Positions 1 through 64,000 of a stretch of DNA of 64,000 nucleotides are shown in pieces (within the stretch, counting starts at the first letter, position 1; each line of letters begins with the position of its first letter). Source of the DNA: Candidatus Eiseniibacteriota bacterium (GTDB taxonomy: Bacteria > Orphanbacterota > Orphanbacteria > Orphanbacterales > Orphanbacteraceae). The translations under genes and the position numbers were made by a program. The notes below the pieces were generated by a model. The model saw nothing but the letters and a program-made list of their open reading frames with translations. It was not told the origin of the DNA and ran no database searches. The DNA is taken from NCBI GenBank assembly GCA_029262235.1, contig JAJCZU010000002.1, positions 806,001 to 870,000 of the forward strand, given 5' to 3'.

Positions 1-501
1 GGCGAAGAAGTTTCCCATCTGAACGATGATCGGCTCGCCTCCATTCGCAACCGCAAAATCGGATTCGTCTTTCAAACCTTCAATCTCCTTCCAAGAGCCG
101 ACATTTTCAAGAACGTCGAACTCCCGCTGATCTACGCCGGCCTCAAGAAGGCGGAGCGCGCGGAACGCGTGCGGGCGGCGATCGAGTCAGTCGGCCTCAC
201 GGACCGCATCGACCACAAGCCGAGCGAACTCTCGGGCGGGCAGCGGCAGAGGGTCGCCATCGCGCGCGCTCTCGTGAACCGTCCCTCGATCATCCTCGCC
301 GATGAACCGACAGGCAACCTCGACACCCAGACCGGGAACGATATCCTGAGCCTGTTCGAAAATCTTCAGAAGAACGGCAACACCATCATCGTCGTCACGC
401 ATGAAGAGGAAGTCGCGCGCCGGGCGAACCGCATTGTTCGTATTCGCGACGGCGAGATCGAAGAGGACGTCCGCCTGCAGAAGGAGGGGAGCACTCCGTG
501 A
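1..501 (+). CDS. ABC transporter ATP-binding protein, LolD/MacB type (5' end outside window)
   Basis: Energises export or lipoprotein release by an ABC transporter of the LolD/MacB/FtsE group at the inner membrane. The open frame runs from base 1, so the Walker A loop lies upstream of the window. Visible parts are the Q-loop ([11 protein letters not shown], codons 21-31), the signature LSGGQRQR near codon 77, Walker B with the group-typical [11 protein letters not shown] near codon 100, and the switch histidine in VVTHEEE. The stop overlaps the GTG start of the NlpC/P60 gene (GTGA), so the two are translationally coupled. The partner permease must lie upstream, so lolD cannot be told from macB-like ATPases. 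Confidence 0.93.
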
Positions 502-1322
502 ACCGCCGGGAAGTGATCGCGCCGCTCGTTCATCTGCGCAAGGAACCCGCCGATGCGTCCGAACTCGTGAACCAGGCGCTTTTTGGTGAAACCGTCGAGG
601 CAGGCGATACGTCCGAAGGCTGGACGGAAGTACGGACCTACGACGGGTATGCGGGCTTCTGCGAGACGAAGTTTCTCGCGGAACGGAGCGGAGGCACCCC
701 GGGCGCCGACGGCGGGAAGACGGCCTTCGTGGTCACCCGTGAGACGATGCTCAAAGCCCGCGGCAGCGACGCTCCGGTCATGCGTCTTTCGTACGGCTCC
801 CGCATTCATGTGTGCGAGGGTGATTCAGTGGACGGGCGCACACTCGCCGTCGCGCCGTCCGGCGGCGACGCGGAACCACGGTACGTGGCGATCGATGATG
901 TCGCTTTGCCGGGCGCGATCCGGCCGGCCGACGCGACAGCGAACGCGATTCTGGCCGAAGCCGGCAAGTTCCTCGGAGTTCCCTATCTGTGGGGGGGCAG
1001 AAGCGCGTGGGGCGTCGACTGCTCGGGCCTCGTGCAGCTCGTTTTCGCTCGCTTCGGGATTTCGATCGCCCGTGACAGCAGGGACCAGTTCCTCGCGGGC
1101 GATCCCGTCGAAGGGGAACCCGCCGCCGGAGATCTGGTATTCTTCGGGAAGGAGCGCGTGACGCACGTCGGTTTCGCGCGTGGTGACGGCACGTTTCTGC
1201 ATGCTTCGGGCTGGGTCCGGGTCAATTCCCTCGACCCCGCCTCTGCGATCGCGCGACCTGACCTCGCGGCGATCTATCGGGGCGCCCGTCGTATTTCATC
1301 CGTGAAGGTCTCGGCATCATGA
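498..1322 (+). CDS. NlpC/P60 family cell-wall hydrolase with SH3-like domains
   Basis: Likely a peptidoglycan endopeptidase of the YkfC/Spr group that cuts between D-Glu and the diamino acid. The 274-residue protein has SH3b-like repeats over about residues 1-130 and an NlpC/P60 domain at about 145-265. The catalytic Cys is in GVDCSG (about residue 174), the His in VTHVGF (about 222), with a further His in FLHAS (about 235). No signal peptide is seen from the GTG start, so it may be cytosolic and recycle muropeptides. The start at 498 follows a strong AAGGAGGG at 481-488 and overlaps the ABC ATPase stop. Its own stop overlaps the next start (ATGA at 1319). Confidence 0.88.
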
Positions 1323-1513
1323 CCGCTCTGCTCAAACTGCTTCTGATGTTTCTGGTCCTTCGCGCAGGCTGGGGGGCCTGGAACTGGATCCGGGCCATCA
1401 GCAGGGCGGGCGCGCGCGTTCAGGAGAAGGACGAGGGGTACGATGCCGGCAAGGACGAGATCGAGGACGCCGTTTTCGAGGAGATTCCCGAGGAGCGCGG
1501 AAATGGGAGTTGA
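1319..1513 (+). CDS. small single-pass membrane protein, unknown function
   Basis: A 64-residue protein with one N-terminal hydrophobic segment (about residues 3-24) and a charged tail ending in an acidic IEDAVFEEIPEE stretch. I do not recognise it securely. Short membrane-anchored proteins with a DAxFEEI-like tail occur in several phyla without known function. It is a credible gene because its ATG overlaps the hydrolase stop (ATGA), a GAAGG lies about ten bases upstream, and its composition matches its neighbours. It is the last gene of the ABC-hydrolase operon. The -35 box of the next gene's promoter overlaps its stop region. Confidence 0.6.
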   Translation: MTALLKLLLMFLVLRAGWGAWNWIRAISRAGARVQEKDEGYDAGKDEIEDAVFEEIPEERGNGS

Positions 1514-1539
1514 CGCTTTCTTCCGGGCGCGGCTATAGT
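1510..1539 (+). promoter_or_regulatory. sigma-70 promoter for the pilin-like gene
   Basis: TTGACG at 1510-1515, an 18-base spacer and TATAGT at 1534-1539. The next ATG is at 1547, seven bases after the -10 box, where transcription would be expected to begin. Confidence 0.6.
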
Positions 1540-1546
1540 TTCTTCC

Positions 1547-1930
1547 ATGAAAGCACGTGCAAAAATGACGCGGAACCGCCAGTCCGGTTTTGTCATGCTG
1601 GATCTCGCGGCATTCCTGATGGCGCTTGTTCTGGTGGGGTTTCTGCAGTTCTCGATCAGCGAGCGGGCGCAGGAGCAGCGCTACGAAGACGAGGCACGGA
1701 AGCGTCTGAAGTTCATTGCGAAGGCGCAGGAAGGGTTTTTCGCGGCCCAGGGGCGCTATTCGAGCTCATTCCGTGAGCTTTCCCCGTACTTTGCGAGCAC
1801 CGAGAGTTTTCTCGATCCCTCGAACGGCGAGATCTTCAATCTCTACATCGATGAAGTGGGACGATATGTGATCGAGGCGGATGTTTCCGGCCTGGGCCGC
1901 ATCGTTTCCGGCGACCCCGACTGGGAATAG
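1547..1930 (+). CDS. type IV pilin-like protein
   Basis: A 127-residue protein built like a pseudopilin. A short basic leader (MKARAKMTRNRQSG) is followed by a hydrophobic helix starting FVMLDLAAFLMALVLVGFLQF and then a soluble domain of about 95 residues with aligned aromatic and Gly residues. The prepilin peptidase site would be G|FVMLD: Asp stands where most pilins have Glu5. The region after the helix (KFIAKAQEGFFAAQGRY) resembles the alpha-helical spine of type II secretion/PilE-like proteins that measure out RYP-type loops. No pilus genes are adjacent. ATG 1547 is probably leaderless; the alternative ATG 1565 has no clear Shine-Dalgarno either. It ends one base before a convergent gene. 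Confidence 0.65.
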   Translation: MKARAKMTRNRQSGFVMLDLAAFLMALVLVGFLQFSISERAQEQRYEDEARKRLKFIAKAQEGFFAAQGRYSSSFRELSPYFASTESFLDPSNGEIFNLYIDEVGRYVIEADVSGLGRIVSGDPDWE

Positions 1931-1931
1931 C

Positions 1932-2381
1932 CTAACGGCTTTCGCCCCAATGCTTTGACTCAATATCCTTGAGAATCTGGTCAATCTGCTCTTTCGCGCG
2001 GGTCTCCGTGCTCGGCTCGAACAGCACCTTCTGAATTCTCCCGTTCTCGTCCTTCTTGGCATAGCGGATCGACTTCAGCACCTCGATCGGTGTCAGAATG
2101 TCCTTCGAGACGCGGACTTCGAGCGTGTCACCGTCGACGTTCATGTCCGGGCTGTTGAACGGGGACATCCCGAGCGCCCATCCATGCGCCAGCATCCCGC
2201 ACAGCGCGATCCTGAGCCGGTTCCAGCCCTCTTCCGTAGAGAGATCGATATTCCCGCGGAGGCGCTGCACCAGCCCGTCGACGACGGGAACCATTCGTTC
2301 CACAACCTCGGGCTCGAGCCGGAGCTTCGCCAGATTAATGAACATTTGCGCGATAACTTCGCTCGTCTGCGACTGCGACAT
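1932..2381 (-). CDS. conserved hypothetical protein, 149 aa
   Basis: I do not recognise this protein. It is soluble and mostly alpha-helical in its first 85 residues (repeated Leu/Val heptads such as VVERMVPVVDGLVQRL), then has a beta-rich stretch (DGDTLEVRVSKDILTPIEVLKSIRYAKKD) and a Glu/Lys-rich helical end. No signal peptide or membrane segment is seen. ATG at 2381 is preceded on the minus strand by AAGGAG about eight bases away, which supports it as a real gene. It is transcribed alone, convergent with the pilin-like gene (one-base gap) and divergent from the TonB-C-like gene. Confidence 0.7.
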   Translation of the reverse strand: MSQSQTSEVIAQMFINLAKLRLEPEVVERMVPVVDGLVQRLRGNIDLSTEEGWNRLRIALCGMLAHGWALGMSPFNSPDMNVDGDTLEVRVSKDILTPIEVLKSIRYAKKDENGRIQKVLFEPSTETRAKEQIDQILKDIESKHWGESR

Positions 2382-2474
2382 TCCAGACTCCTTGGCTGTG
2401 TTCGCTGCGAAAAGCCTTCCTTCGTTCTTCTCGTATGATCGGACCGGAGGCCGGGGAAGTTAACGCCTTTTCGG

Positions 2475-2504
2475 TTGACCTGCCGCAACTTACCCGCCTA
2501 TTGT
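2475..2504 (+). promoter_or_regulatory. candidate sigma-70 promoter
   Basis: TTGACC at 2475-2480, 18-base spacer, TATTGT at 2499-2504, in the divergent intergenic region about 50 bases before the ATG at 2553. Confidence 0.5.
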
Positions 2505-2552
2505 TACTTCCGTTGAAAGAGCGGAAAAGAATTCCGTTCGGAGATATACGCT

Positions 2553-3599
2553 ATGAAACGCCTTATCGGGCTTGCCTTTGCTGCTATTTTGTTCCATAGC
2601 AGCTTGTTACACGCTTCTGCCGTTCCATCTGGTCAATATCTGACCAACGTGGAGCTCATGCAGGAAGCGGTCCGGCGCGGCCTGGAAGAAATGTTACGGG
2701 ATCTGCCCAAGCAGGCCGACGGCGCTTTCGCCATCGCCTCGATGGGTTCCTCCGAAATCGACTGGATGGTCGAGAACGAGCTGGCCGGGGTATTCGCCAG
2801 AAGCGATCGCCCCCTCCGCATTCTCGCCGGCAGCGGCACCGCCGCGCGTCGGCCGAAGCGGAACAGGAATCTGCCCGTCGTTTTCGACACTCCGCCGACA
2901 TTAGAGTCGGGCGAACCGGTGAAGATTCCCGACAAGGCTTGTAATGAAGGAATAGGGGGGTTCGTTGCGGTCCGTATCCTGACAAACGGGAACGGTACGG
3001 TTGCGAACGTCGTCGTAGAAGAGAGTTCGGCTCCCGTCCTCGAAGAGGCGGTGCTGAGCACGGTGAACTCCTACCAGTTTAAGCCGGCAAAGAAGGGTGA
3101 ATCCTCCATTGCCGGTCACACCGTCCTGGGTTTTACGTTTCCGGAAGCTCCCGAGGACTGCGATGATATTCGCGTCACCGGGAAGGTTCTGGAATCAGAT
3201 GAATTCGCCTCCGCGCCACCCGAACCTGTCGGAGTCATGCCGGCCGGGACCGGAGACACACCGACACTCGGGTACCGCGTGTCGGAGATGGAATTCGTCT
3301 ATCCTCGATCCCACCGCCGATTCGGAATCGGCCGCCAGTCCGTGGATCGTCTCGCACGCGCACGCATCGACTTTCGACTGCAGGAAAAGGGCGCCGTTTT
3401 ATGGGCCTCCTCGGTCGAATACTACGTCTCGGATCGTGTGCCGAAGAGCGCTCTCACGTATCTCGCCAGCTCTCAGTACGAGTTCGCCGCTCCAGAAGTG
3501 CCAACCACGAATTCATTCGCCTATTGGGAACCGGTCGTCGTGGCCGGGGTCGTAGGTGGACTGGTGGCACTCTTCTACTCGAATCAAGCCAACGAATAA
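2553..3599 (+). CDS. secreted or envelope protein with an internal TonB-C-like domain
   Basis: A 348-residue protein with a signal peptide (MKRLIGLAFAAILFHSSLLHASA) and a C-terminal hydrophobic segment (about residues 325-341) that may anchor it in a membrane. The middle (about 133-196) resembles the TonB C-terminal fold: a GGFVAVRILTNGNGTV strand, VEESSAPVLEEAVLSTV helix and QFKPAKKG turn, as in the energy-transducer domain that contacts outer-membrane receptors. The first part (residues 33-95) and last part (235-310) look like the nucleotide-free FlgO/CsgG-type lipoprotein fold, but this is only an impression. The function is unknown. It lies 27 bases before bamD. Confidence 0.6.
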   Translation: MKRLIGLAFAAILFHSSLLHASAVPSGQYLTNVELMQEAVRRGLEEMLRDLPKQADGAFAIASMGSSEIDWMVENELAGVFARSDRPLRILAGSGTAARRPKRNRNLPVVFDTPPTLESGEPVKIPDKACNEGIGGFVAVRILTNGNGTVANVVVEESSAPVLEEAVLSTVNSYQFKPAKKGESSIAGHTVLGFTFPEAPEDCDDIRVTGKVLESDEFASAPPEPVGVMPAGTGDTPTLGYRVSEMEFVYPRSHRRFGIGRQSVDRLARARIDFRLQEKGAVLWASSVEYYVSDRVPKSALTYLASSQYEFAAPEVPTTNSFAYWEPVVVAGVVGGLVALFYSNQANE

Positions 3600-3626
3600 G
3601 GCCCCTCGCTGATCGAAAGGACCAAT

Positions 3627-4379
3627 GTGTCGAAGCGAACCCTGCGCGGGGTCGCTCTGCTGGCGATGCTGATGCTCGCCTGCTCAGGTGGTCCCCTTCT
3701 GCCGAAGGGATCTCCCGAGGAGCAACTCGCGCGTGCCCGGTACTATCTGGAAGAAGGGGACGGGACCAAAGCCCTGGAGGCGTACCGTCTGCTCTCCCAG
3801 ACATTGCAGGGCACGGAATACGAAGAAGAAAGCCGCCTTGGCATGGCGCGTGCGCATCGTGAGGCGGAGGACTACTTCGCCGCGGTGCAGGAGTATGAAG
3901 GTTTTCAGCGGCGCTTTCCGCGTTCTCCGCTCGTGGGCGACGCTGTACTCGAGATCGCGGATACCTACGTCGAGCAGCGCGCCAAGCCCGAATATGACGA
4001 CGACTGGAACGAGAAGGCAATCCGGCAGTACGAAGACTACCTGGCCGGCTACCCGCGCCACCCCCGCGTCGAAGAAGGGCGCGCCGGTCTGCTCGACGCC
4101 AGAAATCACGCCGCGAAGAAAGAACTCAAGAACGGAATCACCTACGTAAAGCTCAGAAGATTTCGGGCGGCACGATTTTATTTCGACATCGTGATCGACC
4201 GCTGGGCGGGGACGGACGTCGTACCGGAAGCCCACTACGAATCCGGGCGCACTTTCGAACTCCAGAAGAACTGGGCAGAGGCTGCTGCGCACTACCGCAC
4301 GGTCGAGGAAGAGTATCCGGACTCCCCGTTCGCGGAGAAGGCGCGGGAACGCCTGGCCCGCATGGATCGATCTTCGTGA
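3627..4379 (+). CDS. bamD: outer membrane assembly lipoprotein BamD
   Basis: Periplasmic lipoprotein of the BAM complex that folds beta-barrel proteins into the outer membrane. The 250-residue protein has a lipoprotein signal with the acceptor Cys19 in LMLAC, followed by tetratricopeptide repeats: ARARYYLEEGDGTKALEAY, AVQEYEGFQRRFPRSP, AIRQYEDYLAGYPRHP and AAAHYRTVEEEYPDSPF. The repeated FPxSP/YPxHP ends are typical of BamD/YfiO. GTG at 3627 follows GAAAGGA at 3615-3621; an ATG two bases earlier is out of frame. Length fits the family (about 245). A general TPR lipoprotein of the Tol-Pal type (YbgF) is the main alternative. The stop overlaps nadD (GTGA). Confidence 0.8.
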   Translation: MSKRTLRGVALLAMLMLACSGGPLLPKGSPEEQLARARYYLEEGDGTKALEAYRLLSQTLQGTEYEEESRLGMARAHREAEDYFAAVQEYEGFQRRFPRSPLVGDAVLEIADTYVEQRAKPEYDDDWNEKAIRQYEDYLAGYPRHPRVEEGRAGLLDARNHAAKKELKNGITYVKLRRFRAARFYFDIVIDRWAGTDVVPEAHYESGRTFELQKNWAEAAAHYRTVEEEYPDSPFAEKARERLARMDRSS

Positions 4380-4969
4380 GCGGGCCCGTTCTCATTTTCG
4401 GCGGCACGTTCGACCCGATCCACGTGGCGCACCTCGTGGCAGCCGAAGAAGCTGCGGATCAGCTCGCGGTCGAGCGCGTCGTTTTCATTCCGTCGGCATC
4501 GCCGCCTCACAAAGAGAGCCGCGAAGTCACGGGATCCGAACACCGCTGCGCCATGCTCGAAGCAGCAATCGAAACGAATGACCGATTTACGTGGGACGCG
4601 TGTGAAATCGAACGCGGCGGCGTTTCGTACACCGTCGACACGCTGCGCGCACTCGCCTCACGATGGGGCCTCGACTCGCGCGAGCTCTACTGCCTGGTCG
4701 GCGGCGACAGCATCGTCTCCTTTCGCACCTGGCGGGAACCGGACACGATACTGAGCCTCGCCACGCTTGCCGTTGCGGGGCGCCCGGGCTTCGACGAGCG
4801 ATCCATCGATCGTTCCCTGCATGACCACGTTCGCTTTTTAGAAACAACGCCCCTTGCGATCTCGTCGACCGAAATCCGGCGACGCGCCGCGAAGGGCCGC
4901 AGCATACGCTATCTCGTCACCGACCCGGTGTGGGATTACATAGAACGACAAGGACTCTACCATGGGTAA
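4376..4969 (+). CDS. nadD: nicotinate-nucleotide adenylyltransferase
   Basis: Transfers AMP from ATP to nicotinate mononucleotide, the penultimate step of NAD synthesis. The 197-residue protein begins with the nucleotidyltransferase motif GGTFDPIHVAHL and has PSASPPHK for phosphate contacts, SYTVDTLRAL, a central VGGDS motif and the C-terminal ISSTEIRRRAAKG(R) helix start. GTG 4376 overlaps the bamD stop. Its end overlaps the start of rng by eight bases. Confidence 0.95.
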   Translation: MSGPVLIFGGTFDPIHVAHLVAAEEAADQLAVERVVFIPSASPPHKESREVTGSEHRCAMLEAAIETNDRFTWDACEIERGGVSYTVDTLRALASRWGLDSRELYCLVGGDSIVSFRTWREPDTILSLATLAVAGRPGFDERSIDRSLHDHVRFLETTPLAISSTEIRRRAAKGRSIRYLVTDPVWDYIERQGLYHG

Positions 4970-6494
4970 ACAATCCAAGGTGCTGACGGAAATCATCGTC
5001 AATACCACAGCCAGCGAGACGCGCGTCGCCATTCTGGAGGACCACCGGCTCGTCGAATTCTTCGCGGAACGCGAGGAGTCGGCGCGCATCGTGGGTAACC
5101 TCTACAAGGGGAGAGTGAACGCCGTGCTCCCCGGCATGCAGGCGGCGTTCGTCGACATCGGGCTCGAGAAGACCGGATTCCTGCACGTGTCCGACATGAT
5201 GCTCGATGATGTCGAAGGGGACGAGCGGACCACGAGGTCACGCAAAGTGCCACGCAATGTTTCGATCGAACAACTGCTTCGCAAAGGACAGGAGATTCTC
5301 GTCCAGGTCACGAAGGAGCCGATCGGGACGAAGGGCCCGCGCATCACGTCGCAGGTTTCGCTCCCCGGACGATTCGTCGTCGTGATGCCGAACGTCACGC
5401 ACATCGGCGTTTCGCGCAAGATCGAGGATCGCGATGAGCGGACGCGCCTGCGCGCGCTCGTCGAGGAAGTGTCGCCGAAGGGCTACGGCGTCATCGTGCG
5501 CACCGTCGGTAAAAAGACGGACGAGAGGGCGATCAAAACCGACATCGAAACGCTGATCTCGAAATGGAAGAAGATTCAGGGCGCGTACGCGCGCAAGTCG
5601 ACGCCCTCGCTGCTGCATCAGGATGCGGAGCTCACGACGGGAATCATTCGCGACATTTTCACGGATGAAGTCGACCGCCTGATCATCGATTCGAAAACCG
5701 AGTACAAGGCGATCATCAAATATCTGCAGTCGATCTCCCCGGAGCTCATCGACCGTGTCGTGCTCTATGAAGAAGAAGCGCCCATTTTCGACGCGTACGA
5801 GATCGAGGCTGAAATCGAGAAAGCCCTTTCTCCCAAGATCTGGCTTCGCAAGGGCGGGTACATCATCGTGGATCATGCGGAGGCGCTCGTCGCGATCGAC
5901 GTGAATACGGGCCGCTTCACGGGCGACAAGAACCAGGAAGAGACGATCGTTCAGACGAATGTCGAGGCGGCGAAGGAAGTCGCGCGCCAGTTGCGCCTGC
6001 GTGACATGGGCGGCATCATCGTGATCGACTTCATCGACATGGAGCGGGAAGACAACAAAGCCAGGGTGATCGACACGCTGCGGGACGCGCTGCGGCGCGA
6101 TCGCGCGAAGACGCGCACTTTCGCGGTCTCTGACCTCGGGCTCGTCGAAATGACCCGGCAGCGGGTGCGGCCGAGTCTGCTCCACTATTTCAGCTCGAAC
6201 TGCCCGCATTGCGGCGGAAGCGGCAAGCGCCTCTCCCTGGCCTCGCTCGCGGCCAAGGTCGACAGGCTCCTTCGCCGGACCGGGACCTATTGCGAGGACA
6301 AAAAGGTCGAAATCCAGCTGAATCCCGAGCTCGCGCTCTTCTTCGACGAAAGCGAAAGGGATCGTCTGGAGGGGATCCGGAAGCGGTACGGCCTCGAAGC
6401 GGAGATCACGGCGAATCCGGGGCTCGACAGGGAGGAGGTCCGCATCTTTTCGCGGCCCTCCGGGCACGAGCTTACCGATAAGGTGCAATTCTAG
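4962..6494 (+). CDS. rng: ribonuclease G (Rne/Rng family)
   Basis: Endoribonuclease that cuts AU-rich single-stranded RNA in rRNA maturation and mRNA decay. The 510-residue protein has an S1 domain (about residues 36-125: GNLYKGRVNAVLPGMQAAFVDIG), the RNase H-like/DNase I-like catalytic part with metal-binding DVNTGRF (about 311-317) and FIDM (about 356-359), and the Zn-link CPHC (about 414-417). It lacks the long C-terminal scaffold of RNase E, so RNase G is preferred. It ends before the rplU promoter. The gene order rng-rplU-rpmA is conserved in many bacteria. Confidence 0.95.
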   Translation: MGKQSKVLTEIIVNTTASETRVAILEDHRLVEFFAEREESARIVGNLYKGRVNAVLPGMQAAFVDIGLEKTGFLHVSDMMLDDVEGDERTTRSRKVPRNVSIEQLLRKGQEILVQVTKEPIGTKGPRITSQVSLPGRFVVVMPNVTHIGVSRKIEDRDERTRLRALVEEVSPKGYGVIVRTVGKKTDERAIKTDIETLISKWKKIQGAYARKSTPSLLHQDAELTTGIIRDIFTDEVDRLIIDSKTEYKAIIKYLQSISPELIDRVVLYEEEAPIFDAYEIEAEIEKALSPKIWLRKGGYIIVDHAEALVAIDVNTGRFTGDKNQEETIVQTNVEAAKEVARQLRLRDMGGIIVIDFIDMEREDNKARVIDTLRDALRRDRAKTRTFAVSDLGLVEMTRQRVRPSLLHYFSSNCPHCGGSGKRLSLASLAAKVDRLLRRTGTYCEDKKVEIQLNPELALFFDESERDRLEGIRKRYGLEAEITANPGLDREEVRIFSRPSGHELTDKVQF

Positions 6495-6516
6495 CGTTTT
6501 CGGGCACTTGAAGGCC

Positions 6517-6546
6517 TTGACAAGCCGGTCGCAAGTGGCTTAGATT
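6517..6546 (+). promoter_or_regulatory. sigma-70 promoter for rplU-rpmA
   Basis: Consensus TTGACA at 6517-6522, 18-base spacer, TAGATT at 6541-6546, giving a leader of about 70 bases before rplU. Confidence 0.65.
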
Positions 6547-6624
6547 CTTTGTTTATATGGCCAAGGGCGAGTTGTGCCCCATCCGGGCGCTCGCAGCGAC
6601 TTTCGTGACTTAAGGAGACAGGCA

Positions 6625-6933
6625 GTGTACGCCATTATCGAAACCGGTGGTTTTCAATATAAGATCGCACCGGATGAAGAAATCGAAGTGCCGATCATGA
6701 AGGCGGCCGTCGGGGAGAAAGTAACCCTCGACCGTGTCCTGATGATCGAAAACGACGGCGCGCGCCAGTTCGGCCAGCCGACCGTCGAAGGCATGGCAGT
6801 GAAAGCGGAAGTCGTCGCTCAGGGACGCTACCCGAAAATTCTCGTTCAGAAATTCAAACGGCGCAAGAATTACCGGCGCCTCCTCGGCCACCGGACGTCG
6901 TACACGCGGCTCCGTATCCTCTCGATCGGCTGA
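6625..6933 (+). CDS. rplU: 50S ribosomal protein L21
   Basis: Binds 23S rRNA in the large ribosomal subunit. The 102-residue protein starts [13 protein letters not shown] and has [15 protein letters not shown] and the signature [26 protein letters not shown] 6625 is chosen over an open upstream extension because it aligns with the usual L21 N-terminus ([11 protein letters not shown]) and has TAAGGAG at 6611-6617 with seven-base spacing. Followed by rpmA after 19 bases. Confidence 0.97.
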
Positions 6934-6952
6934 GCGAAGAAGGACAGATACA

Positions 6953-7216
6953 ATGGCTCATAAAAAAGGTGTAGGCAGTTCCAGAAACGGACGCGATTCC
7001 AACGCAAAGCGACTCGGCGTGAAACGCTACGGCGGCCAGGCCGTCCTCGCGGGCACGATCATCGTGCGGCAGCGGGGAACGCATTTCATCCCGGGTAATA
7101 ATGTCGGCAAAGGCGGCGACGACACGCTCTTCGCTCTTTCAGACGGAGTGGTGCAGTTCGTCGACAAAGGCAGCCGGAGGAAACTTGTACACGTCATGGC
7201 GGCCCAAGCCTCTTAA
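6953..7216 (+). CDS. rpmA: 50S ribosomal protein L27
   Basis: Large-subunit protein whose N-terminal tail reaches the peptidyl-transferase centre. The 87-residue protein begins [16 protein letters not shown] and carries [25 protein letters not shown], a typical L27. It lacks the cleaved N-terminal extension found in Firmicutes, so no Prp protease step is needed. Its transcript ends at the strong terminator at 7268-7298. Confidence 0.98.
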
Positions 7217-7267
7217 GCGGAGCGATCTCCGCATTCCACATGCCATCAGCCAGACGGTAACGATCTG

Positions 7268-7298
7268 GGAGGGGATTCCTATCCCCTCCTTTCTTTTT
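7268..7298 (+). terminator. rho-independent terminator after rpmA, in the kdsB leader
   Basis: A perfect nine-base-pair stem, GGAGGGGAT (7268-7276) with ATCCCCTCC (7281-7289), a four-base loop and a T-rich tract (TTTCTTTTT). The kdsB ATG lies only 11 bases after the T-tract, with no visible promoter between. Confidence 0.9.
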
Positions 7299-7309
7299 GG
7301 GGTCGCATC

Positions 7310-8068
7310 ATGAGCCGGACAGCCACGGTCATCATTCCCGCGCGACTCGGTTCCACACGCCTCGCGGAAAAGCCACTGCAGGCGATCGCCGAACGCCCGC
7401 TGATCGCCCACGTCTGTGATCGCGTGGCGGCCGCAGGCCGCATTGCTCGTTTCGTCGTGGCGACGGATCATGAGCGGATCGCGACCGCTGTCAGAGAATC
7501 CGGGTACGAAACCATGATGACGAGTCCGGATCACAAGACGGGCACAGACCGCATCGCCGAAGCCGCGGCGAAGCTTCCGGGCGACGTCATCATCAACGTG
7601 CAGGGAGACGAGCCGTCTCTTCCGCCCGCGCTCCTTGACGAGCTGGCGACCGTCATGCTGGAACATCCGGAGATCCCGATGGGAACGGTAACCGTTCCGC
7701 TCGATCCGTCCGATTTTACAGACCCCAACGTAGTCAAAGTGACGGTAGACGCGCGCGGGTTCGCGCTCTATTTTTCGCGCGCGCCGATTCCGCACGACTG
7801 GCGCGGGGAGGGGAAGTCCGACCTGCTTCGCATGCACGTCGGCATCTACGCTTTTCAGCGGGAAGCACTCGAGCGGTTCGTGTCGCTTCCGCAGGGACAG
7901 CTCGAAAAGCGGGAAGGGCTCGAGCAGCTTCGCGCGCTCGAGAACGGAATCGCGATTCATGTTACGCACGGAGAGACGCCTTTTCACGGCGTCGAAACGA
8001 TAGAAGATCTGGAGCGGGCACGCCGTGAAGCGGCCCGTACGACTTTCACCACGAGCGATAAGGAGTAG
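7310..8068 (+). CDS. kdsB: 3-deoxy-manno-octulosonate cytidylyltransferase (CMP-Kdo synthetase)
   Basis: Activates Kdo with CTP for transfer to lipid A in the cytoplasm. The 252-residue protein has the N-terminal nucleotide-binding IPARLGSTRLAEKPL, the SPDHKTGTDRIAEA motif, INVQGDEPSLPP with the metal Asp, FSRAPIPHDW, HVGIYAF and the C-terminal GVETIEDLERAR. Only GGGG at 7298-7302, at the base of the upstream terminator, could serve as a ribosome site. Translation and transcription here may depend on read-through. It is the first gene of kdsB-pyrG-kdsA-kdsD. Confidence 0.96.
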   Translation: MSRTATVIIPARLGSTRLAEKPLQAIAERPLIAHVCDRVAAAGRIARFVVATDHERIATAVRESGYETMMTSPDHKTGTDRIAEAAAKLPGDVIINVQGDEPSLPPALLDELATVMLEHPEIPMGTVTVPLDPSDFTDPNVVKVTVDARGFALYFSRAPIPHDWRGEGKSDLLRMHVGIYAFQREALERFVSLPQGQLEKREGLEQLRALENGIAIHVTHGETPFHGVETIEDLERARREAARTTFTTSDKE

Positions 8069-8073
8069 GGCTG

Positions 8074-9717
8074 TTGGTGGTGGATTCTGCTGTACGCTAC
8101 GTATTCGTCACGGGCGGAGTCATGTCGTCCATCGGGAAGGGAATCGTTTCCGCTTCCCTCGGGATGCTGCTCAAAGCACGCGGGCACCGCGTGACTCTGC
8201 TCAAACTGGACCCCTATATCAACGTCGATCCGGGAACCATGAACCCGTTCCAGCACGGGGAAGTGTTCGTGACCGACGACGGCGCCGAGACCGATCTCGA
8301 TCTCGGACATTACGAACGCTTCACCGATCAGGATCTTTCACGCATCAATAATGCAACCGCGGGCCAGATCTACGACACCGTGATTTCACGCGAACGGAAG
8401 GGCGAGTATCTCGGCGTCACGGTGCAGGTCATCCCGCACATCACCGACGAGATCAAGCGCCGGATCGTGGAAGCGGGAAGGCAGACGAACGCCGAAATCG
8501 TAATCTGTGAGATCGGGGGCACGGTGGGCGACATCGAATCCCTGCCGTTTCTCGAGGCGATCCGCCAGATGCGTCTCCAGGTCGGCAAGAGCGCGAGCCT
8601 GTTCATCCACGTGACGCAGCTCCCGTATCTCGAGACGTCGCAGGAAATGAAAACGAAGCCGACGCAACACAGCGTGAAGGAACTGCGCGAGATCGGGATC
8701 CAGGCGGACATTCTCGTAACCCGTACGAGCCGGCCGCTTCCCGACAACGTGAAGGACAAGATCGCGTTGTTCTGCAACGTGGAAAAAGATGCCGTCATCG
8801 AATCGCGCGACGCGAAGTCGATCTACCAGGTACCGCTCGCGATGCACGAAGGCGGGCTCGACCGGATCGCGGCCCGTCACTTCGGCCTGCCCGACACGGA
8901 ACCGGAACTCGGGCCGTGGCAGCGCATGTGCGAAGCGGCTCTCCAGCCGGGCGAACCCGTACGTATCGCCGTGGTCGGCAAGTACGTTCACCTCGTGGAT
9001 GCGTACAAGTCGATCAACGAGGCGCTGATTCACGCGGGGGTCGCAAACGGCGTAACCACGGTGCCCGTCTGGATCGATTCCGAAGATCTGCAGGAAGGGC
9101 GGGAACTCGACACGCTTCGATCGTGTGACGGTATTCTCGTCCCCGGCGGATTCGGAAGCCGCGGGATCGAAGGCAAGATCGAGGCCGTAAGAATCGCGCG
9201 GACCGAAAGCATTCCGTTCCTCGGAATCTGTCTCGGTCTTCAGATCGCGATCATCGAATTCGCGCGTCACGCCTGTTCGCTTCAGAACGCGAACAGCGGC
9301 GAGTTTGCGCCGGATGCCGAACATCGCGTGATCGACCTGCTCCCGGAGCAGCGCGAAATCGACCGCATGGGCGCGACGATGCGTCTCGGCTCCACGCCGA
9401 TCAAACTCGACGCCGGCACGATGGCGCAGGAACTGTACGAGGCCGAAGAGATCGCGGAACGTCATCGTCATCGCTACGAAGTGAACAACGAGTACAGGGA
9501 TCTGTTTCGTTCGCACGGCCTCATCGACAGCGGCCGCAGCGTCGAGCGCGATCTCGTGGAGATTATCGAGATCCCGGAGCACCCGTTCTTCATGGCCAGT
9601 CAGTTTCATCCCGAATTCCGCTCACGTCCGCTTCGCGCGCATCCGTTGTTTCGCGCGTTCGTCGGCGCGGCGGCCGGTTCGCGTCAGGTCGAAACGAGCG
9701 CGGGAGGAACATCGTGA
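8074..9717 (+). CDS. pyrG: CTP synthase
   Basis: Makes CTP from UTP with glutamine; CTP is the substrate of KdsB next door. The 547-residue protein has the synthetase domain (YVFVTGGVMSSIGKGI, P-loop-like; EIGGTVGDIES; MKTKPTQHSV) and the class I glutaminase domain with the nucleophile Cys in GICLGLQ, and the catalytic QFHPEF near the end. Start codons TTG 8074, GTG 8077 and GTG 8080 are consecutive; AGGAG at 8061-8065 favours the first two. The stop overlaps kdsA (GTGA). Confidence 0.97.
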   Translation: MVVDSAVRYVFVTGGVMSSIGKGIVSASLGMLLKARGHRVTLLKLDPYINVDPGTMNPFQHGEVFVTDDGAETDLDLGHYERFTDQDLSRINNATAGQIYDTVISRERKGEYLGVTVQVIPHITDEIKRRIVEAGRQTNAEIVICEIGGTVGDIESLPFLEAIRQMRLQVGKSASLFIHVTQLPYLETSQEMKTKPTQHSVKELREIGIQADILVTRTSRPLPDNVKDKIALFCNVEKDAVIESRDAKSIYQVPLAMHEGGLDRIAARHFGLPDTEPELGPWQRMCEAALQPGEPVRIAVVGKYVHLVDAYKSINEALIHAGVANGVTTVPVWIDSEDLQEGRELDTLRSCDGILVPGGFGSRGIEGKIEAVRIARTESIPFLGICLGLQIAIIEFARHACSLQNANSGEFAPDAEHRVIDLLPEQREIDRMGATMRLGSTPIKLDAGTMAQELYEAEEIAERHRHRYEVNNEYRDLFRSHGLIDSGRSVERDLVEIIEIPEHPFFMASQFHPEFRSRPLRAHPLFRAFVGAAAGSRQVETSAGGTS

Positions 9718-10553
9718 ACCCTGTCAAGATCGTGAAAGTCGGGGACGTCCGTTTCGGGAGCGAGGACCTCTGCCTGATCGCCGGTCCGTGCGTCATCGAA
9801 ACGGAAGAGATCGCACTCCGGACGGCGGAAGGAATTCGCGAGGCGACGGCGGCTCTCGGCATTCCCGTCATTTACAAGTCGTCGTATCGCAAGGACAATC
9901 GTTCGTCTCTCAAGCATTATGAAGGCCCCGGACTCGAAGAAGGGCTGCGCATTCTCGAGCGTGTACGGACCGACTTCGGGATGCCGATTCTGTCCGACAT
10001 CCATACGCCGCAGCAGGCGAAGGCCGCGGGCGATGTGCTCGACGTGATCCAGATTCCGGCTTACCTTTCGCAGCAGACGGAGCTCCTGCAGGCCGCGGCG
10101 GCGACGGGGAAACCCGTCAACGTAAAGAAGGGGCAGTTCATTGCCCCCGAGGACATGATGAACAGCGTCAGGAAACTGGAAGGAAGCGGCTGCGATCAGA
10201 TCCTGCTCACGGAGCGCGGCGCGTCATTCGGTTACCGGCAGCTCGTTGTCGACTTCCGGTCGCTTCCTGCTATGCGAAAGCACGGCTACCCGGTAATCTT
10301 CGACGCGACGCACGCGGTACGTATCTATGGCAAGCCGTCGGCCGATCCCGCGGGCGGTACGCCGGAACACATTCCGCTGCTGGCGCGCGCGGCGGTTGCC
10401 GCGGGGTGCGACGGACTCTTCATCGAAACGCACCCGAAACCGCCGTCCGCCCTTTGCGACGCGTCGAGTCAGTATCCGCTGGCGCAGCTCACGAACCTGC
10501 TCAGCGAGCTGAAGTCGATTCACGACGCCTGGCGTTCTCACGTAACGACATGA
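9714..10553 (+). CDS. kdsA: 3-deoxy-8-phosphooctulonate synthase (Kdo-8-P synthase)
   Basis: Condenses PEP with arabinose 5-phosphate, the first committed Kdo step. The 279-residue protein has IAGPCVIE, YKSSYRKDNRSS (family KASFDKANRSS), LSDIHTPQQA, VKKGQFIAPEDM, LLTERGASFGYR and DATHAV. The Cys in IAGPC, with His in DATHAV, Glu in FIETHP and Asp in LCDASS, is the metal-ligand set of the metal-dependent class (as in Aquifex), not the Asn-containing E. coli class. GTG 9714 follows GGAGGAA; its end overlaps kdsD (ATGA). Confidence 0.97.
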   Translation: MNPVKIVKVGDVRFGSEDLCLIAGPCVIETEEIALRTAEGIREATAALGIPVIYKSSYRKDNRSSLKHYEGPGLEEGLRILERVRTDFGMPILSDIHTPQQAKAAGDVLDVIQIPAYLSQQTELLQAAAATGKPVNVKKGQFIAPEDMMNSVRKLEGSGCDQILLTERGASFGYRQLVVDFRSLPAMRKHGYPVIFDATHAVRIYGKPSADPAGGTPEHIPLLARAAVAAGCDGLFIETHPKPPSALCDASSQYPLAQLTNLLSELKSIHDAWRSHVTT

Positions 10554-11572
10554 GTTTCTCGATGAAGTCACCCGACCGCGACCGCGCTCTCGCACGTGCC
10601 CGCGACATCCTCAGACAGGAGGCGCACGCGCTCTCCGCGCTTGCGGACGAACTGGGCGCCTCGTTTCTCGATGCGGCCGCGATCCTGCACCGCGCGATTG
10701 CCGAACCAGGAGAAGGCCGTCCCGGAAAGATCGTCGTGACGGGCGTCGGGAAATCCGGTCTGATCGGTCGCTCGCTCGCCGCCACGTTCAACGCCACCGG
10801 AGCCACGGCGTTTTTCCTTCACCCGGTCGAAGCCGTACACGGCGATCTCGGGATCATCGATCCGGGGGACGCCGTCATCCTGCTTTCCCGTTCGGGAACG
10901 AGCGAGGAACTGCGTCAACTGATCCCGTCCCTGCGCGCGGCCGGTGTCCCGCTCATCGCGATCACGGCACGCGACGATTCCGAACTGGCACGCTTTGCCG
11001 ACGTCTCGATTGCGATCGGAGACCGGCCCGAAGCGTGCAGCCTGAACCTGACTCCGACCACGAGCGCCACGGCAACCCTCGCCATCGGGCATGCTCTCGC
11101 CCTGACGCTTTTCGAATCGCGCGGCCTCAAGGAAGAAGACTTCGCGCGTTTCCATCCCGGCGGACTGCTGGGGAAGCGCCTTCTTTTGCGCGTGAAGGAC
11201 GTCATGCATACCGGGGAGGGCATTCCGCGTGTGACGCTCGACGCCGACATGCGAACGGTTTTGATCGAGATCATGGGCAAACGTCTCGGCGCGGCGGCGG
11301 TCGTGGAAGGGGAGAAGCTGGCGGGCATCATTACGGATGGCGATCTTAAACGGATCGTTCTTTCACATGACGACCTTTTCGAAGTCCCCGTGTCCGAAGT
11401 GATGACGGCCCGGCCCCAGACGATTGGCCCCGACGACCTCGTGGCCGATGCCTACCGCAGAATGCACGCGAACCCGGACGCCGTCATTACCTGCCTGCCC
11501 GTCGTCACCGGAGACCGTCTCACCGGGTTCCTCCACATGTACGACTGCCTCAAAAGCGGTGCCATCGGATAA
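10550..11572 (+). CDS. kdsD: arabinose-5-phosphate isomerase, SIS plus CBS domains
   Basis: Converts ribulose 5-phosphate to arabinose 5-phosphate, the KdsA substrate. The 340-residue protein has a SIS domain (about residues 40-190; VTGVGKSGLIGRSLAATFNATG, HPVEAVHGDLG, LLSRSGTSEEL), the LTPTTSATATLAIGHAL stretch, FARFHPGGLLGKRLL, and two CBS domains (about 215-335). ATG 10550 overlaps the kdsA stop; an open extension upstream is only the shadow of kdsA. The frame ends one base before the sigma-54-like promoter. Confidence 0.96.
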   Translation: MSFSMKSPDRDRALARARDILRQEAHALSALADELGASFLDAAAILHRAIAEPGEGRPGKIVVTGVGKSGLIGRSLAATFNATGATAFFLHPVEAVHGDLGIIDPGDAVILLSRSGTSEELRQLIPSLRAAGVPLIAITARDDSELARFADVSIAIGDRPEACSLNLTPTTSATATLAIGHALALTLFESRGLKEEDFARFHPGGLLGKRLLLRVKDVMHTGEGIPRVTLDADMRTVLIEIMGKRLGAAAVVEGEKLAGIITDGDLKRIVLSHDDLFEVPVSEVMTARPQTIGPDDLVADAYRRMHANPDAVITCLPVVTGDRLTGFLHMYDCLKSGAIG

Positions 11573-11589
11573 CTGGCACACGCTTTGCT
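11573..11589 (+). promoter_or_regulatory. candidate sigma-54 (-24/-12) promoter
   Basis: CTGGCACACGCTTTGCT matches TGGCACG-N4-TTGC except for A in place of the G after CAC. The GG (11575-11576) and GC (11587-11588) are exactly spaced. It starts at the first base after the kdsD stop and heads the operon that contains rpoN. Confidence 0.6.
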
Positions 11590-11617
11590 TGACAGAATTT
11601 CCCTTCCTGCATATGCT
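11589..11617 (+). promoter_or_regulatory. sigma-70 promoter for the lpxL-lptC-lptB-rpoN operon
   Basis: Consensus TTGACA at 11589-11594, 17-base spacer and TATGCT at 11612-11617. The -35 box abuts the -12 box of the sigma-54-like site, so the two polymerase forms would compete. Confidence 0.7.
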
Positions 11618-11664
11618 GAGCTTAACTGGTTGGTTGATAATGACTTCAGCGTCCAGGAGCACGC

Positions 11665-12573
11665 ATGCCCTTCGCCCAGCACCTTGCATCAGAAGCGATC
11701 CACGCCGCGATGGCGCTCGGAAAATCGCTCCCGCGCTCGGTCGCTCTGCCGCTGTTCAGCGCCGGAGGGGCTGCCGTACATCTTCTGGAGGGCCGAGGCC
11801 GCCGGATGGCGCAGACGAACCTCCGGCACGTGTTCGGCGCCGGAACGGACGCCCGGGCGCTCTCACGCCAGGTTTACCGCGATCTGGGCAGAAACGTCGT
11901 CGACCTGGCCCGTCTCGAAACGCACTCGGGCCCTTCTCTGACGGAAATGGTCTCCACCATGGGCTGGAATCGGCTTGAGCAGGCCCTCGCACGCGGCCGT
12001 GGCGTGATCGGCGTCACGGGTCATATCGGGAACTGGGAGCTCATGGCGTCGTATCTGGGCCAGCAGGGAGTCCCTCTGACCGTTCTCGCGAGCCGCCTTT
12101 TCAATCCGTCCCTCGACGACCGCCTCACGAAACTGCGCCGGCGCCACGGCGTCCGCACCCTGTATCGTTCGGAGCCCGGATGCCTGCGCAAGACATTGCG
12201 CATTCTGGATCGCGGCGAAATGCTCGGCATCGTCATGGATCTTCGGACCCGGGCCCGCACGCAGGGGATCGACTCGCTGTTTCTGGGCCACCCGATCCGG
12301 ACGGTGGTCGGGCCCGCTCGTCTTGCCGCGCGTTCCGGCGCATCGATCCTTCCCATGGCATGCTGGCGAACGCCGGGGGATCGTTTTCGACTCGAAATCG
12401 ACGCCCCGGTGCCGTGGGAAAACGAGCCGGGCACGAATCGCGAAATGAGCTGGAAGGAGACGACCGACCGTTGCATGGAATCCATCGAACGATACATACT
12501 TTCCGCGCCGACCCAGTGGGTCTGGATGCACGATCGCTGGGGCCTCGGCGTCTCGCAATCGGGCTCGGTGTGA
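11665..12573 (+). CDS. lysophospholipid/lipid A acyltransferase, LpxL (HtrB) family
   Basis: Probably adds a secondary acyl chain to the Kdo-lipid A precursor at the inner membrane. The 302-residue protein has an N-terminal hydrophobic stretch (about 14-40), MAQTNLRHVFG (family pattern of RRVxxNLxxaf), the catalytic HX4E motif GHIGNWE (about residues 118-124), MDLRTRARTQGIDSLFLG in place of the usual QdxRxxxGxxVpFFG, and the C-terminal [10 protein letters not shown] (family W.H.RWK). The acyl donor and exact symbol (lpxL, lpxM, lpxJ-like) cannot be set. The start overlaps no neighbour; the end overlaps lptC. Confidence 0.88.
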   Translation: MPFAQHLASEAIHAAMALGKSLPRSVALPLFSAGGAAVHLLEGRGRRMAQTNLRHVFGAGTDARALSRQVYRDLGRNVVDLARLETHSGPSLTEMVSTMGWNRLEQALARGRGVIGVTGHIGNWELMASYLGQQGVPLTVLASRLFNPSLDDRLTKLRRRHGVRTLYRSEPGCLRKTLRILDRGEMLGIVMDLRTRARTQGIDSLFLGHPIRTVVGPARLAARSGASILPMACWRTPGDRFRLEIDAPVPWENEPGTNREMSWKETTDRCMESIERYILSAPTQWVWMHDRWGLGVSQSGSV

Positions 12574-13076
12574 CGATCCTCTGCGCGGCTGCCTGCACCA
12601 AGGTCGAAGAGCCGCCCGCTCCCGCCGCGTCCGACCAGCACGCCGCCGTGCAGGAAACGCGTGTCAAGAAGTGGGTCGAGTACCGGGATGGCAAAGTCGT
12701 CTGGGAATTCCGCGGAGATCTTCTTCGCTACTACGAAAACCCGGAACGCGTCGAAGCCGACGGCTTGATCGTCGACTTTTACGAAAATGAGAAGTATTCG
12801 ACTACATTGACCGCGGATCACGGAACCATGCATCGCGGTTCGAGTGATATGCAGGCGACCGGCAATGTCATAATCGAGAACGTCAAAGGGACACGGGTTG
12901 AAACCGAGTCGATTCAATACCAAGATGAACAAGAGCGGATTTTTACGGACGACTTCGTGACAATCCTTCGCGGGAATAAAAAAATCACGGGTTACGGACT
13001 AGAGACGGATCCGAAACTGAACGAAACTCTGATCAAGCGGGACGTCGTCGCGAAGACGATCGATCGCTCCCGATAG
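12516..13076 (+). CDS. lptC: LPS export protein LptC, lipoprotein-like N-terminus
   Basis: Bridges the inner-membrane LptBFG complex to LptA and carries LPS across the periplasm. The LptC-type domain covers about residues 55-175: [45 protein letters not shown], a strong match to the LptC repeats. Start choice matters. GTG 12570 overlaps the previous stop but gives only [12 protein letters not shown] 12516, inside the acyltransferase gene, gives two Arg (RR) and a hydrophobic run ending AAAC at Cys27, a lipoprotein-like signal, and a 186-residue protein close to the E. coli length (191). I prefer 12516. No lptA follows. Confidence 0.8.
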
Positions 13077-13081
13077 GCGAT

Positions 13082-13816
13082 ATGGCGGAAGAGCGAAACG
13101 TTCTCAGAACGGACTCTCTGGCAAAGGCGTACCGCGGACGCGAGGTCGTGAAAGAAGTCACGATCGAAGTGCAGCGCGGCGAGGTCGTCGGACTGCTGGG
13201 ACCGAACGGCGCCGGCAAGACGACGACGTTCTACATGATCGTCGGCATGATCCAGCCGATGCGCGGCCGCATCTTTCTCGACGAGAAGGACGTGACCCGG
13301 GATCCGATGTTCCAGCGCGCGCGCATGGGGATCGGGTACCTGCCGCAGGAGAGCTCGATCTTCCGCAAGCTCACGGTCGAGGAAAACGTGCTCGCGGTGC
13401 TGGAAACGATGCCGCTCTCTTCGAAGGAGCGCAAAGAGCGAGCGGCGCGCCTTCTCGAAGAACTCGGGATCGCGGGCCTCGCCGGGTCGAAGGGATACAC
13501 GCTTTCGGGCGGAGAGCGCCGGCGCGCGGAAATCTGCCGGGCGCTGGCAACAGAGCCGTCGTTCCTGCTGCTCGACGAGCCGTTCGCGGGGATCGACCCG
13601 ATCGCGGTGCAGGACATTCAGGAAATTATCGCCGGGCTGCGGGAACGCGGACTTGGCGTGTTGATTACGGACCACAACGTCCGGGAAACGCTTTCGATTA
13701 CGAATCGGGCGTACATTATGTTCGAAGGGAAAGTGCTTCTTTCGGGAAGCGCGGAAGAGCTCGCGAACAACCCGGAAGCGCGCGAGATGTATCTCGGTGA
13801 AAAGTTCCGGCTCTAG
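13082..13816 (+). CDS. lptB: LPS export ABC transporter ATP-binding protein LptB
   Basis: Powers LPS extraction with LptF and LptG, encoded on the other strand at 21030-23473. The 244-residue protein has Walker [15 protein letters not shown]-loop [12 protein letters not shown], signature LSGGERRR, Walker [13 protein letters not shown], and the LptB-specific [10 protein letters not shown] and NRAYIM. It lies five bases after lptC and 35 before rpoN, the order seen in Proteobacteria (lptC-lptA-lptB-rpoN-hpf) but without lptA. Confidence 0.97.
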
Positions 13817-13851
13817 AGCGCCGGCATGATCGATCACAAGAGGAACGCACG

Positions 13852-15324
13852 ATGGAAATGAAAGCGGGACTGCAGCTCAGGATGCTCCAGACGCAGAAGC
13901 TGGTGATGACACCACAGCTTCAGCAGGCGCTCCGCTTTCTTCAGATGCCGACGCTCGAGCTTCAGCAGGTTCTGAAACAGGAGATCATGACGAACCCGAT
14001 CCTCGAAGAGGTCGACGAGCTCACGGACAGTGAAGAGGAAACCGAGCAGGAGCGCGTCGAAACGGAAGAGGCGACACCCGACCGCAAGGACGGCGAGGAG
14101 CCGTCCGAAGGGGAGAAGCTCGACGACGCCCAGAGCGAGGTCGACTGGGACGAGTACTTCCATTCCCCGTCCGACTACAATTACAAGGTCGAGCAGGAAC
14201 ACCACGACGACACGTACGAGCGAGTTCTTTCGACCACCGTCCACCTGTCCGAGCATCTGCTCTCGCAGCTCCGGATGAGCGCGAAGAGCGAAGAGCTCCA
14301 GGTGATCGGCGAATTCCTGATCGGCAGCCTCGACGAGCGCGGATTCTTGACGATCACGTTCGACGAAGCGGCGGAATCGCTTCTCAAAGAACAGGGGGTT
14401 CGCTACGACAGCGACCAGATGGAAGAGGCGCTCTTTCTGATCCAGTCGTTCGAACCGGCCGGCGTCGGCGCGCGCGATCTGCGCGAGTGTCTGCTGCTCC
14501 AGTTCGAAGCCGAGTGCGACACCGAGAGCCTCGCGTACCAGATCATCCGTTTTCATTTCGACGACTTCGTCGAGAACAAGTACGCGGATATCGCAAGAAA
14601 ACTGAAGACCACTCCGAAGTCCATTCAGGAAGCTGCCAAAGAGATCGGGCATCTGAATCCCCGGCCCGGGCTTCTCTATACGGACGAAGATCCGCGTTAC
14701 ATCACGCCGGATCTCATCGTCGACCGCGTGGACGAGGAATTCGTCGTCTATCTGAACGACCACAACGTGCCGCGCCTCCGGATCTCGCGCGCGTACGAAA
14801 AGTACATGACGAACGGCACGAATACGGATCCCGAGACGAAGGAATACATCAAAGGGAAACTGAACGCCGCGGCGCAGCTCATCAACACGATCGAGCGCCG
14901 GCGCCGCACGATGGTGAAGGTCATGAAGGCCATCGTCGAGAACCAGATCGACTTCTTCGAACACGGCATCCGCTTCCTGAAGCCGATGACGCTGCAGCAG
15001 GTCGCGGACCAGATCGGCATGCACGAATCGACCGTGAGTCGCGTGACGTCCGCCAAGTACGTGCAGACCCCGCGTGGCGTGTTCGAACTGAAGTTCTTCT
15101 TCTCCTCGAGCATTCGTTCGGACTCGGGAGAGGACGTCTCGGCCAAAAGGGTCAAGGACCGCGTCAACGAACTCGTCGAAAACGAGGACAAGAAACGCCC
15201 TCTCAGCGACCAAAAGATTGTGGAGCAATTGAAGGGCGAAGGCCTTATCATTGCCCGGAGAACAGTTGCCAAATACCGTGAGCAGATGGGCATTCTGTCC
15301 GCTCGCTACCGTAAGAAGTTTTAA
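13852..15324 (+). CDS. rpoN: RNA polymerase sigma-54 factor
   Basis: Directs polymerase to -24/-12 promoters and needs an AAA+ activator to open them. The 490-residue protein has the Gln/Leu-rich region I (LQLRMLQTQKLVMTPQLQQALRFLQMP), an acidic region II (about residues 55-110), the core-binding domain, the helix-turn-helix QVADQIGMHESTVSRV, and the RpoN box ARRTVAKYREQMGI at the C-terminus. The start has AGAGGAA upstream. Sites matching its promoter consensus are found upstream of sprA and of its own operon. Confidence 0.98.
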   Translation: MEMKAGLQLRMLQTQKLVMTPQLQQALRFLQMPTLELQQVLKQEIMTNPILEEVDELTDSEEETEQERVETEEATPDRKDGEEPSEGEKLDDAQSEVDWDEYFHSPSDYNYKVEQEHHDDTYERVLSTTVHLSEHLLSQLRMSAKSEELQVIGEFLIGSLDERGFLTITFDEAAESLLKEQGVRYDSDQMEEALFLIQSFEPAGVGARDLRECLLLQFEAECDTESLAYQIIRFHFDDFVENKYADIARKLKTTPKSIQEAAKEIGHLNPRPGLLYTDEDPRYITPDLIVDRVDEEFVVYLNDHNVPRLRISRAYEKYMTNGTNTDPETKEYIKGKLNAAAQLINTIERRRRTMVKVMKAIVENQIDFFEHGIRFLKPMTLQQVADQIGMHESTVSRVTSAKYVQTPRGVFELKFFFSSSIRSDSGEDVSAKRVKDRVNELVENEDKKRPLSDQKIVEQLKGEGLIIARRTVAKYREQMGILSARYRKKF

Positions 15325-15357
15325 CATACCCTTGCCGCATTCAGGAAGGAGTCGCCG

Positions 15358-15714
15358 ATGCAGATCTCGATCACAGCCCGTCATTTCGATCTCACCCCGG
15401 GACTGAAGGAACACACGCAAGACCGGTTGGAAAGGATGACGAAATACGGTGTCCCTCTGCTCGAGGCGCATGCCGTATTGATGGTCGAGAAGTACCGCCA
15501 CAACGCCGAAGTGACACTGCACGGCAAAGGCTTTCATATTGCGGGGCACGCCGAGTCGGAAGACATGTATCAGTCGGTCGACCAGGCATGCCAGAAACTC
15601 GAAGAACAGATTCGTCGCCACAAGGACAAGATTCAGGACAAGCACAAGGGCGAGAAACTGAAAGAAATGGCAGGGGAGAGCGATACGGATGATGATGACG
15701 AAGATGAGGACTGA
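15358..15714 (+). CDS. hpf: ribosome hibernation promoting factor, short form
   Basis: Binds the 30S A and P sites in slow growth and promotes inactive 100S ribosomes. The 118-residue protein has the S30Ae fold: ITARHFDLTPGLKEHTQDRLERMTKYG, VEKYRHNAEVTLHGKG, ESEDMYQSVDQACQKLEEQIRRHKDKI. It lacks the long-form dimerisation domain and ends in a run of 11 Asp/Glu within the last 15 residues. Start has AAGGAG seven bases upstream. Sits in the common rpoN-hpf order. Confidence 0.95.
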   Translation: MQISITARHFDLTPGLKEHTQDRLERMTKYGVPLLEAHAVLMVEKYRHNAEVTLHGKGFHIAGHAESEDMYQSVDQACQKLEEQIRRHKDKIQDKHKGEKLKEMAGESDTDDDDEDED

Positions 15715-15737
15715 CGCGTTCGCGCATTCGTGCTGTC

Positions 15738-16703
15738 GTGCCTGAGCTTTCCGTAGCCCGGCTCGTCGAAGAGAAGGGCGAATCCTTTCAGCTCGAAGTC
15801 CTGACGAAGTCGTGGCGGCACGGTCAGCCGATCACGGTAAGCGATGTGAATCGTCCGGGCCTTGCGCTCGCCGGTTTCAGCGAGAACTTCCTCTCCGAGA
15901 GGATTCAGATTCTGGGTGAGACGGAGATGCTCTTTCTGGAGACGCTCTCCGAACCGGAGCGTCATCGCGCGATCGATCGACTTCTTGCGCTCGACATCCC
16001 GTGCCTGATCATTGCCAAGGATCTCGAATACGACGCGTACCTGATGAACGAGGCCGACCGTCTCGGAGTCCCGGTGCTCAGGACACCGCAGTCGACCACG
16101 CCGTTCATTCACGGCCTGACCGAGTACCTCGATCAGTACTTTGCTCCGCGTACATCGATCCACGGTACCCTCGTCGACGTTTACGGGGTGGGGTTGCTCA
16201 TCACGGGAAGCGCGGGAATCGGCAAGAGCGAACTGGCGCTGGACCTGATCGAGCGCGGCCATCGGCTCGTCGCGGACGATCTGATCATCGTGACGCGTCG
16301 GCACAATCTGCTCTACGGAGAGCCGCCAGACCGTCTCAAGTATCTGATGGAGATCCGGGGCATCGGCATCGTCGACGTAAGACGCCTGTTCGGTATCCGG
16401 GCCGTCGGAAAGAACAAGAGAATCGACGTGGAGCTCAGCCTTCGCGAATGGAAAGCGGACGTTCGCTACGACCGCAAGCATATGCAGGAAAGAGTGGCGT
16501 CTCTGGTCGGGCTCGAGTTCCCGGTGGTTACGATTCCGCTCATTCCCGGGAAGAACGTGACGGTCCTTGCTGAGGTCGTTGCGATGAACCATCAGTTGAA
16601 AGTGCAGGGAATCCGGACCGAGCAGGAGCTCAACGACCGGGTTCTCCGCGAAAATCTCGAGTCGGCTCACCCCGACGACAACGCCGGAGACAGGAACGCA
16701 TGA
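15738..16703 (+). CDS. hprK: HPr kinase/phosphorylase
   Basis: Phosphorylates and dephosphorylates HPr on its regulatory serine (residue 46 class). The 321-residue protein has an N-terminal domain (1-130), the P-loop GSAGIGKSELALDL (about residues 153-166), the Asp pair VADD, and the signature EIRGIGIVDVRRLFG (about 205-219). GTG 15738 is taken because PELSVARLVEEKGE fits the family start. No clear ribosome site is seen; translation may couple to hpf. ATG of ptsH overlaps the stop (four bases). Confidence 0.94.
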   Translation: MPELSVARLVEEKGESFQLEVLTKSWRHGQPITVSDVNRPGLALAGFSENFLSERIQILGETEMLFLETLSEPERHRAIDRLLALDIPCLIIAKDLEYDAYLMNEADRLGVPVLRTPQSTTPFIHGLTEYLDQYFAPRTSIHGTLVDVYGVGLLITGSAGIGKSELALDLIERGHRLVADDLIIVTRRHNLLYGEPPDRLKYLMEIRGIGIVDVRRLFGIRAVGKNKRIDVELSLREWKADVRYDRKHMQERVASLVGLEFPVVTIPLIPGKNVTVLAEVVAMNHQLKVQGIRTEQELNDRVLRENLESAHPDDNAGDRNA

Positions 16704-16975
16704 TGGAAAAGACGGTGACCATCGTGAACGACAAGGGACTGCATATCCGGCCCGCCCAGAAGATCGCCGAACTCTGCAACTCGTTCTCTTCGGATATCTT
16801 CATCGAGAACGGGGAGATCAAGGCGAACTCCAAGAGCCTGCTTGGTCTCATCGGTCTCAACGCTCCCAAAGGCACCGTCATGCGCATCGTCACGAACGGC
16901 CCGGACGAACGAGAGGCTCTCGAAGCCATCGTCGGTTTGATCCAGGGAGGGTTCGGGGGCGAGTTCGATGATTAG
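16700..16975 (+). CDS. ptsH: phosphocarrier protein HPr
   Basis: Takes phosphate from Enzyme I on a histidine. The 91-residue protein has GLHIRPAQ (His at residue 15; Ile replaces the usual Ala) and NSKSLLGLIGLNAPKGT with the regulatory Ser that HprK modifies. The serine and the neighbouring hprK mean that the kinase switch is present. It overlaps hprK by four bases and precedes ptsI by three. Confidence 0.95.
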   Translation: MMEKTVTIVNDKGLHIRPAQKIAELCNSFSSDIFIENGEIKANSKSLLGLIGLNAPKGTVMRIVTNGPDEREALEAIVGLIQGGFGGEFDD

Positions 16976-16978
16976 TTC

Positions 16979-18730
16979 ATGAAAGACGGGAAGATCGCCC
17001 TCAAAGGTATCCCGGTCTCCCCGGGTGTCGCATTCGGGGACGTTTTTGTATGGAATCCCGAAGAAGTCAGAGTCGACGACAGCCTGCTCGAATCGCACGA
17101 GATCCCCGCGGAAGAGAGTCGGTTTCACGAAGCGCTGCAACAGACCGAAGTCGAAATCGACCGCATCCGAACACGGTACCGGTCCGTCATCGGCGAAGAA
17201 CTGATCCGCATATTCGACGCGCAGGTCATGATTCTGCATGACCCTGTCGTTAAAGAAGGCGTGATCAACAGGATCCGCCAGGACAATCAGCGCGCCGACG
17301 CGGCATTTCAGGCCATCATCAGTGAAGCCATCGTCAACCTCTCGAAAGTGGAAAACGACTACCTGCGCGAGCGCGTGGAAGATCTGCGCGACGTGCAGCG
17401 CCGCGTGCTCCGCCAGCTGAACGGCGGCAGCGCGTTTCCCCTCTCTCGCATTCAGCACAACGTGATTCTGGTCGCGGAAGATCTTACGCCGTCCGAAACC
17501 GTGCAGATTCCACGGGAACATGTGATGGGTTTCATTACGAGCGGGGGCGGCGCGACGTCGCACACGGCGATCATGGCGCGCTCGCTCCAGATCCCGGCCG
17601 TTGTCGGCGTGAAAGATCTCCTGGCGAAGATCGCCGAGGGCGATCGTGTCGTGCTCGACGGGGGAGAGGGCACGGTCGTTGTCGGTCCGAGCCGCGCGTA
17701 TCTAGATACCGCCCGGAAGAGGCAGGCCCGCTATGTCGAGTTTCGCGAAGAGAGACGCAAATTCACAGAGCGACCGTCCGCGCTCCGGGACGGCACGACG
17801 ATCCGGCTCGAAGGAAACATCGAGCTGCCCGAAGACGTGGCAGCCGCACTCCATCAGAGAGTCGAAGGGATCGGTCTCTTTCGCACCGAGTTCCTCTACT
17901 TCCGCGAGGCCGTGTTCGCAGACGAAGACAGACAGTCCGCGCTCTATAAAAAGGTACTGAAACGGGTGGCGCCCGAACATGTCGTCTTTCGCACTCTGGA
18001 TGTCGGCGGCGACAAGCTGATGGACCCGGCGATCGATTCACTCGAGCGCAATCCGATGCTCGGCTGGCGCGGCATCCGGATCTCACTCGGTTTCAAAAAA
18101 CTGTTTCGCACGCAGCTTCGAGCGCTTCTGCGCGCCGCGAGCGCGGGTAATCTCTCGATTCTTTTTCCGATGATCACGACCATGGAAGAAGTGCGCGAGG
18201 CCAAACGCCTCGTCGCCGAAGCCCGCGAAGAACTGCGGGTGCTGGGGCACGATGTGCGCCAGGACATCGCGCTCGGGGTCATGATCGAAACCCCCGCGGC
18301 GGCTTATCTCGCCCCCCATCTCGCGCGGGAGGTCGATTTTCTCTCGATCGGTACGAACGACCTGATCCAGTACACGCTCGCCGTCGACCGTGACAACCGG
18401 AAAGTGGCCTCGCTCTTTGATCCGTACCACCCCTCTGTGTTATGCATGATTCGCGATGTCGTGAAGGCTGGCAAAGCGGAGGGGACGCCCGTTACGGTAT
18501 GCGGCGAAATGGCCGGAGAGTCGCTGACCGCACTGCTTCTCGTAGGGCTCGGAGTGCGCACGCTTTCACTCCACCCGTACGCGGTGCCCGACCTGAAACA
18601 GGCGTTCTCGCTCTATGATGAGCAGGAACTTCGCGAGCTGGCAGAGAAATCATGTTCCATGGATTCCGGCCCCGCCGTGCGCAGCCTCTGGGAAGGCGTG
18701 CACGAAGAGAGAGAGAAAAGAGCGAAATGA
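16979..18730 (+). CDS. ptsI: phosphoenolpyruvate-protein phosphotransferase (Enzyme I)
   Basis: Autophosphorylates from PEP and passes phosphate to HPr. The 583-residue protein has the swivelling His domain with GGATSHTAIMARSLQIPAVVG (active His about residue 190), the PEP-binding barrel with LFRTEFLYF, RTLDVGGDK, GTNDLIQYTLAVDRDN and the catalytic Cys in VCGEMAG. Length matches the family (575). No EII components are in the window. The stop overlaps the next ATG (ATGA). Confidence 0.97.
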   Translation: MKDGKIALKGIPVSPGVAFGDVFVWNPEEVRVDDSLLESHEIPAEESRFHEALQQTEVEIDRIRTRYRSVIGEELIRIFDAQVMILHDPVVKEGVINRIRQDNQRADAAFQAIISEAIVNLSKVENDYLRERVEDLRDVQRRVLRQLNGGSAFPLSRIQHNVILVAEDLTPSETVQIPREHVMGFITSGGGATSHTAIMARSLQIPAVVGVKDLLAKIAEGDRVVLDGGEGTVVVGPSRAYLDTARKRQARYVEFREERRKFTERPSALRDGTTIRLEGNIELPEDVAAALHQRVEGIGLFRTEFLYFREAVFADEDRQSALYKKVLKRVAPEHVVFRTLDVGGDKLMDPAIDSLERNPMLGWRGIRISLGFKKLFRTQLRALLRAASAGNLSILFPMITTMEEVREAKRLVAEAREELRVLGHDVRQDIALGVMIETPAAAYLAPHLAREVDFLSIGTNDLIQYTLAVDRDNRKVASLFDPYHPSVLCMIRDVVKAGKAEGTPVTVCGEMAGESLTALLLVGLGVRTLSLHPYAVPDLKQAFSLYDEQELRELAEKSCSMDSGPAVRSLWEGVHEEREKRAK

Positions 18731-19788
18731 CGAACCCTTTCGACTGGATGGAGCGCCGTCAGCGAATCGACACGAACGACATGTTCGGGCGCATCCATGG
18801 TTTCCCCGATCAGCTGCGGGCCGCCCGCGACTCGTTCGCGGACAATACCCTCGTTCTCGATTCGCGCGAGTACCAGAACGTGCTTCTGCTCGGCATGGGT
18901 GGTTCGGCGATCGGGGGCGACGTCGTGCAGGCGGCCGTACAGGGCGAATGCCCGGTGCCGGTCGTCGTGCAGCGCGGCTACGAAGTACCGGCATGGACGG
19001 ACGACTCCACGCTGGTCATTGCCACAAGCTACTCGGGAAACACCGAAGAGACGCTGGCCAGCGTCACGGACGCGCTCGACCGCGGCGCCTCACCCGTGTT
19101 CATCACGAGCGGAGGCAAACTCGGCAGGCTCGCTGAAGAGCGGGGATATACGCCGATTTCCGTGCCGCCGGGGTTTCCGCCGCGGACGGCCATGGGATAC
19201 CTCGCGGTTCCCGCGCTTCTCGTTCTCGAACAGCTGGCTCTCACGAATCCGTGGGGCGAGGATCTCGAAGAAGCGATCGCGCTCACGACCTCGCTGCGTA
19301 AAGAGTGGAACGTCGAGGACGGACCGGGGCAGGGGCTTCCGGCCGAAATCGGAGCGAAGCTCGCGGGCCGGATGCCGGTCGTCTATCACGGGACGGGGGA
19401 GATGGATCCCGTCGCCACACGGTGGGTCGGCCAGTTCGCGGAGAACAGCGAAACGCTCGCCCATCGCCACACGATCCCGGAACTCAACCACAATGAAATC
19501 ATGGGCTGGCGGAACCCGGAAGCCCTGCTCGAACAGACCGTTGTCCTGTTTCTCCGGAACGAGCATGATCACCCCCGTGTATTCCGGGCCATGTCGGTCG
19601 TACGCGGCCTGATCGAGGACCGGACCGGCGGGTGCGTGGACGTCCCCGTGAAGGGCCGGTCGGCTCTGGCGCGGATTCTATCTACCATTTATCTCGGAGA
19701 CTGGATCAGCTACTATCTAGCCTTGGCGCAGGACGTCGATCCGACCCCCGTTCCGAGGATCGATCGCCTCAAGGCCGAACTCGCCTGA
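18727..19788 (+). CDS. bifunctional phosphoglucose/phosphomannose isomerase
   Basis: Interconverts fructose 6-phosphate with glucose 6- or mannose 6-phosphate. The 353-residue protein of the PGI/PMI SIS family has [53 protein letters not shown] and the catalytic ELNHNEI. These enzymes are mostly archaeal or from candidate phyla and replace the classic Pgi. ATG 18727 overlaps the ptsI stop; upstream extension is the ptsI shadow. Product sugar phosphates could serve glycan synthesis. Confidence 0.88.
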
Positions 19789-19832
19789 CAGCGGGCGGCC
19801 ATATCCAGTCAGCACTACGAAAAGGATCGAAT

Positions 19833-20975
19833 ATGTCTACCGACCGACTCTTTACTTCAGAATCCGTTTCTGAAGGGCATCCCGACAAGATCGCCGATCA
19901 GATCTCCGACGGCGTTCTCGACAAAGTTCTCGAAAAGGATCCGGAAAGCCGGGTTGCGTGCGAAACGATGGTCACGACGGGCCTCGTGCTCGTGGCCGGC
20001 GAAATGACGACGAAAGCGTATGTCGACATCCCGAAGGTCGTGCGCAAGACGATCAAGAGAATCGGCTACGATCGCTCATCGCTCGGCTTCGACTGGGAAA
20101 CGTGTGCGGTCGTGACGTCGATCGACAACCAGTCGGCCGATATCTCCCAGGGTGTCGACACGGGCGGCGCCGGCGACCAGGGCCTCATGTTCGGCTACGC
20201 GTCGAACGAAACGAAGCAGCTCATGCCGATGCCGATTCAATTGTCTCACGACATCATGCGCACGCTTGCCGAAGTTCGCCGTGACGGCAGCGTCTCGTTC
20301 CTGCGGCCCGACAGCAAATCGCAGGTCACGATCCGGTACGTCGACAACAAACCGGTCGAACTGAAAACGGTCGTCGTTTCCACGCAGCATCATCCGAAGG
20401 CTACGCCCGAAGAGATCCGCGAAGTCGTCATCGAGCGCGCGATCAAGCCGTGCATTCCGGAATCGCTGAAAATCGCGTCCGACATTCAGTATCACATCAA
20501 CCCGACCGGGCGCTTCGTGCGGGGCGGCCCCCACGCGGACTGCGGTCTCACCGGGCGCAAGATCATCGTGGACACTTACGGCGGGATGGGAAGCCACGGC
20601 GGCGGCGCATTCTCGGGCAAGGACCCGACGAAGGTCGACCGCTCGGCATCGTATGCCGCGCGCCACGTCGCGAAGAACATCGTGGCCGCAGGGCTTGCGG
20701 ACCGCTGCGAAGTGCAGCTGGCGTACGCAATCGGTGTCGTCGACCCGGTATCGGTGATGGTCGACACGTTCGGCACGGGCAAAGTGGACGACCGGAAACT
20801 GGTCGACGCCGTGCGCGAGATCTGGGACCTTACGCCGCGCGGTATCATCAAGGACTTCAAGCTGCGCCGCCCGATCTATCAGAAGACGGCCGCTTACGGA
20901 CACTTCGGGCGCGAAGAAGACACCTTCACGTGGGAATTCACGGACAAGGTAGACAAGCTGAAAAGCCTCTTCTAG
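19833..20975 (+). CDS. metK: S-adenosylmethionine synthase
   Basis: Makes SAM from methionine and ATP. The 380-residue protein has [54 protein letters not shown] and [20 protein letters not shown] 19833 follows AAAGGATC with five-base spacing and matches the family N-terminus; the open extension upstream is a shadow. The 44-base gap after the isomerase has no riboswitch-sized leader. It ends at a strong terminator. Confidence 0.97.
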
Positions 20976-20998
20976 GATTCGCCTGCATGGATCGATCG

Positions 20999-21031
20999 AA
21001 AGCCGCCCCGCATGCGTGGGGCGGCTTTTTT
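20999..21031 (+). terminator. rho-independent terminator after metK
   Basis: AGCCGCCCC (21001-21009) pairs with GGGGCGGCT (21018-21026) around an eight-base loop, flanked by AA and a T-tract. It overlaps the stop of the convergent lptG, so it also separates the two transcripts. Confidence 0.88.
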
Positions 21032-22112
21032 ACTGGCGGGTCAAACGAAGGAAGAGAACGCTCCCGAGAGCCAGAAAGACCCCGTTTGCAATCCATGCCG
21101 CCATTGCCGGCGTCACGACCTCGTTATAGCCGAGCGACTGTCCGACACGGATTCCGATGTAGTAGACGAAGATGATCAGCATGGCGAGCGAGAAACCGAG
21201 CGCGTTGCCCCCGCGCCGGAGCAGCGCGCCGAGCGGACATCCCAGAAGCACGATGATCAGATTACGGAACGGGGCGGCCAGTTTCATCTGGAGCTGTACG
21301 CGATCCTTCTGCGTCTCCCCGCCGCTCATCTCCTTGCGCTTGATGTAGCGTTCGAACTCGCGGTACCCCATCTCCTTCGTCCCTTTCTGCACGGTCGCCA
21401 GGTCACTCGGCGAGTCCGTCAATACCGGGAACGTGCGGCTCGTGAAAGGCACCTGGCTCGTCAGGCCGCTGTCGTTGAACGTGCGATAGAAACCGTTTCG
21501 AAGCGTCCAGTGTCCGTCCTCCCAGACGCCCGTCTGCGCATCGATTCGCTCTTCCAGCTTGAGATCGACGACTTTTGAAATCGTGATGCGCCGGATCGAC
21601 TCGCGCTCGGTGTCGAGCGATCCGAGGTAGTAAATCCATTCCCCGGCCCCCATATAGCTTACGTTCGACCGCACTTTCTCGGACCGGCTTCGTCCTTTCT
21701 GCATCTCGTTATCGCGGATCTCCTTCGCTTCGAGCGCCGCCACGGGCGCGATCGTCTCGCCGAAAACAAGCGTCAGCACGGAAATCAGGAGCGCGGCGAC
21801 CAGTACCGGTACGAGCATGCGTTTCATGCTGATGCCGGCGGCGAGTGTGGCCACGAACTCGAGATTTCGTGAATGCGCGCCGAGCGAGAAGAGGCACGAC
21901 AGGAGCATGCCGACGGGGAGCGTCAGGAGCAGAATCTCCGGCACACTGTAGAGGTAGTAGAGGAGCACCGTAACGAGCGGTACTTTGAAGTCGATGAAGT
22001 CGTCCAGTTTCTCGAAGAGATCGAACACGATGAAAATCGTGACGATGGCGAACATCGAGTAGATCAGTACGGAGATGTACTGGGACAGAACGTAGCGATC
22101 CAGAATACGCAT
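21030..22112 (-). CDS. lptG: LPS export permease LptG (LptF/LptG family)
   Basis: One of the two permeases that lift LPS out of the inner membrane. The 360-residue protein has the YjgP/YjgQ pattern: N-terminal RILDRYVLSQYISVLIYSMFAIV, three membrane segments to about residue 125, a periplasmic beta-jellyroll (about 130-265), then KLAAPFRNLIIVLLGCPLGALLRRGGNALGF and two to three final segments. It overlaps lptF by one base (TGATG). The usual lptF-lptG order suggests this is LptG, but the two are hard to separate by sequence. Confidence 0.9.
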   Translation of the reverse strand: MRILDRYVLSQYISVLIYSMFAIVTIFIVFDLFEKLDDFIDFKVPLVTVLLYYLYSVPEILLLTLPVGMLLSCLFSLGAHSRNLEFVATLAAGISMKRMLVPVLVAALLISVLTLVFGETIAPVAALEAKEIRDNEMQKGRSRSEKVRSNVSYMGAGEWIYYLGSLDTERESIRRITISKVVDLKLEERIDAQTGVWEDGHWTLRNGFYRTFNDSGLTSQVPFTSRTFPVLTDSPSDLATVQKGTKEMGYREFERYIKRKEMSGGETQKDRVQLQMKLAAPFRNLIIVLLGCPLGALLRRGGNALGFSLAMLIIFVYYIGIRVGQSLGYNEVVTPAMAAWIANGVFLALGSVLFLRLTRQ

Positions 22113-23473
22113 CAGACGGGCTCGCCGGTCTTCTGATTACGTTTTCTTCGCAGGAAGCGCAGAAATGAGAAGCGGGAAGCGTCCCGGTCGCTCTTGCGAA
22201 TCAGATAGAGGCCCAGAATTCCCATAATGACGTTCGCGGCCCACATCGAAACGGCCGGCGTTACGTAACCGCGATCCGCGAGCTTTTCACCCCCGGTCAG
22301 AAACAGATAGTAGATCACGAAGAATACGATGCTGAAGCCGACGCCGACGCCGAGCCCGCCCTTCCGCGCCCGCACACCGAGCGGCGTGCCGACGAGCACG
22401 AAGACGATGCAGGCGACCGGGAGCGAGTATTTCTTGTGCACTTCCACGAGATACTTGTCGACCTGGCGCTGCTTGTCCGCGACGCGGCGGTCGCGCGAGA
22501 TGAGCTCCGTACCGAGCGAGCTGACCTCGCGGGCATAAATCCTCTGCCGCTGCAGATCGACCGGCTCCTTCGTCGTATCGGGGGCCGTTTCGAGATGGGC
22601 GAAACGCGCGCCGATCGCTTCCAGCGCCGCCTGCTTCTGGTCGGCGCGTGTGCGTGTGATTTCCTCACGGTAGGACTGGACGCGCTCCATCATGTCGCCG
22701 GCGGAGAGCTCACGGTCGCCCCGGTTCTTGCGATCGGATCGCACGAGCTCCGTTCCGATCCCGTCGATCCGGATCGTGTGCGTGTAGAACAGCATTCTGT
22801 GATAGCGATTCGGATTCGATTCGTCGACGCCGTGAATCTCGCCGTCCTCGAGGTAGAGGTTCAACACGTTCCCGCCATCGGTGAAAGCGAGCCTTCCGCG
22901 TTTCGCCACGATCGTTTCGCTCTCTTCGTTCCGTTCCTTCTTCTGAATCGTGACGGACTCGAGTTCCGACGTCACTTCATTCAGCGACTCGACGCGAATC
23001 GTGTACCCCTTGATGTCCGAAAACGCCCCGGCCTTGATCGCGAGCGCGGGCCGTTTCCGGTGAATGTCGCCGAGTAGCCCGGCCAGGCGATGATTCGAAT
23101 CGGGAAGGACGCGGTTATTGAACTGCACGAGCAGGAACGCGAGAAGGAGGGACATGGCGACGGGGCCCGCGAGAATCTGGAAGGTGCTGATGCCGGAAGC
23201 CTTCATCGCGGTGATTTCATTGTCCGCGGCGAGTCGACCGAAGGTCATGAGCACGGCCACGAGAACCGCCATCGGCACGACAAGGGCCATCATCCAGCCG
23301 AGGCTCAGTATGAAAACCTCGAGGACCACGGAGAACGCGATGCCCTTGCCCAGGAAGAGGTCGATGAACTTGATCATCTGCTCCATCAGCAGGATGAACA
23401 CGATCACGAACATGCCGAACACGAACGGTCCGACGAGCTGCCTCATGATGTAGAAACTGATCGTACGCGGCAT
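22112..23473 (-). CDS. lptF: LPS export permease LptF (LptF/LptG family)
   Basis: Partner of LptG and LptB in LPS transport. The 453-residue protein starts RTISFYIMRQLVGPFVFGMFVIVFILLMEQ, has the family TLGRLAADNEITAMKASG-like stretch (LAADNEITAMKASGIS), a periplasmic domain that is longer than usual (about residues 125-370, with a Gln/Arg-rich helical part near 265-345), and ends with PVACIVFVLVGTPLGVRARKGG and two membrane segments. GGGAGAGG lies just before ATG 23473. The helical insert of about 80 residues is unusual for LptF (typical 365 residues). Confidence 0.9.
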   Translation of the reverse strand: MPRTISFYIMRQLVGPFVFGMFVIVFILLMEQMIKFIDLFLGKGIAFSVVLEVFILSLGWMMALVVPMAVLVAVLMTFGRLAADNEITAMKASGISTFQILAGPVAMSLLLAFLLVQFNNRVLPDSNHRLAGLLGDIHRKRPALAIKAGAFSDIKGYTIRVESLNEVTSELESVTIQKKERNEESETIVAKRGRLAFTDGGNVLNLYLEDGEIHGVDESNPNRYHRMLFYTHTIRIDGIGTELVRSDRKNRGDRELSAGDMMERVQSYREEITRTRADQKQAALEAIGARFAHLETAPDTTKEPVDLQRQRIYAREVSSLGTELISRDRRVADKQRQVDKYLVEVHKKYSLPVACIVFVLVGTPLGVRARKGGLGVGVGFSIVFFVIYYLFLTGGEKLADRGYVTPAVSMWAANVIMGILGLYLIRKSDRDASRFSFLRFLRRKRNQKTGEPV

Positions 23474-23496
23474 TTCCTCTCCCGTTTCGGCGCCTC

Positions 23497-23526
23497 ACCT
23501 TACCGAATGAACCCCGGGGCGGACAA
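23497..23526 (-). promoter_or_regulatory. candidate sigma-70 promoter for lptF-lptG
   Basis: On the minus strand TTGTCC (23526-23521), 18-base spacer and TAAGGT (23502-23497), about 24 bases before the lptF ATG. Confidence 0.4.
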
Positions 23527-23682
23527 CCCGATTCGCTCCGCGTGAGTGTCCATCCGCGAATACAGCCCTGTTCTCAAACGAGTACACGCCGGCAACGCGA
23601 ATTCCCGGAGGCGGGAAGCCGCCTGTAAGCCGTGATCCGCCATGCGGTTGGGCGCGCATGACGGGAGCAATTGGTGCCCGGG

Positions 23683-23699
23683 TTGGCACGTCCCTTGCC
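23683..23699 (+). promoter_or_regulatory. sigma-54 (-24/-12) promoter upstream of sprA
   Basis: TTGGCACGTCCCTTGCC contains TGGCACG (23684-23690), four bases and TTGC (23695-23698): a complete match to the sigma-54 core consensus TGGCACG-N4-TTGC. The expected start of transcription is near 23710, about 110 bases before the sprA ATG. No competing sigma-70 promoter was seen on this strand. Confidence 0.8.
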
Positions 23700-23817
23700 C
23701 CTTTATCATGGGTTTGCACACCGTCCGTACGGCGGTGGATCGAAACTGTGATTCTCCCCCCATTGATGCGGGAACCGCTTGGGTTTTTACGATAGAGACA
23801 CCGACACCTCATCCGGA

Positions 23818-26800
23818 ATGAGGCCGAGGGGAAGCGTGACGAGACTCTGGACGAGGCTTCTCCTCCTGGCGACACTGTTCGTCCCGGGTGGAGTTCTTGG
23901 AATCACCGACATCGAGCGGGGGGGCCCCCTTACGCTCATCAAAGACCCCGCGCATCGTAACTATCCTCGGCATATGACCGGCCTGCGCCTCTCTCCGTAT
24001 CGCGAGGGAGGCGCGCTCCACCTGAAAGATCCCACGAAGAACTACGATGTGCTCGTTGCCGTCGACCTCGAGCGCAATCTCGTCGTCGTCTCCGCCACGT
24101 ACAAGAGCGTCCCGATCACCTATCCGTGGGTCGCCGCGATCGACGTCTATGCATCAGAAATGCGGAAGCAGGCGCTCGCCAGAAAAGTGACAGACCAGGG
24201 GCTCAAGAACACGCGGGACCCCGGCGGGCGTGCGGGCACGAGCGCGTTCAGTATCGACCTGCCGGTCCGCTTCCCGAAGACGCTGAGTCGCATCATCGGG
24301 CAGGGGGCGAACATTCAGGTTTCGGGGAGCGAGTCGATCACGTTCTCGGGCGAAACCCAGTATTACATCCGTGGCCGCGACACGGAGAGCGGCGGGCAGC
24401 GCATCTTCCCCGAACTCGACATGCGCCAGCAGCTCCAGGTGAACCTGACGGGAACGATCGGCGACAAGGTCAAGGTGGAGCTGCAGCACAACTCCGAATC
24501 GCAGGTTCCGCTCGAGAACCGGATCAAGCTCCGCTACGAGGGCTACGACGACGAGATCATTCAAAGGATCGAAGTCGGGAATACGAACCTCGCCCTCCCG
24601 GGCAACCAGTTCGTGAGCCTCAGTTCGCAGCAGCAGGGACTGTTCGGTGTGAAGATGGTCGGGAAGATGGGCAAGCTCGATTTCACGACGGTTCTCAGCC
24701 AGCAGCAGGGAAGAACGGACCGCGAGTCGTTCTCCGGGCAGTCGTCCGTCGATACCGTCTCGATCAACGACCTCGACTACATCCGCGGGCGTTACTTCAT
24801 GGTGAACAACTACCGCGCCATTCAGGATATCCGCGTCTTTATCGATGACAACAACGGTACGAACAACATCGGAACGCTGCCGGGGCGTTCGTTTCTTTTC
24901 CCCGCGACGGCCGATCTGTCGGACACGCTCGACGGAACGAACCGCGGACCGGACGCGCCATTCGAGATCGGCCAGTTCGAAGAACTCCAGGAGCTCACGG
25001 ATTACGAGATCTTTCGTGAAACCGGCCTCATCACGATGAACAAGCAGCTCGGAGACAGTGACATCCTCGCCGTCTGGTACACGTTCCAGAGCGGGGGCGG
25101 GCTTGATACGGCGGGGTTCGTGCCGCCAACGCCGATCACGACGGAAACACCACCGGAGGACGGGCTCGTTCTCAAGATCATACGGCCCCGCAAGAACGAC
25201 TACCGTCCGCCGTCTCGAAGCGCCGACATCATCTCCAGCCCGTTCGCGGAGACCTGGTACTACCAGCAGCGCAATGTCTACAGTCTGCGTGCCGCGAATA
25301 TCCAGCAGGAAGATTTCGAGATTCACATCTTCCAGAAGTCAGCCGGCGCCACGGAGCGTTTCGACCGGCAGGCCGGAGTCCCGTACATCCAGATCATGGG
25401 TCTCGACCTCGTGGATCAGAATGTCGCCTACACGCCCGACGGTTTCGTCGATCTCGAGTATCAGGGGTGCGCGCGCACGACGCCCGGCCTCGAAAACAAT
25501 TCGCTCGGCCGCCCCGAGCAGGATTCGCTCGGCGTGCCGCCGGGGGGGCTGCCGTACTGGTGGACACGGAACGTGGATTACGAGCGCGGTCTGCTGCGGT
25601 TCCCGGATCTCCGCCCGTTCGACCCGATCTATGACCATCAGGGATGCCCGGCCACGGAGCAGCTTCGGATCACGCAGCCGAACCCCGTCATCTACGACAA
25701 TCACGACCCGCGCAGCACGGACTCGAAGTACGAAATCGTCGTGCGCTACAAGACCTCGCGTTCCTCGTTCTTCCTCGGCCGCTCGAACATTCTCGAGGGG
25801 AGCGAAGTCGTCAAGCTGAACGGGCGCACGCTGAACCGCGGCTCGGACTATCGCATCACGTACGAGATCGGACAGATCGAATTCCTGACTGACGAGGCGC
25901 TTGTTCCGGACGCCGACATTACGGTCGATTTCGAATACGCGCCGTTCCTGTCGCAGGCGCAGAAATCCCTGATCGGCGCGGCGGCTTCGTACAACTTCTC
26001 CGAGAACACGAAAATGTCGAGCATCTTCCTGTTCAAGGGGAAGCGGACGCCGTTCGAACGCCCCCGTCTCGGCCAGGAACCGTCGCGTATTTTCGTTTCC
26101 GGTCTTTCGTTTGCGACGGAAAAGAACCCGGAGTTTCTGACGAGCGCCGTCAACGCGATTCCCGGAATCACGGCGCGCGACAAGTCGTCGATCCGTGTGG
26201 ACCTCGAGACGGCGGCCACGTTCCCGAACCCGAACACGAAAAACGCGATCTATGTCGACGACATGGAAGGCACGGCCGAAGTGTCGTCCTTCGGGATCAC
26301 GCGACGGCAGTGGGATCCGATGTCGATTCCCCAGCTCGAAGGGGCGATCGACGAAGTGGCGCCCGACAACCGCTACGGCGCCGTGCAGTGGTACAACCCC
26401 GACTATCGCGACAACTCCCGGAACGTGTTTCGTGAAGATCTGAACCCTGACCTCGCGCCGGAGGAGGGGGACAACAAGATCCCCGTCCTCGAAGTGGCCT
26501 TGAAAAACGGCACGGTCGGCACCGGTCAGGCGGCCGATGCATGGGGCGGCATCATGCGCCTCGTTTCGAAGACCGGACTCGATCTCAAAGACCGCAAGTT
26601 CTTCGAGGTATGGGTCAACGACTTCGACCTCGGACGCGGGAAGATGCACGTCGATATGGGGCTCCTCGGCGAGGATATGATGTGGAGCCAGATTGCGCCG
26701 GACGGCATGCTGAACTCGGAAGATCGTAACCAGGACGGCGTGCTCGACGACAGCGGCAACGAAGATCCGCTGTTCGATGAGGACACGGGTTTCGACGGTA

Positions 26801-29800
26801 TTTTCGACGCGAACGAGACAGGGAGCGGAAACGACCCGGCCGGCGATAATTATGACTACGATGAAAACAACGAAAACGATTTCTCGCGCATCAACGGTCC
26901 GGAAGGTAACGGCTTTCTGGACACCGAAGATCTGAACAACAACGGCGACCTCGATCGTGAACGCAGCTACTATCGATTTACGATCGACTTTGAAACGCGC
27001 GAGAACAACGTGGGAACCGGGTCGACCGTCGGCCCGAAGAACTGGCGTCTCTATCGCATTCCGCTCGCGCTTGCGGCGCCGACCGCGATCGCATCCCAGC
27101 CCACCTACGATGAAGGAATCAAATACGTTCGTATCTGGTTCGAGGATCTCGACACCACGAGCGCCCGCTTTCAGATCGCGTCGCTCGAAGTAACGGGGAA
27201 CCGGTGGCTCGAGTCGGGAATTCAGGACACCACCGGACGCGTCCTTGCCGATTCGGAACTCGGCCCGCTCGAACTGTTTGCGTCCGGTACCATCAACAAC
27301 AAGGACGAACAGGAATACCAGCCCCCGCCGGTCGAGATCCGGGTCCAGAACCAGGTGCCCGAGCGCGAGCAGTCCCTTCTGATCCAGTACCAGAACATCG
27401 AACCGGGTCACAACGGCTCCGTCTTCCGCGCGCTCTTCGAGGACGAGGACTACACGCGTTACCGGAACCTCGAGTTCTGGCTCAGGAAAGAGGAACCGCA
27501 GCGCGATACCGATCCGTATCCGGCGTTCTACTTCCGCTTCGGCGGCGACTCGCTGAACTTCTACGAAGTCATCGACACGTTGAACGGTTACTACGAGCCC
27601 ACCATGCTTACGTCACGGGCGCCCTGGCGCCTCTGGAGTCTGGACCTGGCCGAACTCACGCAGGTAAAGCTCAGCGAGGACGTCGACTCTACAATGCTCT
27701 TCGGCCGGATGGTGCCGGTGCGGAGCATGCGGTCCGGGCGGTATCTGTTCCGCGCCGTCGGCGAGCCGTCCATGCGCAAAGTAAGGAGGTTGACCTTCGG
27801 GCTGTCGAACCCGTCGCGCGGGGACCCCGTTTCCGGTATTTTATGGGTCGATGATCTACGTTTAACCAATGTAAAGGGGGACGCCGGCTTCGCCGCGCGC
27901 ATCGGGACGGAAATTAAGCTTTCGGACTTCGCGTCGGTGTCCGCTGACTTCCGCATCCAGGACAAGGAATTCCGGCGCGTGGCCGGCGGCGGGTCGTCAA
28001 ACCCCAACCAGGAAGAAAACCCGCGTTCCGGAAGCGATGACACGGATATTTCGCTCCGCGGGAATGTCAATTTCTCGAAGTTCATGGAAGGGATCGGGGT
28101 GAACGCGCCGCTCGGCTGGGGATGGTCGCGCTCCGTCAAGCAGCCGGAACTGAAGACGGCGTCCGATATCGTTCTCGACGATCCCTCCCAGGAGAAGACG
28201 CAGAAGAACTCGCGTACGCTTTCGCTTTCGCTCAATCGAAACCGCAAGTCGAAGAGTTCCCTTCTCTATTATACGCTGGACAATATGGACGTTCGGCTCG
28301 GCCTCGACCGCAGTGAGAGCGTAAATCCGACTGCGGCTGATACGACGAGTTCCAACAGCGTCTCGTGGAGCTACCGCTACTCGCCGCGGTTCAACAGCCA
28401 GCTGGCGATATTCCGGTCGTGGAAGATCGACCCGCTGCCGCGATCCGGAAGTATCAACGCCGAGCGCAGAGCGACCGAGCGCAAGCACATCGACATCCGG
28501 TCGGAGACCACGCAGCTCAATACGGATCGCGTGTCCCGCTCCAGTTACTCGTTCGCGATGCAGCCGCTCATTTCGTCACAGCTCAAGACCGATTTCAATT
28601 TCTCCACGGCACGCGATCACATTTACGGTGAGCCCTTCTCGTTCGCGGAGCAGCTCAACAAAGGGCTTGAAACGAACCGCGCTCACGAGGCGAATGTTTC
28701 CTATACGCCGGGTTTCCGGGGACTTTCCTGGCTTGCCCCGCGCTTTTCGTACAACACGAAGTTTGTCGACGACCAGCCGCCCACGCAGCGTGCGCTCGTG
28801 CTGCAGCGCGATGAAGCCACGGGGGAGACCGACACACTTTCGGATCGCCGCATTCACAACGTGCGCAACAACAACAGCACACGCATGGACTTCACTCTCG
28901 GCGTCGGGCGTCTGTTCAGCGCCCTTCCCGGCGGCGGAGATGGCGGGAATAGTCCCCGTGGCGGGAGAAACCCCGGTGGCGGCCGTGGCCCCGGCGGGCA
29001 GGGGGGGAATGCTCCCGGTGGCGAAGGGGACAAGACCGGCGGGGACGCGGATTCCACCAAAGCGCGGGGACCCGGGGTCGGCCGCCTCTTCTCGCCCGTG
29101 AAGAGCCTCGGCTCCCGCATCGGCGATATCACGGGCTCCGTGAACCTCGTGAAGCAGTCGAACTTTGCGGATCTCATCGGACGCCCCGGCCTCGAATATC
29201 AGCTCGGCCTCGAAGAAGCCGTTGACACCACGCTCCAGTTCCGGCGAGGGGGCCAGGTGAGCAGTTCGTCCAGCACGCGTGATCTGCAGATCCGTGGTTC
29301 GTCGTCACTCCGTCTCGTGCAGGGCATGAACCTCCGGGTTTCGTACAACAGCTCGAACAAGGAAAACCGTCAGACTTCGAACACGTCGGCATCGCGCACC
29401 GTCACGTGGCCGGATCTTCAATATTCGTGGGACGGACTCGAGGAGCTCTGGCAGCTCAAGCGCTTCTTCAAGAGCAGTTCCCTTTCAATCGGCTACACGC
29501 AGCGCAAGGACGAAGGCGGGAAGACCCTCGACAAGATCGAAACGGAACGTGTTTCCAAACGGTGGGATCCGCTCATTCAGGTGGAAGCGGAATGGCTCAA
29601 CAAGCTGAAGAGTCAGTTCAGCGTCGACAAGTCCGAGGAGATCAACCGCCGCTTTCTCGGGAGCTCCTCGGAGAACGTCGCGCGCGGGCTCGGCTTCAAC
29701 GGCTCGCTGAGCTTCCAGCGTACTTCCCGCAAGCGCGTCAACATTCCGATTCTCGGAAAAGGGCGCAAGGGAAGCACCTACAACGCCACCACGACGTTCC

Positions 29801-30024
29801 GGCTCGCGTTTCGGTTCGCGAGCAGCAAGGAAGAAGAGCAGAACCCGTACCGGCTCGAGCAGCATACGCGGGACATCAGCGTGACACCTTCCGTACAATG
29901 GAGCTGGCTGCAGAATCTCTCGGGCAACCTGGAACTCCGCTTCGGCGAGAGGAGAAATCTCAAGAATGAGAACCAAAGTACGCGCACGATCGGCGCGTCG
30001 ATCTCGGCCCTCTTCAAGTTCTAG
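23818..30024 (+). CDS. sprA: SprA, outer-membrane translocon of the type IX secretion system
   Basis: Giant beta-barrel through which T9SS cargo crosses the outer membrane. About 2068 residues. A signal peptide (RLLLLATLFVPGGVLG) is followed by SprA hallmarks: SESITFSGETQYYIRGR, LELQHNSES-like VELQHNSESQVPLENRIKLRYEGYDDEII, GLFGVKMVGKMGKLDFT, YIRGRYFMVNNYRAI, YVDDMEGTAEVSSFG (about residue 810), and SGILWVDDLRLTNVKGDAGFAARIG, then amphipathic strands to the C-terminal Phe. About 965-1060 is a DxNxDG-rich segment; about 1702-1755 is Gly-rich. ATG 23818 is chosen for the signal peptide; GTG 23836 after GAGGGGA is an alternative. Flavobacterial SprA is near 2400 residues. Confidence 0.93.
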   Translation: MRPRGSVTRLWTRLLLLATLFVPGGVLGITDIERGGPLTLIKDPAHRNYPRHMTGLRLSPYREGGALHLKDPTKNYDVLVAVDLERNLVVVSATYKSVPITYPWVAAIDVYASEMRKQALARKVTDQGLKNTRDPGGRAGTSAFSIDLPVRFPKTLSRIIGQGANIQVSGSESITFSGETQYYIRGRDTESGGQRIFPELDMRQQLQVNLTGTIGDKVKVELQHNSESQVPLENRIKLRYEGYDDEIIQRIEVGNTNLALPGNQFVSLSSQQQGLFGVKMVGKMGKLDFTTVLSQQQGRTDRESFSGQSSVDTVSINDLDYIRGRYFMVNNYRAIQDIRVFIDDNNGTNNIGTLPGRSFLFPATADLSDTLDGTNRGPDAPFEIGQFEELQELTDYEIFRETGLITMNKQLGDSDILAVWYTFQSGGGLDTAGFVPPTPITTETPPEDGLVLKIIRPRKNDYRPPSRSADIISSPFAETWYYQQRNVYSLRAANIQQEDFEIHIFQKSAGATERFDRQAGVPYIQIMGLDLVDQNVAYTPDGFVDLEYQGCARTTPGLENNSLGRPEQDSLGVPPGGLPYWWTRNVDYERGLLRFPDLRPFDPIYDHQGCPATEQLRITQPNPVIYDNHDPRSTDSKYEIVVRYKTSRSSFFLGRSNILEGSEVVKLNGRTLNRGSDYRITYEIGQIEFLTDEALVPDADITVDFEYAPFLSQAQKSLIGAAASYNFSENTKMSSIFLFKGKRTPFERPRLGQEPSRIFVSGLSFATEKNPEFLTSAVNAIPGITARDKSSIRVDLETAATFPNPNTKNAIYVDDMEGTAEVSSFGITRRQWDPMSIPQLEGAIDEVAPDNRYGAVQWYNPDYRDNSRNVFREDLNPDLAPEEGDNKIPVLEVALKNGTVGTGQAADAWGGIMRLVSKTGLDLKDRKFFEVWVNDFDLGRGKMHVDMGLLGEDMMWSQIAPDGMLNSEDRNQDGVLDDSGNEDPLFDEDTGFDGIFDANETGSGNDPAGDNYDYDENNENDFSRINGPEGNGFLDTEDLNNNGDLDRERSYYRFTIDFETRENNVGTGSTVGPKNWRLYRIPLALAAPTAIASQPTYDEGIKYVRIWFEDLDTTSARFQIASLEVTGNRWLESGIQDTTGRVLADSELGPLELFASGTINNKDEQEYQPPPVEIRVQNQVPEREQSLLIQYQNIEPGHNGSVFRALFEDEDYTRYRNLEFWLRKEEPQRDTDPYPAFYFRFGGDSLNFYEVIDTLNGYYEPTMLTSRAPWRLWSLDLAELTQVKLSEDVDSTMLFGRMVPVRSMRSGRYLFRAVGEPSMRKVRRLTFGLSNPSRGDPVSGILWVDDLRLTNVKGDAGFAARIGTEIKLSDFASVSADFRIQDKEFRRVAGGGSSNPNQEENPRSGSDDTDISLRGNVNFSKFMEGIGVNAPLGWGWSRSVKQPELKTASDIVLDDPSQEKTQKNSRTLSLSLNRNRKSKSSLLYYTLDNMDVRLGLDRSESVNPTAADTTSSNSVSWSYRYSPRFNSQLAIFRSWKIDPLPRSGSINAERRATERKHIDIRSETTQLNTDRVSRSSYSFAMQPLISSQLKTDFNFSTARDHIYGEPFSFAEQLNKGLETNRAHEANVSYTPGFRGLSWLAPRFSYNTKFVDDQPPTQRALVLQRDEATGETDTLSDRRIHNVRNNNSTRMDFTLGVGRLFSALPGGGDGGNSPRGGRNPGGGRGPGGQGGNAPGGEGDKTGGDADSTKARGPGVGRLFSPVKSLGSRIGDITGSVNLVKQSNFADLIGRPGLEYQLGLEEAVDTTLQFRRGGQVSSSSSTRDLQIRGSSSLRLVQGMNLRVSYNSSNKENRQTSNTSASRTVTWPDLQYSWDGLEELWQLKRFFKSSSLSIGYTQRKDEGGKTLDKIETERVSKRWDPLIQVEAEWLNKLKSQFSVDKSEEINRRFLGSSSENVARGLGFNGSLSFQRTSRKRVNIPILGKGRKGSTYNATTTFRLAFRFASSKEEEQNPYRLEQHTRDISVTPSVQWSWLQNLSGNLELRFGERRNLKNENQSTRTIGASISALFKF

Positions 30025-30937
30025 ACGCGGCCTGCCGTGCCTGCTGGCCCTGCTCGCGATTTCGTGCGGCGCACAGTCCGCACCCGCGGCGCCGTCATTC
30101 TCGGGTCCGGAAGCGATGCGCACGATCGAGAAGCAGGTTGCGTTCGGGCCGCGCATTCCCGGCAGCCCCGGTCACGCCGCGATGCTCTCGTGGCTCGTGG
30201 GCGAGCTCGAGGAGTCAGGGGCGAATGTAAGCAGGCGGCCGTTCCGGATGACGAACGCGCTCACGGGCGAAAAGGTAACGGGAACGAACGTAGTGGCAAG
30301 CTTCGGGTCGAACAACCGGGACCGCATATTCTTTGCGGCGCACTGGGACACGCGCGCCTGGGCGGACCAGGACCCCGACTCCACGAAACGAAAGGACCCT
30401 GTGCCCGGCGCGAACGACGGCGCGTCCGGCGTGGCGATCCTGCTGCAGCTCTCGCGTATCCTGGCGGAGAATCCCCCGGCGATCGGGATCGACCTGATCT
30501 TCTTCGATGGCGAGGACCAGGGATCGTACGCCGACCCGCGTACATTCTCTCTCGGCGCCCGGGCGTTCGTCGCTTCGGCTCCTTTGACGGGGTTTCGGCC
30601 GCAGTTCGGGATCCTCGTCGATCTGGCAGGCGGCAAAGGCGTCCGCTTCGCCACGGACTACAGATCCTGGCGGGACGCGCGGGCGCTCACGGACTCCGTA
30701 AACGCCGTTCTGGCCACTTATCTGCCCGATCGTATGGAGCTCGGCCGTGTCATGCAGACCGAAGACGACCACATCCCGTTTCTCGACGCCGGAATCCCCT
30801 GCGTGGTAATCTTCGGCTCGGGTGATCCCAACTGGCACACGACGCACGACCTTCCTGAGTCGTGCTCGCCGGAAGTGCTGGAGGGAGTGGGGAATACGCT
30901 CCTCGAGTTCATCTATATGGCCGACAAACGGCCTTGA
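29966..30937 (+). CDS. glutaminyl-peptide cyclotransferase (M28-type glutaminyl cyclase)
   Basis: Converts N-terminal Gln of exported proteins to pyroglutamate in the periplasm. The 323-residue protein has an Arg-rich leader and lipoprotein-like signal with Cys34 (ALLAISC), then the M28/QC fold: AHWDTRAWADQD (zinc His and Asp), GANDGASGVA, FFDGEDQG (Glu ligands), LVDLAGGKG, EDDHIPFLDAGIP and NWHTTHD. The DDHIPF and WHT-D motifs match animal and bacterial QC rather than aminopeptidases. ATG lies 59 bases inside sprA, after GAGAGGAG at 29947-29954, so it is co-expressed with the translocon. Confidence 0.87.
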   Translation: MRTKVRARSARRSRPSSSSRRGLPCLLALLAISCGAQSAPAAPSFSGPEAMRTIEKQVAFGPRIPGSPGHAAMLSWLVGELEESGANVSRRPFRMTNALTGEKVTGTNVVASFGSNNRDRIFFAAHWDTRAWADQDPDSTKRKDPVPGANDGASGVAILLQLSRILAENPPAIGIDLIFFDGEDQGSYADPRTFSLGARAFVASAPLTGFRPQFGILVDLAGGKGVRFATDYRSWRDARALTDSVNAVLATYLPDRMELGRVMQTEDDHIPFLDAGIPCVVIFGSGDPNWHTTHDLPESCSPEVLEGVGNTLLEFIYMADKRP

Positions 30938-30962
30938 CATCCCCCCGCTTCGCGGCTAATTT
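30934..30962 (+). promoter_or_regulatory. sigma-70 promoter for the rimP-nusA-infB operon
   Basis: Consensus TTGACA at 30934-30939 (overlapping the previous stop), 17-base spacer and TAATTT at 30957-30962. Expected start of transcription is near 30969. Confidence 0.75.
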
Positions 30963-30970
30963 GAAGGATA

Positions 30971-31004
30971 CCCTCGGGTGCGCGGCATTCGAGGGCACTT
31001 TTTT
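30971..31004 (+). terminator. terminator-like hairpin at the start of the nusA operon leader
   Basis: CCCTCGGGTGC (30971-30981) pairs with GCATTCGAGGG (30985-30995), eleven pairs including two G-U, with a GCG loop, followed by CAC and TTTTTT. It could end the sprA-cyclase transcript and also act as an attenuator for transcripts started at the promoter just upstream. Confidence 0.7.
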
Positions 31005-31032
31005 GCCTGAATCCCTGTTTCGGAGGAGGCTG

Positions 31033-31520
31033 ATGGCGGTACGAGATTTCGAGGAGAGGGTCTTTCAGGGCACGCGGGACGCCGTTGCGCGCGCCGGAGT
31101 CGTTCTTCTCGACATCGAAGCCGTGCCCGGCCCCGTAACACGACTTCGATTCTTCATCGACGCCGAGGGAGGCGTCAAAATCGAAGACTGCGTTCGCGTC
31201 GATCGACTGCTCACGCTTTTTCTCACGCAGGAAGATGAAGAGTTGATTCCCGGCGATTTTTCCGTCGAAGTCTCGTCGCCGGGACTCGATCGGGTGCTGC
31301 GCCGGAAGGAAGAGTATACGCATTTCGCCGGAAGAGAGATTCAGCTCTTCGCCGGCAATCCGGAGGACGGAGTCCGCGAGTATCGCGGCATCCTCGACGG
31401 GCTGGAGGAAGAAGAAATTCTTCTTCGCACACCCGATGAATCTCTCCGGATCCCCATCGAAGAAGTGACCAAGGCCCGCCTCACGTTCGACCTGGGCGGC
31501 GCGACCTCTGGGAGTGGATC

Positions 31521-31524
<4 letters not shown>
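31033..31524 (+). CDS. rimP: ribosome maturation factor RimP
   Basis: Needed for 30S subunit assembly. The 163-residue protein has an N-terminal alpha/beta domain (GVVLLDIEAVPGPVTRLRFFIDAEGGVKIEDCVRVDRLL), the signature FSVEVSSPGLDRVLRRKEEYTHFAGREIQ and a C-terminal SH3-like domain (EYRGILDGLEEEEILL). ATG 31033 follows GGAGGAGG at 31022-31029; an open upstream extension lies in the leader hairpin. The stop overlaps nusA (ATGA). Confidence 0.95.
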
Positions 31525-33053
<1,529 letters not shown>

Positions 33054-33057
33054 GTTC

Positions 33058-33303
33058 GTGCCGCCGATGCGAACGTGCCTCGGCTGCCGGGCGAAGCGAG
33101 AGCAATCAGAGCTCATCCGGTTCGTAATGCAAGACGGAGAAATCGATCTGGGCCGGAACCGGCCCGGCCGCGGTTACTACGTCTGTCCTGATTCGAGTTG
33201 CGCGGAGCGCCTCGAAAGGAAATACAAGAAACGGTGGAGCGGAGGAACGGCAGCGAGGGTAAGGGCGGCGATCGACACGGGAATTCTCGCGTTGCGCCCC
33301 TGA
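33058..33303 (+). CDS. ylxR: YlxR (DUF448) RNA-binding protein
   Basis: Small protein of the nusA-infB cluster; in Bacillus and others it binds nucleic acid or RNase P RNA. The 81-residue protein starts MRTCLGCRAKREQSELIRFV, the DUF448 signature RTCxGCR, and has GRNRPGRGYYVCPDSSCAERLERKYK. GTG 33058 follows GGGAGGGA with about eight-base spacing; the ATG three codons later is an alternative. Confidence 0.92.
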   Translation: MPPMRTCLGCRAKREQSELIRFVMQDGEIDLGRNRPGRGYYVCPDSSCAERLERKYKKRWSGGTAARVRAAIDTGILALRP

Positions 33304-33596
33304 GCACCCTGCTTCGATTCGCCGTCCGCACCGGACGATACGTGGTAGGGGCGACCGGCATGAAGGTGCGCGGAGCCGGCAAGAACGTGGGATTTCTGGC
33401 GCTTGCGAGCGATCTGGACGACCGCAAGGCCGATCGGATTCTGGCATGGGCCGGAGACCGGGCGTTTCGCGTCTCCCGCGATCTCACGGGCGAAGAGCTC
33501 GGCGAGATCGTAAACCGCGCATCCTGCGACGTAATCCTGGTTTACGACCCGGGGCTCGTCCGGTCTCTCGGCAAGACACTTGGCCGGGATCGATGA
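33300..33596 (+). CDS. L7Ae-like ribosomal protein (YlxQ type)
   Basis: Small RNA-binding protein, usually encoded between ylxR and infB. Residues LLRFAVRTGRYVVGATGMKVRGAGKNVGFLALASDLDDRKADRI match the start of the L7Ae/YlxQ fold (LLGLARRAGKLVSGE), with DVILVYDPG near the end. No ATG, GTG or TTG exists where the family starts. CTG 33300, overlapping the ylxR stop as CTGA, is the best placed candidate; TTG 33198 would add 34 residues that lie inside ylxR. The start is uncertain. The function in this position is known only by family. Confidence 0.72.
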   Translation: MSTLLRFAVRTGRYVVGATGMKVRGAGKNVGFLALASDLDDRKADRILAWAGDRAFRVSRDLTGEELGEIVNRASCDVILVYDPGLVRSLGKTLGRDR

Positions 33597-33642
33597 TTCT
33601 GCTAGATTAACGGGTTGGATCCCAGCATGAGGAGAAGCCGCT

Positions 33643-36135
33643 TTGGCGAAGAAGCGAATCTACGAGATCGCAAAAGAATTCGACGTTTCGAGCGAGGCGT
33701 TGCTCAAGATCCTTCGCGAGATGGATGTGGAAGTAAAAAGCCACATGAGCTCGGTGGACGAGAAGCACATCAAAGAAGTTCGCAAACGTTTCGATAGCGA
33801 AAAAGAGGCCGTAAAAGAAGCATACCAGCGTAAGCGGGAACTGCAGCGCTCTGCCAGGAAGACGGCTGCCGCGGCGAAAAAAGCCGCAGCCGCCCCTCCG
33901 GAAAAGAAGCCCGAGAAGAGTGCTCCGAAGAAAGCGGATCCGGTGACGCCGCCTAAGAAGACCGCTCCGAAGCCTGCGGCACCCCGGCCCGCGCCGAAGC
34001 CTCCGGCCCAGAAGCCGGCCTCGCCGCCGAAAGAAGTGAAGGCGCCTGCCGCCTCCCCGCCGCCGAAGCAGACGCCCGCGCCCAGGCCAGTCGCACCGCA
34101 GTCGCCGCCGCCGAAGCGCGAAGCCGCGAAAGCACCGCCGTCCCGCCCGCAGGCGCCCGGTCGCCCGCAGGCTCCGGGCCGTTCGCAGGCGCCCGGTCGC
34201 AAGGCGGAAGTACCGCCGCCCCCGAAACGTGGCAAGCGCGTGAAGAAACGTTCGCGCGTCGTCGACGAAAAAACGGTGCGCGAAAGCATCAAGAAGACCC
34301 TCGCGAATCTCGATATCGGTAAAAAGAAACGACGTCGTAAAAAGATGCCGACCGCAGCAGCCCCGACGGTTGCGCCCGAAGAGCAGGTGCCGACGATCCA
34401 GGTAACGGAACTCGCCACAGTGGCCGAGGTTGCCGCGGCGCTCGATATCGATCCGAGTGAAGTCATCGCGAAGTGCATGGAACTCGGGCTCATGGTGACG
34501 ATGAACCGTCGCCTCGACAAGGACCTCATCGAATCCCTTGCCGACGAGTTCGAGCACGAAGTCGAGTTCCTGTCGGCGTACGGCGAAGCGATGGAAGAGG
34601 CCGAAGAGGTGATCGAAGCGAACCTCGTCGAACGTCCGCCGGTCGTTACCATTATGGGTCACGTTGATCACGGGAAAACCTCGCTCCTCGATTACATCCG
34701 CAAGACAAACGTGATCGCCGGTGAAGTCGGCGGTATCACGCAGCATATCGCCGCATACGAAGTACAGACGGCCGGCGGCTCGATCACTTTCCTCGACACG
34801 CCGGGCCATGAAGCCTTCTCGGCCATGCGCGCCCGCGGCGCCCAGGTGACGGACATCGTCGTTCTCGTCGTCGCGGCCGACGATCAGGTCATGCCGCAGA
34901 CGGTGGAAGCGATCGACCATGCCAAGGCAGCATCGGTCCCGGTGATCGTCGCGATCAACAAAATGGACCGCCCCGAAGCGAACCCGATGCGTATCAAGCA
35001 GCAACTTGCCGAACGCGGCCTGCAGGTGGAAGAGTGGGGCGGCAAAATCGTGGCCGTCGAAGTCTCCGCCCAGACGGGCCTGAACATCGACAAGCTGCTG
35101 GAGATGCTGCTTCTCGAGGCCGAGCTTCTCGAATTGAAAGCGGACCCGAAATCACGCGCCCGCGGCACCGTCATCGAGTCCAGGCTCGAACCGGGGCGCG
35201 GTGTCGTCACGACCACACTCGTGCAGAACGGAACGCTCAAGGTCGGTGACCCGTTCATCGCCGGCAGCAATGCCGGGCGAGTCCGGGCTCTGTTCGATGA
35301 ACGCGGGAAGCCGAAGAAGATCGCCGGACCGTCGTCGGCCGTCGAGATTCTCGGCGCCTCGAGCGCGCCCCAGGCAGGGGACTCGTTCACTGTCTTTCCG
35401 AGCGAAAAGGATGCGAAAGAAGTGGCGGCCAAGCGGCAGCAGCAGCTTCGCGAGCAGTCCCTCCGTTATCAGAAGCGCATGAGCCTCGAAGACCTCTTCG
35501 ATCAGATCCAGGCGGGCGGGCTTCAGACGCTCAACATCGTTCTGAAGGGCGACGTGGACGGTTCGGTCGAAGCCGTAACGGATACATTGGAGAGACTTTC
35601 CACAACCGAAGTCAAAGTGGACGTGATTCACAAGGGCGTCGGCACGATTTCGGAATCGGATATCCTTCTCGCCGCGGCCTCGAACGCGATCATCATCGGT
35701 TTTCATACGAAAGCCGACACGAAAGCCGCGAAGCTTGCCGAGAAGGAAGGCGTCGACGTTCGCTTCTACCAGATCATCTACGAAGCGGTGGATGATATTC
35801 GACTCGCCATGGAAGGGATGCTGACGCCGGACTCACAGGAGAGCGTGACGGGACGCGTGGAAGTGCGTCAGATCTTCCGCATCGGACGGACCCATGTCGT
35901 GGCCGGGTCGTACGTACTCTCGGGTACGGTATCGCGCAACTCGCGCGTCCGCGTGATTCGCGAGGACACGAAGATTTACGAAGGCAAGATTCAAACCCTC
36001 AAGCGCTTCAAGGACGACGCCCGTGAAGTGAAAGAGGGATTCGAATGCGGTATCACGCTCGAGAACTTCAACGATCTTTCCGAAGGTGACATCCTGGAGG
36101 CGTTCGTGATCAAAGAGGTTGCGCGCAAGCTGTAG
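33643..36135 (+). CDS. infB: translation initiation factor IF-2
   Basis: GTPase that brings initiator tRNA to the 30S subunit. The 830-residue protein starts with the IF2-N domain ([21 protein letters not shown]), then a linker very rich in Pro, Ala and Lys (about residues 70-190), a second IF2-N domain (about 260-320), the GTPase domain with [19 protein letters not shown] and NKMD (about 340-500), and domains II to IV. TTG 33643 has TGAGGAG at 33628-33634. The Pro/Ala-rich linker includes an approximate repeat of RPQAPG. Confidence 0.97.
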
Positions 36136-36168
36136 GCGACACGCGCAACAACTCGGACGGGGCGTGCC

Positions 36169-36450
36169 ATGATCTTCGGTCTCTGCCGCGCCGAGATTCA
36201 CATTCCGGATGCGGGCTCACTCAAGTCCAGACGCAGTGTGATCAAGGGGCTCAAAGAGCGGCTGCGAAGCCGTTTCAACGTCTCGGTTGCCGAGGTCGAC
36301 CATCTCGATCTCTGGCAGCGGGCAACGCTCGCCATCGTGATCGTTTCCAATGAACAGAAGCACGCGAATTCGGTGCTGTCGTCCGTCGTGAAGCATATGG
36401 AGCGTGACCATCGCGCACAGCTCCTCGATTACGAGCTTTCGTTCTTTTGA
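36169..36450 (+). CDS. ylxP: DUF503 protein (YlxP family)
   Basis: A 93-residue protein of the YlxP/DUF503 family, commonly next to rbfA. It has the family pattern: CRAEIHIPDAGSLKSRRSVIKGLKERLRSRFNVSVAEVDHLDLWQRATLAIVIVSNE. Its exact role is unclear; related proteins bind RNA or ribosomes in a few reports. ATG 36169 follows GGGGCG. Sits 24 bases before rbfA. Confidence 0.9.
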   Translation: MIFGLCRAEIHIPDAGSLKSRRSVIKGLKERLRSRFNVSVAEVDHLDLWQRATLAIVIVSNEQKHANSVLSSVVKHMERDHRAQLLDYELSFF

Positions 36451-36474
36451 TCGGACAACCGCGGGACTTTCACC

Positions 36475-36831
36475 ATGAATGAGAAAAGACTGGAGCGCGT
36501 GGGCGCGCTGATTCACCGGGCCGTGGCCGCGTTTCTAGAGCGCCGCGTGAAACACCCGGATTTCGGCTTTGTAACCGTGACTTCGGTGAAGCTGGCAAGC
36601 GATCTGAAGATCGCCACGATTTATGTAGTCTGTCGCGGCGACGAGGAGGAGCGGGGCATTTCGTTCCGCATCCTGGAAAAGCTCGTCCCGTCGATTCGCA
36701 AGGATTTAAAAGGAGCCCTCAAGCTGCGCTGGATTCCGCACCTCGTGTTCAAGAACGATGAAACGTTCGACCACGCGGACCGGATCGGACTTCTGTTGCG
36801 CGAAATCGAGGGCGAGGAGAAGGGCACTTGA
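36475..36831 (+). CDS. rbfA: 30S ribosome-binding factor RbfA
   Basis: KH-fold protein for late 16S rRNA processing. The 118-residue protein has RRVKHPDFGFVTVTSVKLASDLKIATIYV, the KH-like core, and RWIPHLVFKNDETFDHADRIGLLL at the end, all typical. The stop overlaps truB (TTGA at 36828). Confidence 0.95.
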   Translation: MNEKRLERVGALIHRAVAAFLERRVKHPDFGFVTVTSVKLASDLKIATIYVVCRGDEEERGISFRILEKLVPSIRKDLKGALKLRWIPHLVFKNDETFDHADRIGLLLREIEGEEKGT

Positions 36832-37730
36832 TTCACGGCATCGTCAATCTGAACAAGCCGAGCGGGTGGACGTCGCATGACGCCGTCGCCAAGGCGCGCG
36901 GTCTCTTCGGCCAGCAGCGCATCGGTCACGCCGGCACACTCGACCCGAACGCGACGGGCGTTCTCATCCTGTGCCTCGGGAAGGCGACGAAGCTGAGCCG
37001 CTATTTCATGCGTCTCGAAAAGGAGTATCACGGCTTCTTTTCGTTCGGAAAGACGACGGATTCTCAGGACGCCGACGGAAAAGTGCTCGAAGAGCGGGAC
37101 GCCTCGCACGTGACCGCCGAACGGATCGAGGAGCTGCTTCCGCGCTTTACGGGCGAGATCATGCAGACGCCGCCCATGGTTTCCGCGGTGAAAGTAAACG
37201 GCAAACGGCTCTACGCGCTTGCCCGCGAAGGGAAGAGCGTGGACCGCGAAGCCCGCAAGATCGAAGTGCGCGGGTTCGACCTCGTGAAATACGAGGCCCC
37301 GGTCGCCGAGGTGCGCGTAGTCTGCTCGAAGGGGACGTACGTCAGAACGCTCGCGGCCGATCTCGGCGAGGAACTCGCGTGCGGCGCATTTCTTCAGAAC
37401 CTGACGCGTACGCGCATCGGACCGTACCGCGTCCAGGATGCATTCACGATGGAGGATCTCGCACGCGCTTCGGAAGAAGGCGATCTATCGCCTGTTTTCA
37501 CGCCGCTCGACGAGGCAATCGAACACCTGCAGCCGGCCATCCTGCGTCAACACGCGACCCGCTACGGTCTGCCCCCGCTTCCGAAGACGCTCGCGAGCGT
37601 GGAGCCGCTCGACCGCACCCCCGAGCAGGGCGACTTCCTGCAGGTCCGCGATCCGAAGGGACGCGCGATCGGCGTTGTCGAAGTGGACGGCGAGATGGGC
37701 CAGCTCCGCAAGGTGTTCGTTACCGGGTGA
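36828..37730 (+). CDS. truB: tRNA pseudouridine(55) synthase TruB
   Basis: Makes pseudouridine at tRNA position 55. The 300-residue protein has NKPSGWTSHDAVAKAR, GHAGTLDPNATGVL with the catalytic Asp, KEYHGFFSFGKTTDSQDADG, QTPPMVSAVKVNGKRLYALAREG and the KGTYVRTLAADLG stretch, then a PUA-like end. TTG 36828 overlaps the rbfA stop. The end abuts ribF (TGATG). Confidence 0.96.
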   Translation: MIHGIVNLNKPSGWTSHDAVAKARGLFGQQRIGHAGTLDPNATGVLILCLGKATKLSRYFMRLEKEYHGFFSFGKTTDSQDADGKVLEERDASHVTAERIEELLPRFTGEIMQTPPMVSAVKVNGKRLYALAREGKSVDREARKIEVRGFDLVKYEAPVAEVRVVCSKGTYVRTLAADLGEELACGAFLQNLTRTRIGPYRVQDAFTMEDLARASEEGDLSPVFTPLDEAIEHLQPAILRQHATRYGLPPLPKTLASVEPLDRTPEQGDFLQVRDPKGRAIGVVEVDGEMGQLRKVFVTG

Positions 37731-38728
37731 TGAAAGTCCTGATCGCGAGTGAAAATACCCGTGCCCCCGCCGTCATGCAGGGCGCGGTCGCTACAATCGG
37801 CACATTCGACGGTGTCCATTGCGGGCATCAGGTCCTGATCGACTCGGCCGTGAATCTCGCCAGGGAGAGGGGCCGCCGATCCGTCGTCATCACGTTCGAA
37901 CCGCATCCCCGCTCCGTGCTTCCCGATTCCCGTTCCCCCGAACTTCTGACGACCTACCACGAGAAGCTGGCCATGATCGCGTCGCGCGGGGTCGACTGTA
38001 CGCTCGTCGTACCGTTCGATCGCGCCCGCTCGCTTCAGGACCCTGACGATTTCGTCGAGAAAACTGTCCACGGACTTCTCCGGCCCGAACACGTCTTCGT
38101 CGGCTACGATTTTCACTTCGGGCGCGACCGCTCCGGGGATGCTGCCCTGCTGACCAGACGCGGGGCCGCGCTCGGTTTCGGCGTTTCGACGGTCGGGCAG
38201 GTCGCGATCGACGGCCAGGCGGTCAAGTCGACTGCCATCCGTGAATGGCTTCGAACGGGCCACGTGCAGGAGGCGTCCCGGGCGCTCGGACGTTTCTACA
38301 GCCTGTCGGGCCTGGTGGTGGCCGGAGCCGGCCGCGGGAGGACGCTTGCTGCGAGAACGGCGAATCTCGGCCATCTTCCGGTCGAAAAGCTGCTTCCCGG
38401 CAAGGGTGTCTATGCGCTCTTCGTACAATGCGCCGGAGGGGTTCACCAGGGGGTGGCGAATCTGGGCAACCGGCCCACATTCGTGGACGACGGGGCTACG
38501 CTGCTCGAGACGCACCTGCTCGACTGGGAGGGGGATCTGACCGGCAGCAGGATGACGGTCCACTTCGTCCGCTATCTGCGTCCCGAGAGGAAATTCGACA
38601 CCCCGGACGAACTCGCTGCCCAGATCCGCGAGGATGCCCGGGCGGCCGCGGATTATCTTGACATTTCCGATCAAACATTTATCTTTACAGCCGAATCTCA
38701 GTTTGATAGCCTTCGAACAGATGGATAG
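37730..38728 (+). CDS. ribF: bifunctional riboflavin kinase/FAD synthetase
   Basis: Turns riboflavin into FMN and FAD. The 332-residue protein has the adenylyltransferase domain (GTFDGVHCGHQVLID, TFEPHPRSVL, VGYDFHFGRDRSG, TAIREWLRTG) and the flavokinase domain (GRGRTLAARTANLG, KGVYALF, GVANLGNRPTF, ETHLLDWEGDLTG). ATG 37730 shares a base with the truB stop; a longer open frame upstream is the truB shadow. The 3' end carries the rpsO promoter. Confidence 0.96.
   Translation: MKVLIASENTRAPAVMQGAVATIGTFDGVHCGHQVLIDSAVNLARERGRRSVVITFEPHPRSVLPDSRSPELLTTYHEKLAMIASRGVDCTLVVPFDRARSLQDPDDFVEKTVHGLLRPEHVFVGYDFHFGRDRSGDAALLTRRGAALGFGVSTVGQVAIDGQAVKSTAIREWLRTGHVQEASRALGRFYSLSGLVVAGAGRGRTLAARTANLGHLPVEKLLPGKGVYALFVQCAGGVHQGVANLGNRPTFVDDGATLLETHLLDWEGDLTGSRMTVHFVRYLRPERKFDTPDELAAQIREDARAAADYLDISDQTFIFTAESQFDSLRTDG
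38658..38685 (+). promoter_or_regulatory. sigma-70 promoter for rpsO inside the ribF 3' end
   Basis: Consensus TTGACA at 38658-38663, 16-base spacer, TATCTT at 38680-38685, giving an rpsO leader of about 115 bases. Confidence 0.6.
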
Positions 38729-38748
38729 ATGCGCCCGAACTGTTAATC

Positions 38749-38779
38749 GCTTAACTTTTTGATTTTACGGAAGTTAGGC
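38749..38779 (+). promoter_or_regulatory. stem-loop in the rpsO leader
   Basis: GCTTAACTT (38749-38757) pairs with AAGTTAGGC (38771-38779) around a 13-base loop, 12 bases before the Shine-Dalgarno. It could be the S15 autoregulatory site; this is inference from position. Confidence 0.4.
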
Positions 38780-38805
38780 CGCGGGACGCCGCAGGAGAAT
38801 TGATT

Positions 38806-39075
38806 TTGACACTCTCTAAGGAATCGAAAAAAGAGATCATCGGCACGTACAAGACCCACGATTCGGACTCCGGATCGCCTGAGGTCCAGATCGCTCTGCT
38901 TACCGAGCGTATCACCTACCTGACCGAGCATTTCAAGGTCCACAAGAAGGACCACCATTCGCGACGCGGCCTGCTTCGGCTGGTCGGACGTCGTCGGAGA
39001 CTTCTGGACTATCTCAAGTCCAACAAGATCGATCGTTATCGCACGATCGTGAAAGAGCTCGGCCTTCGCAAGTAA
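38806..39075 (+). CDS. rpsO: 30S ribosomal protein S15
   Basis: Binds 16S rRNA early in 30S assembly and usually represses its own mRNA. The 89-residue protein has the family sequence [51 protein letters not shown] 38806 is preferred over TTG 38800 because GCAGGAG at 38791-38797 then has eight-base spacing and the length is exactly that of S15. Confidence 0.97.
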
Positions 39076-39094
39076 AGTACAGGCGAAGGCTATT

Positions 39095-39180
39095 CACCAG
39101 CCGCCCCCGCCGGTAGGACCGCAAGTGAGGTGGACTATCACTACCTCGTGTCTTTGCGGTTTGTCCGGGGTGGGGCGGTG
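39095..39180 (+). ncRNA. long RNA hairpin between rpsO and pnp (possible RNase III site)
   Basis: Nested pairing: CACC and GCCCC (39095-39107) with GGGGCGGTG (39172-39180); ACCGCAA (39118-39124) with TTGCGGT (39154-39160); GAGGT (39127-39131) with ACCTC (39143-39147). It fills the 126-base gap. In E. coli a hairpin in the same place is cut by RNase III and lets PNPase control its own mRNA. Confidence 0.65.
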
Positions 39181-39201
39181 TTTTATTGCTAGGAGAATCC
39201 C

Positions 39202-41397
39202 ATGCACGAACGTGTAAGCGTCCGTGTTGGACACAACGAACTTATCTTTGAAACAGGTAAGATCGCCAAACAGGCGAACGGGTCCATCACGGCCAGACTC
39301 GGCGACACCGTGGCATTGATCACGGCAGTCGCCACCCACCAACCGGTGGAAGATCGTGGGTTCTTCCCGTTAATGGTCGAGTATCGTGAACGCGCGTACG
39401 CCGCCGGAAAAATTCCCGGCGGCTTTTTCAAGCGCGAATCACGACCGGCCGACCGGGAAACCCTCACCGCCCGTCTCATCGACAGGCCGCTCCGTCCCCT
39501 CTTTCCGAAGGGCTTCATGCATGAAGTCCAGATCATTGCGACGGTGCTTTCGAGCGATCAGGAAAACTCAGCCGACATGCTCGCACTGAACGGCGCTTCT
39601 GCCGCGCTTGCGATCTCGTCGATCCCCACCGAAAAGACGATTGCCGCCGTTCGCGTCGGCCGCATTGACGGTGAGTTCATCCTCTTCCCGACGCTCCAGC
39701 AGCGTGAAGAGAGCGACTGCGATCTGATCGTCGCCTGTGCGCGCGATGCCGTCGTCATGGTCGAAGGCGGGGCTCAGGAGCTCCCCGAAGACACGATGAT
39801 CGAAGCGCTCGCGCTCGCTCAGGACGAAGCCATCAAAATCATCGACGCCATTGAAGAGCTGCGCGCGAAAGTGGGCAAGGAAAAATGGACCGTCGCGAAG
39901 GACGAAGCGAGAGACACAATCGCTTCGACGATCAAGCAAAAGTACGCTTCCCGTATTCGCGAAGCGAACGGCAACCCGGACAAGGCCGGCCGTCGTGAAT
40001 TGATCACGGCTCTCAAAGCCGATGTGCATGCCGAACTCGGTGCGCAGTTCCCTGATATGAAAGTTCAGATTTCGTCGGAACTGGATCATGCGATGGGCGA
40101 CGACGCGCGGAGCATCATCCTGAACGGCGACAAGCGCCTCGACGGGCGTGCGATGAACGAGATCCGTGATATTTCGTGCGAAGTGGGAACCCTCCCGCGT
40201 ACGCACGGTTCGGCTCTGTTCACCCGTGGCCAGACGCAGGCGCTCGCGACGATTACACTCGGAACGTCCGCAGACGAACAGCGCGTCGACGATATCGAGC
40301 AGGAAATCAAAAAGAAGTTCATGCTTCACTATAATTTCCCGCCGTTCTCGGTTGATGAAGTGCGGTTCCTGCGCGGCCCCGGTCGCCGGGAAATCGGTCA
40401 CGGAGCGCTCGCCGAGCGTGCACTCACCCCGCTGATTCCGGCCGAAGAAGACTTCCCGTACACGATTCGTATCGTGTCGGACATCATGGAATCGAACGGT
40501 TCTTCCTCCATGGCATCGATCTGCGGCGGTTCACTCGCCCTGATGGACGCCGGTGTCCCGATCAAAAAGCCTGTGGCCGGAATCGCCATGGGCCTGATCT
40601 CGGGCGAAGGGAAGGTCCGCGTGCTCTCCGATATCCTGGGCTCCGAAGATCACTACGGTGACATGGACTTCAAGGTTGCCGGTACACGTGAAGGCATCAC
40701 CGCCTTCCAGATGGATTGCAAGGTCGCCGGCATCGGTTTCGACGTGATCAAGCAGGCGCTCGAACAGGCGCGCGAAGGACGTTTGCACATCCTCGACAAG
40801 ATGGATGAGGCAATGACGGCGCCGCGCGAAGAGATGTCGCCTTACGCACCGCGTATTACCGCGATCACGATCGATCCGGAAAAGATCCGCGACATCATCG
40901 GCCCGGGAGGCAAAATGATCCGCAAGATCACGGAAGCCACCGGAGCGAAAATCGATATCGAGGACGACGGCACGATCAAGATCGCTTCAGTCGACGGCGA
41001 TTCGTCCGCGGCCGCGATCGAGATGATTCGCATGATCACGGCCGAGCCGGAAATCGATCAGGTGTACGAAGGAACGGTGCGACGCATTGTCCCGTTCGGC
41101 GCCTTCATCGAAATCATTCCGGGAAAAGACGGCCTGCTTCACATTTCGGAGATCGAGTATCGCCGGATCGAGCAGGTCGAGGACGTCATGAGCGAAGGCG
41201 ACAAAGTGCGCGTCAAGGTCATCGACATCGATGGCGACGGCAAGATCCGCCTGAGCAAGCGCGCTCTCGAAGAGCCGCCCCCGGGCTGGGAAGATCGCAG
41301 CAAGGATCGTGGCGGGGACCGCGGCGGAAGCCGTGATCGCGGCGGAGACCGTGGTGGACGTGGCGGCGGTGGCCGTCGACGCGAACGTTCCGCGTAA
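39202..41397 (+). CDS. pnp: polyribonucleotide nucleotidyltransferase (PNPase)
   Basis: Phosphorolytic 3'-5' exoribonuclease. The 731-residue protein has two RNase PH domains (TGKIAKQANGSITARLGDTVALITAV; RPLRPLFPKGF; the second with FTRGQTQALATITLGT, SSSMASICGGSLALMDAGVPI), a KH domain (DIIGPGGKMIRKITEATGA, about 570) and an S1 domain (VYEGTVRRIVPFGAFIEI). The tail of about 45 residues is rich in Arg-Gly-Gly and Arg-Asp, unlike most PNPases. TAGGAG at 39190-39195 precedes ATG 39202. Confidence 0.97.
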   Translation: MHERVSVRVGHNELIFETGKIAKQANGSITARLGDTVALITAVATHQPVEDRGFFPLMVEYRERAYAAGKIPGGFFKRESRPADRETLTARLIDRPLRPLFPKGFMHEVQIIATVLSSDQENSADMLALNGASAALAISSIPTEKTIAAVRVGRIDGEFILFPTLQQREESDCDLIVACARDAVVMVEGGAQELPEDTMIEALALAQDEAIKIIDAIEELRAKVGKEKWTVAKDEARDTIASTIKQKYASRIREANGNPDKAGRRELITALKADVHAELGAQFPDMKVQISSELDHAMGDDARSIILNGDKRLDGRAMNEIRDISCEVGTLPRTHGSALFTRGQTQALATITLGTSADEQRVDDIEQEIKKKFMLHYNFPPFSVDEVRFLRGPGRREIGHGALAERALTPLIPAEEDFPYTIRIVSDIMESNGSSSMASICGGSLALMDAGVPIKKPVAGIAMGLISGEGKVRVLSDILGSEDHYGDMDFKVAGTREGITAFQMDCKVAGIGFDVIKQALEQAREGRLHILDKMDEAMTAPREEMSPYAPRITAITIDPEKIRDIIGPGGKMIRKITEATGAKIDIEDDGTIKIASVDGDSSAAAIEMIRMITAEPEIDQVYEGTVRRIVPFGAFIEIIPGKDGLLHISEIEYRRIEQVEDVMSEGDKVRVKVIDIDGDGKIRLSKRALEEPPPGWEDRSKDRGGDRGGSRDRGGDRGGRGGGGRRRERSA

Positions 41398-41421
41398 CTG
41401 CCTTCATTCGATTGTATCGTC

Positions 41422-41457
41422 AAAGGGCGGCCCCGTTAACGGGCCGCTCTTTTTTTT
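41422..41457 (+). terminator. rho-independent terminator after pnp
   Basis: AAAGGGCGGCCC (41422-41433) pairs with GGGCCGCTCTTT (41441-41452), twelve pairs including one G-U, with a seven-base loop and a run of nine T. It closes the nusA-to-pnp cluster. Confidence 0.93.
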
Positions 41458-41515
41458 GCACCGAAGCAGTTCGGCTCATGACGTGTCTTGTATCTCCGTC
41501 CGGGCCTGGACTAAG

Positions 41516-42358
41516 ATGACTGTGCGGGCTCGAATTCCGAATCCGCCTTCCCGGGCGTTGCAGCGTGGAGCACTTCCGTTGAGAGCACTGGCCTACCATC
41601 AAGTCGAAAACCGTCTGGACTATTCGTGGAATACGGTATCGCCCGCAACGCTCCGGCGGCAGATGCGCATGCTGTACGCTGAGGGATTCCGCGGCGTTCC
41701 GTTCGGCGAGATCGCGTGGAGCGATTCGACGGGTTCCGATACACGCACGATCGCGGTCACGTTCGATGACGCGCTGAGCGGTGCCGTGCAGCACGCTGTT
41801 CCCGTGCTCGCGGAGTTCGGTTTCCGGGGAACGTTTTTCGTGCCGACGAAATGGGTGGGCCGCGAGAACCGCTGGGACAGTCGCTTTTCGGGACGTCGCG
41901 CCTCCCATGCCACATGGGACGAACTGCGCCTCGCCCGCGACAACGGGTGGGAGATCGCGTCCCATGGACATGGGCATCGTGATCTGACCACACTCACGGA
42001 AGCCGCCCTTGCCGCCGAATTCGAGAAGCCGATGGAGATCATCATGCGCCAGCTCCGCGTTCCGGTTCGCACGCTGTCCTATCCGTTCGGGAGGTGCGAC
42101 GATCGCGTCGCCGGGGGGGCGCACGAAGCCGGATACGAGTACGCCGCACTTTCCACTTCGCCGGATCGCGGGGAATCTTCCGTCGATCCGATGCGCGTCG
42201 GCCGTGTGTGCGTCAGGCGTTTCGATCTCGCTGTGGAATTTCGCGCGAAATGGGGCGACGGGCCGCTGCACCAGTGGCAGCGCGCCAAGGATCGGATTGC
42301 GTATTTCTGCAACGCGGGGACACCCGCGGTCTGGCAACGATGGAGCGGTACTCGATGA
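41516..42358 (+). CDS. polysaccharide deacetylase (NodB fold)
   Basis: Removes acetyl groups from an unknown N-acetylated glycan. The 280-residue protein has AYHQVENR, VTFDDALSGAVQHAVPVLAEFGFRGTFFVPTKWVG (metal and catalytic Asp pair), SHGHGHRDL (metal His pair HxxxH) and LSYPFGRCDDRV. No signal peptide is seen, so it probably acts in the cytosol or on a lipid-linked glycan. ATG 41516 is tentative. It overlaps the prenyltransferase-like gene (ATGA at 42355), so both may act on a lipid-linked product. Confidence 0.85.
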   Translation: MTVRARIPNPPSRALQRGALPLRALAYHQVENRLDYSWNTVSPATLRRQMRMLYAEGFRGVPFGEIAWSDSTGSDTRTIAVTFDDALSGAVQHAVPVLAEFGFRGTFFVPTKWVGRENRWDSRFSGRRASHATWDELRLARDNGWEIASHGHGHRDLTTLTEAALAAEFEKPMEIIMRQLRVPVRTLSYPFGRCDDRVAGGAHEAGYEYAALSTSPDRGESSVDPMRVGRVCVRRFDLAVEFRAKWGDGPLHQWQRAKDRIAYFCNAGTPAVWQRWSGTR

Positions 42359-43269
42359 AAATGCTTGATCTTTTCTTCCTGCTGCGGCCGATCGTGCTGA
42401 TTCCGTCGTGGGCGTTTCTGCTCGCGGGAGTGCTGCGCGCGTCCGAGGCTTCCGGCCAGGCGCCCCCGGCGCTCGGCGAGCTCTGGCTGCCGCTCCTGCT
42501 GTTCACGATGAGCCTGGCCGGTTCGTACGTCGTCAATCAGATCTATGATGCCGAATCCGATCGCGAGAACGGCAAGCTGTTCCTGATTTCCGAGGGCCAT
42601 GTCACCCTCCGTGCGGCGTGGACCATGGCCATCGTACTGATCGCGGGTTCCCTCGCGGGCAGTCTCGTTTTCGATCGCACCGTCCTGGTATGGACGATTC
42701 TCGCCACAGCAATCGGACTGCTCTACTCCGCGGAGCCCGCGAGGCTCAAAGCGCGCCCTGTGCTCGATCTTCTCGCGAACGCAACAGGCTATGGACTGGT
42801 GGCGTTTCTGTTCGGCTACTCCCGCGTGGCGCCGATCTCGCTGGATACGCTCGTGCTCTCCGTTCCCTACATGCTGCTCGTCGCGGCCGTGTTCGTGCAT
42901 ACGACAGTCGTGGATCGCCCGGGCGACGAGAAAGCGGGGCTGCACACGACCGCCGTACTCTTCGGCGATCGGAACACATCGTGGTTCGGACTCGCGCTGC
43001 TCCTCGGCGCGCTCGCCACAGGCTGGCTGCTCGGCGAACCGTACCCGGCCGTCGCGGCGTTCGGCGCGATCGCGTTCTTCCTGCTGTCGATTATTGATCC
43101 GGGCGCGAAGGGCTCGACGCTGAGCTATCAGTGGGGGAGTCTCGTCTTCGTGATCCTGATTATCATCAGGGTCCCGCTGTTCGGCGCACTGCTCGTACTG
43201 CTCGTGCTGCTCACACGGCTCTACTACAGATTTCGTTTCGGGATGACGTATCCGAAGCTCGACTTCTGA
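42355..43269 (+). CDS. UbiA-family prenyltransferase
   Basis: Integral membrane enzyme that attaches a polyprenyl group to an aromatic or other acceptor. The 304-residue protein has eight to nine hydrophobic segments, the first Asp-rich motif NQIYDAESDRENGK (family NDxxDxxxD; Gln replaces Asp) and the second DRPGDEKAG. Without an adjacent quinone gene the acceptor is unknown; chlorophyll/heme O/menaquinone and digeranylgeranylglyceryl-phosphate synthase types are all possible. It converges with the DUF4388 gene with nine bases between. Confidence 0.85.
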   Translation: MKMLDLFFLLRPIVLIPSWAFLLAGVLRASEASGQAPPALGELWLPLLLFTMSLAGSYVVNQIYDAESDRENGKLFLISEGHVTLRAAWTMAIVLIAGSLAGSLVFDRTVLVWTILATAIGLLYSAEPARLKARPVLDLLANATGYGLVAFLFGYSRVAPISLDTLVLSVPYMLLVAAVFVHTTVVDRPGDEKAGLHTTAVLFGDRNTSWFGLALLLGALATGWLLGEPYPAVAAFGAIAFFLLSIIDPGAKGSTLSYQWGSLVFVILIIIRVPLFGALLVLLVLLTRLYYRFRFGMTYPKLDF

Positions 43270-43278
43270 ATCGACTGA

Positions 43279-44235
43279 CTAGCGGGCGCCCAGCGCTTCC
43301 GGCTGATGCCACTCGGCCGGAGTCGCTTCGTGATCCAGCTTCTTCGCCAGCGGGAAATATTCGGGCGTAAACAGAATGTAGCGGGTGCCCCGTTCAAGGG
43401 GACGGTACTTGACGTCGACCCTGCGCAGTTCCGACAGCTGATCGACGGAGAGCAGTCCTTCATCGACCAGCGCGATCAGCGACATCGGATAGCGGTTGTG
43501 GACGACCTGATACATTTCGAGAACCATACGAAGGTTCCGCATTTCGCGTTCCGCGCTGAAGGCCGCAACGCGCGGCCCCAGAATCGGCTTTTCGAGCTCC
43601 ATCGGGTCGGGCGTGAGCAGGAAGGAACCGAGAAAAGCCAGAAACGGGATCGCGAGCAGCCCCACGCCGTGCAGGATCGCCGTCTGCGCGGACAGCACGA
43701 TCTCCTTGTTGATCGTTACGGTCTGGCCGAGCCCCGGAAAGCCCCGCGCCGCCCGCTTCTCGTCGAGCTTCTGCGCCGCTTCGAGCAGGATCGATTCCGC
43801 CTTCACGAAGCAGTCGGGACCGTAGCGTTCGACTTCCATCTCGGGCGCAAAGTCGAACCGGCCCTTCTCCCACGTGAGCACGTCCATGAGCACACTGCGG
43901 ATCAGCTCGCGACAAAGATCCGTAACCTGATCCGGCGAGATCATCTCTTCGCGCAGCAGAATCTCGACGAACGGATACTCGGCACGCGTTTCGAGTTTCA
44001 ATGCTTTCAGCGTCAAGTGTTCCGGCAGAATGCCCTTTTTGAAGATATGGGCTTTGAGCGGATCGACGGACGTGAGAGTGCGGTCCCACGTCGAAACGAT
44101 CACGCCGCGGTCGAAAACGAGCGACTGGCGCTGCTTTTCCCCGTAGATCCTCAGAATCCCCGTCTTCTCCTGAACCGCCAGGAGCTGGAGGACTTCGGTC
44201 ATGGGGAAGTCGACGAGATTGCCGCGCAGACTCAT
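43279..44235 (-). CDS. DUF4388 protein with membrane helix and pilin-like C-terminal domain
   Basis: A 318-residue protein. Residues 1-165 match DUF4388 (MSLRGNLVDFPMTEVLQLLAVQEKTGILRI, LVFDRGVIVSTWD), a domain linked to two-component and gliding/regulatory proteins. After a hydrophobic helix (about 185-215: AILHGVGLLAIPFLAFLGSFLL) comes AEREMRNLRMVLEMYQVVHNRYPMSLIALVDEGLL, the pattern of type II secretion pseudopilin spines and RYP loops. ATG 44235 follows AGGAGG and overlaps the upstream gene's stop (ATGA); a longer frame extends upstream. Function unknown. Confidence 0.75.
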   Translation of the reverse strand: MSLRGNLVDFPMTEVLQLLAVQEKTGILRIYGEKQRQSLVFDRGVIVSTWDRTLTSVDPLKAHIFKKGILPEHLTLKALKLETRAEYPFVEILLREEMISPDQVTDLCRELIRSVLMDVLTWEKGRFDFAPEMEVERYGPDCFVKAESILLEAAQKLDEKRAARGFPGLGQTVTINKEIVLSAQTAILHGVGLLAIPFLAFLGSFLLTPDPMELEKPILGPRVAAFSAEREMRNLRMVLEMYQVVHNRYPMSLIALVDEGLLSVDQLSELRRVDVKYRPLERGTRYILFTPEYFPLAKKLDHEATPAEWHQPEALGAR

Positions 44236-46127
44236 CGCTTGCCTCCTCGTTCGGCTCCGCTCCGGAAGTGCGTACGGATCAGGCGGAGCCCGTCGAGAAG
44301 GATCCAGACGTAGATCGGTGTGAAAATCCATCCGAAGAACATGTTCTCGAGCGGCGCCATGTCAGGGGGCGAAAGAACGGGGAACGGCTTCACGACAGCG
44401 CCACGGAAAGCCCAGAGCAGCAGTACCATCAGCGTCAGAAGGAAGTAGGGGAGCCCCCGGCGATAATTCCCGAGATAGAGATGCGTGAGGCCCGGCATCA
44501 TGATGCCGAGGCTGAGTGCCGTGGGTCGATGAAAGTGAAGCGTACGTTCGGCCCAGCACATCTCCGGTTCCTGCGCGGCACATGTCGGACATACGTCGAG
44601 ACGTTCCTGGCGCACACGACACTTCTGACAGATCGAGCGCCGGCAGAAATGACAGCGTCCGGGGCGCGGCCGCGTCTTGCCGAACCAGTACGAGAACCCG
44701 AGCACGGCAGCCAGAGGGAGCACCGCGAATGGAGAGAACGGGAAGAGCAGACGCTTCGCGGCGTGCCACGACTCGCCCCACGTCGCCCCCTGCTTGCCGG
44801 TCTTGCCAGCGAGAAAGCGCCCCCAGAGCTGTCCGGGCGTCATGCACTCGTCGACGAGCGTCGCATCGTGTTCGCTCCCGGAGAGTTGCGAGAGGGCGCG
44901 CACCATCGTGAAGTCGATCTGCGATGCCTTCGTGAACGAAACGTTCGCTTCGTCGAACTGGAACGTCTCGAGCTGGAGCATGCCGAGGTTGTAACGGGCG
45001 ACCGCGTCGTCGGGATGATACGCGAGCGCTTCTTCGTACGAGGCCAGCGCTTCATCGCCGCGGCCGAGCAGAAAGAGCAGGTTCCCGCGGTTATTATGAA
45101 CCGCCGGGCTGCCATGGCCGCTCTGAATCATCTCGTCATAGTGCGCGAGAGCGGAGCGATAGTTCCCGCGCTCACGCTCGAGCAGTGCGTAGCTGAAATG
45201 AATGTCGTCGCTCAGGGGTAACGCCTGGCCGCCGCGGTTCACTTCGCCGGCAGGCGGAACGATCGACGATCCCGAAAGCGCGTAGAGCGTCGAGTCGGGC
45301 ATGGCGGGAAGCGACGTCCCGATCGCAATTTTGAGAATCAGGGGAGCCAGCCCGACCTGCATGAGAAAGCCGAGCGCCACGCCCCGCTCCCACGACCGGA
45401 GTGCGCGCCAGCTCAGAAGCGCCCCGGCGCTCAGCATCCACACGAGCCCCGAAGGCCAGACCCACGGATGAAAGAGCAGAAACAGCGAAACGACAGCAAC
45501 AGGCGCGTACAGTTCCTTCATGAGTGGAGGAAGAGTGTCAGGCAGCCATTCGAGAATCGCATGTCGAAACGTCGGCAGGCAGCGGACGAGGATCGTCGCG
45601 AGAATGGACATCGTTCCGATGAACGCGATCAGGAAGAAGAAGATCACGCCGTTGGTCATCAGAAGCGACTGCGATCGGAAGTTCCCGGACAGCGCTTCCG
45701 CTGCGCGCGAAAGGGCGACGGTCCATTTCCAGTCGAACTCGCGCAGATAAACGTAAGCGAGCAGGAAGTAACTTCGGATGAGTGAAGGGTCACGCTGCGT
45801 GCAGCTTTCGAAAAACTCGCGCGCGGCCGGTTCGTCCCCGGCGGCGACGGCCCGCAGTCCACGGTAGTAATCGACGCGGGCAAGGATCGGCGACTCCATG
45901 AGCGGCCCGCCCGGAGTCAGCGTGAGCACCCGGTAGCGACTCTTTCGCTCGCTCGAGACCGGCACGGGATACGGATAGCCGCCGGGACCGTTCGCTCGAT
46001 CGGACGAGCCCTCGATCCGGATGCCGGGCAGAGGGATCGCGTTGTCTTCGGGCGCCTCCGCCTCGGCCGTTGCGCACAGCAACAGCAGGAGTACGGATGC
46101 GCACAGTGCGCTCCAGCGGTATCGGAT
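44232..46127 (-). CDS. membrane protein with TPR repeats and zinc ribbons
   Basis: About 632 residues from the AUC start proposed below. Order: signal-like hydrophobic N-terminus; TPR-like repeat at about 80-115; five to six membrane segments (about 145-285); TPRs at about 318-395 (HFSYALLERERGNYRSALAHYDEMI, NNRGNLLFLLGRGDEALASYEEAL, ARYNLGMLQLETFQFDEANVSF); a segment with three CxxC pairs (CHFC, CQKC, CPTC); and three more membrane segments. No canonical start precedes the hydrophobic region: TTG 46082 leaves only part of it, while AAGGAG at 46140-46135 is seven bases from ATC 46127. Function unknown; it is coupled to the DUF4388 gene. Confidence 0.7.
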   Translation of the reverse strand: MRYRWSALCASVLLLLLCATAEAEAPEDNAIPLPGIRIEGSSDRANGPGGYPYPVPVSSERKSRYRVLTLTPGGPLMESPILARVDYYRGLRAVAAGDEPAAREFFESCTQRDPSLIRSYFLLAYVYLREFDWKWTVALSRAAEALSGNFRSQSLLMTNGVIFFFLIAFIGTMSILATILVRCLPTFRHAILEWLPDTLPPLMKELYAPVAVVSLFLLFHPWVWPSGLVWMLSAGALLSWRALRSWERGVALGFLMQVGLAPLILKIAIGTSLPAMPDSTLYALSGSSIVPPAGEVNRGGQALPLSDDIHFSYALLERERGNYRSALAHYDEMIQSGHGSPAVHNNRGNLLFLLGRGDEALASYEEALAYHPDDAVARYNLGMLQLETFQFDEANVSFTKASQIDFTMVRALSQLSGSEHDATLVDECMTPGQLWGRFLAGKTGKQGATWGESWHAAKRLLFPFSPFAVLPLAAVLGFSYWFGKTRPRPGRCHFCRRSICQKCRVRQERLDVCPTCAAQEPEMCWAERTLHFHRPTALSLGIMMPGLTHLYLGNYRRGLPYFLLTLMVLLLWAFRGAVVKPFPVLSPPDMAPLENMFFGWIFTPIYVWILLDGLRLIRTHFRSGAERGGKR

Positions 46128-46206
46128 CGTATCTCTCCTTCTGCGGCGGCCACCTGGATGCTCTTCTCCCCGGTGATCGGCCTTCTCACTTCGGTCCTTT
46201 ATCGAA

Positions 46207-46236
46207 TTGACAGGAACAAGGGGCCGTTTCTACCAT
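46207..46236 (+). promoter_or_regulatory. sigma-70 promoter for asnS
   Basis: Consensus TTGACA at 46207-46212, 18-base spacer, TACCAT at 46231-46236, about 70 bases before ATG 46312. Confidence 0.6.
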
Positions 46237-46311
46237 CGGGAGAAGCGTCCGAGGGGCATTCCGTCCGCCGGCTGACCAGAGGCACCGAAACAGAACGAGG
46301 AAGCGAACGAC

Positions 46312-47619
46312 ATGCAGACCACACTCCCTTTGGCGTCCGTGAAGAAATTAGGAGAATTCGTCGATCAGGACGTTCGTTTGAGAGGATGGCTCTACGGGGG
46401 CCGTTCCTCGGGCAAGATCGCGTTTCTGATGATCCGCGACGGCACCGGAGTCGTGCAGGGGGTTCTTGCGAAATCCGATGTCGAGGACGAGGAGATGTTC
46501 CAGGCGGCCCGCAAGATCCCCCAGGAGTCCAGCATCATCGTCGCGGGCAAGGTCCGCCAGGACGACCGGGCACCCGGAGGGTACGAACTGCTCCTGAGCC
46601 ACGTCGAGACGTACAGCGAGGCAGGGGAGTACCCCATCACCCCCAAAGAGCACGGCCAGTCGTTTCTGATGGACCACAGGCACCTCTGGCTGCGTTCCAG
46701 ACTCCCCCACGCGATCCTTTCGATCCGCTCGAGCGTCGAATTCGCGCTCCGGAGCTTTTTCGACCGCGAAGGGTTCACGCTGGTCGACGCCCCTATCTTC
46801 ACGCCGAACGCCTGTGAAGGGACGTCCACGCTCTTCCAGACCGATTACTTCGACAAGCAGGCCTACCTCACCCAGAGCGGGCAGCTTTATATGGAGGCGG
46901 CTGCCGCCGCATTCGGCAACGTGTACTGTTTCGGGCCGACCTTCCGGGCCGAGAAATCGAAGACGAGACGCCACCTGACCGAGTTCTGGATGCTCGAGCC
47001 CGAGATGGCCTGGGCCGACATCGATGACGTCATGCAGCTTGCCGAAAACATGATCGCGTCGGTGATCGGCACCGTGCTCGAACGGAACGCCGCGGATCTC
47101 GCGACTCTGGAGCGCGATCCGGCGAAGCTCGAAGCGATCCGGCCCCCGTTCCCGCGCATCACGTACGCGGAAGCGCTTGAAGTGCTCGCGAAGCAGGGGA
47201 AAACCCTCGCATGGGGGGATGATTTCGGCGGGGAGGACGAAACGATCATCGCGAATTCCTTCGCGAAGCCGGTCTTCGTTCATCGCTGGCCCAGGGAGGC
47301 GAAGGCGTTCTACATGGCCCCCGATCCCGAAGACGACCGTCTCGTTCTCGGCGTCGATCTCATTGCACCCGAAGGGTACGGCGAGATCATCGGGGGAGGG
47401 CAGCGCGCCGACTCCCTGACCTATCTCGAGGAGCAGATCGCGGCGCACGACCTGCCGCCCGAGGCGTTCGAGTGGTATATGGATCTTCGCCGCTTCGGTT
47501 CTGTGCCGCATGCGGGCTTCGGGATCGGTCTCGAGCGGTTCGTCGGCTGGATCTGCGGCACGCACCACGTCCGTGAAGTCATCCCGTTCCCGCGTACGAT
47601 GAACCGGCTCTCCCCGTAA
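46312..47619 (+). CDS. asnS: asparagine-tRNA ligase
   Basis: Charges tRNA-Asn. The 435-residue class II enzyme has an OB-fold anticodon domain ([29 protein letters not shown]), then [17 protein letters not shown] (motif 1 region), [27 protein letters not shown] (motif 2) and [15 protein letters not shown] with [12 protein letters not shown] (motif 3), the AsnRS ending. The [11 protein letters not shown] stretch is also AsnRS-like. Start has GAGGAAG upstream. Confidence 0.95.
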
Positions 47620-47620
47620 C

Positions 47621-47794
47621 ATGGGATATCCGGCCATGCTCGCGGGCGGCGCACTGCTCGCATACGGATTTTATCTGGCGGCGGAGCGAAAATGGAGGGA
47701 TGGGTGGGGTGGCTTCCTGCTGATGGCTGTAGGACTCGCGATCACGTTTCTTGGCGTGATCGACGCGTACGTACCACAGTTCTTTGCCGGCTAA
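47621..47794 (+). CDS. small two-helix membrane protein
   Basis: A 57-residue ORF just after asnS: a first hydrophobic helix (residues 5-20, MLAGGALLAYGFYLAA), a charged turn ERKWRDGWG, and a second (33-52, LLMAVGLAITFLGVIDAYV). There is no good Shine-Dalgarno: the start lies one base after the asnS stop, so it may be read by coupling. I do not recognise it. Its stop overlaps the stop of the convergent gene by four bases. The hydrophobic pattern and codon use support a real gene but do not prove it. Confidence 0.55.
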   Translation: MGYPAMLAGGALLAYGFYLAAERKWRDGWGGFLLMAVGLAITFLGVIDAYVPQFFAG

Positions 47795-48027
47795 CGCCCC
47801 AGGGACGACTGTCCGCCGATGTTGAGCGGCATGATCTTTTCCAACTCGTCGTTGTGAAAGATAAAGCTCAGCTTTTCGCGGAAGTAATACCAGGTTTCGA
47901 GATACCCGAGGGAGAGAGTGTCGTCGGGCCGACCGTAGATCTTGGCGACCTTGTGGCGAATATTGGAGACACCGAACTGATCGGCGATCGTCTCCGAAAA
48001 TTCGCGGTTCTTGCGAATCGGGACCAT
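47791..48027 (-). CDS. conserved-looking small protein, 78 aa, unknown
   Basis: A 78-residue soluble protein (MVPIRKNREFSETIADQF, IYGRPDDTLSLGYLETWYYFREKLSFIFHNDELEKI). I do not recognise it. It is aromatic-rich with a central YLETWYYF stretch. Support comes from GAGGG before the ATG and a consensus promoter with the right orientation 50-60 bases upstream. It sits alone between asnS and the tRNA genes. Confidence 0.6.
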   Translation of the reverse strand: MVPIRKNREFSETIADQFGVSNIRHKVAKIYGRPDDTLSLGYLETWYYFREKLSFIFHNDELEKIMPLNIGGQSSLGR

Positions 48028-48086
48028 GTATTGCCCTCAATGTTGCTGCTTGCGCTCGATGCAAGTCCTAACGGCTACCGGGTAGA

Positions 48087-48115
48087 ATGTTACCACCCCT
48101 GAGAGCCCCCGTCAA
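48087..48115 (-). promoter_or_regulatory. sigma-70 promoter for the 78-aa gene
   Basis: On the minus strand TTGACG (48115-48110), 17-base spacer and TAACAT (48092-48087). Confidence 0.6.
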
Positions 48116-48173
48116 GATGCCAGAAGGGACGGGGAAGTCCTGCGGTTCGAAGGGCTTATTTCGGCGATTACGC

Positions 48174-48203
48174 TTGACACCTTGTTTCCTGCGTTGCTAC
48201 TTT
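48174..48203 (+). promoter_or_regulatory. sigma-70 promoter for the tRNA genes
   Basis: Consensus TTGACA at 48174-48179, 18-base spacer and TACTTT at 48198-48203; the tRNA-Phe begins 12 bases later. Confidence 0.65.
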
Positions 48204-48214
48204 TTTAGGCCTAT

Positions 48215-48287
48215 GTCGCGGTAGCTCAGCTGGTAGAGCAGCGGATTGAAAATCCGCGTGTCGATGGTTCAAGTCCATCTCGCGACA
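48215..48287 (+). tRNA. tRNA-Phe (GAA)
   Basis: Cloverleaf of 73 bases: acceptor GTCGCGG/TCGCGAC, D-arm GCTCAGCTGGTAGAGC, anticodon stem GCGGA/TCCGC with loop TTGAAAA (anticodon GAA), T-arm GATGG-TTCAAGT-CCATC and discriminator A. CCA is not encoded. The acceptor G7-U66 pair is wobble. Confidence 0.95.
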
Positions 48288-48310
48288 TATTTTTTTTGGC
48301 CATTTTTCAA

Positions 48311-48383
<73 letters not shown>

Positions 48384-48422
48384 CGGTCCCTCTTTCACAA
48401 CCCCCCGAGCAGGTCTGATTGC

Positions 48423-49763
48423 ATGTCTCTGAAGCTGAGCATCTCCGGCGCCCGTGGAATTGTCGGGGAAAGTCTCACGCCCGATGTCGTAACACGCCTG
48501 GCTGCGGCATTCGCCGAAGGCCGGCAGGGCGAGACCGTGCTCGTCGGCGGTGATCCGCGCGTCAGTGGACCCGTGGTTCGCAAAGCCCTGATCGCGGGAC
48601 TGAACGGGGCGGGATGCTCCGTGCTCGACTGCGGAATCTGCATGACGCCATCGATGCTGTTCGCGGTGAAGACCCGGGGCGCCGCGGGCGGCGTGCTCGT
48701 AACCGCGAGTCACAACCCCATCGAATGGAATGCTCTCAAGTTCGTCGGGCGCGACGGTTTTTTCCTCGGCGCTGACGATGGCGCGCGGCTCAAAGCCGCT
48801 TACGAAACAAATGACCTTCACTGGGTTGCGTACGACGAACTCGGTTCCGCGAAAGACGGTCCCCGCCTGTTCGACGATCATCGCGACGCGATACTCAACC
48901 ATCCATGGATCGACGTTCCGGCGATTCGTGCCAGGAAATTCCGCGTCGTCGTCGACGGAACGGGAGGTGCGGGTTCCGAAGACACGGTCGAACTTCTGCA
49001 CGCCCTCGGATGCGACGTCGTCCCGCTTCACTGCGAAATGACGGGCTTCTTTCCCCGTCCGCCGGAACCGAAACCGGAAAACCTCGGTGAACTGTGCGAC
49101 CTGGTGAAGTCGAAGCAGGCCGCGGTCGGGTTCGCACTCGATCCGGATGGCGACCGTCTGAGCCTCGTTGCGGACACGGGACGCGCCCTGAGCGAAGAGG
49201 CCACGGTGGCTCTCTCCGTCGCCCATGTACTGAAGAAGACTCCCGGACCCGTGGTCGTCAATCTGTCGACATCCCGGGTCAGCGAGGATCTGGCGGCGCA
49301 GGCGGGCGTTCCGTTTTACAGGACGCCGGTCGGAGAAGCTCATGTATCCCGGCGCATGAGGGAGGTGGGCGCCGCGATCGGCGGAGAAGGGAACGGGGGA
49401 GTCATGGTGCCCTCGCTGCACCCCATGCGGGACGCGGCCATGGGTATGGCGGTCGTGCTTCAGAGCCTGGCGGAAGGCGAAACGGGCCTCGACGCACAGG
49501 AGCGCGCGCTTCCCCAATATGTTATCCTAAAATCAGTTGTGGCTGCCGATACGTTCGACAGGAACGATCTCGTCGCCGCGCTGACAAAGCGCTTCGGAAA
49601 AGCCCGTATCGACGAACGGGACGGCCTGCACCTCTCGTGGGAGAGAAGCTGGCTGCAGATACGATCATCGAACACCGAACCGATCGTGCGGCTCTTCGCC
49701 GAGGCGCCGACGGAAGACGAGGCAGCGCGCCTGCGGGACGCGGCCTCCGAGGTCCTTTCCTGA
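48423..49763 (+). CDS. glmM: phosphoglucosamine mutase (alpha-D-phosphohexomutase family)
   Basis: Interconverts glucosamine 6- and 1-phosphate for UDP-GlcNAc. The 446-residue protein has the phosphoserine loop TASHNPIEWN, metal loop DPDGDR, sugar loop GEGNGGV and phosphate loop RSSNTEP. GEGNGG is the form seen in archaeal and Bacteroidetes GlmM; phosphomannomutase or phosphoglucomutase activity cannot be excluded. The next gene, glmS, supports glmM. ATG 48423 is chosen; the longer frame starts inside the tRNA-Thr gene. Confidence 0.85.
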   Translation: MSLKLSISGARGIVGESLTPDVVTRLAAAFAEGRQGETVLVGGDPRVSGPVVRKALIAGLNGAGCSVLDCGICMTPSMLFAVKTRGAAGGVLVTASHNPIEWNALKFVGRDGFFLGADDGARLKAAYETNDLHWVAYDELGSAKDGPRLFDDHRDAILNHPWIDVPAIRARKFRVVVDGTGGAGSEDTVELLHALGCDVVPLHCEMTGFFPRPPEPKPENLGELCDLVKSKQAAVGFALDPDGDRLSLVADTGRALSEEATVALSVAHVLKKTPGPVVVNLSTSRVSEDLAAQAGVPFYRTPVGEAHVSRRMREVGAAIGGEGNGGVMVPSLHPMRDAAMGMAVVLQSLAEGETGLDAQERALPQYVILKSVVAADTFDRNDLVAALTKRFGKARIDERDGLHLSWERSWLQIRSSNTEPIVRLFAEAPTEDEAARLRDAASEVLS

Positions 49764-49807
49764 TCGAACGGCGTCCGGCTCACCGGTGACCCGGGAGGAA
49801 TCACAGT

Positions 49808-51634
49808 ATGTGCGGAATCATTGCGTATATCGGCGACAAGCAGGCGACTCCGATCCTCGTGGAGGGGCTGCGTCGCCTCGAATATCGCGGGTATGATTCG
49901 GCCGGCATCGCGGTTTATGAAGACGGCAACATTCAAACCATCAAGGTTGCCGGCAAGATCAAGGAACTCGCGCGCACGGTTGACAAGACGACGATATCCG
50001 GCAGTGTCGGCATCGCACATACCCGCTGGGCCACGCACGGCGCCCCGACCGAGAAGAACGCGCACCCCCATCTCGACACGGACGAAACGATTGCCGTGGT
50101 TCACAACGGCATCATCGAAAATTTCTACACGCTGCGGGATCGTCTGAAGGCCGAGGGATTCGTCTTTCGCTCCGACTCCGATACCGAAGTGCTCTCCCAT
50201 CTGATTCGCCATTACTACTCCGGGAATCTCGAAGACGCCGTGCAGAAGGCGCTGCTCGAAGTCGAAGGGACGTACGGGATTGCCGTAATTTCTTCCTTGG
50301 ATCCCGGCAAGATCGTCGGGGCCCGCAACGGTTCCCCGCTCGTCGTCGGCGTCGGGAAGGGCGAAAACTTTATCGCCTCCGATGTGACCGCCCTTCTCGA
50401 GCATACGCGCCAGATGATTTACCTCGACGACCGCGAGCTTGTCGTGATTTCGCGCGACAAAGTGCATGTCAAGAATCTCGAAAACGTCGCGATCGATCGC
50501 CAGCCCGAAGAGGTTCTCTGGGACGCGGCCGCCGCCGAAAAGGACGGATACGCGCACTACATGCAGAAGGAGATCTTCGAGCAGACGCGCACGATCCGGG
50601 ACTCGTTCTCGGGCCGTGTTATCGAAGAATCCGGTATGGCGCATCTAGGCGGACTCAATATCCCGATGGAATACCTGCAGGACCTGAACCGCATCATTAT
50701 AACTGCCTGCGGAACGTCGTGGCATGCGGCACTCGTCGGCGAATACATGATCGAAGAGTTCGCGCGCATTCCGGTCGAGGTCGAGTACGCGTCCGAGTTC
50801 CGCTATCGGAACCCCGTGATTCAGTCGAACGATCTCGTGGTCGTCATCAGCCAGTCGGGGGAGACGGCGGACACGCTTGCCGCCATGCGCCGCGCGCAGA
50901 AAGCGGGCGCCCGCGCGATCGGGATCTGCAACGTCGTGGGGTCGACCATCGCGCGCGAAGCCGACGGCGGCATCTACACGCACGCGGGACCGGAAATCGG
51001 CGTGGCTTCGACCAAGGCATTCACGTCCCAGCTCACTGTGCTTACGATCCTGAGCCTGCTTCTCGGCCGTCTGCGACGCATGTCCCGCGACGAGGGAAGA
51101 CGCGTCATTCAGGCGCTGAAACGGATCCCGGAACAGGTGCAGACCATCCTGGATCAGGCCGACATGATCCGCGAAATCGCCCTGCGTTATCATAAGCACA
51201 ACAACGCGCTCTACCTCGGGCGGGGTTACAACTTTCCCGTGGCGCTCGAAGGCGCTTTGAAGCTCAAGGAAATCAGCTACATCCATGCAGAGGGGTATCC
51301 GGCTGCCGAGATGAAGCACGGGCCGATCGCCCTGATCGACCGCAACATGCCTGTCATCTTCATCGCCCTCCGTGACAGCGCCTACGACAAAGTGATCAAC
51401 AACATCCAGCAGGTCGACTCGCGCAAGGGCCGTATCATCGCTCTTGCCACCGAGGGTGACGAGGTCATCAAGCAGTGGGCGGAACACGTGATCTACCTTC
51501 CCGCGACGATCGAGCCGCTGACGCCGATTCTGTCATCGATTCCGCTGCAGATGCTGGCCTACTACATTGCGGTCGAGCGCGGATGCGACGTTGACCAACC
51601 GCGCAACCTCGCCAAGAGCGTGACCGTTGAGTAG
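49808..51634 (+). CDS. glmS: glucosamine-fructose-6-phosphate aminotransferase (isomerizing)
   Basis: Makes glucosamine 6-phosphate from fructose 6-phosphate and glutamine. The 608-residue protein has the N-terminal glutaminase with Cys after the initiator Met (MCGIIAYIG), HTRWATHG, NGIIEN, and two SIS domains (TACGTSWHAA, ISQSGETADTLAA, LGRGYNFPVALEGALKLKEISYIHAEGYPAAEMKHGPIALI) with the C-terminal NLAKSVTVE. GGGAGGA precedes ATG. It overlaps ridA by eight bases. Confidence 0.98.
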   Translation: MCGIIAYIGDKQATPILVEGLRRLEYRGYDSAGIAVYEDGNIQTIKVAGKIKELARTVDKTTISGSVGIAHTRWATHGAPTEKNAHPHLDTDETIAVVHNGIIENFYTLRDRLKAEGFVFRSDSDTEVLSHLIRHYYSGNLEDAVQKALLEVEGTYGIAVISSLDPGKIVGARNGSPLVVGVGKGENFIASDVTALLEHTRQMIYLDDRELVVISRDKVHVKNLENVAIDRQPEEVLWDAAAAEKDGYAHYMQKEIFEQTRTIRDSFSGRVIEESGMAHLGGLNIPMEYLQDLNRIIITACGTSWHAALVGEYMIEEFARIPVEVEYASEFRYRNPVIQSNDLVVVISQSGETADTLAAMRRAQKAGARAIGICNVVGSTIAREADGGIYTHAGPEIGVASTKAFTSQLTVLTILSLLLGRLRRMSRDEGRRVIQALKRIPEQVQTILDQADMIREIALRYHKHNNALYLGRGYNFPVALEGALKLKEISYIHAEGYPAAEMKHGPIALIDRNMPVIFIALRDSAYDKVINNIQQVDSRKGRIIALATEGDEVIKQWAEHVIYLPATIEPLTPILSSIPLQMLAYYIAVERGCDVDQPRNLAKSVTVE

Positions 51635-52016
51635 CGGCCGCACACTTGTCCACACGGACAACGCGCCCGCGGCCGTCGGCCCGTACAGTCAGGCGACGAT
51701 CGCGAACGGCTTTCTGTTCACGGCGGGCCAGATCGCGCTCGATCCGCAAAGCGGCGAGCTCGCGGGAACGACCGTCGGCGAGCAGACGGAGCGCGTGCTC
51801 GCGAACCTCGATGCGATTCTGACGGCTGCCGGCACATCGTTCGCGCACATCGTCAAGACCACGGTTTACCTGACGGACATGGCGCACTTCGCGGAGATGA
51901 ACGAAGCGTACGCGCGCGGGTTCGGTAAGTCGGTCCCTGCGCGTTCCACGGTTGCCGTACGCGGGCTCCCCAAAAACGCGCTGGTCGAAATCGACGCGAT
52001 CGCACTCGTACCATAA
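51627..52016 (+). CDS. ridA: 2-iminobutanoate/2-iminopropanoate deaminase RidA
   Basis: Hydrolyses reactive imine and enamine by-products. The 129-residue protein has PAAVGPYSQATIANGFLFTAGQIALDP, EQTERVLANLDAILTAAG, KTTVYLTDMAHFAEMNEAY and the active-site region PARSTVAVRGLPKNALVEIDAIA with the conserved Arg. TTG 51627 overlaps the glmS end. The tRNA-Sec starts 22 bases after its stop. Confidence 0.95.
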   Translation: MSSGRTLVHTDNAPAAVGPYSQATIANGFLFTAGQIALDPQSGELAGTTVGEQTERVLANLDAILTAAGTSFAHIVKTTVYLTDMAHFAEMNEAYARGFGKSVPARSTVAVRGLPKNALVEIDAIALVP

Positions 52017-52037
52017 AAATGGCAATCCCCTGGAAAC

Positions 52038-52135
52038 GGGAGTGGATGGGTCCTGGTGGGCCCCGGGGACTTCAAATCCTTCAGCCGGGTGCTAATCCCA
52101 TCCGGGGTGGGTTCGATTCCCACACATTCCCGCCA
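52038..52135 (+). tRNA. selC: selenocysteine tRNA (TCA anticodon)
   Basis: 98-base tRNA with hallmarks of tRNA-Sec: eight-base acceptor GGGAGTGG/ACATTCCC (one mismatch at the base, one G-U), a six-pair D-stem GGGTCC/GGGCCC with a four-base TGGT loop, anticodon loop CTTCAAA (TCA), a long variable arm closed by CCGG/CCGG, T-arm GTGGG-TTCGATT-CCCAC, discriminator G and an encoded CCA. Anticodon UCA, the short D-loop and the long variable arm are the combination found only in tRNA-Sec. No promoter is visible before it, so it may be processed from the glmM-glmS-ridA transcript. Confidence 0.9.
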
Positions 52136-52639
52136 GTTTCGCGCCTCTCTCTTTTTGCGATCCTGATCCTGCTTCTCGTGCCATCCGTTTCTCTCGGCGC
52201 CGATACGGGCTCCGCCGGCGAAGAGGCCGCGGTCTCGCCGTTCTGGTCGAGCGCGCGCTCACTCGTCTTTCCCGGCTGGGGCCAGCTTCAAAACGGAAGC
52301 GAGTTCAGGGGAGGCGTGGTTTTCGGCCTTCAGACGTATTTTCTGTTACGATACCGGGTCGCTGAGCGTCGCGGCCGCTTCTACGACGAGGAGCGCAGCG
52401 CGGAGAACCCGCGATGGGACAGGGCGTACCTCGACGAGCGCGTGGCCGATTCGAAGGACACGCGGGGCGACATGGTGTGGTGGTCCGTCATCACGCTTCT
52501 GTACTCCGTCATCGATGCGTACGTCGACGCGCATATGGTAGGGTTTGACGAGCAGATCGAAGAGGTCGAGCGCGTCACGTTTTCGCTCGAACCGAACGGC
52601 GAAGAAGGGGCGGCATTCGTCCTTTCTTCCCATTTTTAG
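52136..52639 (+). CDS. DUF5683-like membrane or secreted protein (start uncertain)
   Basis: The body FWSSARSLVFPGWGQLQNGSEFRGGVVFGLQTYFLLRY is the DUF5683 pattern (PGxGQLxNG followed by a hydrophobic helix). A signal-peptide-like run (SRLSLFAILILLLVPSVSLGAD) precedes it, but there is no ATG, GTG or TTG before it outside the tRNA-Sec: the frame reads straight from the tRNA's CCA into GTT. The first canonical start after the tRNA is GTG 52178, which removes most of the signal. Function unknown in other bacteria. It is eight bases before lepB. Confidence 0.65.
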   Translation, partial: VSRLSLFAILILLLVPSVSLGADTGSAGEEAAVSPFWSSARSLVFPGWGQLQNGSEFRGGVVFGLQTYFLLRYRVAERRGRFYDEERSAENPRWDRAYLDERVADSKDTRGDMVWWSVITLLYSVIDAYVDAHMVGFDEQIEEVERVTFSLEPNGEEGAAFVLSSHF

Positions 52640-52647
52640 GGAACACG

Positions 52648-53268
52648 ATGGCCACCAGGAAAAAGCGTCTCGCGCGCCCGCGAAAACGGGGGAACGTTCT
52701 TCGCGATTACGGCGAAGCCATATTCGTGGCGGCCGCCATCTTTCTTTTCCTGCGTTCGTTCGTCGTGCAGGCGTACCAGATTCCGTCCGGTTCGATGGAA
52801 GACACTCTGCTCGTCGGGGACTTTCTCGTAGCGAACAAGTTCCTGTACGGCGCGCGCATCCCGGGCACGGAAATCCGGCTTCCCGAAGTGCGTCCTCCGG
52901 CGCGCGAGGACATCATCGTGTTTCGCGCGCCCCACAAAGACGCGAACTTCATCAAGCGTTGCGTCGCGATCGAGGGCGATACCGTTGAAGTGCGGGACAA
53001 CCGTCTCTACCTGAACGGCGAACGGCGCGATGAGACTTACATCGCTCTCAAAGGCACGGGGAGTCCCTATCGCAACTGGGGCCCCGAGGTCGTACCAAAG
53101 GACTATCTGCTGATGCTCGGAGACAATAGAAATTTCAGTGACGACAGCCGGCACTGGGGCTTGCTCCATCGTGACAGGGTGGAGGGGAGCGCGATGTTCC
53201 TCTACTTCTCCTGGGACAAGAAAAAGACCATGCCCCGTTTCAACCGGTTCTTCCGTGGCATTCACTGA
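52648..53268 (+). CDS. lepB: signal peptidase I
   Basis: Cleaves Sec signal peptides at the inner membrane. The 206-residue protein has one membrane segment (about residues 22-40), the catalytic Ser in [10 protein letters not shown], the general-base Lys in [11 protein letters not shown], box [15 protein letters not shown] and the beta-ribbon ending. ATG 52648 has AGGGAA upstream. Its end abuts lepA by four bases. Confidence 0.96.
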
Positions 53269-53272
53269 CGCC

Positions 53273-55081
<1,809 letters not shown>

Positions 55082-55119
55082 GCCACTCCCGGAGTCGGTT
55101 TTTCCGCGCTCCCTCCGTC

Positions 55120-55148
55120 TTGACAAACCCACCCTGGATTCTTAGCTT
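55120..55148 (+). promoter_or_regulatory. sigma-70 promoter for grpE-dnaK
   Basis: Consensus TTGACA at 55120-55125, 17-base spacer, TAGCTT at 55143-55148. No CIRCE inverted repeat (TTAGCACTC-N9-GAGTGCTAA) is present here. Confidence 0.7.
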
Positions 55149-55204
55149 ATGTTCGATCCGTTAGAACCTGTAAATGTAGTAATTCCAACCGGGAACGAGC
55201 AGGT

Positions 55205-55789
55205 ATGAAGAAGCCGAAGAAGAACGAAACCGGGCAGACGCCCACAGAGATCGATACGGAAGCGAGTATGCCGGTCGAAAACGAGCCCGCGCCCGAGGAG
55301 ACTCCGGCGGAGGCCCACGAAAAGACGGTAGCGGTACTCGAGGAAAAGATCGCGGAGCTCACCGACCAGTGGCTGCGCGCGGTTGCCGACCTCGACAATT
55401 TCCGGAAGCGGGCCGCGAAGGAGAGACGTCGCGACCTCTTCCAGGCTCAGGCGGGCACGATCCGGCCGATTCTCGAGATCGTCGACGACTTCGACCGCGC
55501 TCTCTCGCTCGAAGGCGAGGAGAACGACCTGCGAAGAGGCGTGCAGATGATCTACGACAAGTTTCAGCACACGCTCGCGTCGCTGGGGATCGAAGCGTTC
55601 TCGGCGGTCGGTCAGATGTTCGATCCCAACTCGATGGAAGCGCTTACGACGCTTTCCGTTCCCGGGAAACCGGAGAACGAAGTGATCGGTGAAATTCGCA
55701 AGGGGTATCGGTATCACGGCGAACTTCTGAGGACGGCGCAGGTCACAGTGAATCAGCCGGCTGCAGAAGAGCCGGCCGAAACGAAGTAG
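55205..55789 (+). CDS. grpE: nucleotide exchange factor GrpE
   Basis: Releases ADP from DnaK. The 194-residue protein has an acidic N-terminal stretch (about 1-45), a long coiled coil (about 45-80: KTVAVLEEKIAELTDQWLRAVADLDNFRKRAAKER) and the C-terminal beta domain. LDNFRKRAAKE and the C-terminal NPLxHEA-like MFDPNSMEALTT are family markers. The ATG is preceded by GAGCAGGT. dnaK follows 51 bases later with its own Shine-Dalgarno. Confidence 0.93.
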   Translation: MKKPKKNETGQTPTEIDTEASMPVENEPAPEETPAEAHEKTVAVLEEKIAELTDQWLRAVADLDNFRKRAAKERRRDLFQAQAGTIRPILEIVDDFDRALSLEGEENDLRRGVQMIYDKFQHTLASLGIEAFSAVGQMFDPNSMEALTTLSVPGKPENEVIGEIRKGYRYHGELLRTAQVTVNQPAAEEPAETK

Positions 55790-55840
55790 ATAGAATTCAA
55801 AACAGCACGGGCTGACGTTTGATAGGAGAGGAGTTCGAAG

Positions 55841-57787
55841 ATGGGGAAAGTAATCGGAATCGATCTCGGAACGACCAACTCGGTTGTTGCCGTCGTCGAA
55901 GACGGCGAAGCGAAAGTCATCCTGAACGCCGAGGGCGGACGAACCACGCCTTCGATCGTGGCATTTACGAAAGACGGGGAGCGTCTCGTCGGCCAGGTCG
56001 CGAAACGCCAGGCCGTGACGAACCCGGAAAACACCGTTTCATCCATCAAGCGATTCATGGGACGCAAGCTCGGTGAAGTACGCGAAGAGATGAAGAACGT
56101 TCCGTACGCGCTTCGCGAAGCCGACAACGGAGACCTCCGCGTCTATATCAGCAATACCGACAAAGAGCACGCCCCGCCGGAAATTTCGGCGATGGTTCTT
56201 CAGTACCTGAAGAAAGCGGCGGAAGATTACCTCGGCGAAGAAGTAACGGAGGCCGTCATCACGGTCCCGGCCTACTTTAACGACTCGCAGCGCCAGGCCA
56301 CAAAAGACGCGGGCCGGATCGCGGGACTCGAAGTCAAGCGCATCATCAACGAGCCGACCGCGGCGTCGCTCGCGTACGGTCTCGACAAGGACAAGAAGGA
56401 AGAGAAGATCGCTGTCTTCGACCTCGGGGGCGGTACTTTCGACATTTCCATCCTCGAACTCGGCGACGGCGTTTTCGAAGTGAAGGCGACAAACGGGGAC
56501 ACGCACCTGGGCGGTGACGATTTCGATCAGCGCCTCATGGACCACCTCGCGGACGAATTCAAGAAGCAGAACGGTATCGACATCCGTTCCGACAAGATGG
56601 CGTTGCAGCGTCTGAAAGAAGCGGCGGAGAAAGCCAAGATCGAACTCTCGTCGACGATGCAGACGAACGTGAACCTCCCGTTCATTACCGCGGACCAGTC
56701 AGGCCCGAAGCATCTCGACGTCACGATTACGCGCGCTCAGTTCGACTCGCTTACGGAAGCGCTCGTGGGACGTACGATCGAGCCGTGCAAGCGTGCGCTT
56801 GCCGACGCCGGCCTGACGGCGAACGACATCGACGAGGTCATTCTGGTCGGTGGCTCCACACGTATCCCGGCCGTCTACGAGAAAGTGAAGAGCTTCTTCG
56901 GGAAAGAGCCTCACAAGGGCGTGAACCCCGATGAAGTGGTGGCGGTCGGCGCGGCCATTCAGGGCGGCGTGCTCGCCGGTGACGTCAAGGACGTGCTGCT
57001 TCTCGACGTCACTCCTCTCTCGCTCGGCATCGAGACGCTCGGCGGCGTCATGACGAAGCTCATCGAACGCAACACGACGATCCCCACTAAAAAGAGCCAG
57101 TCCTTCTCGACCGCGGCCGACAATCAGCAGGCCGTGAGCATTCACGTGCTGCAGGGCGAGCGTGAGATGGCGGTCGACAACCGGACACTGGGCCGCTTCG
57201 ATCTCGTCGGCATTCCGCCGGCGCCTCGCGGAGTGCCGCAGATCGAAGTCACGTTCGATATCGACGCCAACGGAATCGTGCATGTGTTCGCGAAAGATCT
57301 CGGCACCGGCAAAGAACAGAAGATCAAGATTCAGGCTTCGAGCGGACTCTCGGACGACGAAGTGAACAAGATGGTTCACGATGCGGAAGAGCACGAGACC
57401 GAGGACAAGGCGAAGCGGGAACTGGTCGAGACGCGCAATCACGCCGACCAGATGTACTATGCCACCGAGAAGAACCTGAAGGAACACGGCGACAAGGTCG
57501 ATGCGGAAGCCCGCGGCCAGATCGAGAACGCGCTCAGCGACTTGAAGAGCGCGATCGACAGCGGGGACGCCGCGCAGATGAAGGCGAAGATGGAGACGGT
57601 GGAAGCCGCTTCGCATAAACTCGCGGAGCAGATCTACGCGCAGCAGACCCAGGACGGGGGCGCCGCCGCAGGCGCCGCCGGAGCCGCAGGCGCCGCGGGC
57701 GCGTCGACGGAATCGGGCGAATCCTCCGAGGAAGCGGTCGAGGCTGACTTCGAGGTCGTTGACGAGGACGAGAACAAAAAGGCGTAG
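55841..57787 (+). CDS. dnaK: chaperone DnaK (Hsp70)
   Basis: ATP-driven Hsp70 chaperone. The 648-residue protein has [65 protein letters not shown], the EEVD-like tail replaced by an acidic end, and the substrate domain after about residue 385. Before the tail lies [16 protein letters not shown], a longer Gly/Ala linker than in E. coli DnaK. ATG 55841 follows AGGAGAGGAG. Confidence 0.98.
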
Positions 57788-57798
57788 AGGAGAGCTCC

Positions 57799-58914
57799 TT
57801 GCCAAGCAGTAAGCGCGACTACTACGAGGTCCTCGGGATCGAACGAGGCGCCTCCGCGGACGAAATCAAGAAGGCGTATCGCAAGCTCGCGCTTCAGTAC
57901 CATCCCGACCGGAATCCCGGGGATGCGGCTGCCGAGGAGTCCTTCAAAGAGGCCACGCAGGCATATGAAATCCTGCGTGACGGAGAGAAGCGGTCGCGGT
58001 ACGACCAGTTCGGCCACCAGGGCGTGGACCCCAATATGGGGGGCGGGCCGGGAGATTTCGGCGGGTTCGACATCTCCGATGCGCTCCGGGCTTTCATGCG
58101 CGATTTCGGCGGCTTCGGCAATTTCGAGTTCGGCGGGTCTTCCCGCGGCGCGACGAGCGGCCCGCGTCGGGGACAGGACCTCCAGATCCAGCTGAAACTG
58201 TCGCTCGAGGAAGTGGCGACCGGCGTGGAGCGCACGCTGCGTGTGAAAGTGCTCTCTCCTTGCGGGACGTGTGAGGGAAGCGGTGCGAAACCGGGCACTT
58301 CCAGCGACACGTGCCAGACGTGCGGAGGGCAGGGGCAGGTACGGCAGGTCCAGCGTTCGATTCTCGGGCAGTTCGTGAACATCGCGGAGTGCCCGGACTG
58401 CCATGGCGACGGGACGATCCTGCGGGATCGCTGCGGGGACTGTCGCGGAGAAGGACGCAGGGAGACGACCGAGTCGATCAAGGTTCGGATTCCGGCAGGC
58501 GTCACTTCTGGCAACTACATTCCGCTTCGCGGCAAAGGGAACGTCGGGATTCGCGGCGGCCCGCGCGGCGACATCATCGTGCTGATCGAGGAGATCGAGC
58601 ACCCGCGCCTCGAACGCCACGGAGACGACGTACTGTCCGAGATCGACATCGCATTTGATCAGGCCGTGCTCGGCGGATCCGTTCAAGTGGCGACACTCGA
58701 CGGCAAGGTCAAAATGAACATCCCGGCGGGAACGCCGTCAGGCAAGATCTTTCGCCTGCGCGGCAAGGGCATCCCTCATCTGCGCGGCTCGGGCGCGGGC
58801 GACCAGCTTGTCCGCGTTCATATCCATGTCCCGAAGAAGCTGAACAAGGAAGCCCGCCGCATTCTCGAGGAAATCCGCGGGAACGACTCCTTCCGGCCAT
58901 CCGGTAAAAGCTGA
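57799..58914 (+). CDS. dnaJ: chaperone DnaJ (Hsp40)
   Basis: Stimulates DnaK ATPase and delivers clients. The 371-residue protein has the J-domain with the HPD motif ([15 protein letters not shown]), a Gly/Phe-rich segment (about residues 75-115), four zinc-binding CxxCxGxG repeats ([32 protein letters not shown]) and a C-terminal substrate domain. TTG 57799 has AGAGGAGA upstream. It abuts rsmE by one base. Confidence 0.97.
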
Positions 58915-58915
58915 A

Positions 58916-59647
58916 ATGCCGGGGCGCCCGGACCGCATCTTCTTCGCACCGCCCGCTCTTCTTGCTCTGCAATCCTTCCCTGTTCCCGATGACGAGGCGC
59001 ATCATCTGACCCGGGTTCTCCGCGTGACCGATCAGGCCGAAGTGCGCTTCGTCGATGGTGAGGGAAACGCGGCCACGGTTCGCGTCAGAAAGACCGCTTC
59101 GGGCATGAGCGCCGATGTGCTCGAGAGGGTGCCCCCCGAGCCTCCACGCCGTCCGGAGCTTCATCTCGCGATCGCCACGAACAAGGGAAGCGACTTCGAG
59201 GAGATTCTCACCCGTCTCGCGGAAATCGGTGTTCATAGCGTACATCCATTTTCGGCTGCGCGATCAGTACCGCGCGGAGAGGGGGGACGGGCGCGATTCG
59301 AACGCTGGAATCGCATGGCGCGGACCGGTATGAAGATCGCGGGCAGCGCGTACCTCATGCGGATCGAACCGGTGGGAAGCTGGAAGGACGCCCTCTCACT
59401 TCCGGGTGAGTTCAGGATCCTGTGCGAGGCGGGCGGCACTCTGATCGCGCGCTCCGGCACGGAACCGAGCACTCTCGTTCTGATCGGCCCCGAGGGAGGA
59501 TTCACGGATGTGGAAAGGGCAGAGGCGATCGAAGCCGGCTTCCAGCCCCGGTCGCTCGGCGCAGGCAATCTGCGGGCGACGACGGCGGCGGTGCTGGCGG
59601 CGGGATTCGTGATGAGCGGGGCCGCGGCCGGATCGCAGCCCGGTTAA
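58916..59647 (+). CDS. rsmE: 16S rRNA (uracil(1498)-N(3))-methyltransferase RsmE
   Basis: Methylates U1498 in helix 44 of 16S rRNA. The 243-residue protein has an N-terminal PUA-like domain (HHLTRVLRV) and the knotted SPOUT methyltransferase with LHLAIATNKGSDFEEILTRLAEIGVHSVHPF, IGPEGGFT and LGAGNLRATTAAVLAAG (family LGxxILRxETA). Often co-transcribed with dnaJ or prmA. Confidence 0.93.
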   Translation: MPGRPDRIFFAPPALLALQSFPVPDDEAHHLTRVLRVTDQAEVRFVDGEGNAATVRVRKTASGMSADVLERVPPEPPRRPELHLAIATNKGSDFEEILTRLAEIGVHSVHPFSAARSVPRGEGGRARFERWNRMARTGMKIAGSAYLMRIEPVGSWKDALSLPGEFRILCEAGGTLIARSGTEPSTLVLIGPEGGFTDVERAEAIEAGFQPRSLGAGNLRATTAAVLAAGFVMSGAAAGSQPG

Positions 59648-59692
59648 CCGTTTCGGGGCGGGGACGGCCCTGTGGAAAAACGGCCCCGATTG

Positions 59693-59721
59693 TTGACGAT
59701 TCGCATAAACCACCCTATATT
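59693..59721 (+). promoter_or_regulatory. sigma-70 promoter for mutS2-dnaG
   Basis: TTGACG at 59693-59698, 17-base spacer, TATATT at 59716-59721. The leader before ATG 59914 is about 185 bases; I see no clear riboswitch in it. Confidence 0.7.
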
Positions 59722-59913
59722 AACAAGGTACGTCTCAGCATCGATATTCTGGGAACGTGTGTGCATGCACGCAGCACAGTCCGGATCGCACGAAGCCACC
59801 AAGAGGCCGACAGCCACACACAACGGCTGCGCCTAAACATGGACCTGACCCGGCGCGATCGCATCCTGGACCACCGTGCGAAGCATTTTAATTACGGGCA
59901 GGTTCATTCATTC

Positions 59914-62280
59914 ATGAATTCACATTCGATTTCCGTTCTTGAGTTCCCCGCCGTCGTCGCGAGACTGGCGGACCGGTGTGTCTCGGAACCGGGCCGTGCG
60001 CTCGCCGAGGCAATCTCACCATCGACCGATCCTCAGTGGATCGCCGAGGCGCAGGAGCACCTGGCCGAGATGGCCGGAATTCTGGAACGGGACGGACGAC
60101 TTCCGATGGGGGAAGTGCGCGCCATGGACGGCATCGTTTCGCGGTCCGCCGCCGAAGGCGCCGCGCTTTCCGTCGAGGACCTCCTTGCGGTGCTTCGCTG
60201 TGCCCGCACGGCCGAGGATGTCCGGCGATACATCGAACAGCGATCCGAGCAGGCGCCGCGTACGTATCTACTCTCCATGGATCTCGACGGCCTCGAGGCG
60301 ATCCAGATGGGAATCGCAAAGGCGATCGATCCCGAAGGGGAGATTCTCGATCGCGCGAGTGAGAAACTCGCGAAGATCCGCCGGGAGATGCATACGGTAC
60401 GCCGCGAGCTCCGCGCGATCCTGGATTCGTACCTGACGACGCCCGAGACATCGCGCTTCCTGCAGGAGAACATCGTTACGCTCAGGAACGGGCGCTACGT
60501 ACTCCCCGTGAAGGGGGGCGATCAACGCTCGATCGACGGGATCGTGCATGCGCATTCCGGTTCGGGCGCGACCGTGTTCGTCGAACCGATCGAAACGGTC
60601 GCCCGCAACAACGCGCTCGCGAGACTGCAGCAGGCCGAGCAGCGTGAGATTCATCGCATCCTGCAGGCGCTCACGGCTCTCGTCAGCAAAGGCGCCGGCG
60701 CGCTTCTCGCCAACCACTCCGTTCTGGCCCATCTTGACCTCTACCAGGCGAAAGCCTTGCTCATGAAGGAATGGCGGGGTGTCATTCCGGGCATCGCACG
60801 GAACGCCGGCCTGTCGATTCAGGACGGCCGACACCCGCTGCTCGAGGCATCGCTCAGGCAGGAGGGGCGGCAGGACGAACTGATCCCGCTCGTGCTCGTG
60901 TTCCCTGACGACACTCGTTCCATCGTGCTGACCGGGCCGAATACAGGCGGGAAGACGGTCGCGCTCAAGACGCTCGGTCTGTTCGTGCTCATGGCGCAGT
61001 CGGGAATGGCGCTGCCCGCCGGAGAGGGAACGACTCTTCCGCTCTTCCAGACGGTGCATGTCGACATCGGCGACGAGCAGTCGATCGAGAACTCGCTCTC
61101 TTCGTTCTCGGCGCATCTCGCCCAGATGAAAACGATGCTTGCCGAAGTGGCGGCAACGGGACTTGTTCTCGTCGACGAACTGGGCGCAGGGACGGACCCC
61201 ACGGAAGGCGCCGCGATCTCCATGGCGCTCCTCGAAGAACTGCACACGCGCGGAGCGTGTTCACTCGTGACGACGCATCTCGGTTCGCTCAAGACCTTCG
61301 TACATGAAATGCCCGGCATGGAGAACGCCTCGATGGCATTCGACACAAGGGCCATGAAACCTACCTACACACTCGACATGGGACTTCCGGGAACCAGCCA
61401 CGCGATCGCGACCGCCCGCCGGCTCGGTCTTCCGGAAAAACTGCTGGCACGCGCCGCGGAGCATATCGGCACCTCTTCCATGGAGGTCGAGTCGCTGCTT
61501 GCGGATCTGAAAGAGCGAAAACGGCTGCTCGACGAGCGGAGTGCCGATCTGGAAGAACGCGCGACGGGGCAGCAGGAAATCGTGCGCGAAATCGAAGCGC
61601 GCGAGGCGATGCTGCGAGAGCGGGAACGGCGCGCCAAGAGCCAGGCGCTCGCCGACGCGAAACGCTATCTGGACGAATCGCGCGCGCTGGTGGAAAGCCA
61701 CGTGAAAGAGATCCGTACGCAGAGTGGAGAGCGCGACTCCGTTCGCAGGGCGAGGCAGGCCATTGAAGCCGAACGACGGACGCTCGGAGCCGAGATCTCG
61801 CGCCTGGAAGCGGATGCCGCGCCGGTTGCAGGCAGGGCACTCGAGAGTGTGACTTTCGGGCAGTATGTGCGTGTCGAAAGTCTTGGCCAGGTCGGACGCA
61901 TCGTCGGAGAAGGCAATCGCCCCGGCCGCTGTTTCGTAGAGGCGGGCGGCCTGCGACTCGAAGTCGATCTGAAAGATCTCCGGGCCGCGGACGCACCAGC
62001 GCCGAAACGCGCGCGGCCGGTCCATCACGGCGGATCGTTCGACCGTGTCGCACGGATCGAGTGCGACCTGCGCGGCTTGCACGCCGAAGAAGCCCTCGCC
62101 GAACTCGACCGATTCCTCGACGACGCCGTACTGACAGGACTCGATCGCGTGAACGTGATTCACGGCATCGGTACAGGCGTTCTGCGAACGGCCGTCGGCG
62201 CGTATCTTGCCGAAGATTCCCGCGTGCAGACCGCTTCGCTCGACCGGCCCGGCGGCGCCACCACCGTGGAGATGAGATAA
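59914..62280 (+). CDS. mutS2: endonuclease MutS2 (Smr domain)
   Basis: MutS-like ATPase that clears recombination intermediates or rescues collided ribosomes. The 788-residue protein has the MutS core, Walker A TGPNTGGKTVALKT (about residue 340), VHVDIGDEQSIENSLSSFSAHL, LVLVDELGAGTDPTEGAAI, a long coiled coil (about 520-620) and the C-terminal Smr nuclease domain with LRGLHAEEALAELDRFLDDA and NVIHGIGTGVLR. ATG 59914 (NSHSISVLEF) aligns with the family start; an open frame reaches back to 59422 without support. The stop overlaps dnaG (TAATG). Confidence 0.95.
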   Translation: MNSHSISVLEFPAVVARLADRCVSEPGRALAEAISPSTDPQWIAEAQEHLAEMAGILERDGRLPMGEVRAMDGIVSRSAAEGAALSVEDLLAVLRCARTAEDVRRYIEQRSEQAPRTYLLSMDLDGLEAIQMGIAKAIDPEGEILDRASEKLAKIRREMHTVRRELRAILDSYLTTPETSRFLQENIVTLRNGRYVLPVKGGDQRSIDGIVHAHSGSGATVFVEPIETVARNNALARLQQAEQREIHRILQALTALVSKGAGALLANHSVLAHLDLYQAKALLMKEWRGVIPGIARNAGLSIQDGRHPLLEASLRQEGRQDELIPLVLVFPDDTRSIVLTGPNTGGKTVALKTLGLFVLMAQSGMALPAGEGTTLPLFQTVHVDIGDEQSIENSLSSFSAHLAQMKTMLAEVAATGLVLVDELGAGTDPTEGAAISMALLEELHTRGACSLVTTHLGSLKTFVHEMPGMENASMAFDTRAMKPTYTLDMGLPGTSHAIATARRLGLPEKLLARAAEHIGTSSMEVESLLADLKERKRLLDERSADLEERATGQQEIVREIEAREAMLRERERRAKSQALADAKRYLDESRALVESHVKEIRTQSGERDSVRRARQAIEAERRTLGAEISRLEADAAPVAGRALESVTFGQYVRVESLGQVGRIVGEGNRPGRCFVEAGGLRLEVDLKDLRAADAPAPKRARPVHHGGSFDRVARIECDLRGLHAEEALAELDRFLDDAVLTGLDRVNVIHGIGTGVLRTAVGAYLAEDSRVQTASLDRPGGATTVEMR

Positions 62281-64000
62281 TGGGACGCTCGTCCGAAACA
62301 GTCGAACAGATCCGCGCCGCAAACGACATCGTTTCTGTCGTGGGGAGCTACGTCCGCCTGCGCAAAGCGGGGCGCAACTACAAGGGACTCTGCCCGTTTC
62401 ATCGGGAGAAAACCCCTTCCTTCATCGTAAGTCCGGAGCGCGAGACCTTTCATTGCTTCGGATGCGGCAAGGGGGGAGACGTCTATCGCTTCATCATGGA
62501 GATGGACGCCTGTGAGTTCCCCGAAGCGATGCGGACGCTCGCGACCCGGGCCGGCATCAAACTCCCGTCGCAATGGAATCGCGATCAAGGCATCAACGAA
62601 GGTCCCCGGGAGGCCCTGGCTTTCGCCGAAACGCATTTCTACAAACTGCTGCAGTCCGATGCCGGAAAGTCGGCGCGCGAATATCTCAGCGAACGCGGCA
62701 TCACGGCCGAGGCGATCGAAACGTTCCGCATCGGATTCGCGCCCGAAGCATGGCGCATTCTCAAGGATGCCGCGAACAAGGCCGGGGTCGACGACGCCAA
62801 GCTCATCGAGGCGGGCCTCATCGTCAAGAAGGAGAACGGAACTCCCTACGATCGCTTTCGAAGTCGCATTCAGTTCCCGATTCAGGATCCGTCGGGGCGC
62901 ATCGTCGGTTTCGGCGGCCGCATCTTCGGCGACGGGGAACCGAAGTACCTGAACTCGCCCGAAACCTCTCTGTTCAAGAAGAGCGACTCGCTCTACGGCA
63001 TTCATCAGGCGAGAAGGGACCTGCGCGACGAAGGAGCGGCGGTCCTCGTCGAAGGGTACACGGACGTGATTTCACTGTTCCAGAGTGGGATCCGTAACGT
63101 AGTGGCCCCTCTCGGAACCGCGCTCACGCCCGGGCATGTGCGGCTGCTCCGCAACTATTCGGACCGGATCGTCCTGCTCTTCGACGGAGACGAGGCGGGA
63201 GTGCGCGCCACCCTTCGGTCGCTCGAGGTGGTTATGGCCGGCGGCCTGACACCGCTCGTTGCCTCACTGCCGGCCGGCCAGGATCCGGACGATCTGCTGC
63301 GCGCCGAAGGAGTCGAAGCGGTGCGATCCCGAATCACGAACGCGGAAGCTATCGTCCCGTTCGTGCTCGAACATCCTTTCGCGGGAGGCCGCGAGGAAGC
63401 CCTGCGAACCCTGGTGCAGCTGCTTGCAGCATCGCGGGACGAAATACGGCTCAGCCTCTTCGTACAGGAAGCCGCCCGCAAGAGCGGTATCCGCGAAGAG
63501 ATCTTCCATAAAGAGATCGACCGCGCCAAAGGGCGTGAGACGAAGGTTCAGGTCGCCAAGGTGGTGCACGCGCCTAAAATACGGAGGCGCCTCATTGATG
63601 CGCAGCGCGGAATTGCTTACCTTGGACTCGAGAACCCGACTCTCATACCTGTCATTCGGAGAGTCGTAAAGCCCGACGAAGTACAGGATGTTCCCGCTCG
63701 CAAACTACTCAAGGCATTGTTCGAATGCCACGACAACGGCGAGCAGCCGACATCCTCACTATTGACACTTGAAGGGGTTGACGAAGCATTCTCCCAGATC
63801 GGGGTCGAGAACGAAGAGATCGAGGATCCTCTTCACATCCTGCAGGATTATATCGCCTGCATTCATGAAGAGGAGATCGACGTTGCCGTGAAGGACCTGA
63901 ACGAACAGATCCGGGACGCCGAGGAGCGCAACGACACCGAAGCGTTGATGGAACTTTTGAAGAAGATAACCCAGGTATCCGCAAAGAAGAAAAAGATCGC
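62280..64000 (+). CDS. dnaG: DNA primase (3' end outside window)
   Basis: Makes RNA primers for replication. The 573 codons in the window include the zinc-binding domain CPFH-X17-CFGC (about residues 40-64), the catalytic TOPRIM domain with VLVEGYTDVISL and FDGDEAG (about 257-315), and the start of the helicase-binding C-terminal domain (LLKALFECHDNGEQP onward). The ATG shares a base with the mutS2 stop. The sequence runs open to base 64000, so rpoD or another neighbour may follow. Confidence 0.97.
   Translation, partial: MGRSSETVEQIRAANDIVSVVGSYVRLRKAGRNYKGLCPFHREKTPSFIVSPERETFHCFGCGKGGDVYRFIMEMDACEFPEAMRTLATRAGIKLPSQWNRDQGINEGPREALAFAETHFYKLLQSDAGKSAREYLSERGITAEAIETFRIGFAPEAWRILKDAANKAGVDDAKLIEAGLIVKKENGTPYDRFRSRIQFPIQDPSGRIVGFGGRIFGDGEPKYLNSPETSLFKKSDSLYGIHQARRDLRDEGAAVLVEGYTDVISLFQSGIRNVVAPLGTALTPGHVRLLRNYSDRIVLLFDGDEAGVRATLRSLEVVMAGGLTPLVASLPAGQDPDDLLRAEGVEAVRSRITNAEAIVPFVLEHPFAGGREEALRTLVQLLAASRDEIRLSLFVQEAARKSGIREEIFHKEIDRAKGRETKVQVAKVVHAPKIRRRLIDAQRGIAYLGLENPTLIPVIRRVVKPDEVQDVPARKLLKALFECHDNGEQPTSSLLTLEGVDEAFSQIGVENEEIEDPLHILQDYIACIHEEEIDVAVKDLNEQIRDAEERNDTEALMELLKKITQVSAKKKKI

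Follow-up and report, generated by a model that had tools for sequence, protein, structure and literature searches.

How does a bacterium set the level of sigma-54, a factor that can silently occupy promoters? The answer is poorly known outside a few groups, and the head of an rpoN operon in the window analysed here (the whole stretch of DNA, 64,000 nucleotides) raises the question directly, as a sigma-54 site and a sigma-70 promoter are joined there without a gap. The sigma-54 half is an exact TGGCAC-N5-TTGC on the + strand (TGGCACACGCTTTGC, 11574-11588) that matches the sigma-54 consensus at 10/10 positions, with GG at 11575-76, GC at 11587-88 and ten bases in between. It starts one base downstream of the kdsD stop codon (TAA, 11570-11572) and is abutted by TTGACA (11589-11594), then 17 bases and TATGCT (11612-11617), 47 bases before the ATG of an lpxL-like gene at 11665. 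This second half has all the parts of a sigma-70 promoter, a TTGACA, a spacer in the range of 16-18 bases and a TATAAT-like box, and is the best of 5 promoter-like matches in 12 kb (score 10/12; shuffles give 2.0 matches). No base separates the -12 element of the sigma-54 site from the -35 box of the sigma-70 promoter, which by geometry is the overlap of a competing pair. Transcription by sigma-54 holoenzyme starts about 12 bases after the GC and that by sigma-70 holoenzyme about 7 bases after the -10 box, which gives the two predicted starts among the following features.

11574..11588, + strand: sigma-54 -24/-12 element TGGCAC-N5-TTGC, exact match, conserved in two phyla
11589..11594, + strand: sigma-70 -35 box TTGACA, abutting the -12 element; zero offset in 7/7 and 42/44 (see below)
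11612..11617, + strand: sigma-70 -10 box TATGCT, spacer 17; -10-like score compared with shuffles (see below)
11600, + strand: predicted sigma-54 start, 12 bases past the C of the GC
11624, + strand: predicted sigma-70 start, about 7 bases past the -10 box

The genes on either side were identified by their domain and family matches.

10550..11572, + strand: kdsD, arabinose-5-phosphate isomerase (SIS and CBS domains; PF01380, PF00571), the upstream neighbour; KpsF/GutQ family TIGR00393 over cutoff
11665..12573, + strand: lpxL-like lipid A acyltransferase (PF03279), assigned at family level only, being below NCBIfam cutoffs among the matches listed
12570..13076, + strand: lptC (PF06835; TIGR04409 over cutoff)
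13082..13816, + strand: lptB (PF00005; TIGR04406 over cutoff)
13852..15324, + strand: rpoN, sigma-54, with AID, CBD and DBD (PF00309, PF04963, PF04552; TIGR02395 over cutoff)
15358..15714, + strand: hpf, ribosome hibernation factor (PF02482, TIGR00741), 33 bases behind rpoN
15738..16703, + strand: hprK, HPr kinase/phosphorylase (PF07475, PF02603, TIGR00679)
16700..16975, + strand: hpr (PF00381), overlapping hprK by 4 bases
16979..18730, + strand: ptsI, enzyme I (PF02896, PF05524, PF00391)

From lpxL through lptC, lptB, rpoN, hpf, hprK and hpr to ptsI this is one unbroken run of + strand genes in which the gaps measure -4 to 35 bases. The rpoN product carries the RpoN box ARRTVAKYRE and all three domains, so the sigma-54 gene is apparently intact. 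The sequence-only reading had put a sigma-54 site one base past the kdsD stop, touching the -35 box of a TTGACA-N17-TATGCT promoter, and had named lpxL, lptC, lptB and rpoN as the genes behind it; the boxes are exactly there (11574-11617), and the domain matches and the continuous + strand genes confirm the order. In the stretch from 12570 to 13816 lptB directly follows lptC, and lptA is absent from the gene run.

Could two such boxes meet by accident? Counting sites is of little help. Loose matches to the sigma-54 pattern, with up to two mismatches, are uninformative because the 41 in the window equal the shuffle mean (43). The window holds only two exact TGGCAC-N5-TTGC, and the genome 19, which is no excess, as the control pattern read backwards occurs 25 times. 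A first-order chance model over 4.47 Mb expects 3.9 exact sites, and only 0.0004 complete composites. Of the 19 exact sites, 18 fall between the genes predicted by a simple codon-usage ORF caller, and the one before the rpoN operon is the only one followed by TTGACA. The evidence for the element is its placement, not its count.

The relatives within the phylum bear this out. Each of the seven genomes sampled, which were all those returned for the phylum, has a single TGGCAY-N5-TTGCTTGACA, and the backwards control is found in none. The composite lies behind kdsD in 7/7 and ahead of lpxL in 6/7, the contig of the seventh (G001) ending there; the offset between the sigma-54 element and the -35 box is zero in all seven, and the distance from the kdsD stop to the site is 1-30 bases in the six family genomes measured. 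That the composite is a housekeeping promoter motif used generally in the lineage can be rejected, since it is present only once per genome. Bare TTGCTTGACA is rare in six of the seven genomes, with 2-5 copies, and has 34 in G005, the latter number suggesting a repeat or a repeated promoter motif.

A scan for the composite plus a -10 box in the genome_contigs collection (described as covering 84,980 species) returned 29 stretches, seven of them at the kdsD/lpt-rpoN place, with further operon genes visible downstream in five of the seven. The other 22 are not beside the lpt-rpoN operon and may be chance matches or other promoters; a match in Eisenbacteria (L071/L079) was rejected, no gene of the pyrG-to-ptsI query set being found there. 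Three of the seven placed stretches, L083 (titled Krumholzibacteriota), L064 and L070, lie outside the family and belong to one phylum of 80 genomes. RpoN was found in 78 of these 80, and 75 of the 78 upstream stretches were fetched, leaving out G116 (contig edge) and, uncounted as already found by the pattern, G041 and G042 (the genomes of L083 and L064); 15 of the 75 were set aside for too little upstream sequence, so that 60 regions were informative. A scored search found TGGCAY-N5-NTGC upstream of the operon in 44 of the 60 (once with C for the first T). In 42 of the 44 the abutting hexamer matches TTGACA at four positions at least, and none does so at any other offset from -3 to +3. The reverse strand of the same regions gave 0/60 elements, and block shuffles gave means of 0.4 elements and 0.008 composites against the 44/60 found.

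What has been kept in these regions is the boxes and their spacing: TGC-TTGA is nearly invariant, and the spacers are unconserved, effectively randomised. The GG and GC are invariant in 51/51 selected elements by selection, the sigma-54 motif columns having been part of it, and the -12 C is invariant too; the abutting -35 (TTGAC) and -10 columns had no part in the selection. At a spacing of 16-18 the -10-like score is above all 2000 shuffles in each of three groups. The -10 box is weak in one clade of the second phylum, which makes use by sigma-70 less sure in that part. Conservation thus gives good support to the tandem or overlapping sigma-54 and sigma-70 promoter that the sequence-only reading placed before the rpoN operon; retention of both boxes and of GG and GC in relatives, named beforehand as the check, is strongly borne out (7/7 and 44/60). 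Being conserved in relatives, the finding is stronger than the letters of the window alone could make it.

Sixteen of the 60 informative regions have no element (L149, L154, L158, L163, L176, L177, L179, L180, L182, L186, L189, L191, L192, L196, L198 and L201). The region searched is shorter than 130 bases in nine of them, several have a short kdsD-lpxL gap, and the miss in L163 (G043) is a contig artefact, because L070, from the same genome, has the element after kdsD. Otherwise the misses indicate that the element can be lost or moved. On an LptB tree, whose deep branches are weakly supported and whose backbone carries no claim here, carriers are present in all the main clades of the second phylum and misses are scattered tips or small clades, a distribution that reads as ancestral presence followed by losses. 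Where lpxL was not detected (L083, L064, L145, L159, L160 and L161) the element stands before lptC; as it is kept there, it belongs to lptC-lptB-rpoN, and an essential tie to lpxL is rejected. As for the proposed link of sigma-54 to lipid A acylation and LPS export, the conserved target, lptC-lptB-rpoN, agrees with the export part, but the stress on acylation is too narrow, lpxL being undetected in several carriers.

Beyond the two phyla the picture changes. RpoN was found in 239 of 290 diverse genomes, and 60 stretches, mostly from the top of this list of 239, were fetched; dropping 11 without an RpoN match left 49 loci. A strict sigma-54 site is present on the forward strand at nine of these and on the reverse strand at four, and the relaxed composite at five on either strand. 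The composite is consequently not universal, since forward it is no commoner than in reverse, and a broad, ancient feature of all rpoN operons is unsupported by this comparison, which has no clear excess. One distant locus, L213 (G227, matched by place to none of the 80 genomes), has the full composite between kdsD and lpxL. Two others have looser arrangements, TGGCATATTTTTTGC after kdsD (L257:3710-3724) with TTGACT-N17-TAGCAT about nine bases further down (spacing by eye), and TGGCATGTAATTTGC one base before TTTACA-N17-TAAAAT (L270:3489-3503). Pairs of sigma-54 and sigma-70 boxes in tandem before rpoN may thus have evolved on more than one occasion, the zero offset being typical of the two phyla.

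The remaining exact sites in the genome indicate what the 10-base motif stands for. Of 15 genes scanned downstream of exact sites nine have a Pfam match, to a type IV pilin-like protein, a flagellar rod/hook protein, a sigma-70-family factor, a beta-barrel/PKD protein (OMP), LytB, DUF2400, Ysc84, a beta-helix protein and a TPR protein. Matches to the activator family PF00158 number 28 in the genome, in itself weak evidence because the family also matches in all 14 control genomes; four exact sites have one within about 1.3 kb, and those four activators carry GSFTGA or GSFTDA. As nearly all the sites are intergenic, some of the targets typical of sigma-54 and four activators close by, the set resembles a sigma-54 regulon, and the motif most likely marks real sigma-54 promoters in this genome. 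The second exact site of the window (23684-23698, + strand, L005) is intergenic, about 140 bases before a long + strand ORF without a Pfam match, and is likely an ordinary sigma-54 promoter. Another (L018, G000:C6:374650) lies about 50 bases before the gene of a sigma-70-family factor with regions 2, 3 and 4 and adjoins a GSFTDA activator, an arrangement that is likely a sigma cascade.

We regard it as almost certain that the rpoN element is a real composite promoter, and as very probable that sigma-54 is what binds its upstream box. From the boxes, their fixed geometry, their conservation and the gene order we infer binding, mutual exclusion, starts and the sign of regulation as follows. The sigma-70 promoter (11589-11617) would keep up a basal level of transcription through lpxL-lptC-lptB-rpoN into the PTS genes that follow, and E-sigma54 would bind the -24/-12 element (11574-11588). 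As the last base of this element adjoins the first base of the -35 box, the geometry predicts that both holoenzymes cannot share the site. Sigma-54 holoenzyme waits as a closed complex that makes no start without an activator, and its footprint is of a size that would here cover both the -35 and the -10 box of the sigma-70 promoter. When sigma-54 accumulates, the E-sigma54 closed complex would occlude the sigma-70 promoter and lower rpoN expression, a negative feedback; an activator ATPase, if acting, would make the complex start near 11600 and bring the operon under sigma-54 control.

Autoregulation of rpoN is the natural inference from such a composite and is well supported as a prediction. 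The sequence-only reading had allowed for either a positive or a competing effect. The invariant zero offset favours competition over a positive loop, and together with randomised spacers it is what selection for mutual exclusion would be expected to leave. Our preferred reading, which we consider probable, is therefore a composite autoregulatory promoter with homeostatic self-limitation of sigma-54 and optional activator-driven firing; that occlusion or competition is the main effect seems on balance the better supposition. As at least two phyla retain the fused site and -35 box at one and the same spacing, sigma-54 probably limits or tunes its own production. More tentatively, the -12 element and the -35 box could be one indivisible ancestral cis-element, a sigma-factor toggle coupling the sigma-54 level with LPS export, that predates the split of at least two and probably three phyla (the third represented by G227/L213), the zero offset itself having been selected as it would make occupancy mutually exclusive and set the ratio of sigma-54 to sigma-70 holoenzyme.

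The strongest rival to this self-limitation, though we think it unlikely, is positive autoregulation, in which an activator ATPase would drive E-sigma54 from this site and raise expression of rpoN and of LPS export when the envelope or the nutrient supply is under stress, the sigma-70 promoter would only prime the loop and the overlap would be incidental. The full consensus site with GC at -12, the 28 PF00158 matches (weak alone) and the GSFTGA/GSFTDA loops of the four activators examined are consistent with it, but an incidental overlap should let the offset drift, and it is zero in 7/7 and 42/44. Nor was an upstream activator site found: kdsD has no excess of synonymous conservation in its codons (alignments read by eye), the site is only 1-30 bases behind the kdsD stop in the six family genomes, and among the matches listed for the window no activator gene adjoins the operon. 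Since activators can also work from sites in coding sequence, the null result in kdsD, the closeness of the site to it and the fixed offset are compatible with a positive loop as well. Sigma-54-dependent transcription of rpoN has also been predicted or reported elsewhere (PMC12316311, as far as its accessible text goes).

It is improbable that the upstream box is read by another factor, or is an upstream element of the sigma-70 promoter, its likeness to a -24/-12 element being coincidental. Upstream box and abutting -35 box do behave as one conserved block; against this stand the 10/10 consensus match, the GG-N10-GC phase, the position ahead of the very operon that encodes sigma-54, and the recurrence of the 10-base motif at 17 further intergenic sites, some near typical sigma-54 targets or activators. 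Chance juxtaposition of two consensus-like strings, to which the chance-level loose matches and an exact count below the backwards control might lend colour, is not credible and already refuted by conservation, with 0.0004 expected per genome against one at the orthologous place in each of seven, and 44/60 against a shuffle mean of 0.4 in the second phylum.

The ingredients of the self-limiting composite are known from other systems, and we compare it with these as far as the accessible parts of the sources allow. In E. coli, sigma-54 sites that overlap a sigma-70 promoter can repress it through competition for binding, as shown in vitro, with a C at -12 in all the repressive sites seen (PMC4551910), and mapping data are in line with competition between sigma factors at intergenic sites (PMC4591121). 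Like the E. coli class I/II sites (argT, chaC, mdfA, patA; PMC4551910), the present element has its -24/-12 inside the sigma-70 footprint and keeps the -12 C; unlike them, it heads not a scattered single gene but sigma-54's own operon, and its offset is exactly zero and kept through two phyla. Autoregulation of rpoN is negative in R. leguminosarum (PMC3538637), documented in G. sulfurreducens and Dokdonia, and predicted in Bacilli, Clostridia, Verrucomicrobiia, Planctomycetia and alpha-, beta- and gamma-Proteobacteria (PMC12316311). There too a sigma-54 site is thought to control rpoN, but the accessible text of both papers presents none of these cases as a sigma-54 site fused to a -35 box; the lineages studied here did not turn up in that text, and 'Gemmatimonad' has 0 occurrences in that of PMC12316311. 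The conserved neighbourhood kdsCD-lptABC-rpoN-hpf-PTS, and the idea of sigma-54 as a factor of the cell exterior, were described by Francke et al. 2011 (PMC3162934). The genes are similar and the LPS link is the same, but the accessible part of that work treats the neighbourhood, not the promoter ('autoregulat' and 'own promoter' have 0 occurrences), and the order differs, as here hprK, hpr and ptsI follow and the run lacks lptA. Open-licence PubMed Central yielded no description of a sigma-54 site fused to a -35 box at rpoN, and older subscription papers may differ. Both rpoN autoregulation and sigma-54/sigma-70 competition are known; their fixed, phylum-wide fusion at rpoN itself appears, within that literature, to be new. 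A sigma-54 site joined to the -35 box ahead of the factor's own operon, and retained in more than one phylum, offers a candidate self-limitation circuit that is directly testable. It also brings cis-regulatory evidence to the proposed connection of sigma-54 with LPS export, which the accessible text of PMC3162934 describes, for the rpoN locus itself, as gene neighbourhood, and gives uncultured lineages an example of a recognisable sigma-54 site in a conserved place.

Some further features flank the element. For the leader, a scan of 11300-11900 gave no match to a known RNA element in Rfam, even with E-values of up to 1 allowed. Upstream, L136 and L200 share direct repeats of the type GTTCCGYATT, placed some tens of bases ahead of the sigma-54 box, a conservation that is weak evidence because the two genomes are close. 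Downstream, a second conserved block around TTTTTCAACATGTTACGTGAGATGA, seen by eye, lies about 60-100 bases from the site in L140, L142 and L144 and is weaker in L145, L160 and L137; placed downstream of the predicted sigma-70 start, it is perhaps an operator or a leader element.

Follow-up and report, generated by a model that had tools for sequence, protein, structure and literature searches.

Results and Discussion

A predicted sigma-54 promoter in front of sprA

The element at positions 23684-23698 of the window (the whole stretch of 64,000 nt analysed here) very probably works as a sigma-54 promoter for sprA, which encodes the outer-membrane translocon of the type IX secretion system (T9SS), and one activator acting through pairs of dyads would most likely co-regulate sprA and porU-porV. 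The element and its conservation, the dyads at both loci, and the presence of rpoN and of activators in the genome can be read directly from the DNA.

The element, TGGCACGTCCCTTGC (TGGCACG-TCCC-TTGC, plus strand), is as described in the earlier note, which had reported an exact TGGCACG-N4-TTGC with exact spacing before sprA: the GG-N10-GC spacing is exact, and this is the only zero-mismatch sigma-54 match within the window. With the C of the -12 GC at 23698, transcription would be expected to start near 23710, giving a predicted leader of about 126 nt up to the GTG at 23836; the separation of about 120 bases from sprA given previously is thus a fair description, and the end of the site lies 137 nt from this likely start. 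Among the possible starts this GTG scored best by codon usage, with a gene finder whose training set was the genes of the window itself, and signal-peptide-like sequence follows it. The gene (sprA/sov, 23836..30024, plus strand) encodes a protein of 2062 aa that matches TIGR04189 with 553.5 bits, the cut-off being 200 bits, and also PF14349. Divergent from it are genes for an lptF-like (22112..23473, minus strand; PF03739, TIGR04407) and an lptG-like LPS export permease (21030..22112, minus strand; PF03739, TIGR04408). The string CTCCCCCCATTGA is found at 23754-23767, 3' of the predicted transcription start, and similar strings (CCCATTGA or CCCCATGA) are present in the sprA leaders of genomes G003, G004 and G005.

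Position of the motif in the genome

Matches with two mismatches are at chance level in the window (18 observed, 19.0 expected), so the window count alone proves nothing. The motif TGGCAC-N5-TTGC was also considered across the source genome (4.47 Mb in 11 contigs, about 93% coding), where it occurs 19 times, with no excess over the 25 occurrences of a reversed control pattern. The informative measure is the position of the motif relative to genes and not its count: 18 of the 19 exact motifs are intergenic, versus 1 of the 25 controls (Fisher P=3e-10). Among the genes downstream of exact motifs are a flagellar rod gene, a sigma-28-like factor and pilins beside an NtrC-type regulator, all of them classic sigma-54 targets, and also two proteins with T9SS-type C-terminal domains. 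The genome has 28 matches to PF00158 (Sigma54_activat), 25 of them strong. Because of the intergenic position of 18 of 19 motifs, the classic targets and the roughly 25 activator domains, an exact motif in front of a gene is very likely a working promoter in this genome. Another exact element is associated with the gene of a very large sensor kinase (more than 1575 aa, with dCache, HAMP, PAS, HisKA and HATPase domains), located downstream of secD/secF-like genes (L160; contig C4, 1102500-1109000).

Conservation within the phylum

The source genome (G000) probably belongs to GTDB phylum JABDJQ01, for which the name Candidatus Femapiota and a total of 7 genomes are given (PMC11382960). Our comparison set comprised 7 genomes including the source, with G001 as a relative from the same genus, and SprA was found in all of them. 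The site is kept in the five testable relatives (G001-G005), between the divergent lptF and sprA, the sixth relative being left out of the count of sprA leaders because its contig ends too early. The full elements in these five leaders are TGGCACGTCCCTTGC, TGGCACGACGTTTGC, TGGCATGGGGCTTGC, TGGCACGCCCCTTGC and TGGCATGTAGATTGC. Around the element, the sprA flanks of G002-G005 show no greater similarity than shuffled sequence does (identity 0.43-0.55, versus a shuffled baseline of 0.54), and the probability of finding the site by chance in one sprA leader is below 0.001. Its presence in related genomes, expected if the claim in the earlier note was right, is thus borne out by the five testable relatives within the phylum and by five genomes of a second lineage described below. 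A chance match of a 15-base pattern in 64 kb would agree with the absence of an excess in the genome-wide count, but the extremely non-random position of the motif and its conservation in diverged leaders take the sprA site beyond chance, and we give this explanation practically no weight.

Conservation also bears on the type of promoter. A pair of hexamers, TTGGCA-N15-TATCAT, overlaps the sprA site, each with 5 of 6 matches both in this genome and in G001, and sprA might be read from this sigma-70 promoter with the -24/-12 match being a coincidence. This seems very unlikely, since the spacer is 15 and the -24/-12 element persists in G002, G003 and G004, where the hexamers are lost. Scanning of both strands at 23400-23900 gave no sigma-70 site with a 16-18 spacer, which is consistent with the previous remark that no sigma-70 promoter was seen on the sprA strand.

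Tandem dyads upstream of the element

Alignment of the diverged sprA leaders revealed two tandem 16-bp dyads in 6 of 6 leaders of the phylum. They have the form GT-N12-AC and the consensus GTCYCC-N4-GGRGAC, the two members being 21-22 bp apart (20-22 bp when the porU leaders described below are included) and the pair located 100-180 bp upstream of the -24/-12 element across the six leaders. In the window, dyad 1 (GTCCATCCGCGAATAC, 23548..23563) and dyad 2 (GTTCTCAAACGAGTAC, 23570..23585), both putative activator sites, are separated by 22 bp, and dyad 2 ends 99 bp before the element. Activator sites usually come as pairs of dyads that are spaced by about two helical turns and lie 100-180 bp ahead of a -24/-12 element. 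An enhancer would be expected to consist of conserved dyads, mostly more than one, some 80-200 bp upstream, and the pairs in the sprA leaders, and in those of porU described below, agree with this. At these 13 leaders (6 of sprA and 7 of porU) the pairs score 21-30, compared with 17.7 for the best single shuffle, although these values were obtained with a refined matrix that includes the porU dyads, and it is the initial scan, done with a matrix built from sprA only, that provides independent evidence. Across 1.7 Mb of scanned DNA, any further pair with a score above 19 reaches at most 20.4; within the source genome, the dyad scan covered about 16% of the sequence. A weaker pair (16.9) followed by TGGTACAGGAATTGCC is located before a gene of 391 aa with no Pfam match (L307:17395-17490, contig C2 at about 1117.9 kb), which may be a third gene controlled by this activator.

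Alternatively, a conventional regulator might recognize the dyads. Sigma-54 would then still drive sprA, the dyads being occupied by an ordinary repressor or activator while a different enhancer-binding protein, not linked to them, acts from solution or from another site. The dyads were found from sequence only and none of the activators has been matched to them, as this alternative would allow; their layout, however, is the one generally known for activator sites, and it recurs at porU, so we regard it as unlikely, albeit the strongest of the alternatives considered here.

The porU-porV leader and other T9SS loci

When the matrix derived from the sprA dyads was applied to the first-scanned parts of the genome, it gave one strong new match, in the leader of porU-porV. 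These adjacent genes (contig C2, 676430-680877) match NF033707 with 547.9 bits and NF033709 with 193.3 bits, as well as PF01364 and PF19572. The match is at L218:7468 and porU was called at 7693-11832, so that 225 bp separate the two. The dyad pair precedes porU-porV in 7 of 7 genomes of the phylum and, relative to a GG-N10-GC element, stands at -115 to -120; the sequences of this element are CGGTACAGATCTTGC (in two genomes), GGGTACGCTTTTTGC, GGGTACGTTTCTTGC, CGGAACGATTCTTGC, GGGCATGACCCTTGC and CGGAACGTTTCTTGC. The -24 half is degenerate (CGGTACA, GGGTACG, CGGAACG), making the element weaker than that of sprA; for this reason an initial search of the porU-porV locus found no near-consensus site, and the locus was recovered through its dyads. 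The spacing of GG and GC, the position and the shared dyads suggest that the porU element is of the sigma-54 type. In several of the relatives, small open frames of about 100-136 aa lie between the dyads and porU (L222:7021-7431, with similar places in L221, L223 and L224), and those tested have no Pfam match.

The sprA dyads sit between sprA and lptF and could serve either, so that they might belong to the divergent lptFG genes, their place upstream of sprA being incidental. This is hardly probable, given that the same pair is found before porU-porV, where lptFG does not explain it because, in this genome, the next gene upstream is accA, transcribed in the same direction.

The earlier note had proposed to look for sites before other T9SS genes, and the outcome was mixed: porU-porV has the dyads and the degenerate element in all seven genomes, while the other porV-like locus (L228-L232) has neither dyads nor a sigma-54 site. 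None of the porV-like loci outside porU-porV, including the one near the rpoN/sprA cluster, showed dyads or a site.

sprA leaders outside the phylum

Among 50 other sprA leaders surveyed, the full element was present in one (G140) and absent in 49. G140 and four more genomes of its class, G386, G387, G388 and G389, all have TGGCAYGGAANTTGC before sprA and constitute a second lineage, outside the phylum; G390, of the same class as G140, could not be scored because its contig ends too near sprA, and G277, of another family than G140, showed no sprA site. Two divergent genes of lpt size also flank sprA in this second lineage where gene calls allow (L289, L291). A weak dyad pair is present there at about -145/-125, overlapping the start of lptF, and is inseparable from coding conservation. 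A site in L274 (genome G110), TGGCATAGACTCTGC, is a plausible but unconfirmed sprA sigma-54 site, and G246 (L281), the only other genome compared from the class of G110, had no comparable one. The sequence TGGCAATATTATTGC before sprA in L068 (G036) was ruled out, being inside the signal-peptide coding sequence. The predicted link between sigma-54 and sprA is neither universal nor restricted to one phylum, since 49 of the 50 other leaders are without the site, yet the second lineage has it.

Many papers describe the T9SS as confined to Bacteroidota; of 386 genomes sampled, 93 encode SprA-type proteins above the curated cut-off, and almost all of these 93 lie outside the phylum studied here.

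rpoN and a second element

The presence of rpoN in the same window, indicated in the earlier note, was verified: the gene (13852..15324, plus strand) has all three Sigma54 domains (PF04552, PF04963, PF00309), for activator interaction, core binding and DNA binding, with ARRTVAKYRE near the C-terminus. It is directly preceded by a lipid A acyltransferase-like gene, an lptC-like gene and an ABC ATPase gene in the position of lptB (11665..13816, plus strand; PF03279, PF06835, PF00005). A second exact sigma-54 element, TGGCACACGCTTTGC (11574..11588, plus strand), precedes this run and has been retained in the corresponding position in G002, G004 and G005. Because this conserved element leads the acyltransferase-lptC-lptB-rpoN run, rpoN may regulate itself, coupled to LPS transport.

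Proposed control and its relation to known systems

According to the model we propose, an oligomeric enhancer-binding protein would probably bind the two tandem dyads at 23548-23585 and, by looping, reach the RNA polymerase-sigma-54 poised at the -24/-12 element, spending ATP to open the promoter, with the mRNA starting near 23710. The same protein would bind the dyad pair before porU-porV, so that a single signal would lead to the joint production of pore, sortase and shuttle. What we infer in this model is the binding and looping, the start site, the dependence on RpoN and the use of one activator for both loci. The idea put forward in the earlier note, of a T9SS gated through sigma-54 by a bacterial enhancer-binding protein, gains support from the conservation of the site, the dyads, the porU-porV leader and the roughly 25 activator domains.

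The published transcriptional control of the T9SS is that exerted in Porphyromonas gingivalis by PorX/PorY together with the ECF factor SigP (PMC4800418, PMC8265659). There a signalling system tunes the transcription of T9SS component genes, as is proposed here, but the known one relies on a response regulator and an ECF sigma factor, whereas here sigma-54 -24/-12 sites and tandem dyads are found, and its promoter type is not that of sprA and porU in this phylum.

Sigma-54 has been presented as the controller of the bacterial exterior by Francke et al. (2011; PMC3162934), in whose account, in the passages considered, rpoN of diderms sits with lptABC, kdsCD and hpf, and sigma-54-linked T3SS and T6SS are named in the background section. 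The organization described here resembles that picture, in that rpoN is grouped with hpf and with lpt/LPS genes, and envelope, flagellar and pilus genes have sigma-54 sites before them. The term Bacteroidetes does not occur in that article and T9SS does not appear in the passages considered, relative to which sprA and porU-porV, as targets with a shared dyad pair, would be additional (PMC3162934). The type III and type VI systems cited there are alike in that a secretion machine is placed under sigma-54 and an enhancer-binding protein (PMC3162934). They are, on the other hand, other secretion systems, and the genes controlled are not homologous. To our knowledge, their activators are also different. 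Among the papers listed by our search of the open-access literature, none reported T9SS control by RpoN/sigma-54; the theme of sigma-54 control would extend to the T9SS, where we found it undescribed in that literature.

Transcriptional control of the T9SS has been worked out mainly in one species of Bacteroidota. The data make it reasonably likely, though with less confidence than for the promoter and the shared dyads themselves, that a dedicated candidate sigma-54 activator makes sprA and porU-porV one signal-gated regulon across the phylum; with the link present in at least one other lineage, this may represent an ancient way of controlling the T9SS that differs from PorXY-SigP. This genome has 147 matches to TIGR04183 (C-terminal sorting domains) as T9SS cargo. 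Sigma-54 promoters are silent without their activator, and outer-membrane export of these approximately 147 predicted cargo proteins would therefore depend on a signal. The shared, defined candidate activator site offers a direct handle on the activator and on the rest of its regulon, and it is conserved enough for use in genomes of uncultured bacteria.
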